A program made the position numbers and the translations under genes. Of a DNA stretch of 64,000 nt, positions 1 to 64,000 are shown in pieces. Position 1 is the stretch's first letter. Each line of letters starts with the position of its first letter. The notes under the pieces were generated by a model. It was given only the letters and a program-made list of their open reading frames with translations. It did not search any database and had not been told where the DNA came from. Origin of the DNA: Variovorax soli NBRC 106424. Its GTDB lineage: Bacteria; Pseudomonadota; Gammaproteobacteria; Burkholderiales; Burkholderiaceae_C. The stretch covers positions 1 through 64,000 of the forward strand of contig NZ_BCUU01000011.1 in NCBI RefSeq assembly GCF_001591385.1, in the 5' to 3' direction.

Positions 1-201
1 CGGGGCGCCTGCCGCCGGAACCGCGGCGGCGGCCACTGGAGCTGCTGCCGCGGCGGGCATGGCCTGCACGTACTGGACGGCCGCTGCCGCCGTACCGCCC
101 TTGACGATGCGCACCTTGCCTTCGGCCTCGGTGATTTCCAGTTCGGAAATATTGGATTCAGACACCAGGTCGATCAGTGTCTTGAGTTTGCGCAGATCCA
201 T
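1..201 (-). CDS. accB: Biotin carboxyl carrier protein of acetyl-CoA carboxylase (N-terminal part)
   Basis: The visible 67 residues begin [20 protein letters not shown] and run into an Ala/Pro-rich linker, which is the N-terminal pattern of AccB. AccB carries the biotin that AccC carboxylates in the first step of fatty acid synthesis. The biotinyl domain lies beyond the window edge. The ATG at 201 has GGAG about 5 nt upstream, which fixes the start. The 104-nt gap to tlpA carries a short inverted repeat, CGAAC/GTTCG (258-273), and no obvious terminator. accC probably follows outside the window. The family call is confident; the gene is truncated only by the window. Confidence 0.9.
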
Positions 202-305
202 GGAACTCCATCGCCGGCAGAAAGCCGATTATTTGAACTAAATCGCCGGATCATCGGCGAACATCGGCGTTCGGACGCCAATTCACTATTGCGGGGCGCT
301 GGATT

Positions 306-863
306 CTAACCGTGAAAAAATTCTCGGCGCCAGGTGTCGAGGTCGACCTGTTCGAGCTTGCCCATTTTACGTTCTGCGACCGCCCCGTCAGCGGTCAACG
401 CGAGGGTAAATGGCAGACCGCCCGCCGTGTTGCCCAGCGCACGGATCAATTCGGTGCCGTCCAGGCCGGCCAGGCCGATCGGATAGGTGACCGGCGTACG
501 CTGGAGGAACTTGCGCACAGCGCTGGGCTGGTCGATGGCCAATCCCACAACTTGCACGCCGTTAGCCGCGTGTTCGCGGAAGAAGCGGTCGAGCATTGGC
601 ATTTCTTCGACGCACGGCGCGCACCACGTGGCCCAGAAGTTCAGCAGGACGGGTTTGCCGCGCAAGGCTTGAAGGGCCAGCTCGCCCCCCTCGGGCCGCT
701 CGAATTTCCTGCTCCAGAAGTCGGCGCCCAGGGCTTCGTGGCCGCCGGCGGGACGCTGCTTCCACCAGGCCGCGCCGGCGCCGGCACCGGCCGCCAGCAC
801 GGCGGCGGCGCCATAGAGCCAGAGGCGGCGGGAAGGGTTGGGGGCGGAAGGGTTGTCGCTCAT
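306..863 (-). CDS. TlpA/ResA-like membrane-anchored thioredoxin
   Basis: A 185-residue protein with an N-terminal hydrophobic anchor (about residues 13-34, LWLYGAAAVLAAGAGAGAAW) and a periplasmic thioredoxin fold. The active site is WCAPC, within LLNFWATWCAPCVEEMPMLD. This is typical of TlpA/ResA thiol-disulfide reductases, which keep periplasmic cysteines reduced, for example in cytochrome c maturation. The substrate cannot be told from sequence. Its ATG overlaps the stop of the upstream gene (ATGA at 860-863), so the two are translationally coupled. accB lies downstream on the same strand. Confidence 0.85.
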   Translation of the reverse strand: MSDNPSAPNPSRRLWLYGAAAVLAAGAGAGAAWWKQRPAGGHEALGADFWSRKFERPEGGELALQALRGKPVLLNFWATWCAPCVEEMPMLDRFFREHAANGVQVVGLAIDQPSAVRKFLQRTPVTYPIGLAGLDGTELIRALGNTAGGLPFTLALTADGAVAERKMGKLEQVDLDTWRREFFHG

Positions 864-1471
864 GAAGTTGAATTGTCCTGTTCCAGCAGACGGCGCAAGG
901 CCGCCAGGTTGCCGCGCGGGACCCGGCCCTGCGAATCGGCCTTGAGGGCGCCGCGCAGGTCGTCGAGGTCGTAGACCATGAGATGGACGCCGATTTCCTC
1001 GCTCAGTTCGTGGCTGTACACGTGCAGGCTCAGCGCCTCCACCTGTTCGCCGTGAAAGCCTGTGACCATCCGCGGCTCGTAGTCCACGTGATGGTCGATG
1101 AGTGCAATTTCGGCCGACTTCGAATCGTCGCAGAACAGCTGAATGTAGATGTCCGACAGGCGGGTGGCCGTGCCGTGCCACACGGCACCGCCGATGTACG
1201 GCCGGAAGGCCGCCATGTGCTCCATCCATTCCAGCGCCAGCCGCCGCAGCGCGCGCAACTCGCCAGGCTGCGTGTCGGCGCAATAGAGCTGGATGTAGTC
1301 GCGCACTTCGGCCTCGACTTCGTCGTTGTTGGGCAGCGCAGTGCGCGCGGGCAGGCCCAGCTCGCGCAGCGCGCGCCGCTTGGCCGGGCCGTATTCCAGC
1401 CCCTCTTCCACCACCATGCGCGCGGCGAAGGCGGCGATTTCCCGCTTGGAAGACGATGACGAGCTGTCCAT
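860..1471 (-). CDS. Conserved protein of unknown function
   Basis: I do not recognise this 203-residue protein. It starts with a Ser-rich segment (MDSSSSSSK), is then acidic and soluble, has no signal peptide or membrane helix, and contains a Trp/His-rich middle (AVWHGTATRLSDIYIQLFCDD, split over two strands by eye). The ATG at 1471 is preferred because the upstream in-frame extension is not protein-like. The 4-nt overlap with the thioredoxin gene suggests co-expression with it. No function is proposed. Confidence 0.75.
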   Translation of the reverse strand: MDSSSSSSKREIAAFAARMVVEEGLEYGPAKRRALRELGLPARTALPNNDEVEAEVRDYIQLYCADTQPGELRALRRLALEWMEHMAAFRPYIGGAVWHGTATRLSDIYIQLFCDDSKSAEIALIDHHVDYEPRMVTGFHGEQVEALSLHVYSHELSEEIGVHLMVYDLDDLRGALKADSQGRVPRGNLAALRRLLEQDNSTS

Positions 1472-1545
1472 CGGCCCATTGTGCCCGTGCTGGCTGCCGG
1501 GCAGAAGCATGCGACGCAATGCCGCGCAGCAGGCCGAGGTTTGCT

Positions 1546-2547
1546 TCAGGCGAGCATCGCCGCGGACTTGGCGCGCGACTGGCGCGCCGACTTGAAGGCG
1601 AGGAAGGCTTCGAGGCTGGTCTTGCGCGGTACGTAGCCGAACTCGGTCTTGAGCCGGGTGTTGGACAGCACCGGCCGGTAGCGCAGGAAGTCGAGCTGTT
1701 CGGGGCCATAGCGGCTCACGCCCAGGCGCGAGCCGACCACCAGTGCCAGCTTGAGCAGCGGCGCCGGCAGCGACAGCAGCGGCTTGCGCAGCAGCGCGGC
1801 GATCTGCGGCAGGGTGAGCGCCCCGTCGCCCGCCACGTTGAAGCATCCGGTGCGGCCCGTCTTGATGGCATGCACGATGCAGCCGGTGACGTCTTCGTCC
1901 CAGATGAAGACGAAGGGGCTCTCGCTGCCCTGGATCGCCAGAATGCGCGGCTTGTCGAACAGCGCCGTGATCTGGTTGTTGACCTGCTCGCCCAGGATGG
2001 TGCCGATGCGCAGCACCGTCTGGTGCAGCTGCGGAAAGCGGGCGCGGTAGTCGGCCAGCATCTCCTCCACCAGCCGCTTGTGGTGCGAATAGGCAAAGCT
2101 CTCGTTGCCGCGCAGCGCCTGGCCCTCGTCGATCCAGGCCGGGTTGTCGGCCCAGTAGCCGTAGGCGGCGCCGCTGGACGACACCACCAGGTGCCCCACG
2201 TTGCTGGCCACGCAGGCTTCCAGCACGTTGCCGGTGCCCAGCACGTCCACCGAGTACTCGAACTCGCGGTTGCTGCCCGCGCCGGGCGTGACGATGGCGG
2301 CCAGGTGCACGACCGCGTCGATGGAATGATCGGCGAGCGTGGCCCGCAGCTCGGGCGCGCGGATGTCCTGCACCAGGTAGACGACGCCGGGCACGCGGCG
2401 CTGCGCCGGCACTTCCCGCACATCGAGCGCCACCACGCTGTCGATGTCGGGCAGTTGCGCCAGCGCGGCCACCACCGTGCGGCCGAGGAATCCGTCGGCG
2501 CCGGTGATCAATATCCGGCGTGCCGGATGGGGGGTGGTCATGACCAT
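1546..2547 (-). CDS. NAD(P)-dependent epimerase/dehydratase (extended SDR)
   Basis: An extended short-chain dehydrogenase of 333 residues. It shows the Rossmann motif GADGFLG near residue 17, a conserved HLAA segment, and the catalytic YxxxK as YSHHK. It resembles sugar-nucleotide epimerases and 3-beta-hydroxysteroid-dehydrogenase-like enzymes, and the substrate cannot be decided. Two ATGs are possible (2547 or 2541); neither has a clear Shine-Dalgarno. The gene follows the BASS transporter by 20 nt and probably belongs to the same transcript as the transporter, FMO and SDR genes upstream. Confidence 0.8.
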   Translation of the reverse strand: MVMTTPHPARRILITGADGFLGRTVVAALAQLPDIDSVVALDVREVPAQRRVPGVVYLVQDIRAPELRATLADHSIDAVVHLAAIVTPGAGSNREFEYSVDVLGTGNVLEACVASNVGHLVVSSSGAAYGYWADNPAWIDEGQALRGNESFAYSHHKRLVEEMLADYRARFPQLHQTVLRIGTILGEQVNNQITALFDKPRILAIQGSESPFVFIWDEDVTGCIVHAIKTGRTGCFNVAGDGALTLPQIAALLRKPLLSLPAPLLKLALVVGSRLGVSRYGPEQLDFLRYRPVLSNTRLKTEFGYVPRKTSLEAFLAFKSARQSRAKSAAMLA

Positions 2548-2567
2548 GAAAAGGAGAAAGATAGGGT

Positions 2568-3512
2568 TCAGGCCGAGCGGGCGGCCGTGGAAGAACCAGA
2601 TTCAGAAGAAGTCGAAGGCAGCGGCCGCCGCCCCCACCAGCCGGCCAGCAGCAGGCCGGCGATGATGTCCCAGAAGCCCCACACGCCGGCCACCACCGCC
2701 ATGCCGCCCAGGCCGCCGAAGAAGCCGAAGATGAGCACCAGGCCCAGCCCCGCATTGCGGATGCCGACCTCGAAGCTCACCGCCCGCCGGTCGTATTCGG
2801 CCAGCCGGGTCGCCGAGGCGCAGAGGTAGCCGGTGGCGAAGGCCAGCGCGTCGTGCAGCACCACGGCCAGCAGCACCAGGCCCACGTAGTCCATGAAGTA
2901 GCGCCAGTTGCCGGCAATGGCGCCGATGATGAAGCCGACCAGGCACAAAAAGCTCAGGATGCGGATCGGCTTCTTCGCCTTCCCGGTGAAGCCCGGGAGG
3001 AAATGCGCCACCGCAATGCCCAGCACGAAGGGCGCGCCGATGATGGTGATGATGTGCACCACCATTTCAGCCGGGTTCAGCGCAATGGTCTTGAGCAGCG
3101 CCGAAGCCGTGGGATGGATGCCGCCCCAGAAGGCGAAGTTGATCGGCATCACCACGATCGAGATCAGGTTGGAGATGGCCGTCATCGACACCGACAGCGC
3201 CACATTGCCGCCCGCGCGGTGCGTGAGGATGTTGGAGATGTTGCCCGGCGGGCAGCAAGCCACCAGGATCATGCCCAGCGCGATGCTCGGCGCGGGCTGG
3301 AGCACCAAGGTCAGGCAGAAGGTGATGGCTGGCAGCACGATGAACTGCGCCGCAATGCCGACCGCCATGGCCAGCGGCATGCGCGCCACCCGCCTGAAAT
3401 CGGCCACCCGCGTGTCCAGGGCGATGCCGAACATCAGGAACCCCAGCACCGCGTTGAGCAGCACCAGCGAGGCCGGATTGAAGTTCAGGCGTATTTCATC
3501 GACTGGGAGCAT
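2568..3512 (-). CDS. Bile acid:sodium symporter (BASS) family transporter
   Basis: A polytopic membrane protein of 314 residues with about nine or ten hydrophobic segments. Two family motifs are clear: CCPPGNISNILTHRAGGN with the following SVSMT in the first half, and SFEVGIRNAGLGLVL in the second. BASS proteins couple sodium entry to uptake of organic anions such as bile acids, keto acids or pantoate; the substrate here is unknown. The start at 3512 has AGGA upstream. Its position between an FMO and an SDR suggests it imports the substrate of a small oxidative pathway, which is inference. Confidence 0.88.
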   Translation of the reverse strand: MLPVDEIRLNFNPASLVLLNAVLGFLMFGIALDTRVADFRRVARMPLAMAVGIAAQFIVLPAITFCLTLVLQPAPSIALGMILVACCPPGNISNILTHRAGGNVALSVSMTAISNLISIVVMPINFAFWGGIHPTASALLKTIALNPAEMVVHIITIIGAPFVLGIAVAHFLPGFTGKAKKPIRILSFLCLVGFIIGAIAGNWRYFMDYVGLVLLAVVLHDALAFATGYLCASATRLAEYDRRAVSFEVGIRNAGLGLVLIFGFFGGLGGMAVVAGVWGFWDIIAGLLLAGWWGRRPLPSTSSESGSSTAARSA

Positions 3513-3553
3513 CGCGCGTCCTGGTTGTTATTGGTTGGAAAGGCGCAGCGCCT

Positions 3554-4885
3554 TCAGGCCAGCCTGGCCGAGGCTTCGCGCACGGCCTGCCGGTAGGCGT
3601 CCTTGTTGACGTAGTAGGCCATGCGTTCGAGCTTCAGGTATTGGTAGCCACCCGAAAGGTCGGGCGCCGGCCCGGTCTTGGCGGCCTTCAGCGCCGCGGC
3701 CTGGGGCTTGCCCTCGGCCTGCGCCTTGAAATAGCGCGCCAGCAGTTCGGCCTGCTCGTAGCGGCCCTGCCAGCCGATGCCGCTGGCCTCGATCATGCCC
3801 AGCACCGCCAGGTTGTCGAAGCCCGGCGCGAAGATGTTCAAGTACAGGCGCGGCGCCATGCCCTGCCAGTTGAGCCAGGTGCGGTCGATAAAGGGGTAGT
3901 GCAGCTTGTAGCCGGTGGCGCACAGCACCAGGTCGTAGTCGCGCGCGCTGCCGTCCTTGAAGTGCACCGTGTGGCCCGCCAGGCGCTCGATGTCGGCGCG
4001 CACGCCGATGTCGCCGTGGCCGATGTGGTGCAGGATGAGCGAGTTGACCACCGGGTGCGACTCGTACATGCGGTAGTCGGGCTTGGGAAAGCCGAAGCGC
4101 ACCGGATCGCCCGTGAACCACTGGAGCACCCGCGCATCCAGGCGCTGCTTGATCCAGGCCGGCAGCGGCCGCTTGCCGCCCAGCGTGTCGGCCGGCTTGC
4201 CGAAGATGTACTTGGGCACGAAGTAGTAGCCGCGGCGCACCGAGATGTCCACGCTCCTGGCGTAGTGCACCGCATCGACCGCGATGTCGCAGCCGCTGTT
4301 GCCCGCGCCCACCACCAGCACGCGCTTGTCGGCAAAGAGGCTCGCCTTCTTGTAGGCGCTCGTGTGCAGCAGCTCGCCGTCGAAGTAGCCCGGAAAGCGC
4401 GGCATCGAGGGCTCGGACAAGGTGCCGTTGGCGATCACCACGCCCTTGTAGTCGGCCGTCTCGATGCGCCCGTTGCCGGCGTCCACGCTCACGCGCCACA
4501 GCGTGGTGGCGCATTCGGTCACCGGCTCGACGCGGATCACCTTGGTGTTGAAGCGGAAGTGGCGGCGCAGGTCGAAGTGATCGGCAAAGGCGCTGAAGTA
4601 GCGTGCCAGCTCGGTGTGGCTCGGGTAGTCGGCCACATGGTCCGGCATGGGGAATTCCTTGAACTCCGTGGTGCGCTTGGAAGAGATCAGGTGCGCCGAC
4701 GCATAGACGGTGCTTCGCGGGTTGTCGATGTTCCACAGCCCGCCGACGTCGCTGTGCGCCTCGAAGCCCTGGAACGGAATGCCCAGCTTCTGCAGGTTGC
4801 GCGCACCGGCCAGGCCGGAAGGGCCGGCGCCGATCAGGGCGATCTGCTGGTGGGTAGGCACGAGTGCGGACGCAGGAACGGACAC
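3554..4885 (-). CDS. Flavin-containing monooxygenase (class B FMO-like)
   Basis: A 443-residue flavoprotein. It has an FAD-binding GAGPSG at 19-24, the FMO fingerprint FxGxxxHxxxYK at 168-179, an NADPH-binding VVGAGNSG at 191-198 and a CATGY motif in the C-terminal half. These features mark NADPH-dependent class B monooxygenases acting on ketones, amines or sulfides. The final YK rather than WP fits FMOs better than classical Baeyer-Villiger enzymes. The start is a GTG at 4885 with GGAG 7 nt upstream. It lies between an SDR and a BASS transporter on the same strand. Confidence 0.87.
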   Translation of the reverse strand: MSVPASALVPTHQQIALIGAGPSGLAGARNLQKLGIPFQGFEAHSDVGGLWNIDNPRSTVYASAHLISSKRTTEFKEFPMPDHVADYPSHTELARYFSAFADHFDLRRHFRFNTKVIRVEPVTECATTLWRVSVDAGNGRIETADYKGVVIANGTLSEPSMPRFPGYFDGELLHTSAYKKASLFADKRVLVVGAGNSGCDIAVDAVHYARSVDISVRRGYYFVPKYIFGKPADTLGGKRPLPAWIKQRLDARVLQWFTGDPVRFGFPKPDYRMYESHPVVNSLILHHIGHGDIGVRADIERLAGHTVHFKDGSARDYDLVLCATGYKLHYPFIDRTWLNWQGMAPRLYLNIFAPGFDNLAVLGMIEASGIGWQGRYEQAELLARYFKAQAEGKPQAAALKAAKTGPAPDLSGGYQYLKLERMAYYVNKDAYRQAVREASARLA

Positions 4886-4920
4886 AGACAGACTCCAGGA
4901 AGAACTTCGAGGCCGCGCGC

Positions 4921-5769
4921 TCAGCGCGCGGCCTTGTCGGACGATGGTTGCGGCGCGGCGCCGGCGGCGCCCAGGCCGGGAATGGCCGTGGCGCCAGCCT
5001 CGCCCGCGCGCGGCTTGCGCGGCTGGCGCAGCAGCAGCGCGTCATGCCAGGCATCGGGCAGCAGGCCCAGCAGGTTGGACAGCCAGCCGACGCGGCGCGG
5101 CAGCACCAGCTGCTCGCGGCCCTCGGCCAGCGCGCGCAGGATCGCCTCGGCCGCCGCCTCAGGCGCCATGAGGCCCGGCATGGCGAACTTGTTGCCGGCG
5201 GTGAGCTGCGTGCGCAGATAGCCCGGGCTGACGGTGCAGACCGTGATGCCGGCCGCACGCAGTTCGGCACGCAGGCTCTGCAGGTAGCGGATGAGGCCAC
5301 CCTTGCTGGCGCAGTAGGCGCCGTTGCCCGGCATGCCGCGCCGGCCGGCGATGCTGGCAATGCCGGCCAGCACGCCGCTGCCGCGCTCGCGCATGGGCTT
5401 CACGAAGGGCTGGAAGGTGGCGGCCACGCCGAGCAGGTTGATCTCGAGCATGCGCTTGAACACCGCCAGGTCCGAGGCCTCGGCCGTGTCGAAGCCGCCG
5501 GCCACGCCCGCGTTGGCAATCACCGCATCGGGCACGCCGAAGCGCGCCATCCAATCCGCGGCCATGGCTTGCATGGCCGCGCCGTCGCTCACGTCGGGCA
5601 TGTACATGGCGCAACGCCCCGGCGCGGCCGCCGCCAGCGAATCGAGCACGGAACGGTCCAGCCCCACCAAGGCCACCCGGGCACCGCGCGCCAGCGCGGC
5701 CTGCGCCATGGCGCGGCCCAGGCCGCCGCAGGCACCGGTGATGACCAGATTGGCTAAAGGATGAACCAT
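4921..5769 (-). CDS. Short-chain dehydrogenase/reductase (classical SDR)
   Basis: A classical SDR of 282 residues, with cofactor motif GACGGLG near residue 12, NAG around residue 87, and catalytic YCASK. It interconverts an alcohol and a ketone or aldehyde using NAD(P). The last 40 residues are Ala/Pro-rich and not part of the usual fold. It is the first gene of the minus-strand run (SDR, FMO, BASS transporter, epimerase) and is divergent from an IclR regulator across 92 nt. Pairing with the FMO suggests alcohol-to-ketone oxidation followed by oxygenation; this is inference. Confidence 0.85.
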   Translation of the reverse strand: MVHPLANLVITGACGGLGRAMAQAALARGARVALVGLDRSVLDSLAAAAPGRCAMYMPDVSDGAAMQAMAADWMARFGVPDAVIANAGVAGGFDTAEASDLAVFKRMLEINLLGVAATFQPFVKPMRERGSGVLAGIASIAGRRGMPGNGAYCASKGGLIRYLQSLRAELRAAGITVCTVSPGYLRTQLTAGNKFAMPGLMAPEAAAEAILRALAEGREQLVLPRRVGWLSNLLGLLPDAWHDALLLRQPRKPRAGEAGATAIPGLGAAGAAPQPSSDKAAR

Positions 5770-5861
5770 CGAAAAAATACTTCAGAAGTCATCCATTTTA
5801 GCCACATTTGAAGGACAATCTCGAAATCATAGATAGCTAGTCTCGTAATTCGATACGTCAC
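5770..5861. promoter_or_regulatory. Divergent control region between SDR operon and IclR gene
   Basis: This 92-nt AT-richer gap must hold both promoters. It contains an imperfect inverted repeat, TCGAAAT (5821-5827) against AATTCGA (5847-5853), around the near-palindrome ATAGCTAG. This is a candidate IclR binding site. No confident -35/-10 pair was found. Confidence 0.35.
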
Positions 5862-6659
5862 ATGGATTTATCCGTCCCCCTTGCCGAAGCTCGCGACCAA
5901 GTCGAGCAAGATCAGGCGCATACGCCCGGCCTGCGCCTTCTTCAAATGCTGGAACTCGTCGCGGCCACCGGCGAGGCGCAATCGCTCGCCGACGTGGTGC
6001 GCCTCAGCGGCCAGCCCAAGCCGTCCGTCCATCGCATGCTCCAGCAGTTGGAAGTGGGTGGTCTGCTCGCGCGCGGCGCCGACGGCCGCCGCTACGCGAT
6101 CACGCCGCGCCTGATCCGCTTTGCCGAAACCGTGCTGCGTGCCAGCAGCAGCACCGGCGTGCGCCACACGCTGCTGCGCCAGCTGGTGGCGGACGTGGGC
6201 GAAACCTGCAACCTCACGGCCTTGTCGGGCTCCGAGGTCTTCTACATCGACCGGGTCGAGACCGCCTTTCCGCTGCGCATGGACCTGCGTCCCGGCTCGC
6301 GCGTGCCCCTGCACTGCTCGGCCAGCGGCAAGCTCTTCCTGGCGCACCTGCCGCGTCCGCAGCGCGAGCGGCTGCTCGACGGCCTGGACCTGCAGCGCTA
6401 CACGCCCCACACGCTGGACACGCGCGAAAGGCTCGAGACCGAGCTGGAGCGCATCCGCCAGGAAGGCCATTCGGTGGACGCCGAGGAGTTCATCGACGGC
6501 ATGGTGTGCGTGGCCGTGCCCGTGCGCGACGAGGCCAACGGCCCGGTGCGCTGCGCGGTGGCGCTGCAGGCACCGGCCGTGCGCATGCCCTTGCCCAGCG
6601 CCTTGCAGCAGCTGGACAAGCTGCGCCGCGCGGCGAGCGAAATCGCCCGCGTGATGTAA
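5862..6659 (+). CDS. IclR-family transcriptional regulator
   Basis: A 265-residue IclR-type regulator. It has an N-terminal winged helix-turn-helix (about residues 25-85, including SLADVVRLSGQPKPSVHRML) followed by an IclR effector-binding domain (VPLHCSASGKLFLAHLP, EEFIDGMVCVAVPV). Such proteins act as repressors or activators of adjacent catabolic genes in response to a small acid. It is transcribed away from the SDR-FMO-BASS-epimerase run and is its likely regulator, which is inferred from position only. Confidence 0.88.
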   Translation: MDLSVPLAEARDQVEQDQAHTPGLRLLQMLELVAATGEAQSLADVVRLSGQPKPSVHRMLQQLEVGGLLARGADGRRYAITPRLIRFAETVLRASSSTGVRHTLLRQLVADVGETCNLTALSGSEVFYIDRVETAFPLRMDLRPGSRVPLHCSASGKLFLAHLPRPQRERLLDGLDLQRYTPHTLDTRERLETELERIRQEGHSVDAEEFIDGMVCVAVPVRDEANGPVRCAVALQAPAVRMPLPSALQQLDKLRRAASEIARVM

Positions 6660-6694
6660 GGCCGCCTCGGTCGAGGGAGGCGCTTCGCGCTCTC

Positions 6695-6706
6695 TAGAAT
6701 CGGCCG
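6695..6706 (+). promoter_or_regulatory. Candidate -10 of a leaderless mpl transcript
   Basis: TAGAAT lies exactly 6 nt before the ATG at 6707 and no Shine-Dalgarno is present. Transcription would start at or next to the A of the start codon. No good -35 is visible. Confidence 0.4.
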
Positions 6707-8107
6707 ATGCACATTCACATTCTCGGCATCTGCGGCACCTTCATGGGCGGCCTGGCTGCCCTGGCCCGCGAGGCCGGCCATCGCGTCACGGGTTGCGACG
6801 CGGGCGTCTATCCCCCCATGAGCGACCAGCTGCGCGCCCTGGGCATCGAACTCATCGAAGGCTTCGGCGCCGACCAGATGGCGCTGGCGCCCGACGTCTT
6901 CGTGGTGGGCAATGTCGTGTCCCGCGCCCGGCTGGAAGACGGCAGCCCTAAGTTCCCGCTGATGGAAGCGATCCTCGACGCGGGCGCGCGCTACACCAGC
7001 GGCCCGCAGTGGCTGGCCGAGCATGTGCTGCAAGGCCGCCACGTGCTGGCGGTGGCCGGCACGCACGGCAAGACCACCACCACCTCGATGCTGGCGTGGA
7101 TCCTGGAGCGCTGCGGGAAGGCGCCCGGCTTCCTGGTGGGCGGCGTTCCGCTGGACTTCGGCGTGTCGGCACGCCTCGGGGCCGGCACGGCCTTCGTCAT
7201 CGAGGCGGATGAATACGACACCGCCTTCTTCGACAAGCGCAGCAAGTTCGTCCATTACCGCCCGCGCACGGCGATCCTGAACAACCTGGAGTTCGACCAC
7301 GCCGACATCTTCGACGACCTGGCGGCCATCGAGCGGCAGTTCCATCACCTGGTGCGCACCGTGCCTTCAACGGGCCGGCTGGTGGTCAACGCGACCGAGG
7401 ACAGCCTGCAGCGCGTGCTGGCGCAAGGCTGCTGGAGCGAGGTGGCGGGCTTCGGCGGCGAGCGCGCCGACTGGCAGGCCCGCGGCACGCACGACGCCTT
7501 CGACGTCATGCACCAGGGCCAGGCCGTGGGCCGTGTGCAATGGGCGCTGTCGGGCCTGCACAACCAGATGAACGCGCTGGCCGCCATTGCGGCCGCGCAG
7601 CACGTGGGCGTCTCGCCGGCCGAGGCGGCCCAGGCGCTGGGGGGCTTTCGCAACGTGCGCCGGCGCATGGAGCTGCGCGGCAGCGCCCCGCGCGCCGGCG
7701 GCGCCATCCGCGTGTACGACGACTTCGCGCATCACCCCACCGCCATCCGCACCACGCTCGACGGCCTGCGCCGCAAGCTGGACGACGCGGGCCAGAAGGA
7801 TGAACGCATCCTGGCCGTGTTCGAGCCGCGCAGCAACACCATGAAGCTGGGCGCTATGGCGGCGCAGCTGCCGTGGAGCCTGGAAGCGGCCGACCTCGCC
7901 TTCTGCCACAGCGCCGGCCTCGGCTGGGACGCTGCAGCCGCGCTGGCCCCGATGGGCGATCGCGCACGGGTGGCCGACAACATCGAGCGCCTGGTGCAGC
8001 AAGTGGCGGCAGCGGCAGCGCCTGGCGATCACATCGTGTGCATGAGCAACGGCGGCTTCGGCGGCATCCACCAGAAGCTGCTCGACGCGCTCGGCGCGCA
8101 GGCCTAG
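6707..8107 (+). CDS. mpl: UDP-N-acetylmuramate:L-alanyl-gamma-D-glutamyl-meso-diaminopimelate ligase
   Basis: A 466-residue Mur ligase paralogue. Mpl attaches recycled murein tripeptide to UDP-MurNAc, returning wall fragments to precursor synthesis. The N-terminus MHIHILGICGTFMGG and the ATP-binding [11 protein letters not shown] (about residues 117-127) are characteristic, and the C-terminal domain contains the usual FEPRSNTMK. It is distinct from murC at 26709, which starts differently. It stands as the first gene of a plus-strand pair with a cupin. The start lacks an SD but has a -10-like hexamer 6 nt upstream. Confidence 0.93.
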   Translation: MHIHILGICGTFMGGLAALAREAGHRVTGCDAGVYPPMSDQLRALGIELIEGFGADQMALAPDVFVVGNVVSRARLEDGSPKFPLMEAILDAGARYTSGPQWLAEHVLQGRHVLAVAGTHGKTTTTSMLAWILERCGKAPGFLVGGVPLDFGVSARLGAGTAFVIEADEYDTAFFDKRSKFVHYRPRTAILNNLEFDHADIFDDLAAIERQFHHLVRTVPSTGRLVVNATEDSLQRVLAQGCWSEVAGFGGERADWQARGTHDAFDVMHQGQAVGRVQWALSGLHNQMNALAAIAAAQHVGVSPAEAAQALGGFRNVRRRMELRGSAPRAGGAIRVYDDFAHHPTAIRTTLDGLRRKLDDAGQKDERILAVFEPRSNTMKLGAMAAQLPWSLEAADLAFCHSAGLGWDAAAALAPMGDRARVADNIERLVQQVAAAAAPGDHIVCMSNGGFGGIHQKLLDALGAQA

Positions 8108-8116
8108 AGTCGAGCC
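8105..8116 (+). promoter_or_regulatory. Candidate -10 of a leaderless transcript for the cupin gene
   Basis: TAGAGT (8105-8110) overlaps the mpl stop codon and ends 6 nt before the ATG at 8117. No Shine-Dalgarno is present. The overlap with the stop codon may be coincidental. Confidence 0.3.
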
Positions 8117-8620
8117 ATGATGCAAGCGCGCAAGCTCATCGAGACGCTGGGCCTCAAGCCCCATCCCGAAGGCGGCTGGTACCGCGAGGTGTTCCGCTCG
8201 AGCACCAGCGTGGCCCCCGCCGACGGGCGGTCGGCGCGCGACGCGCTGACCACCATCTACTTCCTGCTGGAGGCGCACCAGCATTCGCGCTGGCACCGGG
8301 TGCTGTCGGACGAAGTCTGGGTGCACCTGGGCGGCGCGCCGCTGGCGCTCTACACCAGCGATGCGCAGCTTCGCACGGCGCCGGGCCATGTGAAGCTGGG
8401 GCCGGTGGGCCTGCATGGCGCCCATCCGCAGCATGTGGTGCCGGCCGGCCAGTGGCAGGCCGCTCGCCCGCTCCTGTCGCCTGGCGACGCCGAATTCACC
8501 CTGGTCACCTGCACCGTCGGGCCGGGCTTCGATTTCGACGACTTCAGCTTCATGGCGCCGGACGGCGACGAGGCCGCCGCCCTGCGCCATCACTGGCCGG
8601 AGCTGGCGGCGCTGATCTGA
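8117..8620 (+). CDS. DUF985 cupin-like protein
   Basis: A 167-residue protein matching the DUF985/Cupin_5 family: LGLKPHPEGGWYREVF at the start, then SRWHRVLSDEVWVHLGG and a C-terminal PGFDFDDFSF. The fold is a small beta barrel; family members are generally uncharacterised, and some resemble sugar-binding or epimerase-like cupins. It follows mpl by 9 nt and is probably cotranscribed with it. Convergent with the DAHP synthase gene 33 nt downstream. Confidence 0.85.
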   Translation: MMQARKLIETLGLKPHPEGGWYREVFRSSTSVAPADGRSARDALTTIYFLLEAHQHSRWHRVLSDEVWVHLGGAPLALYTSDAQLRTAPGHVKLGPVGLHGAHPQHVVPAGQWQAARPLLSPGDAEFTLVTCTVGPGFDFDDFSFMAPDGDEAAALRHHWPELAALI

Positions 8621-8653
8621 GCCGGCGCAGCCCTGCCCCGGGGGCCAGGCCGT

Positions 8654-9772
8654 TCAGCCGCGGCGCTTCTTGACGGCGCGCGCCAGCGTGTCGAGCACGC
8701 CCACCGAGTCGTCCCAGCCGATGCAGGCGTCGGTGATGCTCTTGCCGTATTCCAGGCCGCTCACCTTGTCCTTGCCCGGCGAGAACTTCTGGGCGCCGGG
8801 GTTCAGGTGGCTCTCCACCATCACGCCGAACACGCTCCTGGAGCCGCCCTCGATCTGCCGCGCGATGTCGGCCACCACCTCGATCTGCTTCTGATGCTGC
8901 TTGGAACTGTTGGCATGGCTGCAGTCCACCATCAGCGTGGGCGGCAGCTTGGCCGCGTCCAGGTCGGCGCAGGCCTGCGCCACGCTCGCGGTATCGTAGT
9001 TGGGCGCCTTGCCGCCGCGCAGGATCACGTGGCAGTCGGGGTTGCCCTGGGTCTGCACGATGGCCACCTGGCCGTTCTTGTGCACCGACAGGAAGTGGTG
9101 CCCGCGCGCCGCCGCCTGGATGGCGTCGGTGGCGATGCGGATGTTGCCGTCCGTGCCGTTCTTGAAGCCGATGGGCGCCGACAGGCCCGAGGCGAGTTCG
9201 CGGTGGACCTGGCTCTCGGTGGTGCGTGCGCCGATGGCGCCCCAGGCGATCAGGTCGCCGATGTACTGCGGCGAGATCACGTCCAGGAACTCGCTGCCGG
9301 CCGGCAGGCCCATGCGGTTGATCTCGATCAGCAGCTGGCGCGCGATGCGCAGGCCCTCGTCGATGCGGTAGCTCTCGTCCAGGTAGGGGTCGTTGATCAG
9401 GCCCTTCCAGCCCACCGTGGTGCGCGGCTTCTCGAAGTACACGCGCATCACGATCTCCAGCGTGTCGGCATGCTTCTCGCGCTCGGCCTTCAGGCGCCGC
9501 GCGTAGTCCAGCGCCGCGGCCGGGTCGTGGATGGAGCACGGGCCCATCACCACCAGCAGCCGGTCGTCCTTGCCGGCCATGATCTTGTGGATGCTCTTGC
9601 GGGTGTGGGTGATGAGCGATTCCACCGGGGTCCCGCGAATCGGGAAGAAGCGGATCAGGTGTTCGGGCGGGGGCAGCACGTTGATGTCCTTGATGCGTTC
9701 GTCGTCGGTCTTGCTGGTTTTCTCGACGCGCGCATACCAGCCGTCGGTGGCGGAGTTCGTGCTGCTGCTCAT
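8654..9772 (-). CDS. 3-deoxy-7-phosphoheptulonate (DAHP) synthase, AroG/F/H type
   Basis: A 372-residue class I DAHP synthase that condenses phosphoenolpyruvate with erythrose 4-phosphate, the first step of the shikimate pathway. Recognised by VVMGPCSIHDPAAALDYARR, KPRTTVGWKGLINDP, GFKNGTDG and DCSHANS. The start at 9772 has AAGGAA upstream; longer in-frame starts would run through the leader hairpin. Which isozyme it is (Phe-, Tyr- or Trp-sensitive) cannot be read from sequence by eye. Its 5' leader holds an aromatic-rich leader peptide and an intrinsic terminator, so it is very probably controlled by attenuation. aroE of the same pathway lies at 16336. Confidence 0.93.
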   Translation of the reverse strand: MSSSTNSATDGWYARVEKTSKTDDERIKDINVLPPPEHLIRFFPIRGTPVESLITHTRKSIHKIMAGKDDRLLVVMGPCSIHDPAAALDYARRLKAEREKHADTLEIVMRVYFEKPRTTVGWKGLINDPYLDESYRIDEGLRIARQLLIEINRMGLPAGSEFLDVISPQYIGDLIAWGAIGARTTESQVHRELASGLSAPIGFKNGTDGNIRIATDAIQAAARGHHFLSVHKNGQVAIVQTQGNPDCHVILRGGKAPNYDTASVAQACADLDAAKLPPTLMVDCSHANSSKQHQKQIEVVADIARQIEGGSRSVFGVMVESHLNPGAQKFSPGKDKVSGLEYGKSITDACIGWDDSVGVLDTLARAVKKRRG

Positions 9773-9826
9773 GGCTGATTCCTTTTTTCGAAGTGTTGAG
9801 TTGAGGTTTAAGGAAAAGGTGGGGCG

Positions 9827-9862
9827 AAAAAAAACCGCCGGGCTGTTGGCACCGGCGGTTTT
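9827..9862 (-). terminator. Attenuator terminator in the DAHP synthase leader
   Basis: On the minus strand AAAACCGCCGG (9862-9852), a 10-nt loop and CCGGCGGTTTT (9841-9831) form a perfect 11-bp stem, continuing into a run of eight T (9834-9827). It lies 24 nt after the leader-peptide stop and 54 nt before the DAHP synthase ATG, so it would end transcription before the gene unless an alternative fold forms. Confidence 0.88.
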
Positions 9863-9885
9863 GGGAGGTTCTGCTTGTCTTTGCT

Positions 9886-9960
9886 CTACGCGCGCGCCTC
9901 TCGTCCGCCGGAAACCGGGAACCAAAAGTAGGCAAAAAAGTAAGCGCGGAGGGCGGACAT
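9886..9960 (-). CDS. Aromatic-rich leader peptide of the DAHP synthase attenuator
   Basis: A 24-codon frame, ATG at 9960 to TAG at 9886-9888, whose residues 7-14 are YFFAYFWF: two Tyr, four Phe and one Trp in eight codons. It ends just before an intrinsic terminator in the DAHP synthase leader. In the classical phe/trp attenuation model, ribosome stalling at such codons lets the downstream RNA adopt an antiterminator. Segments that can pair are GTCCGCC (9958-9952) with GGCGGAC (9909-9903), CCGGCGG (9911-9905) with CCGCCGG (9858-9852), and the latter with CCGGCGG (9841-9835). No SD is visible; a -10-like TAGAGT lies 8 nt upstream. The peptide is inferred from sequence only. Confidence 0.8.
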   Translation of the reverse strand: MSALRAYFFAYFWFPVSGGREARA

Positions 9961-9974
9961 TGGCGGCAACTCTA
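9961..9974 (-). promoter_or_regulatory. Candidate extended -10 for the DAHP synthase leader transcript
   Basis: On the minus strand TGC precedes TAGAGT (9974-9969), an extended -10 pattern, 8 nt before the leader-peptide ATG. No clear -35 is present. If used, the leader peptide would be translated from a nearly leaderless RNA. Confidence 0.4.
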
Positions 9975-9988
9975 GCACAGCTTTTTGA

Positions 9989-11449
9989 TCAGGCGGTGCC
10001 GCCGACCGTGAGGCCGTCGATGCGCAGGGTGGGCTGGCCCACGCCTACGGGCACGCTCTGGCCTTCCTTGCCGCAGGTGCCCACGCCGCTGTCCAGCGCC
10101 ATGTCGTTGCCGATCAGGCTCACGCGCTTGAGCGCGTCGGGGCCGTTGCCCACGATGGTGGCGCCCTTCACCGGGTACAGCACCTTGCCGTTTTCCACCC
10201 AGTAGGCCTCGCTTGCCGAGAACACGAACTTGCCGCTGGTGATGTCGACCTGGCCGCCGCCAAAGTTGGTGGCGTACAGGCCCTTCTTGATGCTGGCGAC
10301 GATCTCCTTCGGGTCCTTGTCGCCGCCCAGCATGTAGGTGTTGGTCATGCGCGGCATGGGCACGTGGGCATAGCTCTCGCGCCGGCCGTTGCCGGTGGGC
10401 GCCACGCCCATCAGGCGGGCGTTGAGCGAATCCTGGATGTAGCCCTTGAGGATGCCGTCCTCGATGAGCACGTTGCGCTGGCTGGCGTGGCCTTCGTCGT
10501 CCACGTTGAGCGAGCCGCGGCGGTCGGCGATGGTGCCGTCGTCCAGCACCGTGACGCCCTTGGCCGCCACACGCTGGCCGATGCGGCCGGAGAAGGCGCT
10601 GGAGCCCTTGCGGTTGAAGTCGCCTTCCAGGCCGTGGCCCACCGCCTCGTGCAGCAGGATGCCGGGCCAGCCGGGGCCGAGCACCACAGTCATCTCGCCG
10701 GCCGGTGCCGGGCGCGATTCGAGGTTGACCAGGGCCGCGCCGACCGCCTGGTCGACGTAGCTGGCGATGTGCTCGTCGTCGAAATACGCCAGGCCGAAGC
10801 GGCCGCCGCCGCCGCCGGAGCCCACTTCACGCCGGCCGTTCTGCTCGGCGATCACGGTGACGGACAGGCGCACCAGCGGACGCACGTCGGCCGCCAGCGT
10901 GCCGTCGGCGCGCGCCACCAGCACCACGTCGTATTCGCTGGCCAGGCCCGCCATCACCTGCACGATGCGCGGATCGCGCGAGCGCGCGAGCTTTTCCACC
11001 TTTTCGAGCAGCTGCACCTTGGACGTGCTGTCCAGCGTGGCGATGGGGTCGATGCCGCCATACAGCGCCCGGCTGGCGGCCACCTTGCGCGCGGCCGCCT
11101 TGACCTTGCCAGCCTTGCCGGCGCTGGCAATGGCCCGCACGGTGCGGGCGGCATCCAGCAGCGAGGCCTCGGAAATATCGTCGGAATAGGCAAAGGCCGT
11201 CTTCTCGCCGCTCACGGCCCGCACGCCCACGCCCTGGTCGATGCTGAAGCTGCCGGTCTTCACGATGCCCTCTTCCAGGCTCCAGCCCTCGCTGCGGGTG
11301 TACTGGAAGTACAGGTCGGCGTCGTCGACCCGGTGCGCGCGGATCTCGGCCAGCGCGCGCGACAGGTGCGATTCGTCCAGGCCGAAGGGCGTGAGGAGGA
11401 GTTGCTGCGCCGTGGCCAGGCGCTCGATGGTGGGTTCGCGGGAGATCAT
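9989..11449 (-). CDS. tldD: TldD family metalloprotease
   Basis: A 486-residue protein matching TldD across its length, with the zinc-binding HEAVGHGLEGD (HExxxH), the YAHVPMPRMTNTYM segment and a C-terminal GTCGKEGQSVPVGVGQP. TldD acts with TldE/PmbA as a cytoplasmic heterodimeric peptidase that trims unfolded peptides such as the CcdA antitoxin or microcin precursors. pmbA is not in this window. It follows rodA by 37 nt on the same strand. The ATG has a -10-like CATAAT 6 nt upstream, so a separate leaderless start is possible. Confidence 0.95.
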   Translation of the reverse strand: MISREPTIERLATAQQLLLTPFGLDESHLSRALAEIRAHRVDDADLYFQYTRSEGWSLEEGIVKTGSFSIDQGVGVRAVSGEKTAFAYSDDISEASLLDAARTVRAIASAGKAGKVKAAARKVAASRALYGGIDPIATLDSTSKVQLLEKVEKLARSRDPRIVQVMAGLASEYDVVLVARADGTLAADVRPLVRLSVTVIAEQNGRREVGSGGGGGRFGLAYFDDEHIASYVDQAVGAALVNLESRPAPAGEMTVVLGPGWPGILLHEAVGHGLEGDFNRKGSSAFSGRIGQRVAAKGVTVLDDGTIADRRGSLNVDDEGHASQRNVLIEDGILKGYIQDSLNARLMGVAPTGNGRRESYAHVPMPRMTNTYMLGGDKDPKEIVASIKKGLYATNFGGGQVDITSGKFVFSASEAYWVENGKVLYPVKGATIVGNGPDALKRVSLIGNDMALDSGVGTCGKEGQSVPVGVGQPTLRIDGLTVGGTA

Positions 11450-11461
11450 TCAAACATTATG
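11450..11461 (-). promoter_or_regulatory. Candidate -10 of a leaderless tldD transcript
   Basis: On the minus strand CATAAT (11461-11456) ends 6 nt before the tldD ATG and there is no Shine-Dalgarno. Confidence 0.35.
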
Positions 11462-11486
11462 AGCGCCCCGCCAAACCATTGCGGAG

Positions 11487-12665
11487 TTAGCCGATTTCCA
11501 GCCGGTCGGGGTTCTTGGCCGCCAGCTTCTTCGAGCGGGAAATGGACATCAGGATGCCCAGCCCCAGCCCCAGCGTGACCATGGCCGTGCCGCCGTAGCT
11601 GATGAAGGGCAGCGGCACGCCCACCACCGGCAGGATGCCGCTGACCATGCCCATGTTCACGAAGGCGTAGGTGAAGAAGATCATGGTCACCGCGCCGGCC
11701 ATGAGGCGGGAGAACAGCGTGGGCGCGTCGATGGCGATGATCAGGCCGCGCATGATCAGGAACAGGAAGGCGCAGATGAGGAAGATGTTGCCCATCAGGC
11801 CGAATTCCTCGGAGTACGCCGCGAAGATGAAGTCGGTGGTGCGCTCGGGAATGAATTCCAGGTGCGTCTGCGTGCCCTGCATGAAGCCCTTGCCGCCGAG
11901 GCCGCCCGAGCCGATGGCGATCATCCCCTGGATGATGTGGAAGCCCTTGCCCAGCGGGTCCTTGGTGGGGTCGAGCAAGGTGCACACGCGCTGCTTCTGG
12001 TAGTCGTGCAGCACGCGCCAGTCGAAGCCCTCGGCGCACAGCGTGGGCTCGAAGCTGATGATGAGAACCACCGCCACCGCGCCGAGGATCACCGGCGGAA
12101 TGATCAGCTTCCAGGACAGCCCGGCGAAGAAGATGACCGACAGCCCCGCCGCCAGCACCAGCAGCGAGGTGCCCAGGTCGGGCTGCTTCATGATGAGCCC
12201 CACCGGCACCGCCAGCAGCACCGTGGCCACCACGAAGTCGAGCGCGCGCAGCTGCCCCTCGCGCCGCTGGAACCACCAGGCCAGCATCAGCGGCATGGCG
12301 ATCTTGAGGATTTCGCTGGGCTGGACGACCACGCCCACGTTGATCCAGCGCCGGGCCCCCTTCTTCACCAGCCCGAACATCGCCACCGCGATGAGCAGCG
12401 CCACGCCCAGCGTGTAAAGCGGCACCGCGAAGCTCATCAGCCGCTGCGGCGGAATCTGCGCCACCACGAACATGATGAACCCGGCCAGGATCATGTTGCG
12501 CCCATGGTCCGCGAAGCGGGTGCCGTGGTCGAAGCCGGACGAGTACATGGTGACCATGCCGGCGCACGCCAGCAGGAACACCGCGAAGGCGAGAAAACCG
12601 TCGTAGCCCTGGAAAACGGGCGCGATGCGGCGCGCAAGAGAAGGCTGGTCGAAGACGGCGGACAT
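11487..12665 (-). CDS. rodA: RodA, SEDS peptidoglycan glycosyltransferase of the elongasome
   Basis: A 392-residue SEDS protein with about ten membrane helices. It polymerises lipid II for lateral wall growth with a class B PBP. Clear family stretches are GARRWINVGVVVQPSEILKI, KQPDLGTSLLV, the IPERTTDFIFAAYSEEFG segment and the C-terminal GVPLPFISYGGTAM. It is distinguished from ftsW (29194) by its short N-terminus. The partner PBP2 (mrdA) is not in view, but probably neither are mreBCD. Divergent from a YqiA-like esterase; a GATAAT lies 9 nt before the start. Confidence 0.94.
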   Translation of the reverse strand: MSAVFDQPSLARRIAPVFQGYDGFLAFAVFLLACAGMVTMYSSGFDHGTRFADHGRNMILAGFIMFVVAQIPPQRLMSFAVPLYTLGVALLIAVAMFGLVKKGARRWINVGVVVQPSEILKIAMPLMLAWWFQRREGQLRALDFVVATVLLAVPVGLIMKQPDLGTSLLVLAAGLSVIFFAGLSWKLIIPPVILGAVAVVLIISFEPTLCAEGFDWRVLHDYQKQRVCTLLDPTKDPLGKGFHIIQGMIAIGSGGLGGKGFMQGTQTHLEFIPERTTDFIFAAYSEEFGLMGNIFLICAFLFLIMRGLIIAIDAPTLFSRLMAGAVTMIFFTYAFVNMGMVSGILPVVGVPLPFISYGGTAMVTLGLGLGILMSISRSKKLAAKNPDRLEIG

Positions 12666-12680
12666 GGGGCCGCAATTATC
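12666..12680 (-). promoter_or_regulatory. Candidate -10 upstream of rodA
   Basis: On the minus strand GATAAT (12680-12675) lies 9 nt before the rodA ATG. No SD is visible between them, consistent with a very short leader. Confidence 0.35.
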
Positions 12681-12715
12681 CCAGCAGCGAGGCTGCCTCG
12701 CGCGCCTGCTGCGGC

Positions 12716-12730
12716 TAGCATGGCGCCCAA
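12716..12730 (+). promoter_or_regulatory. Candidate -10 upstream of the YqiA-like gene
   Basis: TAGCAT (12716-12721) lies 9 nt before the ATG at 12731, with no Shine-Dalgarno in between. Confidence 0.3.
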
Positions 12731-13321
12731 ATGTCCCGCACCACCCATCTTCTCTATCTGCACGGCTTCCGTTCCTCCCCGCGCTCGGCCAAGGCGCAGA
12801 TCATGGCCCGGCGGGTGGCCGGCGAGCACCCGGCCGTCCATTGGTGGGCGCCGCAGCTGCCCCCGTCCCCGCGCGAGGCCATGGACCTGGTGATGGCGGG
12901 CATCCGCGACTGGCCGCGCGAGGCCATGGCGGTGGTCGGCTCCTCGCTGGGCGGCTTCTATGCCACCCACGTGGCCGCCGCCACCGGCTGCCGGGCCGTG
13001 CTGCTCAACCCGGCGGTGCACCCGGCGCGCGACCTGGCCCGCTACATCGGCGACCAGACGCAGTGGCACGCGCCCGAGGAGCATTTCTATTTCAAGGCTG
13101 AGTACATCGACGAGCTGAAGGCCCTGGAAACCGGCCGCCTGCCCCATCCCGAGCGCTGCCTGGCCATCGTCGCCAAGGGCGATGAAGTGCTCGATTGGAC
13201 CGAGATGGTGGCGCGCTACCCCGCAAGCCGGATCAAGCTGCTGGAAGGCGGCGACCACGCGCTGTCCGATTTCGAAGTGGCGCATCTGCGCGACGTGCTG
13301 GATTTCCTGCAGCTGGTCTGA
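12731..13321 (+). CDS. YqiA-like alpha/beta-hydrolase (esterase)
   Basis: A 196-residue alpha/beta-hydrolase of the YqiA/UPF0227 group. It has an oxyanion-region LLYLHGFRSSPRSAKA at the N-terminus, the nucleophile elbow GSSLGG (Ser about residue 75) and a C-terminal GGDHALSDF supplying the catalytic His. YqiA enzymes are small cytoplasmic esterases of uncertain physiological substrate. It is followed 36 nt later by the RNB nuclease gene on the same strand. Confidence 0.85.
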   Translation: MSRTTHLLYLHGFRSSPRSAKAQIMARRVAGEHPAVHWWAPQLPPSPREAMDLVMAGIRDWPREAMAVVGSSLGGFYATHVAAATGCRAVLLNPAVHPARDLARYIGDQTQWHAPEEHFYFKAEYIDELKALETGRLPHPERCLAIVAKGDEVLDWTEMVARYPASRIKLLEGGDHALSDFEVAHLRDVLDFLQLV

Positions 13322-13345
13322 GCCGGTCCCGCCCTCGTCCTGAGG

Positions 13346-13357
13346 GACAATCGACGG
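13346..13357 (+). promoter_or_regulatory. Candidate -10 of a leaderless RNB nuclease transcript
   Basis: GACAAT (13346-13351) ends 6 nt before the ATG at 13358; no Shine-Dalgarno is present. Confidence 0.3.
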
Positions 13358-15427
13358 ATGTTCGTATTGTTTGAAGAAGCCGGGAAATACCTGGGCGGCC
13401 GCGTGCTGTCCGAGGCGGAAGCCTCGGCACAAGTGGAACTCGACACCGGCAAGCGGGTCAAGGTGAAGGCAGCCAACATCGTGCTGCGCTTCGACAAGCC
13501 CACCCCTGCGCAACTGATGGCCGAAGCGCGCGACCTGGCCGCCGGCATGGACCTGGACCTGGCGTGGGAGTTCGCGCCCGAAGGCGAATTCGGCTTTGCC
13601 GACCTGGCATCCGACTACTTCAGTACTCAGCCCACGGTCACGCAGCAGGCCGCAGCCCTGCTGGCACTGTTCGAGGCGCCGCACTACTTCCGGCGCGCCG
13701 GCAAGGGCCGCTTCAAGAAGGCGCCGGCCGAGATCGTGCAGCAGGCCCTGGCGGCCATCGAGAAGAAGAAGCAGGTCCAGGCGCAAATCGGCGAATGGGC
13801 CGCGCAGCTGGCGGCCGGCACCTGCCCGGCGCCGGTGCGCGAGCAGCTCTACAAGATCCTGTTCAAGCCCGACAAGAACGCGCCCGAATACAAGGCCGTG
13901 GTCGAGGCCGCCCGCGCCACGCAGAAGCCGCCGCTGGCCCTGCTGGAAGCAGCCGGCGCCATCGACTCGCCCTACCAGTTCCACTGGAAGCGCTTCCTGT
14001 TCGAGAACTTTCCCAAGGGCACCGGCTTTCCGGCGCTGTCGGCGCCCGCGATCCAGGACGAGCTGCCGCTGGCGGCCGTGCAGGCCTTCTCGATCGACGA
14101 CTCGCACACCACCGAGATCGACGACGCCCTGTCGGTGCAGGGCCTGGGCAGCGGCACGGTCACGGTGGGCATCCACATCGCCGCGCCCGGCCTGGCCCTC
14201 ACGCCCGGCAGCCCCATCGACCAGGTGGCGCGCGCCCGCATGTCCACCGTGTACATGCCGGGACACAAGATCACCATGCTGCCCGACGAGGTCGTGGCCG
14301 CCTACACGCTGGAAGAAGGGCGCGACTGCCCTGCCGTCTCGATCTATGCCCGCTTCGACGAGGCCAGCCTCGCGCTGCAGGCCACCGAGACGCGCCTGGA
14401 GCGCGTGCCCATCGCCGCCAACCTGCGGCACGACAAGCTCGATGCCTTCATCACGCAGGCCTGGCTGGAAGACCCCGCCGTGTCGTCCGAGGTGCCGCAG
14501 CCGGCGGCCGGCCTGCGCGAGCCACTGTCCTTCCTGTTCCGCCTGGCCAAGCACCTGAAGGCGCAACGCGAAGTGGCCCGCGGCAAGCCCGAAAGCTTCA
14601 ACCGGCCCGACTACACCTTCAGATTGGTCGGCAACGATGGCGAGCCCGATGGCAGCGAACGGGTGCAGATCGGCACGCGCGCGCGTGGCGCGCCGCTGGA
14701 CCTGATCGTCTCCGAGGCCATGATCCTGGCCAACAGCAGCTGGGGCAGCTGGCTGGGCGAGTTGGGCGTGCCGGGCCTGTACCGCAGCCAGGCCAGCCTG
14801 GCGCCGGGCGTGAAGGTGCGCATGGGCACCAAGGCGCTGCCGCATGCCGGCCTGGGCGTGAAGAGCTACGCCTGGAGCACCTCGCCGCTGCGCCGCTACA
14901 CCGACCTGGTCAACCAGTGGCAGATCATCGCCGCGGCCCGCCACGGCAAGACCGCCGCGCTGGCCGCGCCCTTCAAGCCCAAGGATGCGGACCTGTTCTC
15001 CATCCTCTCGGGCTTCGACGCCGCCTACAGCACCTACAACGGCTACCAGGCCGCGATGGAACGCTTCTGGACGCTCAAGTACCTCGAGCAGGAAGGCATC
15101 ACCGAAGTCGAGGCCACGCTGATCAAGGACATGCCCAATGCCGCCCTGGCCCGTGCCGACACGCTGCCGCTGGTGTTCGGCCTGACCGGCACGCAGGGCC
15201 TGGCGCGCGGCGCCCGCGTGCGCGCGCGGCTCACCGACATCGACGAGATTTCGCTGGACGTGCACGGCAGCGTGATCGAGCGCCTGGACAAGCCGCCTGC
15301 GTCGGCGCAAGAGGAAGAGTCGGGCGAGGACGAGGAAGAAGTCGCAGCCGGCCCGCTCGCCATCGCGGTGGACATGAGCGATGCCGAAGGCGAACCCACC
15401 GCGCCTGCCCCCACCACAGCCGCATGA
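13358..15427 (+). CDS. RNase II-family exoribonuclease (RNB domain)
   Basis: A 689-residue protein with a central RNB catalytic domain. The metal-binding acidic cluster is FSIDDSHTTEIDDALS (about residues 244-259), followed by GIHIAAPGLALTPGSPID and a SPLRRYTDLVNQWQI block. It degrades RNA 3' to 5' in a metal-dependent way. The N-terminal region is divergent from E. coli RNase II and the last 50 residues are an acidic, Ala/Pro-rich tail (EEESGEDEEEV). First gene of a block with tonB, aroE and mtgA that I recall as conserved in Burkholderiales. Confidence 0.9.
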   Translation: MFVLFEEAGKYLGGRVLSEAEASAQVELDTGKRVKVKAANIVLRFDKPTPAQLMAEARDLAAGMDLDLAWEFAPEGEFGFADLASDYFSTQPTVTQQAAALLALFEAPHYFRRAGKGRFKKAPAEIVQQALAAIEKKKQVQAQIGEWAAQLAAGTCPAPVREQLYKILFKPDKNAPEYKAVVEAARATQKPPLALLEAAGAIDSPYQFHWKRFLFENFPKGTGFPALSAPAIQDELPLAAVQAFSIDDSHTTEIDDALSVQGLGSGTVTVGIHIAAPGLALTPGSPIDQVARARMSTVYMPGHKITMLPDEVVAAYTLEEGRDCPAVSIYARFDEASLALQATETRLERVPIAANLRHDKLDAFITQAWLEDPAVSSEVPQPAAGLREPLSFLFRLAKHLKAQREVARGKPESFNRPDYTFRLVGNDGEPDGSERVQIGTRARGAPLDLIVSEAMILANSSWGSWLGELGVPGLYRSQASLAPGVKVRMGTKALPHAGLGVKSYAWSTSPLRRYTDLVNQWQIIAAARHGKTAALAAPFKPKDADLFSILSGFDAAYSTYNGYQAAMERFWTLKYLEQEGITEVEATLIKDMPNAALARADTLPLVFGLTGTQGLARGARVRARLTDIDEISLDVHGSVIERLDKPPASAQEEESGEDEEEVAAGPLAIAVDMSDAEGEPTAPAPTTAA

Positions 15428-15437
15428 ACCTGGCCGC

Positions 15438-16307
15438 ATGAAACTGCGCGACTTCAGCACCCTGCAAATTGCGCTCGGCGTTTCGGTGCTGGCGCACGCC
15501 GCCCTGCTCGCGGTGCGCTTTGCCGACCCGCAAGCCTTCAACCGCGTGTTCGAGGACACGGCGCTCGAGGTGATCCTGGTCAACGCCAAGACCAACGAGA
15601 AGCCCGACAAGGCGCGCGCCATCGCGCAGACCTCGCTGGCCGGCGGCGGCGACCTCGACAAGGGCCGCGCCACCAGTCCGCTGCCGCCCTCGGCCTTCAC
15701 GGCGGTGGGCGACTCGCTGGACGACGCGCAGCGCCAGATCGAGGCCATGCAGGCGCAGCAGATGCTGCTGCTGGCGCAGCTCAAGCAGCAGCTGGCCACC
15801 ATGCCGGTGCCCGATCCGCGCAACGCGGGCGCGCCCAACGAGAACACGGCACAGGAAGAAAAGCGCAAGCAGCTGGTCGACCTGCTGGCCGAGATCGAGC
15901 GCCGGGTGAACGAAGAAAACGCGCGCCCCCGCAAGCGCTACGTGAGCCCCGCCACCCGCGAGGCGGCCTATGCGGTGTACGTGGACCAGCTGCGCCGCCG
16001 CATCGAGGCGCGCGGCACCGAGAACTTTCCCACCGCCGCCGGCAAGAAGCTCTATGGCGAGCTGACCATGCTGGTCACGGTCAACTTCGACGGCGGCGTG
16101 CTGGGCACCGAAGTGGTGGAGGGCTCGGGCAACCAGCTGCTGGACCGGCGCGCGCAGGCCATCGTGCGCAGCATCGGCAACTTCGGCAAGTTCACCGACG
16201 CCATGCGCAAGCAGACCGACCAGATCGTGCTGCCATCGCGCTTCAAGTTCACGCGCGACGAGACGCTCGAAACGCAGGTGAGTGCCACCACCACGGCACC
16301 CAAGTAA
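15438..16307 (+). CDS. TonB-like energy transducer protein
   Basis: A 289-residue protein with one N-terminal transmembrane helix (LQIALGVSVLAHAALLAVRF, with a His inside the helix as in TonB). A long charged, coiled-coil-like periplasmic segment follows, with Gln-rich stretches around residues 95-120, then a C-terminal TonB-like domain (LTMLVTVNFDGGVLGTEVV). TonB transmits ExbBD-derived energy to outer membrane receptors. No exbB/exbD is adjacent, so it may serve another role. The start at 15438 is 10 nt after the RNB stop; upstream in-frame starts lie inside that gene. Confidence 0.8.
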   Translation: MKLRDFSTLQIALGVSVLAHAALLAVRFADPQAFNRVFEDTALEVILVNAKTNEKPDKARAIAQTSLAGGGDLDKGRATSPLPPSAFTAVGDSLDDAQRQIEAMQAQQMLLLAQLKQQLATMPVPDPRNAGAPNENTAQEEKRKQLVDLLAEIERRVNEENARPRKRYVSPATREAAYAVYVDQLRRRIEARGTENFPTAAGKKLYGELTMLVTVNFDGGVLGTEVVEGSGNQLLDRRAQAIVRSIGNFGKFTDAMRKQTDQIVLPSRFKFTRDETLETQVSATTTAPK

Positions 16308-16335
16308 CCGAACGACCACAAGGGACGACGAGGCC

Positions 16336-17172
16336 ATGGACCTCTATTGCGTGATGGGCAACCCGGTCGAGCACAGCCGCTCGCCCTGGATCCACGCCCG
16401 CTTCGCCGAACTCACCGGGCAGCAGCTCGACTACGGCCGGCGCCTGGTGCCGCTGGGCGAATTCGCGCAGGGCCTGGCCGCCTTCCGCGGCGAGACGGCC
16501 GGCACGGCGCGCGGCTGCAACGTCACCGTGCCCTTCAAGTTCGACGCCGCCCAAGCGGCCGACCACCTGAGCGAGCGCGCCCGCCTGGCACAGGCCGTCA
16601 ACTGCCTGAGCTTTCGCGAAGACGGCGTCCATGGCGACAACACCGACGGCGCGGGCCTGGTGAACGACATCACCCGCAACGCCGGCGTGGCGCTGGCAGG
16701 CAAGGATGTCCTCCTCATCGGCGCGGGCGGCGCCTCGGCCGGCGTGCTGGGGCCGCTGCTCGAATCGGGCGCCCGCCGCGTCGTGGTGGCCAACCGCACG
16801 CTCGCCAAGGCCATCGCCCTGGTGCAGCGGCACGCAGCCGTGGCGTTGCCGCACCACGCAGACGTGGAGGCGCAGGCGCTCGACCAGGTGGCCGGCAGCT
16901 TCGACATCGTGATCAACGCCAGCGCTTCCAGCCTGGCCGGCGCCGAGGTGCCGGTGGCCGCCAGCGTCCTCAAGCCCGGTGCACTGGCCATCGACATGAT
17001 GTACGGACCGGCCGCCGCCGGCTTCCTGGCCTGGGCGCGGGCGCACGGCGCCGAGCCGCGCGACGGCCTGGGCATGCTGGTGGAGCAGGCGGCCGAAGCC
17101 TTCCACATCTGGCGCGGCGTTCGCCCGCCCTCGGCGCAGGTGCTGGCCGAGCTGCGCGCCATCGTGGGCTAG
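16336..17172 (+). CDS. aroE: Shikimate dehydrogenase
   Basis: A 278-residue AroE, which reduces 3-dehydroshikimate to shikimate with NADPH. The N-terminal substrate motif is MGNPVEHSRSPWIHARF, the catalytic Lys/Asp region is GCNVTVPFK and DNTDGAG, and the Rossmann motif is GAGGASAG. The ATG at 16336 has AGGGACGACGAGG upstream. It sits between tonB and mtgA, and shares a pathway with the attenuated DAHP synthase gene at 8654. Confidence 0.95.
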   Translation: MDLYCVMGNPVEHSRSPWIHARFAELTGQQLDYGRRLVPLGEFAQGLAAFRGETAGTARGCNVTVPFKFDAAQAADHLSERARLAQAVNCLSFREDGVHGDNTDGAGLVNDITRNAGVALAGKDVLLIGAGGASAGVLGPLLESGARRVVVANRTLAKAIALVQRHAAVALPHHADVEAQALDQVAGSFDIVINASASSLAGAEVPVAASVLKPGALAIDMMYGPAAAGFLAWARAHGAEPRDGLGMLVEQAAEAFHIWRGVRPPSAQVLAELRAIVG

Positions 17173-17186
17173 GCGCACGCGAGCGG

Positions 17187-17936
17187 ATGCGCGCCCTTCT
17201 CCGGCTTTTGGCTTGCCTGCTGCTCGCGGGCCTGGCGCTGCAGCTGTTCTTCGTGCTGCGCATTGCCGCCATGGTGGTGGTCGATCCGCAATCCACCGCC
17301 TTCCAGCGCTCCGAAGCCTGGCAGATCGCGGTGCACGGCCGTGCCAACGGCAAGAAGGAATGGGCGCAGCGCTGGGTGCCCTACGCGCAGATTTCCGACA
17401 ACCTCAAGCGCGCGGTGATCGCCAGCGAGGATGGGGAGTTCGTCAACCACTACGGCGTGGAGTGGGACGCCATCGAGGCCGCGCGCAAGCGCAACGAGCG
17501 GGCGGAAGAGATCGCGGCGCGCCGGGCCGCGCAGGCCGCACGCACCGGCAAGGCCGTGCGCCCGCCCAAGCTGCGCGGCGGCTCCACCATCACGCAGCAG
17601 CTGGCCAAGAATCTCTTCCTCTCGGGCGAGCGCACCCTGCTGCGCAAGGGGCAGGAGCTGGTGCTGGCCACCGCGCTGGAACTGCTGCTGGACAAGCGCC
17701 GCATCCTTGAGATCTACCTCAACAACGTGGAATGGGGCGAAGGCGTGTTCGGCGCCGAGGCCGCGGCGCAGCACTACTTCAGGAAGCCGGCGTCTCGCCT
17801 CAGCGCCTACGAGGCGGCACGCCTGGCGGTGATGCTGCCCAGCCCGAAATTCTTCGAGACGCGGCAGGGCTCGGGCTACCTGGCCAGCCGCACCTCCACC
17901 ATCGTGGCGCGCATGTCCGCCGCCGAGCTGCCCTGA
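17187..17936 (+). CDS. mtgA: Monofunctional biosynthetic peptidoglycan transglycosylase
   Basis: A 249-residue membrane-anchored GT51 enzyme that polymerises lipid II into glycan strands without a transpeptidase domain. An N-terminal anchor (residues 3-30) is followed by GT51 motifs: VIASEDGEFVNHYG with the catalytic Glu, RGGSTITQQLAKNLFLS, and KRRILEIYLNNVEWGEGVFG. It contains an Ala/Arg-rich insertion between the first two motifs (about residues 96-130). It follows aroE by 14 nt and is probably in the same transcript. Confidence 0.95.
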   Translation: MRALLRLLACLLLAGLALQLFFVLRIAAMVVVDPQSTAFQRSEAWQIAVHGRANGKKEWAQRWVPYAQISDNLKRAVIASEDGEFVNHYGVEWDAIEAARKRNERAEEIAARRAAQAARTGKAVRPPKLRGGSTITQQLAKNLFLSGERTLLRKGQELVLATALELLLDKRRILEIYLNNVEWGEGVFGAEAAAQHYFRKPASRLSAYEAARLAVMLPSPKFFETRQGSGYLASRTSTIVARMSAAELP

Positions 17937-17958
17937 CGCATCGGCCTGGGCCGGCCCG

Positions 17959-17971
17959 TATCATCGCCGCC
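17959..17971 (+). promoter_or_regulatory. Candidate -10 upstream of the acyltransferase gene
   Basis: TATCAT (17959-17964) ends 7 nt before the ATG at 17972. No Shine-Dalgarno is present. Confidence 0.3.
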
Positions 17972-18826
17972 ATGCTTCTTGCCAAGTTCACCGGGTGGGC
18001 GCTGCTGGCGCTGGTCCGCCTGCTCACCGGCGCCCAGGCCCGCTGGTGGGGCTGCCCGCCCAAGGCGGAACAGCGCATCTACTTCGCCAACCACCAGAGC
18101 CACATCGACCTGGTGATGATCTGGGCGGCGCTGCCGCAAGAGCTGCGATCCATCACGCGGCCGATCGCGGCGCGCGACTACTGGACCAGTTCGCCCCTCA
18201 AGCGCTGGATCACCACCGAAGTGTTCAACGCGATCTACGTGGAGCGCGGCGGCAGCGCGCCGCTGCCGGCGGACCTGTCGGCGCCGCCTGCTGCCGCAGC
18301 ACCAGCAGCCGACCCGGTGCGCGAGCGCATCGAGCCCTCCTTCGACGCCATGCCATTGCCCGCAGGGCCTGCCGCAGACGCCGTCGCCCACCCGGAAGAA
18401 CCGGGGCAGGCACAGCTTCCGCTGGAAGCCGCTGCGCAGGCGGCGGCTGCACAACAAGCGGCGCCCGAAGCCGAGCGCCTGACACCCGGCACGCCCGAAG
18501 CCATGCTGCCGCTGCAGCCGCTGATCGATGCGCTGCAAAGCGGCGATTCGATCATCATCTTTCCCGAAGGCACGCGCGGCCACACGGGCGAGCCGCAGAA
18601 GTTCAAGTCGGGCCTGTACACGCTGGCCACCATGTTCCCCGAAGTCGTGCTGGTGCCCGCCTGGATCGACAACGTGCAGCGCGTCATGCCCAAGGGCGAA
18701 GTGGTGCCGGTGCCGATCCTGTGCTCGGTGACCTTCGGCGCGCCCATCCGGATCGAGGACGGCGAGGAGCGCCGCCCCTTTCTCGACCGCGCGCGCGATG
18801 CCGTGATCGCCCTGCGGGATGTCTAG
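17972..18826 (+). CDS. PlsC-like 1-acylglycerol-3-phosphate acyltransferase with a low-complexity insert
   Basis: A 284-residue member of the PlsC acyltransferase family. The catalytic NHQSHID (His41, Asp46) and the substrate-binding FPEGTRG (197-203) are intact. Between them, residues about 95-178 form an 84-residue Ala/Pro/Glu-rich low-complexity insert not expected in the family, where these motifs are usually about 70-80 residues apart. Enzymes of this type transfer acyl groups to lysophosphatidate; the neighbour cdsA-like gene, 6 nt downstream, acts on the product, so the pair probably forms a phospholipid synthesis unit. Confidence 0.85.
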   Translation: MLLAKFTGWALLALVRLLTGAQARWWGCPPKAEQRIYFANHQSHIDLVMIWAALPQELRSITRPIAARDYWTSSPLKRWITTEVFNAIYVERGGSAPLPADLSAPPAAAAPAADPVRERIEPSFDAMPLPAGPAADAVAHPEEPGQAQLPLEAAAQAAAAQQAAPEAERLTPGTPEAMLPLQPLIDALQSGDSIIIFPEGTRGHTGEPQKFKSGLYTLATMFPEVVLVPAWIDNVQRVMPKGEVVPVPILCSVTFGAPIRIEDGEERRPFLDRARDAVIALRDV

Positions 18827-18832
18827 CCAGTC

Positions 18833-19819
18833 ATGAATTTCCTGCGATCCCTCACCCCGACCCAGCAGGTCGCGACGCTCTTTCTCTTCGTGTTCGGCGT
18901 GCTCGCGCTGATCAGCATCACCACGCTCCTGCTTTCGCTGCGCGAGAAGCGCCACCCGGTGCACGGCGAGCGCTGGCAGCAGGAACTGGAGCACGGGCGC
19001 AGCCTGATGCGCACCACCTGGTTCATGGTGGTGGTGTTCTGGATCGGCTGGGCGCTGGGCGAAACCGTGGCCACGGTTCTGTTCGCGCTCCTGTCCTTCT
19101 TCGCCCTGCGCGAGTTCATCACGCTGTCGCCCACCCGGCGCGGCGACCACCGCAGCCTGATCCTGGCCTTCTTCGTGGTGCTGCCGATCCAGTTCTGGCT
19201 GGTGGCCACGGCCAAGTTCGACCTGTTCACCGTGTTCATTCCGGTCTACGTGTTCCTGGCCATTCCGGTGGCCAGCGCGCTGGCCGACGATCCCAGCCAC
19301 TTCCTCGAGCGCAATGCCAAGCTGCAGTGGGGCATCATGGTCTGCGTCTACGGTCTGAGCCACGTGCCGGCGCTGCTGCTGCTGGAGTTTCCCGGCTACC
19401 AGGGCAAGAGCGCCTTCCTGGTGTTCTTCCTGGTCAGCGTGGTGCAGGCCTGCATGGTGGTGCAGCACCTTCTTTCACGGCGGTTGGAGCGCGAGCCCTT
19501 CGCGCCCAACGTCAGCCGCAGCTTCAACTGGAGCACCTGGGCCGTCGGGCTGGTGCCGGCCGTCGTGCTGGGCGGGCTGTTCTCCTTCATCACGCCCTTC
19601 AAGATCGGCCAGTCGATGGCCATGGCGCTCATCGCGTGCGTGGCGGGGTCGATGGGGCACCTGGTGATGAAGGCGCTCAAGCGTGATCGCGGCATTCCCA
19701 ACTGGGGGCCGCGCGGCGTGGGCGTGACGGGCGCCAACGGCCTGCTGGACCGCATCGATGCGCTGTGCTTTGCCGCGCCGATCTTCTTCCATTCGGTGCG
19801 CTGGTACTTCGGCGTCTGA
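18833..19819 (+). CDS. CdsA-like phosphatidate cytidylyltransferase
   Basis: A 328-residue polytopic membrane protein with about eight hydrophobic segments. The C-terminal part carries a CdsA-type signature (MKALKRDRGIPNWG, then GANGLLDRIDALCFAAP), although the usual K-D pair is altered. CdsA makes CDP-diacylglycerol from phosphatidate and CTP. The close coupling to a PlsC-like gene supports the assignment. A second, canonical cdsA probably exists elsewhere in the genome, so this may be a specialised paralogue; that is inference. Confidence 0.82.
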   Translation: MNFLRSLTPTQQVATLFLFVFGVLALISITTLLLSLREKRHPVHGERWQQELEHGRSLMRTTWFMVVVFWIGWALGETVATVLFALLSFFALREFITLSPTRRGDHRSLILAFFVVLPIQFWLVATAKFDLFTVFIPVYVFLAIPVASALADDPSHFLERNAKLQWGIMVCVYGLSHVPALLLLEFPGYQGKSAFLVFFLVSVVQACMVVQHLLSRRLEREPFAPNVSRSFNWSTWAVGLVPAVVLGGLFSFITPFKIGQSMAMALIACVAGSMGHLVMKALKRDRGIPNWGPRGVGVTGANGLLDRIDALCFAAPIFFHSVRWYFGV

Positions 19820-19825
19820 AATGAA

Positions 19826-20005
19826 ACCACCCCGTCCCTCGCGCACTTCGTGTCGCTCGACTCCCCCTCAAGGGGCGCACCCAGCGGCCCGGCAAAGCCG
19901 GTTCCGCGGGTGCCTTGGCATCGGGGCGCGCCGGTTTCATGCGTCGCGGGTGGCGCCCAACGTATCGCTGCCCCCCGAGGGGGCGCGTCAGCCGCTACGG
20001 GCGGC
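19826..20005 (+). repeat. Intergenic hairpin repeat, copy A
   Basis: The cdsA-ruvC gap is filled by GC-rich inverted repeats. The core, 19872-19918, can fold as nested stems: GCACCC/GGGTGC outside, GCGG/CCGC, and CCGGC-AAA-GCCGG at the tip. A 47-bp relative lies at 41739-41785 in reverse orientation, 44 of 47 identical. A second hairpin-like part (CCCCCCGAGGGGGCG) follows near 19970-19985. It resembles a family-wide intergenic repeat. The ruvC start lacks a visible SD beside it. Confidence 0.75.
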
Positions 20006-20019
20006 CGGGCGCCGCTGAC

Positions 20020-20562
20020 ATGCGCATCCTCGGCATCGACCCCGGCCTGCAAACCACCGGATTCGGCGTGGTGGACGCGCACGGCCAGCAGCTGAGCTAC
20101 GTGGCCAGCGGCACCATCAGCACCAGGCACATGGTCGGCGAGCCGCTGGCGCTGCGTCTGAAGGTGCTGTTCGACGGCATTGGCGAGATCAGCGAGCGCT
20201 ACCAGCCGGATGCGGCGGCCGTCGAAATCATCTTCGTCAACGTCAACCCGCAGTCGACGCTGATGCTGGGCCAGGCGCGCGGCGCCTGCCTGACGGCGCT
20301 CGTGGCCAATCGGCTGAACGTGGCCGAATACACGGCGCTGCAGATGAAGCAGGCCGTGGCCGGCCATGGCAATGCGGCCAAGGCGCAGGTTCAGGAGATG
20401 GTCAAGCGCCTCCTGAACCTGCCGGGCGTGCCGGGCGCCGACGCGGCCGACGCGCTGGGCATTGCCATCACGCATGCCCATGTCGGACACTCGCTGGCGC
20501 GGCTGGGCGATGCCGTGAAGAAGGGTGCGGGCGCCAGCTACCGGCAGGGCCGCACGCGCTGA
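20020..20562 (+). CDS. ruvC: Holliday junction resolvase RuvC
   Basis: A 180-residue RuvC, the endonuclease that cuts Holliday junctions in recombination repair with RuvAB. The catalytic acidic residues are in place: Asp7 in ILGIDPG, Glu in [14 protein letters not shown] and the pair in [13 protein letters not shown]. The length is typical. The ATG at 20020 is chosen because the homologous N-terminus is MRILGIDPG. ruvA and ruvB are not in the window. The upstream gap is occupied by repeat copy A. Confidence 0.95.
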
Positions 20563-20621
20563 GTCGTTCCGCGGCCTTGGCAGAAGATTCCAGGCGCCGC
20601 AAAACCAGGGGAGAAAAGCAG

Positions 20622-20894
20622 ATGCATATCGTGATGGTGATGGTCGGCGGGCTGGTCCAGCTCGGCGTGTTCCTGATCTTCGGCTGGCATTGGGGCACCA
20701 CGCCCGCCGCGATGGCCACGGCCGCCAAGCTGTTCCTGCCCGTGTGGCTGGTGGTGGTGGCGGTGAACATGTGGGTGGGCGTGGCCCACGCGGGCTACAG
20801 CGTGAAGGACGAGTTGCCGATCCTGCTGGCCAACTTTCTCGTGCCGGGGGTAGTGGCCATCATCGCGGCCTGGCAGCTTTCGCGCGCTGCCTGA
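20622..20894 (+). CDS. Small inner-membrane protein, three predicted helices
   Basis: A 90-residue hydrophobic protein of unknown function. Three hydrophobic segments are visible: VMVMVGGLVQLGVFLIFGW, LFLPVWLVVVAVNMWVGVAHA and IPVLL-like NFLVPGVVAIIAAWQL near the end. The start at 20622 (MHIVMVMV) is preferred over a longer frame because AGGGGAG lies just upstream. It follows ruvC by 59 nt. Convergent with another tiny membrane gene at 20919. No function is proposed. Confidence 0.7.
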   Translation: MHIVMVMVGGLVQLGVFLIFGWHWGTTPAAMATAAKLFLPVWLVVVAVNMWVGVAHAGYSVKDELPILLANFLVPGVVAIIAAWQLSRAA

Positions 20895-20918
20895 ATACGC
20901 CAGGAAGCCTGAGGCTCG

Positions 20919-21095
20919 TCAGGCCACGCGCTCGGCAATCAGCACGGCGAAGAAGCCGAGCGCCGCCAGCAGCGTCCACTTCAGCACGATCCAGCCGAAG
21001 CGGCGGTACTTGAGCTGGCCGGTGCCGGCATAGAAGGCGAAGGACACGCCGGCCACCAGCAGAAGCAGCAGGATGGCCCAGCGGAAAACCAGCAT
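20919..21095 (-). CDS. 58-residue membrane protein downstream of lpxC
   Basis: A short frame, ATG at 21095 to TGA at 20919, encoding a protein with two hydrophobic helices (AILLLLLVAGVSFAFYAG, residues 7-24, and WTLLAALGFFAVLIA, 40-54) separated by a basic loop, QLKYRRFGW. The composition and codon use look real. A weak AGGAAGG lies 14 nt or so upstream. It lies 30 nt after lpxC on the same strand and may be the last gene of the dcw transcript. Function unknown. Confidence 0.65.
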   Translation of the reverse strand: MLVFRWAILLLLLVAGVSFAFYAGTGQLKYRRFGWIVLKWTLLAALGFFAVLIAERVA

Positions 21096-21125
21096 CGGTA
21101 GTGTCGCCCTTCCTGCGCCCGCGGC

Positions 21126-22049
21126 CTACCAGGCGCGCGCCACTTCGGCAAAGCCGCGCGGTGCGTCGGCCTCGTCCTCGAAGGTGACGATCTCGTAGGC
21201 GTCGCGGTTGGCCAGCAGCGCGCGCAGCAGCTTGTTGTTGAGCGCGTGGCCGGAGCGGAAGGCGGTGTAGGCCGCCAGCAGCGGCTTGCCGATGATGTAG
21301 AGGTCGCCGATGGCGTCCAGGATCTTGTGCTTGACGAACTCGTCGTCATAGCGAAGGCCGTCGGTGTTGAGCACCTTGGTATCGTCCATCACGATGGCGT
21401 TGTCCAGCCCGCCGCCCAGGGCCAGGCCCTTGGAGCGCATGTACTCCACTTCCTTGGTGAAGCCGAAGGTGCGTGCACGGGCAATGTCGCGGCTGTACGA
21501 GCCGCTTCCCATGTCGAACTCCACGCGCTGGCCGGTGGAATTGACCACCTTGTGGCTGAAGTCGATCTCGAAGGCCAGCTTGAAGCCGTGATAGGGCGCG
21601 AGCCGCGCCCACTTCTCGTCGGCGCCCTCGCCCTCGCGAACCTCCACGGGCCGCGTCACGCGGATGAAGCGGCGCGGCGCCTTCTGCAGCGCGATGCCCG
21701 CGCTTTGCAGAAGGAAGACGAAGGAGGATGCCGAGCCGTCGAGGATGGGCACCTCGTCGGCCGTGATGTCGATGTACAGGTTGTCCAGCCCCAAACCCGC
21801 GCAGGCCGACATGATGTGCTCGACGGTCTGCACCTTGGCGCCGCCGCGCGAAATGGTCGAGGCCAGTCGCGTGTCGGTGACGAACTGGGCCTCCATGGGA
21901 ATTTCGACCGGTTCGGGCAGGTCCACCCGCCGGAACACGATGCCGGTATCCGGCGGCGCCGGCCGCAGGGTGAGCTCCACCCGCTGCCCGCTGTGCAGCC
22001 CCACGCCCACGGCGCGGCTGATGGATTTGAGAGTACGTTGCTGAAGCAC
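21126..22049 (-). CDS. lpxC: UDP-3-O-acyl-N-acetylglucosamine deacetylase
   Basis: A 307-residue LpxC, the zinc amidase that commits UDP-acyl-GlcNAc to lipid A. Zinc ligands and catalytic His are seen in [18 protein letters not shown] and SGHALNNKL. The start is placed at a GTG (22049) because the product then begins LQQRTLKS, aligning with known LpxC N-termini; a TAAAAT lies 7 nt upstream and no SD is present. It follows ftsZ by 238 nt, the usual position at the end of the dcw cluster, after a large inverted repeat. Confidence 0.95.
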
Positions 22050-22062
22050 GGCCGCAATTTTA
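22050..22062 (-). promoter_or_regulatory. Candidate -10 of a leaderless lpxC transcript
   Basis: On the minus strand TAAAAT (22062-22057) ends 7 nt before the lpxC GTG start. There is no Shine-Dalgarno. Confidence 0.35.
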
Positions 22063-22185
22063 GGCGGCCCGCCCCCCAGACGCACTGCACGCCTCGCTAT
22101 CGCGGCAATAGCCGACAAGAAGACACTCCCAAGAACGACGCCCCAAGGACGTCAACCCCAACCACGGCGATTGATGGCGCAGAAG

Positions 22186-22277
22186 GCGTAGCGAGCGACC
22201 CGAGGTCGCATCGAGCATCGCAGCCGTACTGGGGTACGGCGAGAAGCGCAGATGCGAGATCGGGCCGCGCAGTAGCC
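22186..22277. repeat. Long imperfect inverted repeat between ftsZ and lpxC
   Basis: Arms at about 22186-22212 and 22251-22277 are complementary over roughly 20 of 27 positions, with TCGCATC/GATGCGA at the inner ends. Within them lies a perfect hairpin, GCCGTAC-TGGG-GTACGGC (22223-22240). It starts 10 nt after the ftsZ stop and could fold into a long structured RNA or act as an intergenic repeat. There is no T tract. Confidence 0.7.
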
Positions 22278-22287
22278 TTATGCGTCG

Positions 22288-23499
22288 TCAATCGGCTTGG
22301 CGGCGGAGGAAGGCGGGGATCTCGAAATCGTCCATCCCCCCCGACGACAGCGCATCCACCTTGGCCGCAGCCATGGTACGGTTGGTGCGCCACACGCTCG
22401 GCACCGACATCCCGTCGTAGTTCGGCTGCGCAGCACCTGCGCCGACACCGCCGGCGCCCGCACCCAGCGTGGGCACGTTGAACGGCACGTTGTCGGTGCC
22501 GGTGCGGATCACCTCCAGCTGCGGCTGGCGCGCCTGGCTCTGGCGCGACAGGCCGGTGGCCACCACCGTCACGCGCATCTCGTCGCCCAGGCGCTCGTCG
22601 TAAGCAGCGCCATAGATGACGTGCGCGTCCGGCGAGGCGTAGGCACGGATGGTGTTCATCGCCAGCTTCGACTCCGACAGCTTCAGCGAAGCCTTCGATG
22701 CCGTGACCAGCACCAGCACGCCCTTGGCGCCCGACAGGTCGATGCCTTCCAGCAGCGGGCAGGCCACGGCCTGCTCGGCGGCGATGCGGGCGCGGTCGGG
22801 GCCGGCCGCCGCCGCAGTGCCCATCATGGCCTTGCCCGGCTCGCCCATCACGGTGCGCACGTCTTCGAAGTCGACGTTCACGCCGCCGTACTCGTTGATG
22901 ATTTCCGAGATGCCGCCCACGGCGTTCTTCAGCACGTCGTTGGCATGGGCAAAGGCTTCCTCCTGGGTCACCTCGTCGCCCAGCACGTCCAGCAGCTTCT
23001 CGTTCAGCACCACGATCAGCGAATCGACGTTCGCCTCCAGCTCCTGCAGGCCTTGCTCCGCGTTGGTCATGCGGCGCCCGCCTTCCCAGTCGAAGGGCTT
23101 GGTCACCACGCCCACCGTCAGGATGCCCATCTCCTTGGCCACGCGCGCGATCACGGGGGCCGCGCCGGTGCCGGTGCCGCCGCCCATGCCGGCGGTGATG
23201 AAGAGCATGTGCGCGCCTTCGATGGCTTCGCGGATCTCTTCCACCGCGGCCTCGGCCGCGTCGCGGCCCTTGGCCGGCTTGCTGCCGGCGCCCAGCCCGC
23301 TGGTGCCCAGCTGGATCACCTTGTGCGCGTTGCTGCGGGTGAGCGCCTGCGCGTCCGTATTGGCGCAGACGAACTGCACACCTTGCACGCCGTGCTCCAT
23401 CATGTGCGCCACGGCATTGCCGCCGCCGCCGCCGACACCGATCACCTTGATCTGCGTGCCTTGGTTGAATTCTTCGACTTCGATCATTTCGATGCTCAT
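22288..23499 (-). CDS. ftsZ: Cell division GTPase FtsZ
   Basis: A 403-residue tubulin homologue that polymerises into the cytokinetic ring. The GTP-binding signature GGGTGTG is present (MLFITAGMGGGTGTGAAPV, about residues 95-113), as is the synergy-loop region. The flexible Gly/Ala-rich linker ends in the conserved C-terminal peptide DDFEIPAFLRRQAD, which binds FtsA and other partners. AAGGAG precedes the ATG. It is separated from ftsA by a 176-nt gap with two hairpins, so it likely has its own promoter or processing site. Confidence 0.98.
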   Translation of the reverse strand: MSIEMIEVEEFNQGTQIKVIGVGGGGGNAVAHMMEHGVQGVQFVCANTDAQALTRSNAHKVIQLGTSGLGAGSKPAKGRDAAEAAVEEIREAIEGAHMLFITAGMGGGTGTGAAPVIARVAKEMGILTVGVVTKPFDWEGGRRMTNAEQGLQELEANVDSLIVVLNEKLLDVLGDEVTQEEAFAHANDVLKNAVGGISEIINEYGGVNVDFEDVRTVMGEPGKAMMGTAAAAGPDRARIAAEQAVACPLLEGIDLSGAKGVLVLVTASKASLKLSESKLAMNTIRAYASPDAHVIYGAAYDERLGDEMRVTVVATGLSRQSQARQPQLEVIRTGTDNVPFNVPTLGAGAGGVGAGAAQPNYDGMSVPSVWRTNRTMAAAKVDALSSGGMDDFEIPAFLRRQAD

Positions 23500-23582
23500 G
23501 TCCTGACTCCTTGAAATTTGCAGTTGCCGTCTTGTTCGGTTTGCGTTGCTTGTTCTTGCTTGTTTGCTTGCTTGTGAGCCTT

Positions 23583-23645
23583 ATGGCGGTGGGCCTGTGC
23601 GCCGCCATCGCTCATTGAAATGGCGCGGAGGACTTCCGCGTGCCA
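23583..23645. other. Two hairpins in the ftsA-ftsZ gap
   Basis: ATGGCGG (23583-23589) pairs with CCGCCAT (23602-23608). CGCGGA (23624-23629) pairs with TCCGCG (23635-23640), extended by TGG/CCA across a 2-nt bulge to 23621-23645. Between these and ftsZ lies a low-complexity stretch of CTTG/TTTG repeats (about 23529-23577). The role is unknown; candidates are RNA processing or attenuation before ftsZ. Confidence 0.55.
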
Positions 23646-23675
23646 GCCAAAGTCGATAAGTGGTGAAGAACATGG

Positions 23676-24905
23676 TCAGAAGTTCCCCACGATGAAGTCC
23701 TTGAAGCGGCCGAAAGCCGTCTTCACCGAGCCGCTCTTCTGCGCGACCTTGTAGCCGCGCATGCGGGCAAAGCGCGCTTCTTCCAGGAGGCCCATGACGG
23801 TGGCCGCGCGCGGCTGCGCCACCATGTCCGACAGCGCGCTCGAATACTTGGGAATGCCGCGGCGAACGGGCTTGAGGAAGATGTCCTCGCCCAGCTCGAT
23901 CATCCCCGGCATCACCGCGCTGCCGCCGGTGAGCACCACGCCGGAAGACAGCACTTCCTCGTAGCCCGACTCGCGCACCACCTGCTGCACCAGCGAGAAG
24001 ATTTCCTCGATGCGCGGCTCGATCACGCCGGCCAGCGCCTGCTTGCTCAAGAGGCGCGGGCCGCGGTCGCCCAGGCCCGGCACTTCCACCTGCGTCTCGG
24101 GGTCGGCCAGCAGCTGCTTGGCAAAGCCGTTCTCGACCTTGATGTCCTCGGCGTCCTTGGTCGGCGTGCGCAAGGCCATGGCGATGTCGCTGGTGACCAG
24201 GTCGCCGGCGATCGGGATCACCGCCGTGTGGCGAATGGCGCCGTTGGTGAAGATGGCCACGTCGGTGGTGCCGGCGCCGATGTCCACCAGCACCACGCCC
24301 AGTTCGCGCTCGTCTTCTGTGAGCACCGCCTGGCTGGAGGCCAGCGGGTTGAGCATGAGCTGGTCCACTTCCAGGCCGCAGCGGCGCACGCACTTGATGA
24401 TGTTCTCGGCCGCGCTCTGGGCGCCGGTGACGATGTGCACCTTGGCTTCCAGGCGCATGCCGCTCATGCCGATCGGCTCCTTCACGTCCTGGCCGTCGAT
24501 CACGAATTCCTGCGGTTCCACCAGCAGCAGGCGCTGGTCGCTGGAGATGTTGATGGCGCGCGCCGTCTCCACCACGCGCGCCACGTCGGCGGGCGTGACT
24601 TCCTTGTCCTTGACCGCCACCATGCCGCTGGAGTTGATGCCGCGGATGTGGCTGCCCGTGATGCCCGTGTAGACGCGGCTGATCTTGCAGTCGGCCATCA
24701 GCTCGGCCTCCTTCAGCGCCTGCTGGATGCTCTGCACGGTGGCATCGATGTTGACCACCACGCCGCGCTTGAGGCCGTTGCTCGGCGCCACCCCCAGTCC
24801 CGCCAGCTTCAGGTCGCCGCTGGGCAGCACCTCGGCCACCACCGCCATCACCTTGGCGGTGCCGATGTCGAGGCCGACGACCAGGTCTTTGTAGTCTTTA
24901 GGCAT
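23676..24905 (-). CDS. ftsA: Cell division protein FtsA
   Basis: A 409-residue actin-like ATPase that tethers FtsZ to the membrane. Actin-fold nucleotide motifs are VVGLDIGTAKVMAVVAE at the N-terminus and VVLVDIGAGTTDVAIF and GVVLTGGSAVMPG later. The C-terminal segment GSVKTAFGRFKDFIVGNF is the amphipathic membrane-targeting helix. The ATG at 24905 follows ftsQ by 23 nt with no long gap. Conventional length and position in the dcw cluster. Confidence 0.97.
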   Translation of the reverse strand: MPKDYKDLVVGLDIGTAKVMAVVAEVLPSGDLKLAGLGVAPSNGLKRGVVVNIDATVQSIQQALKEAELMADCKISRVYTGITGSHIRGINSSGMVAVKDKEVTPADVARVVETARAINISSDQRLLLVEPQEFVIDGQDVKEPIGMSGMRLEAKVHIVTGAQSAAENIIKCVRRCGLEVDQLMLNPLASSQAVLTEDERELGVVLVDIGAGTTDVAIFTNGAIRHTAVIPIAGDLVTSDIAMALRTPTKDAEDIKVENGFAKQLLADPETQVEVPGLGDRGPRLLSKQALAGVIEPRIEEIFSLVQQVVRESGYEEVLSSGVVLTGGSAVMPGMIELGEDIFLKPVRRGIPKYSSALSDMVAQPRAATVMGLLEEARFARMRGYKVAQKSGSVKTAFGRFKDFIVGNF

Positions 24906-24928
24906 GAATTCCTCGTTGCAACATTTCG

Positions 24929-25723
24929 CTATTTCTTCTTTGCCGGGAGCGCGGCGCCATCGGCCACGGTGGTCACGCCCCGCAGGCGCAAGGCATACGC
25001 ATCCTTGTGGCGCAGGTCCGCACTCTCGATCGAATCCAGGGTGCGGCCGTACTGGCTCGCCACCTGGCGCACCGATGTGAGAAAGCGCTCCACCCGCGCC
25101 GACACTTCCTCGGCCTGGCCGCGGCCCAGCTCGATCACTGCGCCCGTGTCCAGGCGGGCTTCCCAGCTGCCCCGGGCCGACAGGGACAGCTCTTCCACGC
25201 TCAGGTCGTAAGGCGCGAACAAGGGCTGCAGCACCTGGTACATGCCCAGCACCTGCCCGGCATGGTCCAGCGGCCCGGTCAGGCGCGGCAGGGCCTGGTC
25301 GACCTCGGCCACGTTGGCATCGAACACTTCGCCGTAGCCATTGATCAGGCGCGACTCGTCCTCCGCGCCCCAGAAGGCCACCGGCACCTGCTCGGTCAGG
25401 GTGGCCCGCAGCCGGTTCGGGAACTCGCGCTTGACCACCGCCTTGCGCACCCAGGGCACCGACTCGAACGCCGTGCGCGCCTTGGCCAGGTCGACGGTGA
25501 AGAAGTTGCCCGCCAGCTGCGGCGTGACGTTGGCGCGCAAGGTCACGGCGTTGGTGTGGGTCAGCTCGCCGTCCACGCGGATGCCCGCCAGCGGGAAAAA
25601 AGGTTGGCGCAGCAACCACCAGCCGGCCGCCGCCAGCAGCATGACGCCGAACAACGCAAACATGAGCGTTGCCACGATGTTCATGAGCTTGACGTCGAAG
25701 GGGGCGGGGATGCTGTCGGCCAT
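24929..25723 (-). CDS. ftsQ: Cell division protein FtsQ
   Basis: A 264-residue bitopic divisome protein. A short cytoplasmic N-terminus leads to one transmembrane helix (about residues 15-38), then a POTRA domain (FPLAGIRVDGELTHTNAVTL) and a beta domain including VPWVRKAVVKREFPNRL. FtsQ links early and late division proteins through FtsB/FtsL. Its ATG is 2 nt after the ddlB stop. Assigned by both sequence pattern and position. Confidence 0.95.
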   Translation of the reverse strand: MADSIPAPFDVKLMNIVATLMFALFGVMLLAAAGWWLLRQPFFPLAGIRVDGELTHTNAVTLRANVTPQLAGNFFTVDLAKARTAFESVPWVRKAVVKREFPNRLRATLTEQVPVAFWGAEDESRLINGYGEVFDANVAEVDQALPRLTGPLDHAGQVLGMYQVLQPLFAPYDLSVEELSLSARGSWEARLDTGAVIELGRGQAEEVSARVERFLTSVRQVASQYGRTLDSIESADLRHKDAYALRLRGVTTVADGAALPAKKK

Positions 25724-25725
25724 GT

Positions 25726-26712
25726 TCAGGGTTGCCCTTCTCCCTGGGTCGGCTTGGCCGAATCCAGCGTGGCGCTCGCCAGCACCTGCAGGCACAGGTC
25801 CTCGTAGCTGATGCCGGCCGCGCGCGCCGACATCGGCACCAGCGAATGGCTGGTCATGCCGGGCGAGGTGTTCATCTCCAGCAGGAAGGGCTTGCGGTCG
25901 CTGGCGCGGATCATCAGGTCGGCGCGGCCCCAGCCGCGGCAGCCGAGCGTGCGGTAGGCGGCCAGCGACAGGTGCTGGATCTCGGACTCGAGTTCGGGCG
26001 GCAGGCCGCTCGGGCAGTGGTACTTCACGTCGTCGGTGAAGTACTTGTTCTGGTAGTCGTAAGCGCCGTCGGGCGCGGCGATGCGCACCACCGGCAGCGC
26101 CCTGGCGTACTGGCCGGTGCCCAGCACCGCGCAGGTGACTTCCTCGCCTTCGATGAATTCCTCGCACAGCACGTCGGCGTCGTAGCCGGCGGCCAGCTTC
26201 ACCGCCTCCTGCATCTCGGAGTAGCCCTTGACCTTGGTCACGCCGATGGACGAGCCCTCGCGCGGCGGCTTCACGATCAGCGGCAGGCCCAGCACGTCGG
26301 GCACCGCGCGCACCTGCTCCAGCGTCTGCTGGTCGAAGGCCAGGCGTGCATAGCGCGGCGTGGGCAGGCCGTCGGCCACCCAGATGCGCTTGGTCATGAC
26401 CTTGTCCATGGCCACGCTCGAGGCCATCACGCCCGAGCCGGTGTAGGGAATGCCCAGCAGCTCCAGCGCGCCCTGCACCGTGCCGTCTTCGCCGTGGCGG
26501 CCATGCAATGCGATGAAGCAGCGCGAAAAGCCTTCGCGCTGCAGGTCGACCAGCGGGCGCTTGGACGGATCGAATTCGTGCGCGTCGACGCCGCGCGAAC
26601 GCAGCGCGCCCAGCACGCCGGTGCCCGACATGATCGACACGTCGCGCTCGGCCGAACTGCCGCCCATCAGGACGGCCACCTTGCCCAGGGAATTTTCTTG
26701 GCGGGCGTTCAC
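25726..26712 (-). CDS. ddlB: D-alanine--D-alanine ligase
   Basis: A 328-residue ATP-grasp ligase making the D-Ala-D-Ala dipeptide of the wall stem peptide. Recognised by [45 protein letters not shown] and the C-terminal [12 protein letters not shown]. The start is a GTG at 26712 with AAAGGAAA upstream, overlapping the murC stop (GTGA). Position between murC and ftsQ is canonical. Confidence 0.96.
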
Positions 26713-28142
26713 TTGCTTTCCTTTGCGGTTGCGGCGGCCGGCGCGTTGCCCAGCTCGACCACCTTGGCGGGCACGGCGCCGATGGAGCCTGCGCCCATGC
26801 AGATCACCACGTCGCCGTCCCGTGCGTTGTTCAAGATCGCCCGGGGCATATCGGCAATCTCGTCGACAAATACAGGCTCGACCTTTCCGGCCACGCGCAG
26901 CGCGCGCGCCAGCGAACGGCCGTCCGCCGCCACGATGGGCGCTTCGCCGGCCGCGTACACCTCGGCCAGCAGCACGGCATCGGCCTGGCCGATGACCTTG
27001 ACGAAGTCCTCGAAGCAGTCGCGCGTGCGGGTGTAGCGGTGCGGCTGGAAGGCCAGCACCAGCCGGCGCCCCGGAAAGGCGCCGCGCGCCGCCGCGATGG
27101 TGGCCGCCATCTCCACCGGGTGGTGGCCGTAGTCGTCGATCACGGTGAAGCTGCCTGCGCCCTGAGGCACGGCGACGTCGCCGTAGCGCTGGAAGCGCCG
27201 GCCCACGCCCTTGAAGTCGGCCAGGCCGCGCTGCACCGCCTCGTCGGGGATGTTGAGTTCCACTGCCATGGCGATCACCGACAGCGCATTGCGCACGTTG
27301 TGCTCGCCCGGCAGATTGAGCGTGATGGGCAGGTCGGGCAGCGTCACGCCGTTGCGGCGCTGCACGGTGAAGTGCATCTGGCCGCCCTCGGCGCGCACAT
27401 CCACCGCGCGCACCTGGGCCTCCTCGTTGAAGCCGTAGCTGGTGACCGGGCAGGACACCTGCGTGACGATCTCGCGCACGGCCGCATCGTCGGTGCACAG
27501 GATCGCCACGCCATAGAAGGGCATGCGGTGCAGGAAGTCGACGAAGGCGCCCTTGAGGCGCGCGAAGTCGTGCCCGTAGGTCTCCATGTGGTCGGCGTCG
27601 ATGTTGGTGACCACCGCCATGATCGGCAGCAGGTTCAGGAACGAGGCGTCCGATTCGTCCGCCTCCACCACGATGTAGTCGCCGCTGCCCAGGCGTGCGT
27701 TGGTGCCGGCGCTGTTCAGGCGGCCGCCGATGACGAAGGTCGGGTCCAGGCCGGCCGCGGCCAGCACGCTGGCGGCCAGGCTGGTGGTGGTGGTCTTGCC
27801 GTGCGTGCCGGCAATGGCAATGCCCTGCTTCAGGCGCATGAGCTCGGCCAGCATCAGCGCGCGGGGCACCACGGGAATCTTCTTCTCGCGGGCCGCCACC
27901 ACCTCGGGGTTGTCGGCCTTCACCGCGGTGGAGGTCACCACCGCATCGGCGCCGGCGATGTGGGCCGCGTCATGGCCCACGTGCGTGGCAATGCCCAGGC
28001 CCGCCAGCCGGCGCAGCGTGGCGCTGTCGGCCAGGTCTGAGCCCGAAATCTGGTAGCCCAGGTTGAGCAGCACTTCGGCGATGCCGCTCATGCCCGCGCC
28101 CCCGACGCCTACGAAATGGATGTGTCTGATCGCGTGCTTCAT
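26709..28142 (-). CDS. murC: UDP-N-acetylmuramate--L-alanine ligase
   Basis: A 477-residue Mur ligase adding the first amino acid, L-Ala, to UDP-MurNAc. The N-terminal Rossmann motif [20 protein letters not shown]-binding [11 protein letters not shown] and central ADESDASFL are typical, and the C-terminal domain contains [16 protein letters not shown]. It overlaps murG upstream by ATGA and ddlB downstream by GTGA, showing tight translational coupling. Confidence 0.97.
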
Positions 28143-29197
28143 CTGGCTAGCTCCTCGCAGGCACGGACGACTTCGATGACCGCTTCGGTCTTTTGCAGGC
28201 CCTTGGCCTTGGTGGCGCGCTCCAGCAGAGCGGCTCGTGTGGTCTTTTGCAGCAAATCGGAAAGCAATTCAGGTGTGAGTTCGGACTGCTGAACGAGCCA
28301 GCCGCCTCCCGCGTCGACAAGAAAGCGAGCGTTGGTGGTCTGGTGGTCGTCCACCGCCGAGGGAAATGGAACGAAGAGCGCCGCCGCACCCACCGCCGCG
28401 ATCTCTGTCACGGTGCTGGCGCCGGCGCGCGCAATGACGAGGTCGGCCTGTGCAAACGCCTCGGCCGTCTCGTCGATGAAAGCGGTGAGCTCGGCTTGCA
28501 CGCCGGCCGCGGTGTAGTTGGCGCGCAGCTCGTCGATCTGCCTGGCGCCGCTTTGATGCAGCACGATGGGACGCTCGGCCGGCGCGATGCGCGCCAGCGC
28601 CTGCGGCACGATGCTGTTGAGCGCCTTGGCGCCCAGGCTGCCGCCCACCACCAGCAGCTTCAGCGGCCCTTCGCGGCCGGCAAAGCGCGCCGCGGGTTCG
28701 GGCTGGTTCAGGAACGCCTCGCGCAGCGGATTGCCCACCCATTGGGCCTTCTTCAACACGTTGGGAAAGGCGGTGAAGATGCGGTCGGCCACGCCGGCCA
28801 GCACCTTGTTGGCCATGCCGGCCACCGAGTTCTGCTCGTGCAGCACCAGCGGCTTGCCCAGCAGCACGCTCATCATGCCGCCCGGAAAGGTGATGTAGCC
28901 GCCCAGGCCCACCACCACGTCGGGCTTCACGCGGCGCACAACGCCGATGGCCTGCCAGAAGGCGCGCAGCAGCTTCAGCGGCAGCAGCGCCAACGTCACC
29001 AGGCCCTTGCCGCGCACGCCGCCGAACTCGACCGGCTCGAAGGCGAAGCCGCGCGGCGGCACCAGCTGGTGCTCCATGCCGGTGGGCGCGCCCAGCCAGT
29101 GCACGCGCCAGCCGCGTGCGCGCAGGGCTTCCGCCACGGCCAGGCCGGGGAAGATGTGGCCGCCCGTGCCGCCCGCCATGATGAGCGCCGTCTTCAT
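28139..29197 (-). CDS. murG: Lipid II synthase (UDP-GlcNAc transferase)
   Basis: A 352-residue GT-B glycosyltransferase converting lipid I to lipid II on the cytoplasmic membrane face. The [21 protein letters not shown] motif near the N-terminus (first part GGTGGH at 9-14), [25 protein letters not shown] and [15 protein letters not shown] in the donor domain are clear. It shares 4-nt overlaps with ftsW upstream and murC downstream. Confidence 0.97.
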
Positions 29198-30498
29198 ACG
29201 CGCCCTCCCCGCATCAATACCCTGTTCTCGTAATCGATGCGAAGCACGACCGCGAGCGCCACCAGATTCATGATGATGGCCGAGCCTCCGTAGCTCATCA
29301 GCGGCAGCGTGAGGCCCTTGGTGGGCAGTGCGCCCAGGTTCACGCCCATGTTGATGAAGGTCTGGAAGCCGATCCACACGCCCACGCCCTGCGCCACCAG
29401 GCCGGAGAACACCCGGTCCAGCGCGATGGCCTGGCGGCCGATGTGCATGATGCGGCGCGTCATCCACAGGAACAGCACGATGACGGTGAGCACACCCACC
29501 AGGCCGAACTCCTCGCCGATCACGGCCAGCAGGAAGTCGGTGTGCGCCTCGGGCAGCCAGTGCAGCTTCTCCACGCTGCCGCCCAGGCCCACCCCGAAGA
29601 TCTCGCCGCGGCCGATGGCGATGAGCGAATGCGAGAGCTGGTAGCCCTTGCCCAGCGCATTGGTCTCGCTCCACGGGTCGAGGTAGGCAAAGATGCGCTC
29701 GCGCCGCCACGGGGACGAGGCCACCATCATCGCGAAGGCGGCCACCACCAGCGCGGAGATCACGAAGAACATGCGGGCATTCACCCCGCCCAGGAACAGG
29801 ATGCCCATGGCGATGACGGCGATCACCATGAAGGCGCCCATGTCCGGCTCGGCCAGCAGCAGCATGCCCACGATCACCACCGCAATGCCCATGGGGAGCA
29901 CGGCGCGGAAGAAGCGCTCCTTGATCTCCATCTTGCGCACCATGTAGCTGGCCGCATACATGACCATGGCCAGCTTGGCGAGCTCGGAGGGCTGGAAGTT
30001 GGTGATGCCCAGCGGAATCCAGCGGCGCGCGCCGTTCACGCTGCGGCCCACGTGCGGAATGAGCACGGCCACCAGCAGCAGCAGCGCGGCGATGAAGAGC
30101 CACGGCGCCGCTCGCTCCCAGTTGCGCATGGGCACCTGGAAGGCCAGCAGCGCCGCCACGAAGGCCACCACCAGCGACACGCTGTGGCGCACGAGGAAGT
30201 AGGTCTCCTGGTAGTTGGCGCGCGCGAAGCGCGGGTTGTCGCCGATGGCGATGGAGGCCGAATAGACCATCACCAAGCCCCAGGCCAGCAGCGCCACCGT
30301 GACCCACAGCAGCGCCTGGTCGAAGCCCAGCACGCGCACCGGCTCGGCCCGCGTCTGGGTGACGCCGGCGCCGCCCAGGTGCACCGGCAGGTGCATGGGC
30401 AGCGCATCCACGCCTTCGCGGGCGCGGCCGAACAGGCGGCGCAGCAGCCCGCCCGTGCGTTGGCCCTTGTTGCTGGCGGCGACGGCGGCGCTGTTCAC
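29194..30498 (-). CDS. ftsW: SEDS glycosyltransferase FtsW
   Basis: A 434-residue polytopic SEDS protein that polymerises septal peptidoglycan with FtsI. It has a long cytoplasmic N-terminus (about 60 residues), ten or so membrane helices, and motifs [21 protein letters not shown] (first 20 shown in part), [30 protein letters not shown] and [15 protein letters not shown]. Placement between murD and murG is canonical and separates it from rodA at 11487. Confidence 0.96.
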
Positions 30499-32300
30499 GC
30501 GAGCCCTCCTTCGCTGCCGGCGCCATCCAGGTCGCCACGGGGTGACTCAGCCAGCACCTGCACCGCCTCGCAGAAGACGGCGGCGCGGTGGGCGTAGTCC
30601 TTGAACATGTCGAAGCTGGCGCAGGCCGGCGACAGCAGCACCGCATCGCCCGGGTTGGCGCGGCGCGACGCGGCCTGCACCGCCTCTTCCATGGAGGCGG
30701 CGTGCTGCAGGCTGACACCGGTATCGGCCAGCGCCTGCTCGATCAGCGGGGCATCGCGGCCGATGAGGATGACCGCCCGCGCATAGCGCGACACCGGCGC
30801 GGCCAGCGGCGAGAAGTCCTGCCCCTTGCCTTCGCCGCCCAGGATCAGCACCACGCGGCGGTCCACGCCGAGACCGCTCAGCGCAGCCACGGTGGCGCCC
30901 ACGTTGGTGCCCTTGCTGTCGTCGAAGTACTCGACCTCGTCGATCATGGCCACCGGCTCCACGCGGTGCGGCTCGCCCCGGTATTCGCGCAGGCCATACA
31001 GCATGGGCGCGAGGCTGCAGCCGGCCGACACGGCCAGCGCCAGCGCCGCCAGTGCATTGAGCGCGTTGTGCTGGCCGCGGATGCGCAGGGCATCGGCGGG
31101 CATCAGGCGCTGCAGGTGGATCTCTTCCTCTTCCACCGGTGCGCCGCGCTTGCGCTTTTGTGTTTCGTCCGCTTCATGCGCGCGCACCAGCCAGGCCATG
31201 CCGTTCAGGCGCTCGATGCCGAAGTCGCCGGGGCGGCGCGGCAGCTCGGCGCCGAAGGTGATGTGGGCCCGGATCTGCGGCCGCTGCAGCTTCACGCGCA
31301 CCGGCGGTGGCAGCATCGCCATCACGACGGGGTCGTCGCGGTTGAGCACCATCAGGCCCTTCTGGCCGAAGATGCGCGCCTTGGCCTTGGCATAGGCGTC
31401 CATGTCGCCATGCCAGTCCAGGTGGTCCTGCGTCACGTTGAGCACCGTGGCGGCCGTGGGCTCGAAGCCTTGGACGCCGTCGAGCTGGAAGCTGGAGAGT
31501 TCGAGCACCCACACCTCGGGCAGGTCTTGCGCGTCCATTCGCGCGGCCAGCGTGTCGAGCAGGGTCGGGCCGATGTTGCCGGCCACCGCCACGGTTTTGC
31601 CCGCGCGCTCCACCAGCTGGCCAGTGAGCGAGGTGACGGTGGTCTTGCCGTTGGTGCCGGTGATGGCCAGCACGGCCGGTTCGTAGCCGCGCGGCTTGGG
31701 CGGCACGATCACCGGGGCGGGCGCTTCGTCCTCGTCGTCGGCCGGTGCCGGCGCGGGTGCTTCCTCGTCGGCGGCAGCAGGGGCGTCGGCGGAGGACTCG
31801 GCCGCTGCATCGCGAGCGTCGGCAGCATCGGCAAGCTCATCGGCCGGCGCGGCCGGTGCCACTGCGTCGCCCATGCCTTCGGCCGGTTCGTCTTGCGGTG
31901 CGGCGGCATCATCTTGCGGCGGGGATTCGACCTCGCCCGGCTCCTCGGCCGGCGGCACCGCCAGGTCGGCCAGCGCCTGCGCAAAAAGGTCCAGTTCGCC
32001 GCCCACCGGCAAGCCGATGGCGCGTGCCGTCGAGACCACCGGTGCCAGCGCCTGCGGCGACAGGCCGGGCGAGCAGTACACGGCGCGGACGGACGTGCCC
32101 TCGACCAGGGCGCTGCTGAAGGGACCGCCCACGAAAACGGCATCCGGCCATTCGGCGCGCAGCGTCGCCAGCTGCGGCGGCGCCTCGCGCGTGTCGGCCA
32201 CGGTGACCACGGCGCCATGGCGGGCGCACCAGCGCGCCATCGCCAGACCCGAGGCGCCCAGGCCCAGGATCAGCACGTGGAGTTGGTTGAGGTGCTTCAC
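30495..32300 (-). CDS. murD: UDP-N-acetylmuramoyl-L-alanine--D-glutamate ligase with a large insert
   Basis: A 601-residue MurD, about 160 longer than E. coli MurD (438). It adds D-Glu to UDP-MurNAc-L-Ala. The N-terminal [10 protein letters not shown] and the ATP loop [13 protein letters not shown] (about 212-224) are intact. Between the N-terminal domain and the ATP domain, residues about 113-202 are an acidic Ala/Asp/Glu/Pro low-complexity insert. A smaller charged insert ([15 protein letters not shown]) lies in the central domain. The frame is open throughout with genomic codon use, so the insert is probably real. Overlaps ftsW by 4 nt. Confidence 0.94.
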
Positions 32301-32313
32301 GCTCGCCCGTCCT

Positions 32314-33492
32314 CTATCGCAGCTTGAGGGTCGATAAACCCACGAGGCACAGCAGCATGGTGATGATCCAGAAGCGCACGACCACCTGGGTCTCGCGCCA
32401 TCCGCTCTTTTCGAAGTGGTGGTGCAGCGGCGCCATCTTCAGCACGCGCCGCCCCTCGCCGTAGCGGCGCTTGGTGTACTTGAAGTAGCTCACCTGGGCC
32501 ATCACCGAGATGGCCTCGACCACGAAGATGCCGCCCATCACGAAGAAGACAATCTCCTGGCGCACGATCACGGCGATGGTGCCCAAAGCGCCGCCCAGCG
32601 CCAGCGCGCCCACGTCGCCCATGAAGACCTGCGCCGGATGCGTGTTGAACCACAGGAAGGCCAGGCCTGCGCCGGCCATGGCCGAGCAGAACACCAGCAG
32701 TTCGCCCGAACCCGGGATGTAGGGAAAGATCAGGTACTTCGAGAAGACCGAACTGCCGGTGACGTAGGCGAACACGCCCAGGGCGGAGCCCACCATCACC
32801 ACTGGCATGATGGCCAGGCCGTCCAGCCCGTCCGTCAGGTTGACGGCATTGCTCGCCCCCACGATCACCAGGTAGGTGAGCACGACGAAACCCACGCCGC
32901 CCAGCGGGTAGCTCACCTCCTTGAAGAAGGGCACCAGCAGGTTGGTCTTGGGCGGAAAGTCCAGGTCGAAGCCCGAGCGCACCCAGGCATAGAAAAGCTC
33001 CAGCACGCGCCAGTTCGACACTTCCGAGATGCTGAACAGAAGATAGAAAGCGGCCAGCAGGCCGATGATCGACTGCCAGAAGTACTTCTCGCGCGAGCGC
33101 ATGCCCTCGGGGTCTTTCTTGACCACCTTGCGCCAGTCGTCCACCCAGCCGATGGCGCCGAAGCCCAGCGTGACCCACAGCACGATCCAGACGAAGCGGT
33201 TGGACAAATCGAACCACAGGAGCGTGGCCAGCGCGATGGCGAACAGCACCAGCACGCCGCCCATGGTGGGCGTGCCGCTCTTCACGAGGTGCGTTTCCAT
33301 GGCGTAGCCGCGCACCGGCTGGCCGATCTTGAGCGCCGTCAGGCGCCGGATGACGCCCGGCCCCGCGATGAGCCCCACCAGCAGCGCGGTCAGCGCCGCC
33401 CCCACCGCACGAAAGGTCAGGTATTGAAAGATGCGCAGGAACCCGAACTCGGGCGACAGCGTCTGCAGCCATTGGGCCAGGCTTATCAGCAT
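32314..33492 (-). CDS. mraY: Phospho-MurNAc-pentapeptide translocase
   Basis: A 392-residue polytopic membrane enzyme that transfers phospho-MurNAc-pentapeptide to undecaprenyl phosphate, giving lipid I. Family motifs include GTPTMGG, the acidic [18 protein letters not shown] and the cytoplasmic [12 protein letters not shown]. About 35 residues longer than E. coli MraY, mostly in a loop near [16 protein letters not shown], which I recall as usual in Burkholderiales. It lies between murF and murD with short gaps. Confidence 0.97.
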
Positions 33493-33510
33493 GGAAAACT
33501 GTCCGGAACA

Positions 33511-34956
33511 TCAGGCATGTCCGGCCTCCTCGGAATCGTTGTTCTGAACGTGCGCGGCAATCGCCTGCACCACGCGCTCCATCTTCATGAAGCGCGATCC
33601 TTTGACGAGCACGCTGCCCACGCGCGGCAGCCTGGCCCGCACGGCGTCGTTGAGCGCCTCGATCTGTTCGTTTGCAAAATGCAGCCCCTCGCCGGCGCCC
33701 ATGGACTCGGCCGCGAAGGCCTGGACGCTGTGCGCGGATTCGGAACCCAGCGCATACACGCACTCGATGCCGCGGGTGGCGGCCCAGGCGCCGACCTCGG
33801 CGTGGAACTGCGGCCCCTGGTTGCCCACCTCGCCCATGTCGCCCAGCACCAGCAAGTGCGGCGCTGGCAGCGCCGCCAGCACGTCGATGGCGGCGCGCAT
33901 CGAATCGGGGTTGGCGTTGTAGGTGTCGTCCACCAGCGTGAGCGGCTGCCCGTCGGCACGCACCAGCACGCGCGCGTTCGAGCGCCCGCCCACCGGCTGG
34001 AACGATTCGAGGCCGCGCGCGATGTCGCCCAGCGAGACGCCGGCCGCGAGCGCGCAGGCCGTGGCCGCCGCGGCATTGAGCAGGTTGTGCCGGCCCGCAA
34101 TGCGCAGCTGGCAGCGCAGGTTGCCCAGCGGCGTGCGCAGCTCCAGCGCCCACGCCTCGCCGTGCCACACGGCATCGGCCACCGACACATCGGCCTGCGC
34201 ATGCTCGCCGAAGCTGAGGCAACGGCGCGAGGCGCCCTCGCGCGCCAGCAGGGTCCAGAGCGGGGTGAAGGCATCGCCGTGCGGAAACACCGCGGTGCCG
34301 TCGGGCGGCAGCGCGGCAAACACGGCGCCGTTCTCGCGCGCCACGGCTTCCACCGTGGCCATGAATTCCTGGTGCTCGCGCTGGGCGTTGTTGACCAGCG
34401 CGATGGTGGGCTGCGCAATGGCCGCCAGCCGCGCAATCTCGCCCGGATGGTTCATGCCCAGCTCGACCACGCCCAGCTGATGCTGAGGCGCCAGGCGCAG
34501 CAGCGTGAGCGGCAGGCCCACTTCGTTGTTGAAGTTGCCGCGCGTGGCCAGGGACCGCTCGGGCCCGGTGCTGGCCGCCAGGATGGCGGCGATCATCTGC
34601 GTGACCGTGGTCTTGCCGTTGCTGCCGGTCACGGCGATCAGCGGCAACTGGAACTGGCGGCGCCAGCCGTTGGCCAGCGCACCCAGCGCCGCCAGCGTGT
34701 CGGGCACTTCGAGGCCCGCCAGGCCCGCCGCCTCCAGGCCGCCATGGGCGATGGCCGCGACGGCGCCCGCCGCCTTGGCCTGGCCGAGGAACTGGTTGGC
34801 ATCGAAGCGCTCGCCCTTGAGCGCCACGAACAGGTCGCCCGCGGCCAGCGTGCGCGTGTCGGTGTGCACGCGTGCAATCGCGGTTGCCGGGTCGCCCACC
34901 AGGCGTGCGCCTGGCACCCAGGCCCGCGCTTGCTCGAGCGTCATCATCATGGTCAT
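33511..34956 (-). CDS. murF: UDP-MurNAc-tripeptide--D-alanyl-D-alanine ligase
   Basis: A 481-residue Mur ligase that adds D-Ala-D-Ala to the tripeptide precursor. ATP-binding AVTGSNGKTTVTQM, VVELGMNHPGEI and DDTYNANPDSMRAAI are MurF-specific. The ATG at 34956 is supported by AGGAGG 8 nt or so upstream and by the ATGA overlap with murE; further ATGs at 34950-34944 are possible. Cytoplasmic. Confidence 0.97.
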   Translation of the reverse strand: MTMMMTLEQARAWVPGARLVGDPATAIARVHTDTRTLAAGDLFVALKGERFDANQFLGQAKAAGAVAAIAHGGLEAAGLAGLEVPDTLAALGALANGWRRQFQLPLIAVTGSNGKTTVTQMIAAILAASTGPERSLATRGNFNNEVGLPLTLLRLAPQHQLGVVELGMNHPGEIARLAAIAQPTIALVNNAQREHQEFMATVEAVARENGAVFAALPPDGTAVFPHGDAFTPLWTLLAREGASRRCLSFGEHAQADVSVADAVWHGEAWALELRTPLGNLRCQLRIAGRHNLLNAAAATACALAAGVSLGDIARGLESFQPVGGRSNARVLVRADGQPLTLVDDTYNANPDSMRAAIDVLAALPAPHLLVLGDMGEVGNQGPQFHAEVGAWAATRGIECVYALGSESAHSVQAFAAESMGAGEGLHFANEQIEALNDAVRARLPRVGSVLVKGSRFMKMERVVQAIAAHVQNNDSEEAGHA

Positions 34957-36461
34957 GCTCCCCCCCTCCTTTGAGCGAGGGCCTCGGCCGCATGCGCCTT
35001 GTCGGAAAAGGCGATGCGCTCCCCCCCCGCCACTTCCTGCCAGAGTTCGTGGCCGCGGCCGGCCAGCAGCACCACGTCCTGCGGCGCGGCCTGCGCCACC
35101 GCCTGCACGATGGCGCGGGCGCGGTCGGGCTCGACCTGGGCGCGCTCGGGGCTGCTCAGGCCGCGCAGGATCTGGCTGATGATGGCGTCCGGCTTTTCGC
35201 TGCGCGGGTTGTCGCTGGTCACCAGCACGCAGTCGGCCTGCGCCTCGGCCACCGCGCCCATCAGGGGGCGCTTGATCGGATCGCGGTCGCCGCCGCAGCC
35301 GAACAGGCACCACAGCCGGCCGCCGCGCTGGCGGGCCAGCGGCTTGAGGCCGGCCAGCGCCTTGTCCAGCGCATCGGGCGTGTGGGCATAGTCGACCACC
35401 ACCATCGGCGCATCCGCGTTGCCGGTCACGCGCTCCATGCGGCCCGGCACGGGCGTCAGGCCGCCGCATGCCGCCACCGCATCGGGCAGCCCCAGGCCCA
35501 GCGCGCGCAGCGCGCCGATCACGCCCAGCAGGTTGGAGACGTTGTACTGGCCGATCAGGCCGGTGGCCATGGAAATGGGCGTCGCACCGTTCTCGACCAC
35601 GGTGAAACGCAAACCCTGCGCGTCGTAGCCGATATCGCGCGCCACCAGGCGCGCCGGCGTTGCGGCGGTCGAGAGGGTCCAGAGGTCGACGGCACTGGCG
35701 GCTCCGCGCGCAGCCAGTTCGGCCGCGAGGCTTGCGCCGTGCAAGTCGTCGACGTTGACCACCGCGGCGCGCAGCCCCGGCCAGGCGAAAAGCTCCGCCT
35801 TGGCCCGCCAGTAGGCGTCCATGCTGCCGTGGTAGTCGAGATGGTCCTGCGTGAAGTTGGTGAACACGGCCACCGCGATGCGCGTGCCGTCCAGGCGCCG
35901 CTCGACGATGCCGATGGACGAGGCCTCGATCGCGCAGGCCGAATAGCCCTGGTCCGCGAACTCGCGCAGGCTGCGCTGCAGCATGACCGGGTCGGGCGTG
36001 GTCAGGCCCGTGTAGCTCAGCTCGGGCGGCCTGCCGATGCCCAGCGTGCCCACCACGGCGCACGGCCCGCGGCCCGGCAGGCCGGAGATCGCCTCCGACA
36101 GCCACCACGCGGTCGACGTCTTGCCGTTGGTGCCGGTGACGGCAAGCAGGTCGAGCCGATCGGACGGATGTTCGTAGTAGCTGGCGGCGATGGGGCCGGT
36201 GGCCGCCTTCAGGCCGGCATAGCTCGCCACCGCGTCGCCGGAAAAGCCGAAGGCTTCGGCGCCTTCATGCTCGACCAGGCAGGCCGTGGCACCCTTGGCC
36301 AATGCGTCGGCCACATGGCGCCGGCCGTCGGTGGCGGCGCCTGGCCAGGCCACGAAGCCGTCGCCTGCCCCGACCTTGCGGCTGTCGGCATGCAGGCCGC
36401 CGCGCACGCGCGCACGCAGCCACTGCGCGGCTTCGGTGGGAGTGCGGAGTTGCTGGACCAT
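34953..36461 (-). CDS. murE: UDP-MurNAc-L-Ala-D-Glu--meso-diaminopimelate ligase
   Basis: A 502-residue Mur ligase. AVTGTNGKTSTAWW binds ATP, and DNPRSEKP contains the DNPR signature of the meso-diaminopimelate-adding type rather than the lysine type. This agrees with dapF (49874) and mpl (6707) in the same window. The ATG at 36461 (MVQQLRTP) lies 4 nt after the ftsI stop; an upstream in-frame start inside ftsI (36485) is less likely. Confidence 0.96.
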   Translation of the reverse strand: MVQQLRTPTEAAQWLRARVRGGLHADSRKVGAGDGFVAWPGAATDGRRHVADALAKGATACLVEHEGAEAFGFSGDAVASYAGLKAATGPIAASYYEHPSDRLDLLAVTGTNGKTSTAWWLSEAISGLPGRGPCAVVGTLGIGRPPELSYTGLTTPDPVMLQRSLREFADQGYSACAIEASSIGIVERRLDGTRIAVAVFTNFTQDHLDYHGSMDAYWRAKAELFAWPGLRAAVVNVDDLHGASLAAELAARGAASAVDLWTLSTAATPARLVARDIGYDAQGLRFTVVENGATPISMATGLIGQYNVSNLLGVIGALRALGLGLPDAVAACGGLTPVPGRMERVTGNADAPMVVVDYAHTPDALDKALAGLKPLARQRGGRLWCLFGCGGDRDPIKRPLMGAVAEAQADCVLVTSDNPRSEKPDAIISQILRGLSSPERAQVEPDRARAIVQAVAQAAPQDVVLLAGRGHELWQEVAGGERIAFSDKAHAAEALAQRRGGA

Positions 36462-36465
36462 GGTG

Positions 36466-38214
36466 TTAGAAGCTCTCTTCCACACCGGTGGTCACCACCA
36501 GCGGCTTGACCGCCAGGTCGGGGGCCACGTTCATCATGCGCAGCGTCTGCTGCACCACCTCGCTGAACACCGGGGCGGCCACCAGGCCGCCGAAGTACTT
36601 GCCGGCGCTGGGCTCGTCCACCATCACCGCGACGATGATGCGCGGCTTGCCGATGGGCGCCATGCCGGTGAACCAGGCGCGGTACTTGTTGCTGGCGTAG
36701 CCCTTGCCCACCTGCTTGTGCGCAGTGCCCGACTTGCCGCCCACCGAGTAGCCGATGGTCTGGGCCAGCGGGCCCGTGCCGCCGGGGCCGGCCGCCATCT
36801 GCAGCATCTTGCGCACGGCGGCGGCGGTCTGCGGCGAGAAGACCTTCACGCCCACCGCCGGCTGGTTGTTCTTCAGGATGGTCAGGGGCAGCACCTCGCC
36901 GTCATGCGCCAGCGCGGTGTACGAATGCGCCATCTGCAGCAGCGAGGCCGACAGGCCGTAGCCGTAGGCCATGGTGGCCTGCTCCACCGGCTTCCAGCTC
37001 TTCCAGGGGCGCAGCCGGCCGGTAACGGCACCGGGAAACTCGAGCTGCGGCTTGTGGCCGTAGCCCAGTTGCGTGTAGACGTCCCACATTTCCTGGGGCG
37101 ACATGCGCGCCGAAATCTTCAATGCGCCGATGTTGCTGGACTTCTGGATGACGCCCTCCACCGTGAGCGCGCCGTAGTTGTGCGTGTCGCTGATGGTGAA
37201 GCCGCCCATGCTCATGCGGCCCGGGCTGGTATCGATCACCGACTGCGGCGTGATGCGTCCGGCCTCCAGCGCGGCGGCCACGGTGATCGGCTTCATGGTC
37301 GAGCCCGGCTCGAAGGAGTCGGTGAGCGCGCGGTTGCGCAGCTGCTCGCCCGAGAGGTTCTGGCGCTTGTCCGGCACGTAGCTCGGGTAGTTGGCCAGCG
37401 CCAGCACCTCGCCCGTCACCGCATCGAGCACCACCACGCTGCCGGCCTTGGCCTTGTTGGCCGTCACCGCATCGCGCAGCTTCTGGTAGGCGAAGAACTG
37501 CACCTTGCTGTCGATGGACAGCTGGATGTCCTTGCCGTCCGTGGGCGGCACGGTCTCGCCCACACCCTCCACCACGCGGCCCAGGCGGTCCTTGATGACG
37601 CGGCGCGTGCCGGCCTTGCCGGACAGCTGCTTGTCGAAGAACAGCTCGATGCCTTCCTGGCCGTTGTCCTCCACGTTGGTGAAGCCCACCACGTGCGCGG
37701 CCGATTCGCCCTCGGGGTACTCGCGCTTGTATTCGCGGCGCTGGTAGATGCCCTTGATGTTGAGCGCGGCGATCTGCTGGGCGATGGGCAGGTCGACCTG
37801 GCGCTTGATCCAGACGAAGGTCTTGTCCTCGTCCTGCAGCTTCTTGTCGAAGTCCTTCTGCGGCATCTCCAGCAGCTTGGCCACCTGCTTGAGCTTGGCC
37901 CGCACCTCGGGGTCGTCGCGCTCGACGTCTTCCGGAATGGCCCAGATGCTGGGCGCGACCACGCTGGAGGCCAGCAGCAGGCCGTTGCGGTCGAGAATGC
38001 GGCCGCGGTTGGCCGGCAGCTCCAGGTTGCGCGCATAGCGCACCTCGCCCTGGCGCTGGAAGAAGGCGTTGCCGATCACCTGCACGTACGCCGCGCGTGC
38101 GGCCAGCACGACGAAACCCAGCGCAATGGCGGCCACGATGAACTTGCTGCGCCAGACGGGCGTCTTGCTCGCCAGCAGCGGACTGGTGGTGTAGCGGACG
38201 CTGCGCCGGCTCAT
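36466..38214 (-). CDS. ftsI: Septal peptidoglycan transpeptidase FtsI (PBP3)
   Basis: A 582-residue class B penicillin-binding protein that cross-links septal wall. A single N-terminal anchor (about residues 20-45) is followed by a pedestal domain and a transpeptidase domain with GSTMKP (SxxK), SSN (SxN) and KSGT (KTG box). The ATG at 38214 overlaps the ftsL stop (ATGA). Length and motif order are normal. Confidence 0.97.
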   Translation of the reverse strand: MSRRSVRYTTSPLLASKTPVWRSKFIVAAIALGFVVLAARAAYVQVIGNAFFQRQGEVRYARNLELPANRGRILDRNGLLLASSVVAPSIWAIPEDVERDDPEVRAKLKQVAKLLEMPQKDFDKKLQDEDKTFVWIKRQVDLPIAQQIAALNIKGIYQRREYKREYPEGESAAHVVGFTNVEDNGQEGIELFFDKQLSGKAGTRRVIKDRLGRVVEGVGETVPPTDGKDIQLSIDSKVQFFAYQKLRDAVTANKAKAGSVVVLDAVTGEVLALANYPSYVPDKRQNLSGEQLRNRALTDSFEPGSTMKPITVAAALEAGRITPQSVIDTSPGRMSMGGFTISDTHNYGALTVEGVIQKSSNIGALKISARMSPQEMWDVYTQLGYGHKPQLEFPGAVTGRLRPWKSWKPVEQATMAYGYGLSASLLQMAHSYTALAHDGEVLPLTILKNNQPAVGVKVFSPQTAAAVRKMLQMAAGPGGTGPLAQTIGYSVGGKSGTAHKQVGKGYASNKYRAWFTGMAPIGKPRIIVAVMVDEPSAGKYFGGLVAAPVFSEVVQQTLRMMNVAPDLAVKPLVVTTGVEESF

Positions 38215-38576
38215 CGCTGGCTCCTTGCAGCCGAGCCGGCGGCGGCCGATGCCGGGCGGCCGGTGGGCGGCGTGGTGGGCGGCGGCGGCGCCACGGCGGG
38301 AATCACGCTGCCGTCGGGCCGCACGTACTGGGTGATGGCTGGCGTGGCCGTGCGCATCTTGAGCTGCTCGCGCGCGAGCTTCTCCACGCGCAGCGGCGTG
38401 GCCTGGGCGCGCTTTTCCAGCTGCAGCCGCTCGAAGTCGAGCTCGATGCGGCGCGTTTCCTGCTCGGCCCTGTGCATCTCGGTGTAGAGCTGGCGCGCGG
38501 TGTATTCGAAGTGCACCAGATACAGCGCGGAGCCGATCACCGCCAGCAGCAAAAGCAGGTTCAGGCGGGTCAGCAC
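38211..38576 (-). CDS. ftsL: Cell division protein FtsL
   Basis: A 121-residue bitopic protein. One transmembrane helix (about residues 4-23, LNLLLLLAVIGSALYLVHFE) is followed by a coiled-coil segment rich in Glu/Arg/Leu (residues 25-75) and a Pro-rich C-terminal tail. FtsL forms the FtsQLB complex that activates FtsWI. The start is a GTG at 38576 with GGGGGGTGG upstream. Assigned from topology and position between rsmH and ftsI. Confidence 0.92.
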   Translation of the reverse strand: MLTRLNLLLLLAVIGSALYLVHFEYTARQLYTEMHRAEQETRRIELDFERLQLEKRAQATPLRVEKLAREQLKMRTATPAITQYVRPDGSVIPAVAPPPPTTPPTGRPASAAAGSAARSQR

Positions 38577-38616
38577 GTGCCACCCCCCGATACGGTCTTG
38601 TTGCCGCAGCGCGCGC

Positions 38617-39537
38617 TCATGCCGGCGCCCCCGTGCGTTCGGCCACGCGCAGGATGGCGCTGCGCGCGCGCGGGTTGGCCTGCACCTCGGCCTCGCTGGG
38701 CTTGATGCGGCCGATGGAACGCAGCTTCATTTCAGGGGCTTGCGCAAAAGGCGCGCGGCGATCGAACACCTCGCGCGAATGCTTGGCGATGAACTGCTTG
38801 ACGATGCGGTCTTCCAGCGAGTGGAAGCTGATCACCGCAAGGCGCCCCTGGGGTTTGAGCACGGAAAGACTGGCCTCTAGCGCCTGTTGCAGCTCTTCAA
38901 GCTCGGCGTTGATGAAAATCCGAAGAGCCTGAAATGTGCGCGTTGCAGGGTTCTGGCCCGGCTCGCGGGTTTTGACCGCGCCAGCCACGAGCTCGGCCAG
39001 CTCGGCGGTGGTTGAAACTGGGCCCCGTTCTTGTCGGCGAGCAGCAATCGCCTTTGCAATCTGAACAGCAAACCGTTCTTCGCCATAGTCACGGATGACC
39101 TCCGCTATCTGTTGGGGTTCGGCCGTTGCCAGCCACTCGGCCACGCTCTCGCCGCGCGAGGTGTCCATGCGCATGTCGAGGGGCCCGTCGAAACGAAAAG
39201 AAAAACCCCGTGCGGGGTTGTCGATCTGGGGAGAGCTGATGCCGAGGTCCATCAACAGGCCACCGACGCTGGCCGGCGCCAACTCCCCCAGATGTTTGAA
39301 GCCCTGGTGCCGGATGGAAAAACGCGCATCCTCGATGCGCGCTGCTTCGGCCACCGCTTCCGCGTCCTTGTCGTACGCGATGAGCCGCCCCTCGGGCGCC
39401 AGCCGGTCCAGGATGGCGCGGGAGTGGCCGCCGCGCCCGAAGGTCGCGTCCACGAAGGTGTCGCGCGAACCCGTGGCCTGGAGAGCGTCGACCGCTTCTT
39501 CCAGGAGCACGGTGGTGTGGGTCCATGGGGTGTCCAA
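38617..39537 (-). CDS. rsmH: 16S rRNA m4C1402 methyltransferase
   Basis: A 306-residue RsmH (MraW), which methylates the N4 of cytidine 1402 in the 16S rRNA decoding centre. [38 protein letters not shown] and [16 protein letters not shown] are diagnostic. The start is a TTG at 39537 with GAGAG upstream and 17 nt after mraZ; no ATG exists in frame there. Residues about 145-225 use more A/T-ending codons than the rest (see findings). Confidence 0.92.
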
Positions 39538-39554
39538 CGCCAGCTCTCTCGTGT

Positions 39555-39986
39555 TCAGAAGGCCAGGTCCTGGAGGGACTCGCTCGCCAGGCCGGCGGCC
39601 AGGGCTTCCGCCTCCTTGGCGTCGTGCGTGGCCTTGTCCCACAGCTCGAAGTGGCTGCCCATGCCCAGCATGAGCGTCTCGCGCGAGATGCCGGCCGCGG
39701 CCCGCAGTTCGGGAGAAATGAGGATACGACCGGTGGAATCCATCTCCACGTCCATGGCATTTCCGAGGAACAGGCGCTTGAGCCACTGGTCCTTCAGGGG
39801 CATGGCGGCGATGCGTTCGCGGAACTGCTCCCAGGCCGGGCGCGGGAAGATCATCAGGCAGCCGTGCGGATGGCGCGTGACCGTGAGCTGGCCGGCCGCA
39901 GTGGCGGTCAGCACGTCACGATGCCGGGTCGGCACCGACAGCCGCCCCTTGGCATCCAGACTCAGCGATGAAGCGCCTTGAAACAC
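39555..39986 (-). CDS. mraZ: Transcriptional regulator MraZ
   Basis: A 143-residue MraZ with two AbrB-like SpoVT domains ([20 protein letters not shown] and [13 protein letters not shown]). MraZ forms a ring-shaped multimer that binds repeated boxes in its own promoter and represses the dcw operon. The start is a GTG at 39986, giving [15 protein letters not shown], which matches the family; AGGG lies 13 nt upstream. First gene of the dcw cluster, with candidate boxes at 40041-40075. Confidence 0.95.
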
Positions 39987-40040
39987 GACCGACGAAACCC
40001 TGTGATGACTGCCGGAATGGCCCCGGATTGGGCAGGTACC

Positions 40041-40075
40041 GACACTTTTTCCCACTTAACTGCACTTTTTTGCAC
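40041..40075 (-). promoter_or_regulatory. Four 10-bp-phased MraZ-like boxes
   Basis: On the minus strand GTG recurs at exact 10-nt steps: GTGCA, GTGCA, GTGGG and GTGTC (GTG at 40075-40073, 40065-40063, 40055-40053, 40045-40043), separated by A-rich 5-nt spacers. Known MraZ sites are TGGG repeats with 5-nt spacers, so the architecture matches although only one box is the full TGGG. Confidence 0.6.
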
Positions 40076-40101
40076 TGTAGCAGGAAACGCCTACCGCGCA
40101 A
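40074..40101 (-). promoter_or_regulatory. Probable dcw (mra) promoter
   Basis: Minus strand -35 TTGCGC (40101-40096), 16-nt spacer, and extended -10 TGC-TACAGT (TACAGT at 40079-40074). The MraZ-like boxes begin at the -10, so bound MraZ would block initiation. Confidence 0.55.
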
Positions 40102-40292
40102 CGGGGTCGAGCTGTATTTTTTGTAATGGAATCAACGACTTAGCGGCGTTTCCCACAGTCGAGTCGATGTGGAAAAGTTGTTTAAAAGTAAGTACTTAGC
40201 AAAGGCATTGCATGTGTTTTATGAGACATGCACACGGCCTGCGGCATAGGCCGGACTGCCGAGACGAGTGAAAACTACCTGCGCAAGGTGCG

Positions 40293-40324
40293 CAAAAAGC
40301 ACGCGGCGCCTCGAGGGCGCCGCG
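40293..40324 (-). terminator. Intrinsic terminator after hslU
   Basis: On the minus strand CGCGGCGCC (40324-40316), loop of 5 nt, GGCGCCGCG (40310-40302) form a perfect 9-bp stem, followed 3 nt later by five T (40298-40294). It lies 45 nt after the hslU stop and separates hslVU from the dcw promoter. Confidence 0.75.
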
Positions 40325-40368
40325 CAACTGGGAAGCATCGATTTTCAGGCCGCTGGCGCGGCCGCCTG

Positions 40369-41697
40369 TCACAAGATGAAGCGGGACAGGTCTTCGTCGT
40401 GGCTCAGGGCCTTCAGGCGGTCGTCGACGTAGGCCGCATCGATGCGGATGGTCTGGCCGGCAAAGCGGGTGGCGTCGAAGCTGGCTTCGTCCAGCAGCCG
40501 CTCCATCACGGTCGACAGGCGCCGCGCCCCGATGTTCTCGGTGCGCTCGTTCACCTCGAAGGCGATGCTCGCCAGGCGCGTGATGCCCTCGGGCGTGAAC
40601 TCCAGCGTGACGCCTTCGGTGGCCAGCAGCGCCTGGTACTGCTTGACCAGCGAGGCGCGCGTCTGCGTGAGGATGCTCTCGAAATCCGCCACCGAGAGCG
40701 ACTGCAGCTCGACCCGGATCGGAAAGCGACCCTGCAGCTCGGGGATCAGGTCGCTGGGCTTGCTCAGGTGGAAGGCGCCGCTGGCCACGAACAGGATGTG
40801 GTCGGTGCGCACCGGCCCGTACTTGGTGCTGACGGAAGTACCTTCCACCAGCGGCAGCAGGTCGCGCTGCACGCCCTGGCGCGAGACGTCGGAGCCCTGG
40901 GTGTCGCTGCGCGTGGCCACCTTGTCGATCTCGTCGATGAAGACGATGCCGTTCTGCTCGGCATTGGCAATGGCCTGGGTGCGAATCTCGTCCTCGTTGA
41001 CCAGCTTGGCCGCCTCTTCCTCGATCAGCAGCACCATGGCCTCGCCGATCTTGAGCTTGCGGGTCTTGCGTTTGGCCTGGCCCAGCTGGCCGAACATGCC
41101 GCGCAGCTGCTCGGCCATTTCCTCCATGCCGGCCGGGCCCATGATCTCCAGCGGCGCGCGCGCCTCGGCCAGGTCGATCTCGATTTCCTTGTCGTCCAGC
41201 TGCTTTTCGCGCAGCTTCTTGCGAAAGGCCTGGCGGGTGGCGTTGCCGCCGTCGCCCGAGGCCGGCGTGCCGTCGGCGGCGCGGGCCTGCGGCAGCAGCA
41301 CGTCGAGGATGCGCTCCTCGGCCGCGTCCTCGGCGCGCATGCGCACCTTGGCGCTCTCGGCCTCGCGGGTCTGCTTCACGGCCACTTCGGCCAGGTCGCG
41401 GATGATGGAATCGACGTCCTTGCCCACGTAGCCCACCTCGGTGAACTTGGTGGCCTCCACCTTGATGAAGGGCGCATCGGCCAGCCGGGCCAGTCGGCGC
41501 GCGATCTCGGTCTTGCCCACGCCGGTGGGGCCGATCATGAGGATGTTCTTGGGCGTGATCTCCGCGCGCAGCTTCGGATCCACCTGCTGGCGGCGCCAGC
41601 GGTTGCGCAGGGCAATGGCCACGGCGCGCTTGGCATCGAGCTGTCCGACGATGTGGTTGTCGAGTTCGGAGACGATCTCCTGGGGGGTCATGGTCAT
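40369..41697 (-). CDS. hslU: ATPase subunit of the HslVU protease
   Basis: A 442-residue AAA+ unfoldase that feeds substrates to the HslV peptidase. Walker [16 protein letters not shown] (about residues 56-70), Walker [14 protein letters not shown], sensor-2 region [13 protein letters not shown] and the C-terminal docking tail LSRFIL are present. Start chosen at ATG 41697 (MTMTPQEI); 41691 is also possible, and neither has a good SD. It lies 142 nt after hslV, an unusually wide gap filled by repeat copy B. Followed by an intrinsic terminator. Confidence 0.96.
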
Positions 41698-41738
41698 GTT
41701 GTGTGCTGCCAATGTCTGAGAACGGCGGTGAGCCCGTG

Positions 41739-41830
41739 CCAGGGCACCCGCGGAACTGGCTTTGCCAGGCCGCTGGGTGCGCCCCCTTCCCGCGTGCGGA
41801 AGAAGGGGGAGCCGCGAAGCGGCATGGGGG
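41739..41830 (-). repeat. Intergenic hairpin repeat, copy B, inside hslVU
   Basis: Positions 41739-41785 read on the minus strand match 44 of 47 bases of copy A (19872-19918). The tip stem is CTGGC-AAA-GCCAG here and CCGGC-AAA-GCCGG in copy A, a compensatory C-G to T-A pair change. Flanking sequence to 41830 (CCGCTTCGCGGCTCCCCCTT on the minus strand) is also repeat-like. Like copy A, it lies just after a gene read in the same direction. Confidence 0.75.
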
Positions 41831-41839
41831 ATGCGCTCG

Positions 41840-42385
41840 TCAGAGCGTCTCGATCGTATGGTTCATGTTGGTGTAGATGCACAGCTCGCCGGCAATGGCC
41901 AGCGACTTGCGCACCACGTCCTCGGCGGACAGGTCGGTGTTCTCCAGCAGCGCCTTGGCGGCCGACTGGGCATACACGCCGCCCGAGCCGATGGCCACGA
42001 TGCCGCCTTCGGGCTCCAGCACGTCGCCGTTGCCGGTGATGATGAGCGACACGCTGGCATCGGCCACCGCCAGCATGGCCTCCAGGCGGCGCAGCACGCG
42101 GTCGGTGCGCCAGTCCTTGGTCAGCTCGATGGCGGCGCGTGCCAGCTGGCCCTGGTGCTTCTCGAGCTTGGCCTCGAAACGCTCGAACAGCGTGAAGGCG
42201 TCGGCCGTGGCGCCGGCAAAGCCGGCCAGCACCTTGCCGTTATAGAGGCGCCGCACCTTGCGCGCCGTACCCTTGATGACGACATTGCCCAGGGTGACCT
42301 GGCCGTCGCCGCCAATGGCGACCTGGTCACCGGCGGGCGTCTTGCGGCGCACGCTGACGATGGTGGTTCCGTGAAATTGTTCCAT
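41840..42385 (-). CDS. hslV: Peptidase subunit of the HslVU protease
   Basis: A 181-residue N-terminal-nucleophile threonine peptidase with MEQFHG before TTIVSVRR. The catalytic Thr is residue 7, so a 6-residue propeptide must be removed, unlike E. coli HslV where only Met precedes it. [31 protein letters not shown] (partly) and [14 protein letters not shown] are typical. The start codon lies at the tip of a perfect 10-bp inverted repeat and no SD is present. It precedes hslU. Confidence 0.96.
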
Positions 42386-42396
42386 CGGAACAATTT
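42374..42396 (-). promoter_or_regulatory. Perfect hairpin enclosing the hslV start codon
   Basis: On the minus strand AAATTGTTCC (42396-42387), loop GAT, GGAACAATTT (42383-42374) form a 10-bp perfect stem. The A and U of the AUG are in the 3-nt loop and its G is the first base of the 3' arm. Candidate RNA thermometer or operator palindrome. Confidence 0.6.
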
Positions 42397-42433
42397 GGGG
42401 GCGGACCGGCGGAATTGCAAGGCCAATTGCGCG

Positions 42434-42473
42434 AGATTGCCCCAGATTGCGCCAGCTTGCGCCAGCTTGCGCG
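42434..42473. repeat. Four tandem 10-bp repeats upstream of hslV
   Basis: Plus-strand units AGATTGCCCC, AGATTGCGCC, AGCTTGCGCC and AGCTTGCGCG stand head to tail, and a partial fifth (CCAATTGCGCG) precedes them. They fill most of the 94-nt gap between the STAS-like gene and hslV, where the hslVU promoter should be. The 10-bp period places every unit on one face of the helix. Confidence 0.7.
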
Positions 42474-42479
42474 ATGAAA

Positions 42480-44048
42480 CTAATTGCTGCGAATGCTGAC
42501 GCTGGCGTGGTCGGTGATGCCCACCACGTGGAAGAAGGTGGCCACCAGACGATGCATGTCGACGAACTCGATGCGGCGCCCCTGCTCCTCGTGCCCCGCC
42601 ACCCAGTCGATGATGGCGCGGGCACCTTCCAGGTCCACCCGCAGCAGCGCGGCACAGGACACGATGGGCATGAGGGCATGCATCAGCTGCGCATCGAGCC
42701 GCTGCAGCTTGGGCTTGCAGTCGCCCCCCAGATAGCCGACCAGTGCGGCACCGCCCGAGTCGGCCCCAAGCTCGGTTGCCGGCGCAGCCGCCGGGTCGAG
42801 GCTGGTGTAGCTGCCGCGCGGATCGCTCCAGGACGGCGGCGAAACCTCGAAGGTGATGCAGTAGTTGAGCGCCGCCAGCTCGTAGCCGTCGGGCTCGTGC
42901 ACGGTGCGCAACACGGCCAGGCGAAGCTGCCACCACACGACGTCGACGCTCTTGTCGCCGGTGGGCGCGGCCTTTTCCAGCACGTCGAGCAAGCGGTGCA
43001 CACCGGTAAAGCGCAACTGCACGGGGGAGTCGGCCCAGTGGTTGAACAGCGCACGCAGGGGCGCCGCGGCGTCGTGGTCGATGGCCGTCAGGCTCTGCCA
43101 ATCCATGTGCCACACGGGACCGGCCGCTGCCAGCGAACGGGTGAGGTCGGCCAGCCCTTCACGGGTCAGCAGCGCGGGGCAATACCAGTCGGCGCGGCGC
43201 TGCTGCGGGGCTGCTGCGCTGGCCTGCTCGGCCGGCTTCGCATCCAGGTCCGCCTGCGCATCGCGCGCCAGGCTGCGCAGCGACACCCACTCGGGCCCCG
43301 GCCGCTTGAGCCGCTGGGCGTAGCGCGTGCTCGCTGCGCCGAACTTCTCCGCATCGCCGGTGGCGCGGTAGAAGTCGAGCAGGGCGCGCCAGACCTCGGT
43401 GTGATCGGCATGCGGGCTGTCCGGCGCCGTCATCTGAAGCAGCACGGCCTCGGTCCCGGCGTCGTCGCTCTGCGCAAAACGGATGGCCGCATCTTCCAGG
43501 CTGGCGGGAACGCCGCCTTCGCGCGGCGCCATGGCGCCGGCTGCATGCGGTGCTGGCGGAGACACACCCGGCTCGGTGTCGGCATAGGCGCGGGCGCGGC
43601 GCTCGGCATGGGCTTCCTCGCTGCTGCCCGGTGCCTGCTCGGGTGCCGCGGGCCCCGTCGCGGTGCCGGGTACGTCGGCGCCCTGGCCGCGTCCCTTCCA
43701 CCACTGCTGCGACATCTGCTCTTCGATCTCGTCGATCTTCTTGAGCGTGAGCGCTCGCCCCTCGGATTTGCCCGAGGTGCTGATGCTGAAGGAGGAAATG
43801 GCGGCGGCGCCTTCGGGCGTGCCGCCGGCGGCCTCGCGCTGGCGCAGCTTGCGCAGCATGTCGAACTCGCGCCGGCGCACGAAGTCGTTGCGCTGGCGCC
43901 GCTCGATCATCTCCTTGAGCATCTCGCGGCTGTAGCCGTTGTCCGCCGGAACGGACTCCTGGGCATCCAGCTCGGACCAGTCCTTCAGCGGATTGCGGAC
44001 GAACTTCGCCACCTTGGACAGGAGGCGGCCGGTATCTTCCTTGCCCAT
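42480..44048 (-). CDS. Large protein with a C-terminal STAS-like domain
   Basis: A 522-residue soluble protein. Residues 1-115 are highly charged and helical ([28 protein letters not shown] is the core; cite as a coiled-coil-like stretch at about 45-75). A disordered Ala/Pro/Gly-rich linker (about 115-180) follows, then a mixed domain, and a C-terminal segment, [19 protein letters not shown] with [16 protein letters not shown], that looks like a STAS domain. STAS domains mediate regulatory protein contacts. No catalytic motif is visible. It sits between dksA and hslV on the same strand. Confidence 0.7.
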
Positions 44049-44095
44049 GGCCTCAGCTCAACGCCTGCTCGCGCGCGAAGGGACGCACGGGGCTC

Positions 44096-44881
44096 TCAAT
44101 CCCCGAACATCTTCTGCTTGAGTTCGCGGCGCTGCTGCGCTTCCAGCGACAGGGTGGCGGTCGGGCGGGCCAGCAGGCGGCCGACGCCGATGGGCTCGCC
44201 GGTCTCGTCGCAGTAGCCGTAGTCGCCGGCATCGATGCGCTGGATGGACTGCTCGATCTTCTTGAGCAGCTTGCGCTCGCGGTCGCGGGTGCGCAGTTCC
44301 AGGGCGTGCTCTTCCTCGATGGTGGCGCGGTCGGCCGGGTCGGGCACCACCACGGTGTCTTCGCGCAGGTGCTCCGTGGTCTCGCCAGCGTTGTCGAGGA
44401 TGCCCTTCTTGAGCTGAACAAGCTTGTGGCGGAAGAAGGCCATCTGCTTGTCGTTCATGTATTCCGAATCGGGCATGGCGATGACTTCTTCATCGCTGAG
44501 CTCCTCGGCCGATTTGGTCTTCCAGTTGTTGGCGAGCTTCGGGTCTTTCTTGATCGAAAGCGGCGGGGGGACGAGGACTGTGGACATGGTCTGCGTAAAA
44601 CTGGACTTGGCGGCCGTGGAGGCCACCGCGGGGGGCATGGAGGGGACCGTCAGCGAAGACAGCCTGGCCGAAACTCGGCCGCTGCGCACCGGCATGGCCG
44701 GGTCGGGCGCGGGGGCAGCCGCCTTGGGGGCGGGCGCCGGTTCCGCGGCCTTGGCGGGGCTCTTGGTAGACGTCTTTGCAGCTGTCACCTTCTTGGCCGC
44801 TGGCGCAGACTGCTTCGTGGCCGGGGTCTTCTTGACGTCCGGCTTGGCAGCAGGCTTGGCCTTGGCGACGGCTTTGTTCAC
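44096..44881 (-). CDS. dksA: DksA-type RNA polymerase-binding factor with long basic N-terminal tail
   Basis: A 261-residue protein, about 110 longer than E. coli DksA. The C-terminal 150 residues match DksA, including the coiled-coil tip DPADRATIEEE with both key Asp residues and LRTRDRERKLLKKI. Of the four zinc-finger Cys, only the first remains (Cys224; the others are Thr227, Ser245, Ala248), so it is a zinc-independent type. Residues 1-60 are Lys/Ala/Pro-rich, like histone H1 tails. Start GTG at 44881, with AAAGGAG 9 nt upstream. DksA acts with ppGpp at the polymerase secondary channel. Confidence 0.88.
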   Translation of the reverse strand: MNKAVAKAKPAAKPDVKKTPATKQSAPAAKKVTAAKTSTKSPAKAAEPAPAPKAAAPAPDPAMPVRSGRVSARLSSLTVPSMPPAVASTAAKSSFTQTMSTVLVPPPLSIKKDPKLANNWKTKSAEELSDEEVIAMPDSEYMNDKQMAFFRHKLVQLKKGILDNAGETTEHLREDTVVVPDPADRATIEEEHALELRTRDRERKLLKKIEQSIQRIDAGDYGYCDETGEPIGVGRLLARPTATLSLEAQQRRELKQKMFGD

Positions 44882-45104
44882 GGTGACAGGCTCCTTTGTT
44901 GGACTCAAATGCGCTTGCTCCACCGGCGGGCGACCCGCCCGTGGATTCCGCAACGCTTGGAGGCAACTGCAGACCCCACGTTTATAGGGGCTCACCGGTA
45001 GCAATTCGTGGGGTTATACCCCCGATTGCGGGCCGCAAACGCGCCTTCGTGTATGCCGGAAGTCACACCAGGCCTCAATAGACACCCGTTGTGACCCCCA
45101 AACA

Positions 45105-45120
45105 GGGGCGCGATTGTATA
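45105..45120 (-). promoter_or_regulatory. Candidate dksA promoter -10 with GC-rich discriminator
   Basis: On the minus strand TATACAAT (45120-45113) is followed by CGCGCCCC, the GC-rich discriminator typical of stringently controlled promoters. No clear -35. The leader to dksA would be about 225 nt and contains a GGGGT-TAT-ACCCC hairpin (45010-45022). Confidence 0.35.
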
Positions 45121-45158
45121 GAGAACTCGGGCGGCCGGACCGGGGCGTCAGTGCAGGT

Positions 45159-46217
45159 TTACACCAAGCACTGTTCCAGGCCCTGCTCCAGGATGTCGCG
45201 CGGCAGGTCGATGCCGATGAACACCATGCGGCTCTGGCGCGCCTCGCCCTCGGCCCAGGCCGGGCCCAGGTCGCTGCCCATGAGCTGGTGCACGCCCTGG
45301 AAGATCACCTTGCGCTCGGTGCCCTGCATGTTGAGCACGCCCTTGTAGCGCAGCATGCGCGGGCCGTAGATGTTGACGATGGCGCCCAGGAAGTCCTCCA
45401 GGCGGGCCGGGTCGAACGGGCGGTCGGCCTTGTAGACGAAGCTCTTTACATCGTCGTCCACGTGGTGGTGGTGGCCGTGGCCCTCGTGGGCGTGCGAGGG
45501 GTGGTCGCAGTGCTCGCCATGCGCGTGGTCATGGTCGTGATGGTGGTGGTCGTGCTCGTCTTCCTTGAGGAAGTCCGGGTCGATGTCCAGCTTGGCGTTG
45601 AGGTTGAAGCCGCGCAGGTCGAACACCTGCGACAGCGGCACCTCGCCGAAGTGCACCTTCTGGACCGGCGCGCGCGGGTTCATGTGCTTGACGCGGTGGA
45701 TCAGGGCGTCGGCCTCTTCCGTGCTCACCAGATCGGTCTTGCTGACGAAGAGCTGGTCGGCAAAACCCACCTGGCGGCGCGCCTCCTGGCGGTCGTTGAG
45801 CTGCTGGGCGGCGTGCTTGGCGTCCACCAGGGTCAGGATGGAGTCCAGCAGATACGTTTCGGCGATCTCGTCGTCCATGAAGAAGGTCTGGGCGACGGGG
45901 CCGGGGTCGGCCAGGCCGGTGGTCTCGATCACGACGCGCTCGAAGTCCAGCAGGCCCTTGCGCTTCTTGGCGGCCAGCAGCTGCAGCGTCTCGCGCAGGT
46001 CCTCGCGGATGGTGCAGCAGATGCAGCCGTTGCTCATCTGGACGATCTGCTCCTTGGACTCGGTCACCAGGATGTCGCTGTCGATGTTCTCTTCGCCGAA
46101 TTCGTTCTCGATGACGGCGATCTTCTGGCCGTGGGCCTCGGTCAGCACCCGCTTGAGCAGCGTCGTCTTGCCCGAGCCCAGGAAGCCGGTGAGGATGGTG
46201 GCGGGAATGAGGGCCAT
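45159..46217 (-). CDS. CobW/COG0523 family GTPase (metal chaperone)
   Basis: A 352-residue G3E GTPase. It has Walker A GFLGSGKTT at 11-19, the metal-binding CxCC as NGCICCTIRE (about residues 63-72), a SKTDLV base-recognition motif, a His/Asp-rich loop of more than 15 His between about residues 222 and 253, and a CobW C-terminal domain. COG0523 proteins deliver zinc or other metals to client enzymes. GGAG precedes the ATG. It lies upstream of dksA on the same strand with a 277-nt gap. No Zur box was recognised. Confidence 0.9.
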   Translation of the reverse strand: MALIPATILTGFLGSGKTTLLKRVLTEAHGQKIAVIENEFGEENIDSDILVTESKEQIVQMSNGCICCTIREDLRETLQLLAAKKRKGLLDFERVVIETTGLADPGPVAQTFFMDDEIAETYLLDSILTLVDAKHAAQQLNDRQEARRQVGFADQLFVSKTDLVSTEEADALIHRVKHMNPRAPVQKVHFGEVPLSQVFDLRGFNLNAKLDIDPDFLKEDEHDHHHHDHDHAHGEHCDHPSHAHEGHGHHHHVDDDVKSFVYKADRPFDPARLEDFLGAIVNIYGPRMLRYKGVLNMQGTERKVIFQGVHQLMGSDLGPAWAEGEARQSRMVFIGIDLPRDILEQGLEQCLV

Positions 46218-46326
46218 GGCGTGCTCCGGGGTCCGATTGCGAATAAGAAGATGGGGAAAGCCGGAAAGTTTAGCCAGCGGGCCATGGGCCCGCTGCGGCA
46301 GGGTTTAGGCGAGGTTTAGCCGGGGT

Positions 46327-47541
46327 TCAGGCCGGCTTGCGCACCACCGCCAGCCCCTTGAGGTATTCACCCTCGGGAAACTCGATGGTCATGGGATGGT
46401 CGGGCGCCGCGCCCAGCCGCTCGCTGATGTAGCCGTCCACGCCGGCGTCGATGCCGGCCGAGGCCACGATCTTGTGGAACAGCTCGGCGCCGATGCCGCC
46501 CGAGCAGGAAAAGGTCAGCAGCACGCCGCCCGGCGCCAGCAGCTTCAGGCCCAGGCGGTTGATGTCCTTGTAGGCGCGCGCGGCCCGCTCCGCATGGGCG
46601 ATGGTGGGCGCGAACTTGGGCGGATCGAGCACGATGGCATCGAAGGTCTGGCCCTGGTCGATGAAGCGGCGCAGCGTGGCGTTGACGTCGGCGTCGAGAA
46701 ACTGGCAGTCGGCGCCGGCAAAGCCGTTGAGTTCGACATGGGCCCGGGCCCGCTCCAGCGCGGGCAGGGACGAATCGACCGACACCAGCTGCGCGCCTTC
46801 CAGCGCCCCGGCCGCGCGCAGGCCCCACAAGGCGGCCACGGTGAAGCCGCCGGTGTAGCAGTAGCAGTTGAGCACGCGCCGGAAGCGCCGCTGCTGCGCC
46901 ATCTCGGCAAAGCGGCGCCGGCTGTCGCGCTGGTCCAGGTAGAAGCCGGTCTTGTGGCCGGTGGCCACGTCCAGCGTCAGCTTCCAGCCGTGCTCCTGGA
47001 TGGTGAGTTCGGTGCCCTGCCCTTCGCCGCCGGCCAGCCAGCCGGTGACGGGCGCGAGGCCTTCGCGTTCGCGCCCGCTGGCATCCGAGCGCTCGTAGAA
47101 ATGCGCGAGGCCGGTTTCGGCCAGCAGCGCGTCGACCAGCACCTTCTTCCAGCGCTCGACGCCGGCGGACAGGAACTGCGCCACCAGCACGTCGCCATAG
47201 CGGTCGACGATCAGGCCCGGCAGGCCGTCGGCCTCGCCATGCACCAGGCGAACGCCGCTGCTTGGCAGCGAAAAGAGCTGGCGCGCCTGCACCGCGCGGG
47301 CCACGCGCTGGCGAAAGAAGGCGGCGTCGATGCGCTCGTCCTCCCGAAAGCTCCAGGCACGCGCCCGGATCTTGGAGGCGGGGCTGAAGGCGGCCCAGCA
47401 CAGGAAGCGGCCGTCGTCGGCCTCGACGCGCACCGTCTCGCCGCCATCGCCGCCGCCCTTGGCGATGGCGGAATCGAAGATCCAGGGATGGCGCCGCAGC
47501 AGGGAGCGCTCCTTGCCGGCGCGCAAGCGAAGTGTTTTCAT
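46327..47541 (-). CDS. rlmI: 23S rRNA m5C1962 methyltransferase (RlmI-like)
   Basis: A 404-residue RlmI/RlmK-type enzyme with an N-terminal PUA-like domain (KERSLLRRHPWIFDSAI) and a C-terminal Rossmann methyltransferase (VLNCYCYTGGFTVAALWG, then VLDPPKFAP and a TFSCSGG motif carrying the catalytic Cys). It methylates cytosine in 23S rRNA using SAM. Its ATG overlaps the xerC stop (ATGA), so it is the last gene of the dapF-xerC run. Confidence 0.92.
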   Translation of the reverse strand: MKTLRLRAGKERSLLRRHPWIFDSAIAKGGGDGGETVRVEADDGRFLCWAAFSPASKIRARAWSFREDERIDAAFFRQRVARAVQARQLFSLPSSGVRLVHGEADGLPGLIVDRYGDVLVAQFLSAGVERWKKVLVDALLAETGLAHFYERSDASGREREGLAPVTGWLAGGEGQGTELTIQEHGWKLTLDVATGHKTGFYLDQRDSRRRFAEMAQQRRFRRVLNCYCYTGGFTVAALWGLRAAGALEGAQLVSVDSSLPALERARAHVELNGFAGADCQFLDADVNATLRRFIDQGQTFDAIVLDPPKFAPTIAHAERAARAYKDINRLGLKLLAPGGVLLTFSCSGGIGAELFHKIVASAGIDAGVDGYISERLGAAPDHPMTIEFPEGEYLKGLAVVRKPA

Positions 47542-48578
47542 TTGCCGATTTTCGCCGCCGGCGCCGGGACATCGGCGGCGCGCGGCTCGCCCTTGTCGCC
47601 CTTGAGCCTGGCGCGCGGATGCGCCGCGTCGTAGGCACGGGCCAGGTGCTGGAAATCCAGGCGCGTATAGACCTGCGTGGTGGCGATGTTGGCGTGCCCC
47701 AGCAGTTCCTGCACCGCGCGCAGGTCGCTGCTGGACTGCAGCACATGGCTGGCAAAGGAGTGGCGCAGCATGTGCGGATGCACCGGCGCGGCCACGCCGG
47801 CCTTCACGCCGCGCTGGCGCAGTTGCTTCCATGCGCCCTGCGAAGACAGCCGCTTGCCGCTGCGGCCGATGAAGAGGGCCGCCGCCGCGTCCGGCGCCTG
47901 CAGGCGGGCGCCTGCCAGGGCGGCGCAGTCCTCGCGCACGGCCAGCCAGGCGCGCAGGGCCTCCATGGCCTTGCTGCCCACCGGCACGCTGCGCCGCTTG
48001 CCGCCCTTGCCCAGCACATGCGCCTCGGCGCCGTCCAGGTCGATCCAGCCGAGCGACGCCTTGCCGGCGTGCACGTCCAGGCCGGTGAGCTCGCTCACGC
48101 GCAGGCCGCAGCCGTACAGCAGCTCGACCAGGGCGCGGTCGCGCGCTTCGGTCCAGGGGTCGGCATCGGCATCGTGCAGTTCGGCCAGGCGCACCGCGTC
48201 GTCCACATCGAGCGCCTTGGGCAAGGGGCGCGCGGCCTTGGGGGCGTGCACGTCCTGCACCGGGTTCGACGGAATCTGCCCCTGCTGGCCCAGCCAGCGG
48301 TAGAAGCTGCGCCAGCACGACAGCACCAGCGCGATGCCGCGCGGCTCGCGGCCGGCGCCATGCATCTGCGCCATCCAGCGGCGGATGTGGGCGGTGCCCA
48401 CGCACTCCAGCGGCAGTGCGGCGGCGGCGGCCAGATCGGCCAGCGTGGCCAGGTGAATGGCGTAGAGCTCGACCGTGCGGGCTGCCAGACGGCGCTCCAC
48501 CCGCACATGCTCCAGGTACTTGTCGATCCAGGGAGACGTTGCGGGCGTGCCGGCGCTGGGGGCGCTAGAGGTAGCCAT
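47538..48578 (-). CDS. xerC: Tyrosine recombinase XerC
   Basis: A 346-residue tyrosine recombinase that resolves chromosome dimers at dif with XerD. Catalytic residues are visible: Arg in YGCGLRVSELTGLD, Lys in LGKGGKRRSVPVG, His-x-x-Arg in HPHMLRHSFASH, His in LLGHANIATTQ and the nucleophile Tyr in VYTRLDFQHL. The dapF-DUF484-xerC context identifies it as the housekeeping XerC rather than an element integrase. Start taken at 48578; 48587 is possible. It overlaps the ydcF-like gene by 14 nt. Confidence 0.93.
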   Translation of the reverse strand: MATSSAPSAGTPATSPWIDKYLEHVRVERRLAARTVELYAIHLATLADLAAAAALPLECVGTAHIRRWMAQMHGAGREPRGIALVLSCWRSFYRWLGQQGQIPSNPVQDVHAPKAARPLPKALDVDDAVRLAELHDADADPWTEARDRALVELLYGCGLRVSELTGLDVHAGKASLGWIDLDGAEAHVLGKGGKRRSVPVGSKAMEALRAWLAVREDCAALAGARLQAPDAAAALFIGRSGKRLSSQGAWKQLRQRGVKAGVAAPVHPHMLRHSFASHVLQSSSDLRAVQELLGHANIATTQVYTRLDFQHLARAYDAAHPRARLKGDKGEPRAADVPAPAAKIGK

Positions 48579-49176
48579 TGAGCGCATTGTTCACGATGGC
48601 CAGCGGCTCGCGCAATGCGCTGCGCATGGCCTGCCAGGCGGGCCGGCCGCAGTCGGCGGGCGCCGCCGCGTACTGCACCTCGAAGGCGCCGTCGAAGCCG
48701 CTGGCCTTGGCCAGGCGCTCCACACGCCACAGGTGGTAGGCGTCCGACACGACGATCACGCGGCGCACGCCGGCCGCCGCCAGCAGCGGCCAGGACATCG
48801 CCAGGTTCTCGCGGGTGGACGAGGAAAGCGATTCCTTCAGCAGCACGCCCGAATAACCTTCGGCGCGCGCATGCGCGGCCATCACCTCGGCTTCGATGCG
48901 GCCGTCCTCGCGGTCGACCCCACCTGAAAGCGTGAGCAGGCGCACCCGCCCGTCACGCCACAGCTGCACGCCGCGGTCGACGCGCTGGGTCAGGCAGGGA
49001 TTGGGCCGGCCGTCGAGGTAGGCGCGGTTGCCCAGCACGAGCGCCGCATCGGCCGGGTGCAGCTGCGGCTGGGCCAGGCGCTCTTGCGCATGCATCCAGA
49101 CGTATAGCCCCAGCGCCGCCACGAAAAAGGCGAGGCCGAGGACCAGCCAGCCCAGGCGCCGCCCCAGCGTGCGCAT
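48565..49176 (-). CDS. YdcF/SanA-like DUF218 membrane protein
   Basis: A 203-residue protein with one N-terminal membrane anchor (LGWLVLGLAFFVAALGLYVW, residues 8-27) and a DUF218 domain with ALVLGNRAYLDG, LTLSGGVDREDGRIEAEVM and SSSTRENLAMSWPLL. DUF218 proteins (SanA, ElyC, YdcF) are linked to envelope integrity, possibly to polyprenyl carrier metabolism. It is inserted between the DUF484 gene and xerC, with 1-nt and 14-nt overlaps, so cotranslation is likely. Confidence 0.85.
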   Translation of the reverse strand: MRTLGRRLGWLVLGLAFFVAALGLYVWMHAQERLAQPQLHPADAALVLGNRAYLDGRPNPCLTQRVDRGVQLWRDGRVRLLTLSGGVDREDGRIEAEVMAAHARAEGYSGVLLKESLSSSTRENLAMSWPLLAAAGVRRVIVVSDAYHLWRVERLAKASGFDGAFEVQYAAAPADCGRPAWQAMRSALREPLAIVNNALNGYL

Positions 49177-49841
49177 CAGGGGCGCAGGCGCGAGAGCGCG
49201 GCCGACGACAGGTCGGCGATGCGCTCCAGGAAGTCGGTGCCCATGTCGGCGTGGAAGCGCTGGCCGTCGGGCGATGCGAGGATGAGCAGGCCGAAGGCCG
49301 ACTCCGAGGGCTCGTTGCGCAGCGGGATCATGGCCACCGAGACGGCCGCACGCGCGTCGCCCAGCCAGTTGACGGCGTCGAAGCCGGTGTTGAGGCCGCA
49401 GTACGGCGTGGTGAGCGAGGTGGCCAAGGCGCGCACGTCTTCGCCGGCGCCCTGGGCATAGCCTTCGTTCTCGTATTCGGGGCTCACGTCCCAGACCTTG
49501 ATGGCCGCCTGGGGCACCAGGAAGATGGCCTGCAGGTCGGCGGCGATCTGCCAGGGCAGGCCGCGCGGCTCGCGGGTGGTGAGCAGCCCCCGCGTCCAGC
49601 GCTGCAGGCGGTCGGCGGTGAGCACGTTCTCGGTGCCGTGGCGCACCATGTCCATGATGCGGTGCTCCAGCGCCTTGATCTTCTCGCGCAGCATCTCGGC
49701 CTGGCGCTCCTGCAGGCTCACGGCGCGGTTGCCGTGCGGGCTGGTGAGCTGCACCTGCGCCAGCAGCTGGGCATGGCGCTCGAAGAAGTCCGGCGTGTTC
49801 GCCAGGTAGTTGGCGATGTCGTCTTCGGTGATGGGATTCAT
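49176..49841 (-). CDS. DUF484 (GAF-like) protein
   Basis: A 221-residue protein of the DUF484 family. It has the typical N-terminus TEDDIANYLANTPDFFERHAQLL, a helical coiled segment (SLQERQAEMLREKIKALEH) and a GAF-like C-terminal half. Function is unknown. Its constant place between dapF and xerC in proteobacteria is the strongest identifier. Start ATG at 49841, 32 nt after dapF. Confidence 0.88.
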   Translation of the reverse strand: MNPITEDDIANYLANTPDFFERHAQLLAQVQLTSPHGNRAVSLQERQAEMLREKIKALEHRIMDMVRHGTENVLTADRLQRWTRGLLTTREPRGLPWQIAADLQAIFLVPQAAIKVWDVSPEYENEGYAQGAGEDVRALATSLTTPYCGLNTGFDAVNWLGDARAAVSVAMIPLRNEPSESAFGLLILASPDGQRFHADMGTDFLERIADLSSAALSRLRP

Positions 49842-49873
49842 GGCGTCTTGTTGTGGGTGCGGATGAATGGGGG

Positions 49874-50749
49874 TCATGGCTGCGCGGGCACGTCGATCTC
49901 GCCCTCGAACACGGTCACGGCGGGTCCGGTCATCAGGACCGGCTGCCCCTGGCCCTGCCATTCGATGGTGAGCAGCCCGCCGCGCGTGTGCACGTCCACG
50001 CGCGAATCGAGCAGGCCCAGGCGAATGCCCGCCACCACCGCGGCACAGGCGCCGGTGCCGCAGGCCAGGGTTTCGCCGGCGCCGCGCTCGAACACGCGCA
50101 GGCGGATCTGGTTGCGGCTGACCACCTGCATGAAGCCGGCGTTGACACGCTGCGCAAAGCGCGGATGGTTCTCGATCAGCGGCCCCTGCTGGGCCACCGG
50201 CGCGGTGTCGACGTTGTCGACCAGCTGCACCGCATGCGGATTGCCCATCGACAGGACGGACACCGCCACAATGGCGCTTTCGGCATGGGTGCCCAGCGCC
50301 AGGTGCCACTGGTACCAGTTGCCGGTGGTGATCGGGCTCAGGCCGGCGGCGTCGAAGGGCACGCGCTCGTTCTCGAAGATGGGCGCGCCCATGTCGACCG
50401 TCACCCGCCCGTCCTCGCCCATGCGCGGCTCGATCACGCCTGACAAGGTCTGCACGCGCACCGCGTTCTTGGCCGTGAGGCCGCGCTCGCGCACGAAGCG
50501 CATGAAGCAGCGCGCGCCGTTGCCGCACTGCTCCACCTCGCCGCCGTCGGCGTTGTGGATCACGTATTCGAAGTCCACGCCCTGGGCCGGCGAAGGCCGC
50601 ACGCTCAGGATCTGGTCGGCGCCCACGCCGAAGTGGCGATCGGCCAGGAAGCGGTATTGGTCGGCAGAAAGGCCCAGCTGCGCGGCCGTTTCGTCCAGCA
50701 CGACGAAATCATTGCCAGCGCCCTGCATCTTGGTGAAGTGAACACGCAT
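49874..50749 (-). CDS. dapF: Diaminopimelate epimerase
   Basis: A 291-residue cofactor-free racemase converting LL-DAP to meso-DAP for lysine and peptidoglycan synthesis. The two catalytic cysteines are in EQCGNGARC and LACGTGACA. The N-terminus [14 protein letters not shown] is characteristic. It is the first gene of the run DUF484-ydcF-xerC-rlmI. The meso-DAP product feeds murE at 34953. A GATAAT lies 8 nt before the ATG and no SD is seen. Confidence 0.96.
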
Positions 50750-50763
50750 GGTTTCGGATTATC
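50750..50763 (-). promoter_or_regulatory. Candidate -10 of a leaderless dapF transcript
   Basis: On the minus strand GATAAT (50763-50758) ends 8 nt before the dapF ATG. No Shine-Dalgarno is present. tetR ends 25 nt further upstream. Confidence 0.4.
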
Positions 50764-50787
50764 CGTGCGCGCCGCAAGGCTGGCGCC

Positions 50788-51453
50788 TCACAGGCCCTTT
50801 TCCACCATGTCGAGCAGGCGCCGGCCCAGCGCCTGCACTTCCTTGCGCGGCATGACGGCCAGCGGCCCGTCGATGACCAGCATGGCCAGCCCGTGCACGG
50901 CCGACCAGGCCAGGTATTCGGCGCCCGGCCGGCGCGACGCCGGCAGCACGCCGGACTCCACCATCCGGTCCAGCACCGCGCCGAGCAGGAGGAAGGGATG
51001 CGGAACGCCGGGCTGCGCCTTGGCCGGCCGACCGCCGGGCTGCTCCGGCTCCGAAGGATCCGGCGGCACGAAGGCCGAGCGGAACAGCCCCGTCTCCTCC
51101 TGGGCGAAGCGCAGGTAGGCCGCGCCCACGGCGCTGAGGCAGTCGCGCGCATAGGCCGCCGAGTTGCGCGCCCGGCGCACGCCGGCCACTTCCTTTTCCA
51201 TGGCCTGCGCCAGCTCGGTGAGCGCGGCCAGGCGGACCGCATCGAGCAGCGCCAGGCGGTTCTCGAAGTGGCGGTAGGCGGCATTGGGCGCCACCCCCGC
51301 CCGGCGCGTGGCCTCGCGCAGGACCACGGCCTGCGGGCCGCCGCCACGCGCCAGCTCGATGCCCGCATCGAGCAGGGCCCGCCGCAGGTCGCCGTGGCGG
51401 TAGGTGTCGCGCGCAGGCGGGCGGAAGTCGGCAACGTGGTCTTGATCCTGCAT
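50788..51453 (-). CDS. TetR-family transcriptional repressor
   Basis: A 221-residue TetR regulator. The DNA-binding helix-turn-helix is in the N-terminal 60 residues (VVLREATRRAGVAPNAAYRHF), followed by a C-terminal ligand domain of unknown specificity. The start at 51453 (MQDQDHVADF) has GGAAGAG upstream and is preferred over 51480, which would run through the operator. Divergent from a VOC-family gene across 108 nt containing two related palindromes. Confidence 0.88.
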   Translation of the reverse strand: MQDQDHVADFRPPARDTYRHGDLRRALLDAGIELARGGGPQAVVLREATRRAGVAPNAAYRHFENRLALLDAVRLAALTELAQAMEKEVAGVRRARNSAAYARDCLSAVGAAYLRFAQEETGLFRSAFVPPDPSEPEQPGGRPAKAQPGVPHPFLLLGAVLDRMVESGVLPASRRPGAEYLAWSAVHGLAMLVIDGPLAVMPRKEVQALGRRLLDMVEKGL

Positions 51454-51466
51454 TTCTCTTCCAAAG

Positions 51467-51479
51467 TGGACAGTGTCCA
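51467..51479. promoter_or_regulatory. Palindromic operator 1, TetR/VOC intergenic region
   Basis: TGGACAGTGTCCA is a perfect 6-1-6 palindrome, 14 nt upstream of the tetR ATG. It shares the core TGGACnGTGTnCA with operator 2. Confidence 0.65.
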
Positions 51480-51494
51480 TTATTGCTGCTATCG

Positions 51495-51515
51495 TTTGTG
51501 GACGGTGTACACAAA
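51495..51515. promoter_or_regulatory. Palindromic operator 2, TetR/VOC intergenic region
   Basis: The core TGGACGGTGTACA (51499-51511) sits inside a longer palindrome whose outer arms are TTTGTG and CACAAA. Its centre is 32 bp from that of operator 1, about three helical turns. Confidence 0.6.
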
Positions 51516-51561
51516 TACCCGTTCCTTCCGTTTTCTTTCATCCCACCCAAAGGAGTTCCCC

Positions 51562-51990
51562 ATGCTGGTTCAGCCCTATCTCTTCTTCGAAGGCCGCTGC
51601 GAAGAGGCCGTGGAGTTCTACAAGAAGGCCGTCGGCGCCGAAGTGGTCATGCTGATGCGCAACAAGGACAACCCCGAGTCCGAATCCGTCAAGATGAAGC
51701 TGCCGCCCGGCACCGAGAACAAGGTGATGCACTGCGAGTTCAAGATCGGCGAGACGACGCTGATGGGCTCGGACGGCTTTTGCCGCGGCGGTGATGCGGT
51801 CAAGTTCCAGGGCTTCTCGCTGTCCATCGCCGTGGCCGATGCGGCCGCCGCGCGCAAGGCGTTTGCAGCACTCGGCAGCGATGGCGGCAAGGTCGAGATG
51901 CCGCTGGAAAAGACCTTCTTCTCCGAAAGCTTCGGCATGGTGACGGACAAGTTCGGCATCAGCTGGCTCGTGAACGCGCAGGCCAGGTGA
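51562..51990 (+). CDS. VOC-superfamily (PhnB/glyoxalase-like) protein
   Basis: A 142-residue protein of the PhnB-like VOC group: MLVQPYLFFEGRCEEAVEFY at the N-terminus, MHCEFKIGETTLMGSDG in the middle and FGMVTDKFGISWLVN at the end. VOC folds bind metals and act as glyoxalases, dioxygenases or resistance proteins; this subgroup is mostly uncharacterised. AAAGGAG precedes the ATG. It is probably repressed by the divergent TetR protein. Confidence 0.85.
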   Translation: MLVQPYLFFEGRCEEAVEFYKKAVGAEVVMLMRNKDNPESESVKMKLPPGTENKVMHCEFKIGETTLMGSDGFCRGGDAVKFQGFSLSIAVADAAAARKAFAALGSDGGKVEMPLEKTFFSESFGMVTDKFGISWLVNAQAR

Positions 51991-52147
51991 GCGCGGCAGG
52001 CGCACCGGTTCGTTGCGCTTTCCGGACCGGCCGCGCGCCGCCTGCAAACCAAGGTTTGAATGGCGCACCCCAACGCGTTGGGCAATTGCCACGCAGACGT
52101 TACGAGTCGTTGGGACCGGACGCCCACCGGTTTAAGCTGCGCGGTTC

Positions 52148-52159
52148 GATAATCGCCGC
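52148..52159 (+). promoter_or_regulatory. Candidate -10 of a leaderless NUDIX-MBL transcript
   Basis: GATAAT (52148-52153) ends exactly 6 nt before the ATG at 52160, with no Shine-Dalgarno. Confidence 0.4.
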
Positions 52160-53854
52160 ATGGTCCGCCCTTCCCAACAGCTTCACCCCTACCGAGAGCC
52201 GGCGCCCACGCGGCCCGCGGCCACGGTGCTGCTGCTGCGCGACGGCCCGGACGGTCTCGAGGTCCTGATGACCCGGCGCTCCGAAAAAGCCAGCTTCGCG
52301 CCCGGCGCCTACGTGTTTCCCGGCGGCACCATCGACGACGCGGACGCCCATGCGCGCGCCATCTCCACGCGCCGCCGCACCCAGAGCCGGGTGCAGCTCA
52401 CGCAGGCCATCACCGCCGTGCGCGAGACCTTCGAGGAACTGGGTGTGCTGCTCGCCCACCATGCCGACGGCACGCCGGTCAGCGCCGCCGAAATCGCGGC
52501 CATGGACCGCAGCGGCGCCAACGCCTTCTCCTTCGTCGAGCAATGCGCGGCGCGCGGACTGCGCCTGGCCACCGATCAGGTCTACACCCTGGCCCACTGG
52601 ATCACCGACCGCGACCTGCCCAAGCGCTTCGACGTGCCCTTCCTGGTGGCCCGCATGCCGGCCGACCAGGTGCCGGTGTCCGACGACGCCGAGCAGTTCG
52701 AGCCCGTGTGGGTGCGCCCGGCCGATGCGCTGGCGCGCCATGCCAAGGGGCGCTTCCACATGATCTTCCCGACCCTGCGCACGCTCAAGCGGCTCACGGT
52801 CTTCTCCAGCGTGGATTCGGTGCTGCAGCTGTGCGCGCAGGAAAAGCCGCTGTGGACCAGCTGCCCGCGCGGCGCCCGGTTGAACAGCGAAGACGTGCGC
52901 TACATGGAGCACGAAGCGCCCTACGGCGAGCTGGCCCTGGTCGTGCCCGACGGCCGGCTGCTGCACGCGCTCGACTGGCAGCACACCGAGCCGGTGCCCC
53001 TGCTGCGGAACGTGCAGCGCCTGACGGCCGGCAATTCCTCGGCCATGACCGGCCCGGGCACCAACAGCTATGTGGTGGGCGATGCCAGCACCGGCTTCAT
53101 CGTGATCGACCCCGGCCCTGCCGACTTCGACCACGTCGGGCGGCTGTGGCGCGCAACGAACGGCGACATCCGGATGATCGTGTGCACCCATTCGCATGCC
53201 GACCATTCGCCGGGCGCGCAGCCGCTGCAGGCCCTGTGCCCGCACAAGCCGCCGATCCTGGGCCTACCCTCCGCCCCAACCGCCCGGCCGCCTGCACGCT
53301 TCACGCCCGAACGCGCGCTGGAGCACGGCGAGCGGCTGGAACTGAGCGGCATCGATGCGGCCACCGGCGAGCCCGTCACCCACACGCTGCGCGTCATCCA
53401 CACGCCGGGCCACGCGGCCAACCACCTGTGCCTGGTGCTGGAGGAAGACGGCCTGCTGTTCTCCGGCGACCATGTGCTCAACGGCAGCACCACCGTGGTC
53501 GATCCGCCGGACGGCAACATGACCGAGTACCTCGAGTCGCTCGACCTGCTGGACGAAGCCTGCGCCGACGGCGGCATCGAATTCATCCTGCCCGCGCACG
53601 GCCATGTGCTGGGCGATGCGCGTGCGGCCATTGCCAAGCTCAAGTCGCACCGGCTGCAGCGCGAATCCAAGATCGCCCGCGCCATGCGCAAGCTGCCGGC
53701 CGGCACGCCCGAGGACTGGCTGGCCATGGCCTATGACGACGTGCCGCAGCAGCTGTGGCCCGTGGCGGCGCGCTCGCTCGCGGCGCACGTGGAGCGCATC
53801 CGCGAGCTGGCTTCGCGGCCGGGCGCCCTGCCCTCCGCCCTGTCGACCTTATGA
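52160..53854 (+). CDS. NUDIX hydrolase-metallo-beta-lactamase fold fusion protein
   Basis: A 564-residue two-domain protein. The N-terminal part (about 18-215) is NUDIX-like, with FPGGTIDD followed after an extended loop by the RETFEELGV of the Nudix box. The C-terminal part (about 285-560) is a metallo-beta-lactamase domain of the LACTB2 type: TNSYVVGD, CTHSHADHSPG (HxHxDH), HTPGHAANHLC and SGDHVLNG. Nudix enzymes split nucleoside diphosphate derivatives such as CoA esters; LACTB2-type enzymes cleave RNA or thioesters. The frame is continuous across both domains. Substrate unknown. Confidence 0.88.
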   Translation: MVRPSQQLHPYREPAPTRPAATVLLLRDGPDGLEVLMTRRSEKASFAPGAYVFPGGTIDDADAHARAISTRRRTQSRVQLTQAITAVRETFEELGVLLAHHADGTPVSAAEIAAMDRSGANAFSFVEQCAARGLRLATDQVYTLAHWITDRDLPKRFDVPFLVARMPADQVPVSDDAEQFEPVWVRPADALARHAKGRFHMIFPTLRTLKRLTVFSSVDSVLQLCAQEKPLWTSCPRGARLNSEDVRYMEHEAPYGELALVVPDGRLLHALDWQHTEPVPLLRNVQRLTAGNSSAMTGPGTNSYVVGDASTGFIVIDPGPADFDHVGRLWRATNGDIRMIVCTHSHADHSPGAQPLQALCPHKPPILGLPSAPTARPPARFTPERALEHGERLELSGIDAATGEPVTHTLRVIHTPGHAANHLCLVLEEDGLLFSGDHVLNGSTTVVDPPDGNMTEYLESLDLLDEACADGGIEFILPAHGHVLGDARAAIAKLKSHRLQRESKIARAMRKLPAGTPEDWLAMAYDDVPQQLWPVAARSLAAHVERIRELASRPGALPSALSTL

Positions 53855-53915
53855 GCGCCTGCCCGGCTGCTCCGACCGGGGCTTGCGGCGCAGTGCGAGG
53901 CACGAAAGCTTTCGA

Positions 53916-54632
53916 ATGACTTCAGAAGATCCGCAAGGGGTTCGCCTCGCCAAGCGCGTGGCGGCCCTGGCCGGCTGTTCCCGGCGCGAGGCGGAGCTGC
54001 TCATCGAGAACGGCGCGGTGCGCGTGGACGGCACGGTGACGCTGCTGCCCCAGGCCCGCGTCCTGCCGGCGCAGGACGTGCGCATCGAGCCCGGCGCACG
54101 CCCGGTGGAAGTGCCGCCCGTGACGCTGCTGCTGCACAAGCCGGCGGGGCTGCGCATCGAGGATGCCGCAGCGTTGCTGGTGCCCGCCAACCTCTTCACC
54201 GGCAGCGGCGCCATGGCCCGCCCGATGCTGCCGCGCCATGTGCTTGCGCAGCGCTGCGTGACGCCGCTCGACCCGCTGGCCAGCGGCTTGCTGGTGTTCA
54301 CCCAGGAGTGGCGCGTGGAGCGCAAGTTCACCGAAGACGCCGACTACATCGAACACGAGGTGACGGTGGACGTGGCCGCCGCCGTGACGCCGCAGCAGCT
54401 GGCCCAGCTCAACCGCGCGCCGGTGCGGGTCAGCATCGGGCGGCAGGGCGCCGCGGGCACCGGCCTGCGTTTTGCGATGAAGGGGCTGGTGCCCGGCCAG
54501 ATTCCGCACATGCTCGAGCGCGCGGGACTGGAGGCGCAGGCCATCAAGCGCATCCGCGTCGGCCGCGTGCCGCTGGCCGGATTGCCGTCCGGCCAGTGGC
54601 GCTACCTGCAGCCGCACGAGCGGGTGCCCTGA
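53916..54632 (+). CDS. S4-domain rRNA pseudouridine synthase (RluB/E/F type)
   Basis: A 238-residue enzyme with an N-terminal S4 RNA-binding domain (RLAKRVAALAGCSRREAELL) and a pseudouridine synthase domain with the catalytic Asp in VTPLDPLASGLLVFT. It would isomerise a uridine in 23S rRNA; RluF-like is the closest guess. The usual RLD is PLD here. The ATG at 53916 follows the NUDIX-MBL stop by 61 nt; the frame extends upstream but enters that gene. Convergent with an IclR gene 3 nt away. Confidence 0.85.
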   Translation: MTSEDPQGVRLAKRVAALAGCSRREAELLIENGAVRVDGTVTLLPQARVLPAQDVRIEPGARPVEVPPVTLLLHKPAGLRIEDAAALLVPANLFTGSGAMARPMLPRHVLAQRCVTPLDPLASGLLVFTQEWRVERKFTEDADYIEHEVTVDVAAAVTPQQLAQLNRAPVRVSIGRQGAAGTGLRFAMKGLVPGQIPHMLERAGLEAQAIKRIRVGRVPLAGLPSGQWRYLQPHERVP

Positions 54633-54635
54633 CGC

Positions 54636-55460
54636 CTACAGCAGGCTGGCCGAAGACAGCTGCGGCGTCGCCGCAATGTGCGCCGAAATGGCGCTGCAGG
54701 CCGCCAGCAGCGGCTGCACGTAGGCGGCCTGCGGATCGTCCTTGCGGCGAAAGCGCAGCGTCGTCACGCTGATGGCCGCCAGCGGCTGGCCGTCCGCGCC
54801 CAGCACGGCCGCGCCGTAGCACTGGATGCCGGGCTCGTGCTCCTCGTCGTCCATCGACCAGCCGCGCTCGCGCGTCACGGCCAGCTGCTCGCGCAGCGCC
54901 GGCAGCGTGGTCAGCGTGTGCTCGGTGAAGGCGGGCATGGGCAGGTCCTTGAGCATGCGTTCGCGCGACGGCTCGTCCAGCTGCGCCAGCCAGGCCTTGC
55001 CCACGGCGGTGGCATGCAGGCACACGGTGGTGCCGATGCGCGAGCTCATCTGCACCGCCGACGGGCTTTCGAGCTTCTCGATGTAGACCATGACCGAGCC
55101 GCTGGGCACCGCCAGGTGCACCGTCTCGCCGGTGATGTCGCGCAGCCGCTTGAGCTCGTCGACCGCGGCCAGGCGCAGCTCGGAGCGCCCCCAGCTGCGG
55201 CTGGCCAGCTGCAGCAGGCGCGGACCCAGCGCATAGCCGGCGCCGCCCGGGCGGTCGACCACCAGGCCTTCGGCCATCAAGGCGGCGACGATGCGGTGGA
55301 CCGTGGGCCGCGGATAGCCGCTGGCCTGCACCAGCTTCGCCATGGCCAAGGGCTGCGGCGCGTCGGCGACGAGCTGCAGCACATGCATGAACTTGGAGAA
55401 GGCGGCGGTGCCCGCCACGGCGGGCGGCACCTTGCCGGCGGCATCGCGTGAAGGCGGCAT
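54636..55460 (-). CDS. IclR-family regulator of the adjacent catabolic operon
   Basis: A 274-residue IclR regulator with an N-terminal winged helix (about 20-80, including MAKLVQASGYPRPTVHRIV) and an effector domain (TTVCLHATAVGKAWLAQL, DDEEHEPGIQCYGAAVLG). ATG at 55460 is used; a TTG one codon earlier is possible. It lies downstream of the SDR-TTT-SDR-cupin genes on the same strand and is their likely regulator, acting at the palindrome near 58607 (inference). A GATAAT lies about 33 nt upstream of the ATG. Confidence 0.88.
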   Translation of the reverse strand: MPPSRDAAGKVPPAVAGTAAFSKFMHVLQLVADAPQPLAMAKLVQASGYPRPTVHRIVAALMAEGLVVDRPGGAGYALGPRLLQLASRSWGRSELRLAAVDELKRLRDITGETVHLAVPSGSVMVYIEKLESPSAVQMSSRIGTTVCLHATAVGKAWLAQLDEPSRERMLKDLPMPAFTEHTLTTLPALREQLAVTRERGWSMDDEEHEPGIQCYGAAVLGADGQPLAAISVTTLRFRRKDDPQAAYVQPLLAACSAISAHIAATPQLSSASLL

Positions 55461-55539
55461 CAACGGGCGTTAGGGGCGAAGAATCGAGCCGGAATTATCG
55501 GGCCGCGAACTGCACGCCCGTTGGCGCCCGCGCAGCACG

Positions 55540-56262
55540 TCACGCCACCAGGTAGCCACCGTCCACCGGCAGGATCACGCCCGTCACGAACGAGGCCGCC
55601 GGCGAGCACAGGAAGGCCACCGCCTGCGCCACGTCTTCGGGCTGCCCCCAGCGGCCCATCGGCGTGCGGGCCAGGATGGCGTCGCTGCGCCCGGCGTCCT
55701 CCTGCAGCGCCTGGGTCAGCGGCGTGGCGATCCAGCCCGGCGCCACGGCGTTGACGCGGATGCGGTCGGCCGCATAGGCCAGCGCCAGCGACTTGGTCAG
55801 CTGCGCCACGCCGCCCTTGCTGGCTGCATAGCCGGGCACCAGGCCGCCGCCGAAGAAGCTCAGCATCGAGGCCGTGTTGACGATGCAGCCGGCGCGCTTG
55901 CGCAGCGCGTCGCGCGCACCCGAACACAAACGCATGGTGCCGCTCAGGTTGACGGCCACCACCCGGTCGAACACCTCGGGGTCGTGTTCGGCGCCGCGGC
56001 GGATCATGCCGGCGCAGTTGATCAGGATGTCGAGCTCGTCGATGCCCTCCAGCATGCTCTGCACCGACGCTGAGTCGGCCACGTCGCCCGTGCGCACTTC
56101 GATGCTCGCCTGCAGCGAGCCATCGCCGCGGTCCAGGCCGACGGCCGTGACCTGGGCGCCCAGGCTTGCGAGCTGGTTGGCGATGGCGGCGCCGATGCCC
56201 TGGGTGGCGCCCGTCACCAGCGCGCGCTTGCCGCGGAAAAGTCCTGCGTCGTAGGTCTTCAT
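55540..56262 (-). CDS. Short-chain dehydrogenase (KduD/FabG-like)
   Basis: A 240-residue classical SDR with ALVTGATQGIGAAIA at the cofactor site, the modified ILINCAGMIRRG, catalytic YAASK and the C-terminal VTGVILPVDGGYL. It oxidises or reduces a hydroxyl/keto group with NAD(P); the resemblance to sugar-acid dehydrogenases such as 2-deoxygluconate dehydrogenase is only approximate. Its ATG is 8 nt after the stop of the TTT receptor gene, so it is in the same operon. Confidence 0.87.
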   Translation of the reverse strand: MKTYDAGLFRGKRALVTGATQGIGAAIANQLASLGAQVTAVGLDRGDGSLQASIEVRTGDVADSASVQSMLEGIDELDILINCAGMIRRGAEHDPEVFDRVVAVNLSGTMRLCSGARDALRKRAGCIVNTASMLSFFGGGLVPGYAASKGGVAQLTKSLALAYAADRIRVNAVAPGWIATPLTQALQEDAGRSDAILARTPMGRWGQPEDVAQAVAFLCSPAASFVTGVILPVDGGYLVA

Positions 56263-56270
56263 GGCTCGGT

Positions 56271-57254
56271 TCAGCTGCTCTTGATGTTGAGCTTCTCGAT
56301 GAGCTGCCTGAAGGCGGCGGCGTCCTGGCCCATGGCAGTGCGGAACTCGGGGCCGTCGAGGTAGGCGTAGCCCAGGTTCTGCTTGTCCAGCACCTCGCGC
56401 AGCGCCGGCTCCTTGGCGATGTTGCCGGCGGCGGAGCGCAGCACGGCCAGCACCTGCGGCGGCGTGTTCCTGGGCGCCGCGATGCCGCGCCAGGTGCCGA
56501 TGGACAGGTCGACGCCGCGCTCCTTGAGCGTGGGCACCTTCTCGAAGGCGCCCTTGGAACGCTGGTCGGCCATGACGGCCAGCGTCTTGAGCTTGCCGCC
56601 CTGCACATAGGTCGTGACCTCGGCCGGGCTGACGGTGACGGCGTCGATGTGGCCGCCCATCAGCGCGAGCACCGCAGGCGCCGCGCCCTGGAAGGGAATG
56701 TGCGCGATCTTGGCGCCGGTCTTTTCCTGCAGCGCGGCCGAGGCCAGGTGCCAGATGGAGCCGTTGCCGGCGTTGCCCACCTGCACTTCCTTCGTCTTGG
56801 CGGCCGCGAGGAACTCCTCCACCGTGTTCCATGGCGCATCGGCGCGCACCGTGATGGCGGCGGGGTCGGCATTGAGGCGCGCAACGGGCGCCATGTCCTC
56901 GTAGGTGAACTTGGCCAGGCCCAGCGGCGGCAACGTGACCAGCTCCACGGTGACGACGGCCAGCTTGTAGCCGTCGGGCTTGGCATGGATGACGTCGCTC
57001 CAGCCGATGGCGCCGCTGGCGCCCGGCTTGTTGTTGACCACGATGCTCTGCGGCAGGTGCTTGCGGCCGGCGTCGGCGAAGGCGCGCGCCAGCGCGTCGG
57101 TGCCGCCGCCCGCCTGAAAGGGCACGATCAGTTCGATGGGCTTGTTGGGAAAGTCGCTGCCCTGCGCAAAGGCGCGGGGCGCGGCCGCAGCGGCCAGGCC
57201 GGCGGCAAAGGTGGCCGCGAACTGGCGGCGGTTGAATCGGCTGTCGTGCTTCAC
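56271..57254 (-). CDS. TTT-family (Bug) periplasmic solute-binding protein
   Basis: A 327-residue Bug-type receptor of tripartite tricarboxylate transporters. A twin-arginine-like signal peptide (NRRQFAATFAAGLAAAAAP) with cleavage near AFAQG is followed by FPNKPIELIVPFQAGGGTD and NKPGASGAIGW, both Bug hallmarks. It captures a carboxylic acid in the periplasm. No TctAB membrane genes are adjacent, which is common for such orphan receptors. Start GTG at 57254 with GGAG 6 nt upstream. Confidence 0.9.
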   Translation of the reverse strand: MKHDSRFNRRQFAATFAAGLAAAAAPRAFAQGSDFPNKPIELIVPFQAGGGTDALARAFADAGRKHLPQSIVVNNKPGASGAIGWSDVIHAKPDGYKLAVVTVELVTLPPLGLAKFTYEDMAPVARLNADPAAITVRADAPWNTVEEFLAAAKTKEVQVGNAGNGSIWHLASAALQEKTGAKIAHIPFQGAAPAVLALMGGHIDAVTVSPAEVTTYVQGGKLKTLAVMADQRSKGAFEKVPTLKERGVDLSIGTWRGIAAPRNTPPQVLAVLRSAAGNIAKEPALREVLDKQNLGYAYLDGPEFRTAMGQDAAAFRQLIEKLNIKSS

Positions 57255-57295
57255 GTTGTCTCCAGTGGATGGGAATGAATGTCTTGGTCGGGGGG

Positions 57296-58036
57296 TCAAT
57301 AGGTCGCGCGTCCGCCGGACAGGTCGAACACCGCACCGGTGCTGAAGGTGCAGGCATCCGAGCACAGCCAGGCGGCCAGCTCGGCCACTTCGGCCGGCGC
57401 GCCCAGGCGCTGCATGGGGCTCTTGTCGATCATGGTCTGCACATGCTGCGGCGACATCTGGCGCAGCAGTTCCGTCTCCACCGCCGCAGGCGCGATGGCG
57501 TTGACCCGCACGCCGGTGGTGGCCAGCTCCTTGCCCAGCGACTTGGTCAGGGCCAGGACGCCGGCCTTGGCGGCGCTGTAGGCCGACGCATTGGGCGTGC
57601 CCTCCTTGCCGGCCAGCGATGCGATGTTGACGATGCGGCCTGCCGGGCCCCGGCGCAGCGCAGGCACCGCGGCGCGGCACATGTTGAACACGCCGACCAG
57701 GTTCACGTCGACGATGCGCTGCCACACCTCGGGCGGGTATTCGTCGAGCGGCATGGTGGGGCCGGCATAGCCCGCGTTGTTGACCAGGATGTCCACGCGG
57801 CCCCAGCGTTCGAGCGTGGCGGCCAGCGCCAGGTCGATGGCGGCGCGGTCGGTCACGTCGGCGGGCTGGGCGGTGCCTGCCTGCAGCTGTTCGGGCGCCA
57901 GCGCGCCGGGCAGGTCCCACGCGACCACCGTGGCGCCGTCCTGCGCCAGGCGCTGCGCGATGGCCTGGCCGATGCCGGCCGCCGCGCCCGTGACGATGGC
58001 CACGCGGCCCGCGAAGTCGTAGCGCGGCGTGCTCAC
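57296..58036 (-). CDS. Short-chain dehydrogenase (FabG-like)
   Basis: A 246-residue classical SDR with AIVTGAAAGIGQAIA, ILVNNAGYAGP, catalytic YSAAK and the C-terminal STGAVFDLSGGRATY. The GTG start at 58036 overlaps the stop of the cupin gene (GTGA), showing coupling. With the other SDR (55540) it gives the operon two oxidation/reduction steps. Substrate unknown. Confidence 0.87.
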   Translation of the reverse strand: MSTPRYDFAGRVAIVTGAAAGIGQAIAQRLAQDGATVVAWDLPGALAPEQLQAGTAQPADVTDRAAIDLALAATLERWGRVDILVNNAGYAGPTMPLDEYPPEVWQRIVDVNLVGVFNMCRAAVPALRRGPAGRIVNIASLAGKEGTPNASAYSAAKAGVLALTKSLGKELATTGVRVNAIAPAAVETELLRQMSPQHVQTMIDKSPMQRLGAPAEVAELAAWLCSDACTFSTGAVFDLSGGRATY

Positions 58037-58560
58037 CGGATGAACTGCTTCACGTAGTCCGCGCCCAGGCCCACGGCTTCGAAGTGCTTGCGGCACATAT
58101 CGATCTTGGTGAACACGTCCTCGTAGCCCATGCCTTTGCCCCACGGGTCGGTGTAGTACATGACGCCGTTGACCTGGAAGTAGGTGATCATTTCCTCGAC
58201 GTCCGGCGGCACATACAGCGTGTGCGTCTCGCCGGGCGGCTCGAACACGTAGCTGCCCTCCACGGCTTCCCAGTCGTGCTCCAGGTACTTCCAGCGCCCC
58301 TTGAGCACGAAGCCGTGCACGGCCTGCGGATGGCGATGGCGGCTGAGCACGCCAGATTTGCGGACCTTCAGCAGGTTCATCCAGTAGCCCTGGCTGGCAT
58401 TGAGGCACAGCGGGCGGAACCACACGTTCTCGGCCTGCGGCACCCACAGGCGCTCGTCGGTGGGAATGGCCTGCGGCACCACGATTTCCGGCAGCGCTTC
58501 GGGCGGGTTGGGGTATTGGTAGGGGGTTAGCGGCTCGGCGTCTTTGTGTTCCAAGGGCAT
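58033..58560 (-). CDS. Cupin of the 2,4'-dihydroxyacetophenone dioxygenase-like type
   Basis: A 175-residue single-domain cupin. The metal-binding His cluster SRHRHPQAVHGFVLKG and the later PPGETHTLYVP form the two cupin motifs, and the C-terminus GLGADYVKQFIR resembles 2,4'-dihydroxyacetophenone dioxygenases, iron enzymes that cleave C-C bonds. The ATG at 58560 with GGAG 8 nt upstream is preferred to a GTG at 58605 lying inside the operator. First gene of the operon cupin-SDR-TTT receptor-SDR. Confidence 0.82.
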   Translation of the reverse strand: MPLEHKDAEPLTPYQYPNPPEALPEIVVPQAIPTDERLWVPQAENVWFRPLCLNASQGYWMNLLKVRKSGVLSRHRHPQAVHGFVLKGRWKYLEHDWEAVEGSYVFEPPGETHTLYVPPDVEEMITYFQVNGVMYYTDPWGKGMGYEDVFTKIDMCRKHFEAVGLGADYVKQFIR

Positions 58561-58594
58561 CGCGGGGCTCCGGTGTCTGGGCTGGGTGGTTCGG

Positions 58595-58634
58595 GTATCG
58601 TCCACTATATGGACAATACGTCTACATCGTGGTC
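58595..58634. promoter_or_regulatory. Tandem palindromic operator upstream of the cupin operon
   Basis: Site 1: GTCCA-CTATA-TGGAC (58600-58614), extended by GTAT and ATAC on either side to 58595-58619. Site 2: GTCTA-CATCG-TGGTC (58620-58634), the same GTCYA-N5-TGGnC layout 20 bp away, two helical turns. Likely bound by the operon's IclR regulator. Confidence 0.6.
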
Positions 58635-58799
58635 AATTCTACGGCCAGGCTCGACGCGACTCCTCAGGGTTTGCCAGAACTCGCGGTCAGCGCGCGCATG
58701 GCAGCGCCTCGGCGCCGGGCGGCGTCGAGGCGTTGTCGTCGAAGGGAGAGGGACCGGGGGACGCGCTGTCCAGGCCGGACAGCGGTGGAAAGAAAAGTG

Positions 58800-59182
58800 T
58801 GAAGCGCGCCTGTACGCCGGATTCTGTGCACCGGGGTCGCCCCCGGCGTGACCGCCATTACTCTGGGCCGCCGGTCACCCGGACGGCTCGATGCCACCTA
58901 CCCGCCAGCTCAGCGGAACCACCTCGAAACTGGCCTACTTGGTGTTGCTGCGCGCAGAGATTGCCCGTTTCACCCCTGGTCCACGCCCTTTGAAGGCTTT
59001 CGCCCCCGAAGGGCTTTGCGGCGCCGCTTGCGCGTCGCCGCAAGGCCCAGGACTCGTCTCTGTTGCTCTGATCCTCACCTCGCGGTGGAGAGCCGTTAGC
59101 TCCTGCGCTGTCCTGTGCAGTCCGGACGTTCCTCCAGTGCGGCCTTTCGGCGCTTGCACCAGCGGCGGTCCGGCGTGCTTCA
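58800..59182 (-). ncRNA. rnpB: RNase P RNA (catalytic subunit)
   Basis: Read on the minus strand, the region opens near 59181 with GAAGC and closes near 58801 with the complementary GCTTC, giving an RNA of about 383 nt. Conserved bacterial type A elements appear in order: GGAGGAACGTCCGGACTG, GAGCAACAGAGACGAG, GGTGAAACGGGCAATCTC, GGTAGGTGGCATCGAGCC and ACAGAATCCGGCGTACAGG. It processes tRNA 5' ends with the RnpA protein. The ends are approximate to a few nucleotides. No intrinsic terminator with a T tract was found downstream. Confidence 0.92.
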
Positions 59183-59299
59183 CAAGGCGAATTATCCCCA
59201 ATCGGGGCCAGCGAGCCGGCCGGCCGCAGGCCAAGCCCCTTCTACACTCCCGCCTGGAGAAGAGAAAAGCAAACATTTGTGATGGAGTGAGGACACCAC

Positions 59300-60454
59300 T
59301 TGAACACGAAGCTCGAGATCGTGGCGCACCCGCTGCGCTTCTACGGCCATGAAGGCCAGTACTTCCGCATCTGGATCGTCAACGTCCTCCTGGGCGTGCT
59401 GACCCTGGGCCTGTACACCCCGTGGGCGCGCCGCCGCACCGTGCAGTACTTCTACCAGAGCACCGAGGTGGCCGAAGGCACCCTCGAGTTCACGGCGCCG
59501 ATCAAGCGCATGCTGGTGGGCTTCCTGCTGTTCGGCGGCCTGTACCTGGCGCTGAACCTGGCCGGCAGTTCGGACGACGGGCTGGCGCGCACCGTCGGCA
59601 ATGTGTTCCTGGCGCTCGCCGTGCTCGGCGCGCCCTGGCTGTGGGCCAGCGCCATGCGCTTTCGGCTGCGCCACACGCGCTGGCGCGGCCTGCGGTTGAA
59701 CTTCGCGCCCAGCGTCCGGTCGCTGTACGTGGCGAGCTGGCCGATGCTGGCCTTGGCGGTGCTGTTCGTCTGCCTCTCGCTCAGCGCAGCCAGCGTCCGC
59801 AGCTACGGCCCCGTGCTGGCCGGCCTGCTCCTGCTGGCCATCGCGCTGCCCGCCGCGCTGTGCCTGGCGCTGCTGCAATACAACTACAGCCGCCTGCTGG
59901 TGGTGGATACGCGCATCGGCGCGCAGGCCGGGCGCTGGAAGGTCGAGCGCGGGCCCTACCTGCGCATCGCGCTGCAGGCCATCGGCATCGCGGTGCTGCT
60001 CGGCGCGGTGATCGGGGCGGTGTCCTCGATCATCTTCGCCGGCTACACGCTGGGGGTGAAGAACCTGCGCGGCTCGATCCTGCTGGGCCTGGTGCTGGGC
60101 GGGGCGGTGTGGTTCCTGGCCATCGTGCCGGCCCTGGCATGGCGCGAGGCGCGCACCTTCCAGCTGGTGTGGAACAACACCGGCGTGAGCCAGCTGGCGC
60201 GCTTTCGCTGCAAGCTGCGCACCGGCGCCTTCATGGGCCTGCGCATCCGCAATGCGCTGCTCAACCTGGTCACACTCGGGCTGTACCGGCCCTTTGCGCG
60301 CATCAAGGTCTATCGCATGAAGTGCGAGTCGGTCACCCTGCACCTGCGCGGCACGCCGGAAAGCCTGGTGGGCGAGCTGGCGCGGCAGCAGGATGAAGGC
60401 GGCTTCTCCGACGCGCTGGCCGACGGACTGGGGCTGGACATCGTCGGCGCCTGA
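59300..60454 (+). CDS. YjgN-like DUF898 membrane protein
   Basis: A 384-residue polytopic membrane protein of the DUF898 family, with repeated motifs: YFRIWIVNVLLGVLTLGLYTPWARRRTVQY (core TLGLYTPWAR) and a second copy LLNLVTLGLYRPFARIKVYR. About six to eight helices. Function unknown. The start is a TTG at 59300 with GAGGA 7 nt upstream; no in-frame ATG is available. It precedes an M48 protease by 6 nt, a pairing I recall as common, which suggests a joint membrane function. Confidence 0.85.
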   Translation: MNTKLEIVAHPLRFYGHEGQYFRIWIVNVLLGVLTLGLYTPWARRRTVQYFYQSTEVAEGTLEFTAPIKRMLVGFLLFGGLYLALNLAGSSDDGLARTVGNVFLALAVLGAPWLWASAMRFRLRHTRWRGLRLNFAPSVRSLYVASWPMLALAVLFVCLSLSAASVRSYGPVLAGLLLLAIALPAALCLALLQYNYSRLLVVDTRIGAQAGRWKVERGPYLRIALQAIGIAVLLGAVIGAVSSIIFAGYTLGVKNLRGSILLGLVLGGAVWFLAIVPALAWREARTFQLVWNNTGVSQLARFRCKLRTGAFMGLRIRNALLNLVTLGLYRPFARIKVYRMKCESVTLHLRGTPESLVGELARQQDEGGFSDALADGLGLDIVGA

Positions 60455-60460
60455 ACGCCC

Positions 60461-61570
60461 ATGGACGCCACCGTCCGCGCGCGCTGGTTCGACGGGCGCC
60501 GCAGCCAGGCCCGCCCGGTCCTGCTGCGCCTGGCCGGCGACAGGAAGGGCCGCGCCAGCCTGCGCCTGCATCCGCTGGATGCGGCAGGCTTGCCACCGCT
60601 CGACCTGCCGCCGGGCGAATTCAGCTGGCCCGACACCTGGGAGCCCACCGGCGCCTCGCCGCGCCTGACGGTCGACCTCGGCCAGCACGGCAGCGTGGAA
60701 GTCGAAGGCGCCCAATGGGAACAGGCACTGCACGCCTGCGGCGCGCGCGCCGGCATGGCGCAGCGGCTGCAGCGGCGCTGGCCGCTGATTGCCGCCGCGC
60801 TGCTGTGCCTGGCCCTCGTCATCTGGGCTTTCACGCGCTGGGGCGCGCCGTGGACCGCGGGCCAGCTCGCACGCTTTGCGCCGCTGTCGTGGGAACGCTC
60901 CGTGTCGCAGGACGCGCTGAACCAGCTCGAGGCACAGGGCATCCTCAAGCCCAGCCGCATTGCACGCTCCCGCCAGGCTGAACTGCGGTCGCGCTTTGCC
61001 TCGATGAGCGCCGAAGCGCCGGCCACGCTGCGGCCCGATGCGTCCTACGCCCCACCCATGGACCTGCAGTTCCGCGCCGGCATGGGCGCCAATGCCTTCG
61101 CACTGCCCGGCGGCGTGATCGTGTTGACCGATGGCATGGTCGAACTCGCCGCCCAGAGCGGCATCGGCGACGAGGCGCTGATGGGCGTGCTGGCGCACGA
61201 GGCTGGACACGTGCTGCATCGGCACGGCACCCGGCGCGTGATCGAGCTGGGCATCCTCAACGTGGGTTCGGCGCTGGTGCTGGGCGACGCCTCGGGCCTG
61301 GCCGCCACCGGCGGCACGCTGCTGGCCGCCCTGGCCTACAGCCGCGACCACGAGCGCGAGGCGGACTGCTTCGCCATCGCGATGATGCAGGCCACCGCGC
61401 AACCGCTGGCGCCCATGGCCGCCTTGCTGCGGGCGGCGGACAAGGCGCATGCCGACGCCAAGGGCGGCACGCCCGCGCTGACGGTCGAATGGCTGCAGAC
61501 CCACCCCGACACGGGAGGGCGCGCCGCGTCGCTCGAAGCCGGGCAGCGCGCGAACTGCCCGCGCGGTTAG
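60461..61570 (+). CDS. M48-family membrane metallopeptidase
   Basis: A 369-residue protein with a cytoplasmic or soluble N-terminal region (1-105), one membrane helix (about 108-125, WPLIAAALLCLALVIWAF) and an M48 peptidase domain. Zinc motif HEAGHVLHRHG (HExxH) and the downstream third-ligand region SRDHEREADCFAI are intact. M48 enzymes include HtpX- and BepA-like envelope quality-control proteases. Coupled to the DUF898 gene upstream. Confidence 0.9.
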   Translation: MDATVRARWFDGRRSQARPVLLRLAGDRKGRASLRLHPLDAAGLPPLDLPPGEFSWPDTWEPTGASPRLTVDLGQHGSVEVEGAQWEQALHACGARAGMAQRLQRRWPLIAAALLCLALVIWAFTRWGAPWTAGQLARFAPLSWERSVSQDALNQLEAQGILKPSRIARSRQAELRSRFASMSAEAPATLRPDASYAPPMDLQFRAGMGANAFALPGGVIVLTDGMVELAAQSGIGDEALMGVLAHEAGHVLHRHGTRRVIELGILNVGSALVLGDASGLAATGGTLLAALAYSRDHEREADCFAIAMMQATAQPLAPMAALLRAADKAHADAKGGTPALTVEWLQTHPDTGGRAASLEAGQRANCPRG

Positions 61571-61691
61571 TCCGCCTGCCGCGCCGCTTTTGACCGCCAC
61601 CTGCGCGCGGCATCGCCGGCTTCGCCACAATGCCGGCTGACTCGACATCATTCCGAACCAACCCGGCACGAACGAAAAGGAGCACCCGCCC

Positions 61692-62612
61692 ATGAAAGCG
61701 CAGAACGTTCTCGAGACCATCGGCAACACGCCGCACATCCGCTACCAGCGCCTGTTCAAGGGGGCCACGCAGCAGGTGTGGATCAAGTCCGAGCGCGCCA
61801 ACCCGGGCGGCTCCGTCAAGGACCGCATCGCCCTGTCGATGGTGGAAGACGCCGAGCGCTCCGGCGCGCTCAAGCCCGGCGGCACCATCGTCGAGCCCAC
61901 CTCGGGCAACACCGGCGTGGGCCTGGCCATGGTGGCCGCGGTGAAGGGCTACAAGCTGATCCTGGTGATGCCCGACAGCATGTCGGTGGAGCGCCGCCGC
62001 CTGATGCTGGCCTACGGCGCCACCTTCGAGCTGACCCCGCGCGAGAAGGGCATGAAGGGCTCCATCGCCCGCGCCGAGGAAATCGTGGCCGCCACGCCCG
62101 GCGCCTGGATGCCGCAGCAGTTCAACAACCCGGCCAACGTCGCGGTGCATGCGCGCACCACGGCCGAGGAAATCGCCGCCGACTTTCCCGAAGGCGTGGA
62201 CGTGCTGATCACCGGCGTGGGCACCGGCGGCCACATCACCGGGTGCGCGCAGGTGTTGAAGAAGAAGTGGCCCAAGCTGAAGGTGTTCGCGGTGGAGCCC
62301 ACGGCCTCGCCGGTCATCTCCGGCGGCCAGCCGTCGCCGCACCCCATCCAGGGCATCGGCGCCGGCTTCATCCCGAAGAACCTGGACACCGGGCTGCTCG
62401 ACGGCGTGATCCAGGTCGAGGCCGAGGCCGCCCGCGAGATGGCGCGCCGCTGCGCGCGCGAGGAAGGCGTGCTGGTGGGCATCTCCTCCGGCGCCACGCT
62501 GGCCGCCATTGCGCAGAAGCTGCACGAGCTGCCGGCCGATGCGGTGGTGCTGGGCTTCAACTACGACACGGGCGAGCGCTACCTGTCGGTGGACGGCTTC
62601 CTGCCGGCCTGA
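61692..62612 (+). CDS. Cysteine synthase (O-acetylserine sulfhydrylase)
   Basis: A 306-residue fold-type II PLP enzyme. The PLP lysine is in [12 protein letters not shown] (about Lys43), the phosphate loop is [12 protein letters not shown] and [10 protein letters not shown], and the C-terminal ISSGATLAA is typical. It makes L-cysteine from O-acetylserine and sulfide. CysK and CysM types are hard to separate by eye; the pattern fits CysK slightly better. AAAGGAG precedes the ATG. Confidence 0.92.
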
Positions 62613-62692
62613 CCAGACCGCGCGGATCTCGAAAAAGTAAAATCGCGGTCTTTGCTTACCGAACCGCCCGATCGATACGGGCCTTCGCCGTC

Positions 62693-64000
62693 ATGATCCG
62701 CGTTTCCGAACTCAAGCTTCCGCTCGACCACGCGCCCGAGGCCCTGCTGCAGGGCGTGGCCGGCGTGCTGGGCCTTTCCCCCTCCGACATTGCTTCGCAC
62801 ACGGTCCACAAGCGCAGCTTCGACGCGCGCAAGGCCGAGCTGATCCAGGTCTACATCGTCGATGTGGAACTGGCCGATCCGTCGCGCGAGGCCGCGGTGC
62901 TGGCGCGCAACAAGCCGCATGTGCAGGCCGCGCCCGACATGACCTACCGCCTGGTGGCGCAGGCGGGCCATGCCTCGTTCCAGCGGCCCGTGGTGGTGGG
63001 CTTCGGCCCCTGCGGCATCTTCGCGGCGCTGCTGCTGGCGCAGATGGGCCTCAAACCCATCGTGCTGGAGCGCGGCAAGGCGGTGCGCGAGCGCACCAAG
63101 GACACCTGGGGCCTGTGGCGCCGCAAGGAGCTGCAGCCCGAGTCGAACGTGCAGTTCGGCGAAGGCGGCGCAGGCACTTTTTCCGACGGCAAGCTCTACA
63201 GCCAGATCAAGGACCCGCGCCACCTCGGCCGCAAGGTGCTGCAGGAGTTCGTGAAGGCCGGCGCGCCCGAGGAGATCCTGTGGGAAGCGCACCCGCACAT
63301 CGGCACCTTCCGCCTGGTGAAGATGGTGGAGAACATGCGCGCCGAGATCGAATCGCTGGGCGGCGAGATCCGCTTCTCGCACAAGGTGACCGACATCTGC
63401 GTCGAGGGCGGCCACCTGCGCGGCCTCACGGTGCTGAACCAGGCCACCGGCCAGAGCGAAGAGCTGCGCACCGACCACGCCGTCATTGCCCTGGGCCACA
63501 GCGCGCGCGACAGCTTCGCCATGCTGCACACGCGCGGCGCGCCGATCGAGGCCAAGCCCTTTTCCATCGGCTTTCGGGCCGAACATCCGCAGGGCCTGAT
63601 CGACCGGGCGCGCTGGGGCCGCCATGCCGGCCATCCGGCGCTGGGCGCGGCCGAATACCGGCTGGTGCATCACGCCAGCAACGGGCGCTCGGTCTACAGC
63701 TTCTGCATGTGCCCGGGCGGCACGGTGGTCGCGGCCACCAGCGAGCCCAATCGCGTGGTCACCAACGGCATGAGCCAGTACTCGCGCAACGAGCGCAATG
63801 CCAACGCGGGCATCGTGGTGGGCATCGACCCGAGCGACTTCCCGACCGACTACCGGCACCTCGACCTGCCGCCCGAGCTGCTCGAACAGGCGCAGGGCAA
63901 GCCGCATCCGCTGGCGGGCATCGAGCTGCAGCGGCGGCTCGAATCCAATGCCTTCGTGCTGGGCGGCAGCGACTACTGCGCGCCCGGCCAGCTGGTGGGC
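62693..64000 (+). CDS. FAD-dependent oxidoreductase, COG2509-like (C-terminus beyond window)
   Basis: The first 436 residues of a flavoprotein that continues past the window. A short N-terminal domain (1-90) precedes an FAD-binding VVVGFGPCGIFAALLLAQMG (about 97-116) and a characteristic FGEGGAGTFSDGKLYSQIKD. Later segments are ALGHSARDSF and FCMCPGGTVVAA. It resembles uncharacterised FAD-dependent dehydrogenases of the COG2509 group. Reaction unknown. Start ATG at 62693, 80 nt after the cysteine synthase gene, with a TAAAAT at 62638-62643 as a weak promoter candidate. Confidence 0.85.
   Translation, partial: MIRVSELKLPLDHAPEALLQGVAGVLGLSPSDIASHTVHKRSFDARKAELIQVYIVDVELADPSREAAVLARNKPHVQAAPDMTYRLVAQAGHASFQRPVVVGFGPCGIFAALLLAQMGLKPIVLERGKAVRERTKDTWGLWRRKELQPESNVQFGEGGAGTFSDGKLYSQIKDPRHLGRKVLQEFVKAGAPEEILWEAHPHIGTFRLVKMVENMRAEIESLGGEIRFSHKVTDICVEGGHLRGLTVLNQATGQSEELRTDHAVIALGHSARDSFAMLHTRGAPIEAKPFSIGFRAEHPQGLIDRARWGRHAGHPALGAAEYRLVHHASNGRSVYSFCMCPGGTVVAATSEPNRVVTNGMSQYSRNERNANAGIVVGIDPSDFPTDYRHLDLPPELLEQAQGKPHPLAGIELQRRLESNAFVLGGSDYCAPGQLVG

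Follow-up and report, generated by a model that had tools for sequence, protein, structure and literature searches.

A putative leader-peptide attenuator, probably leaderless, in front of a DAHP synthase gene in Variovorax soli and its relatives

Introduction

In the present study, a DAHP synthase gene of Variovorax soli NBRC 106424, located on the minus strand of a stretch of DNA of 64,000 nucleotides (hereafter, the window), was found to be preceded by what is very probably a ribosome-mediated transcription attenuator. This reading is based on the sequence anatomy of the region, its conservation and covariation among relatives, and the predicted fold of the RNA as a function of the position of the ribosome, from which we infer where transcription starts, that the leader is translated, that ribosomes stall, and that termination occurs and is relieved. 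An earlier note on this DNA, made from the sequence alone, had proposed a leader-peptide attenuator at this position, and the proposal is now supported by the aromatic leader and terminator of all 30 best family loci found by protein alone, by covariation in the helices, and by a predicted fold that depends on the position of the ribosome.

Attenuators of this kind are known. In trpL and pheL of Escherichia coli, four segments of the leader RNA follow a common logic, in which the control codons lie within segment 1, segments 3 and 4 form the terminator, and segments 2 and 3 form the antiterminator. A precedent in front of a DAHP synthase gene is provided by aroR-aroF of Corynebacterium; what is new is the present element, for which our Rfam searches of the window and of 11 relatives returned no match to a leader family. 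Its probable leaderless start and its wide distribution are the most interesting points.

Materials and Methods

Loci were first found by protein alone, with a DAHP synthase match in 119 of the 120 genomes of the family. Covariance models were built from 29 family loci (R1) and from a wider set of 58 loci (R2), and matches to the terminator alone were not counted as the element. Among 178 loci analyzed, 175 were kept and three that contained the terminator only (L206, L207, and L210) were dropped; a DAHP synthase lies downstream in 174 of the 178, and L083, which stops at the end of its contig, was kept as the 175th. L205, with only three aromatic residues in eight, was retained in the counts, and for L051, L091, and L164 the start codon was reassigned manually. 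Most of this set was retrieved with models trained on the element, including the -10 box, and its uniformity is therefore in part by construction, which does not apply to the two protein-based sets. Regarding records with titles, the best 80 of at least 587 relatives were scored by script for a leader plus a terminator.

Pairing segments were anchored by motif, not by complementarity, in 165 of the 175 loci, and the 10 without the anchor motif were dropped; for the test of the 1:2 stem, the 165 loci were reduced to 146 distinct ones. In fold predictions, the assumed ribosome footprint extended from 15 nt before to 14 nt after the start of the P site, and the RNA ended just before segment 4. 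Mean values for stalls at individual codons were taken over 172 loci, three of the 175 having been dropped.

Results

Leader frame, terminator, and downstream gene

Translation of the minus strand confirmed a frame of 24 codons at 9960-9886, MSALRAYFFAYFWFPVSGGREARA followed by a stop codon, which lacks a Shine-Dalgarno sequence and carries the putative control codons Y7 F8 F9 A10 Y11 F12 W13 F14 (YFFAYFWF, residues 7-14, 9942-9919), seven of these eight residues being aromatic. An intrinsic terminator follows on the same strand at 9862-9827, and comprises an 11-bp stem (AAAACCGCCGG, 9862-9852, and CCGGCGGTTTT, 9841-9831), a 10-nt loop, and eight T (9834-9827). The earlier note had described the stem and the T run, and both are present; however, the distance from the leader stop codon to the stem is 23 nt and not 24, and four of the eight T form the end of the stem. 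The ATG of the regulated gene was confirmed at 9772. This gene (8654-9772, minus strand) encodes a type I DAHP synthase of the AroF/G/H family with 372 aa (TIGR00034, PF00793), the score of which, 541.5 bits, is below the cut-off of 568 bits for the AroG-only model NF006723, and the name aroG is thus shorthand only. A short ORF rich in codons for the end products of the pathway ahead of a biosynthesis gene, and an intrinsic terminator placed between this ORF and the gene, are both present, as in a leader-peptide attenuator.

The same genome contains a second DAHP synthase, which is 57% identical to that of the window, and a script scan of the 420 nt before it detected no aromatic leader. The fold stability of the whole leader stretch in the window is ordinary (z -1.3), and it is conservation, not overall stability, that distinguishes this stretch. 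A consensus scan for promoters and terminators reported neither at the leader; the terminator was missed because the loop limit of the scan was 8, which the loop exceeds.

Pairing segments and their covariation

The earlier note had proposed four segments that pair in mutually exclusive ways, and all of the complementarities that it named exist: 1:2, GTCCGCC (9959-9953) with GGCGGAC (9909-9903); 2:3, CCGGCGG (9911-9905) with CCGCCGG (9858-9852); and 3:4, the latter with CCGGCGG (9841-9835), the 3' arm of the terminator. Pairings 2:3 and 3:4, which have segment 3 in common so that the antiterminator excludes the terminator, are conserved and covary, whereas the proposed pairing 1:2 was not borne out. 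GTCCGCC, which lies over the start codon, was judged not to be the conserved segment 1: as a protector, its predicted probability is 0.003 in the ribosome-free RNA, and a similar pairing is found in 19 of the 165 loci. In the window, it rivals 2:3 mainly with codon 13 or 14 in the A site (0.52 and 0.96, respectively).

Folding of the region around segment 2 yielded a local hairpin that uses the end of the aromatic run as its 5' arm. This corrected segment 1, GTTCCCGG (9922-9915, minus strand), pairs with 9911-9903, and the resulting protector hairpin, GTTCCCGG-TTT-CCGGCGGAC (9922-9903), has a predicted probability of 0.974 in the window without a ribosome. The control codons thus fall within segment 1, as in trpL. 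By eye, the outer stem of 1:2 is UUCUC/GAGAG in most members of the family and UUUCU/AGAAA, UUUCC/GGAAG, or UUCCC/GGGAG in some others. Among the five-pair stems that were tried between the flanks, the 1:2 stem showed the highest excess over shuffles (399 vs. 353 cells, z 5.4, 146 distinct loci).

Across the 165 loci, Watson-Crick pairs occupied 1043 of 1155 cells in 2:3 (shuffled mean 987, maximum 1005, 2000 shuffles) and 1093 cells in 3:4 (shuffled mean 1035, maximum 1052). Segments 2 and 3 read CCGACGG/CCGTCGG in six loci, in which segment 4 remains CCGGCGG by means of G-U pairing, and CCAGCGG/CCGCTGG in one locus (L115), in which CCGGCGG is likewise retained by G-U; CCGGCGG/CCGTCGG, found in two loci, represents G-U intermediates of 2:3. 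The joint change of segments 2 and 3 with segment 4 unchanged speaks for selection on 2:3 itself. All three segments differ in 20 loci, which have CTGGCGG/CCGCCAG/CTGGCGG as segments 2, 3, and 4. Speaking against such selection, 44 and 35 of the 165 loci leave the two outer pairs of 2:3 unpaired, the third pair is an A-C mismatch in six, and CCAGCGG faces CCGCCGG in three.

Covariation scores from a separate tool applied to 58 sequences were 0.115 vs. 0.080 for 2:3, 0.207 vs. 0.131 for 1:2, and 0.103 vs. 0.059 for 3:4, each being above all 500 shuffles, which leave relatedness in, and above all slid versions; some slid versions of 1:2 had a higher paired share, of fewer cells. By a sturdier measure, the number of pairs changed on both sides, the native value was matched by 5 of 500 shuffles for 2:3, by 135 for 1:2 (the protector that, with the corrected segment 1, overlaps the control codons), and by 212 for 3:4. 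When the tree was controlled for, five independent pairs or fewer on supported branches were obtained for any trait among 164 loci, the tree having been built from short DAHP synthase stretches and the pairs being too few for significance; on this tree, the fewest changes were six at position 6 of segment 3, three for CCGTC, and two for CCGCT. RNAalifold with 29 family sequences returned the terminator only and no covariation, which was resolved by wider sampling.

Downstream of the aromatic run, a complement to segment 3 scores 18 or higher in 82% of loci, as compared with 14% when the region is shuffled. Across species, segment 2 is located in three different reading frames of the leader (93, 65, and 7 of the 165 loci), which suggests that the conservation of segment 2 is at the level of RNA and that of the aromatic run at the level of the peptide. 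Compared across the Burkholderiales, the upstream regions agree with the expectation of the earlier note that the aromatic codons are conserved and that the segments covary (2:3 and 3:4, with segment 1 reassigned), and the loss of aromatic codons with the terminator kept, which would have spoken against an attenuator, was not seen among the loci analyzed, most of which had been retrieved with models of the element.

Predicted fold and position of the ribosome

In the window, the predicted probability of 2:3 was 0.009 without a ribosome and 0.97, 0.97, 0.99, 0.97, and 0.88 with Y7, F8, F9, Y11, and F12, respectively, in the A site; it decreased to 0.48 at W13 and 0.03 at F14, was close to 0 at later codons, and amounted to 0.05 at the stop codon. 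With codon 5, 6, or 10, which are non-aromatic, in the A site, 0.98-1.00 was obtained as well, and specificity must therefore come from which codons starve. Since W13, the single Trp codon, is located where a stalled ribosome starts to cover segment 2, Phe and Tyr are the clear signals in the window. The claim that one peptide senses all three aromatic residues holds for Phe and Tyr in these predictions, whereas Trp is marginal here and is absent from 38 of 175 leaders; Phe is present in 175, Tyr in 169, and Trp in 137.

Before segment 4 exists, the median probability of 2:3 over the 175 loci was 0.26 in the ribosome-free state, 0.97 when the A site held the first aromatic codon, and 0.018 at the stop codon, and the means over 172 loci were 0.87 for Phe, 0.88 for Tyr, and 0.93 for Trp codons, with 0.31 at the stop codon. 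Among leaders of relatives with Trp in the run, 129 of 133 would respond to a Trp stall according to the predicted fold. The probability was above 0.5 in 43% of loci in the ribosome-free state, and in 33-34% with the ribosome at the stop codon, and the fold required by the model is thus not adopted by every relative. At equilibrium, 3:4 is on average the favored pairing of the complete RNA at every ribosome position tried (means 0.91-0.95), which implies that the switch works only if 2:3 forms first, namely, as a kinetic decision. In comparisons with shuffled 5' codons, the native RNA hid segment 2 more in 124 of 175 loci (mean 0.43 vs. 0.57, relatedness not being controlled), which gives mild support to a predicted competition by the 5' codons for segment 2.

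TTT accounts for 62% of the Phe codons in the leaders, as compared with 20% of those in the DAHP synthase stretches from these loci. Among the 80 leaders with YFWF, 76 use TTT for the Phe that precedes Trp and 76 use TTC for the Phe that follows it; the latter falls in the 5' arm of the 1:2 stem, and TTT before Trp may make decoding more sensitive.

Promoter and start of the leader

An extended -10 promoter, TGTGCTAGAGT (9979-9969, minus strand, hexamer TAGAGT at 9974-9969), lies 8 nt before the leader ATG, and the spacing from the -10 box predicts a transcription start at approximately 9962-9960, at or adjoining the leader AUG. An extended -10 (TG-N-TANNNT) precedes the leader ATG by 6-10 nt in 119 of 175 loci, and by 6-9 nt in 118 of these, as compared with 5 of 1750 shuffles; TANNNT is absent before the leader ATG in 42 loci, and no conserved -35 stands out before the 175 leaders. 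A Shine-Dalgarno-like motif precedes 2 of 175 leaders vs. 122 of 169 DAHP synthase starts. Since the covariance models contain the -10 box, the protein-based sets carry more weight for the promoter: the extended -10 is present in 29 of 30 loci from the family and in 33 of 57 from titled records, with 0 and 1 Shine-Dalgarno-like motifs, respectively, and in the 30th family locus (L007) it is found ahead of another ATG six nt upstream. An extended -10 just before the ATG together with a near absence of Shine-Dalgarno motifs suggests that the transcript and leader probably start together in the family. Both sequence features of a leaderless mRNA are therefore found, and the leader mRNA in the family is probably leaderless.

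The pattern of a -10 box plus ATG has four matches in the genome of the window, one of which is the DAHP synthase leader element. At another (L291, G000:C1:112973-112994, minus strand), a leucine-rich leader, MQKISLALLLIPFGRSR, is followed by a terminator-like hairpin and an ORF that was recognized by eye as similar to 2-isopropylmalate synthase (leuA), and this locus is a probable second leaderless attenuator, for leucine. At L101 (G028:C24:298555-298705), a weak match to the model, the leader begins with MNFNFSSTLLLLLPANG and has TGTGCTATATT just before its ATG, and a terminator-like hairpin and leuA-like ORF lie downstream.

Distribution among relatives

An aromatic leader and a terminator are present in 30 of the 30 best family loci found by protein alone, those of the window and L023 included. 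R2 matches 117 of the 120 family genomes; among the three missed, G053 has no protein match, while G041 and G072 have weaker ones (1.9e-115 and 6.2e-58), perhaps representing a cut gene or a paralogue. In the order, R1 matches 62 of 250 genomes and R2 matches 73 of 250 at E ≤ 0.001, 60 of these at E ≤ 2e-6; 11 of the other 13 (E > 2e-6) cover the terminator part only. In the class sample, 15 of 275 genomes match, three of which belong to the same family, four are outside the order with the element before DAHP synthase, and the other eight have no DAHP synthase nearby. At L099 (1470-1700), a weak class-level match, a short ORF ending with RIYYFRPAGSVCLLKT is followed by a GC-rich terminator, and the next ORF is transporter-like and does not encode DAHP synthase. 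Matches at E ≤ 1e-5 were obtained in 30 of 249 genomes of the phylum sample, including 14 outside the class. Nine of these 14 were inspected (L296-L304) and, by eye, all nine precede a DAHP synthase-like ORF, most with a promoter-like sequence just before the ATG. The occurrence of the element with type I DAHP synthase outside the class possibly reflects vertical descent or the joint transfer of the gene and switch.

Among the best 80 titled loci of at least 587 relatives, 57 have the leader and terminator, including Variovorax, Acidovorax, Polaromonas, Hydrogenophaga, Comamonas, Burkholderia, Caballeronia, Paraburkholderia, Massilia, Janthinobacterium, Cupriavidus lacunae, a MAG titled Bordetella, and Dyella. 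The 23 that failed include L228, without upstream sequence, L278, the terminator of which lies outside the scanned interval and was present on inspection, and L280, with an aromatic frame, MSRYFSFFSWYGYFAAG, in which a terminator was not found. The contig of L280 is titled an Anaerolineae MAG and carries a proteobacteria-like DAHP synthase, and it is possibly misbinned. The remaining failures include three Polynucleobacter, two Cupriavidus, Thauera, Azoarcus, Rhodocyclus, Citrobacter, and Buttiauxella, some of which may be paralogues. In L235, L237, L240, and L262 (three Polynucleobacter and one beta MAG), the gene is present without a leader detected by the script, possibly due to leader loss.

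A terminator-like hairpin was found in 175 of 175 loci scanned, and the eight leader residues with the highest aromatic density include at least five aromatic ones in 171. The median distances are 9 nt (2-21) from the aromatic run to segment 2, 16 nt (-2 to 29) from segment 2 to the stop codon, and 47 nt (36-59) from segment 2 to segment 3.

Discussion

The following mechanism is proposed. Transcription would start at or within approximately 3 nt of the leader AUG, and, with such a start, we propose that the ribosome loads without a Shine-Dalgarno sequence. When Phe- or Tyr-tRNA, and in most relatives also Trp-tRNA, is scarce, the ribosome would stall in the aromatic run, and cover either segment 1 or the 5' codons supporting the 1:2 fold. 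Segment 2 (CCGGCGG), thereby freed, would pair with segment 3 (CCGCCGG) before segment 4 is made, and this pairing would block the terminator, such that the DAHP synthase gene is transcribed. When amino acids are sufficient, the ribosome would pass over segment 2 to the stop codon, or would depart and 1:2 would close over segment 2; 3:4 would then form and transcription would end near 9827.

The hairpin may alternatively do no more than terminate transcription of the gene upstream (ORF 9989-11449, a tldD-like gene), with the aromatic frame being there by chance. The stem starts approximately 127 nt past the end of this ORF, and the DAHP synthase gene could own a promoter further downstream; nevertheless, the leader, -10 box, and 2:3 partner are retained alongside the terminator in loci found by protein, and the changes in 2:3 are compensated, although a terminator has no need of segment 2, which makes this explanation very improbable. 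A riboswitch, T-box, or protein-bound leader that senses aromatic acids without translation appears to be extremely improbable. Such an RNA would also be conserved, adopt an alternative fold, and lie ahead of a biosynthesis gene, but conservation here resides in the -10 box, the aromatic codons, and short helices, and the sequences of a 29-sequence alignment differ in length by multiples of three as far as the end of the aromatic run (by eye). Moreover, neither the Rfam 15 leader families (Phe_leader, Trp_leader, and others) nor the T-box covariance model matched the window (E up to 10) or 11 relatives (gathering threshold); the window had no meaningful Rfam match, and the 11 loci gave one tRNA only.

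Two further alternatives concern what the attenuator reads and what its products do. It may mainly sense one amino acid, Phe, as reported for aroR of C. glutamicum, with the Tyr and Trp codons being secondary; the decrease from Phe to Tyr and Trp among the leaders (175, 169, and 137 of 175) and the marginal W13 in the window are in line with this, as is the report that Tyr availability had no effect on the C. glutamicum aroF operon (PMC11802643). However, stalls at Tyr and Trp codons predict the same antiterminator over the relatives (means 0.88 and 0.93), and we consider sensing of mainly one amino acid to be unlikely while deserving attention. It is improbable that the terminated leader RNA of approximately 135 nt and its peptide also act in trans, for which rnTrpL/peTrpL of Sinorhizobium meliloti is a precedent (PMC7298713). 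A predicted leaderless small mRNA with a conserved peptide run would suit such a role, but codon control already explains the conservation of the run, and the location of segment 2 in three frames indicates that the C-terminal part of the leader is not one conserved peptide.

In the ilvGMEDA attenuator of E. coli, codons for more than one end product of a common pathway are read in a single leader; the present element resembles it in this respect, while ilvGMEDA differs in serving branched-chain amino acids. Vitreschak et al. 2004 may contain related cases, and the aroR-aroF attenuator of C. glutamicum was reportedly the subject of Neshat et al. 2014. The available descriptions of aroR-aroF place attenuation before the DAHP synthase gene, with Phe-Tyr-Phe in the leader and transcription enhanced under Phe limitation (PMC4046766, PMC11802643). 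Compared by description, it is likewise a leader-peptide attenuator ahead of a DAHP synthase gene, but belongs to an actinobacterium and has three aromatic residues named vs. seven in eight in the window. The trpL and pheL attenuators, which are also covered in PMC11802643, share with the window element the four-segment logic, the control codons in segment 1, and the opposition of 3:4 and 2:3; the window element differs in the gene, in a segment 2 inside the ORF, in the absence of a Shine-Dalgarno sequence, in its mixed Phe/Tyr/Trp codons, and in having no Rfam match. E. coli aroF-tyrA is entered as an "attenuator sensing tyr-tRNA" in the table of a Shewanella survey (PMC2659441), and the likeness, by description only, is that tRNA-linked control was proposed at a DAHP synthase gene. 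S. meliloti trpL (rnTrpL), as described in PMC7298713, has a leaderless leader peptide, the RNA beginning at the AUG, as predicted from sequence here, but with Trp codons and before trpE(G). The uORFC-13-1 motif before aroF in Acholeplasma (PMC8632094) similarly combines an upstream ORF and a terminator ahead of a DAHP synthase gene; in its description, however, the model includes an RBS and the organism is distant. The main text of the attenuator survey by Naville and Gautheret (PMC2965389) does not contain aroG, aroF, or DAHP. The earlier note knew of no such control for this enzyme in Comamonadaceae; titles, abstracts, and passages of the published literature, in which subscription journals are mostly uncovered and an earlier description is possible, contained no apparent description for the Burkholderiales, and the element itself is not confined to Comamonadaceae.

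We tentatively put forward a broader reading, toward which we lean somewhat less than away: that the loci represent a single old phylum-wide element, in which a promoter fused to a leaderless aromatic leader and a conserved four-segment switch would set the flow into the shikimate pathway by reading the charging of Phe, Tyr, and usually Trp tRNAs at once. Such an element would occur in the Burkholderiales, in some other lineages of Gammaproteobacteria in the GTDB sense, and in some genomes from another class; it would have been inherited, or transferred, along with type I DAHP synthase, and leaderless initiation and TTT-rich control codons would be working parts of the sensor.

In enterobacteria, the DAHP synthase step is known for repression by TyrR/TrpR and for feedback inhibition. 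In many Burkholderiales and some other lineages, this step appears to be under the control of an RNA switch that responds to charged aromatic tRNAs. If this is true, the element would be a genetic target for the overproduction of aromatics in Cupriavidus or Variovorax, its covariance model would be usable for genome annotation, and the loci would constitute a natural set of leaderless attenuators for studying translation coupled to the start site.
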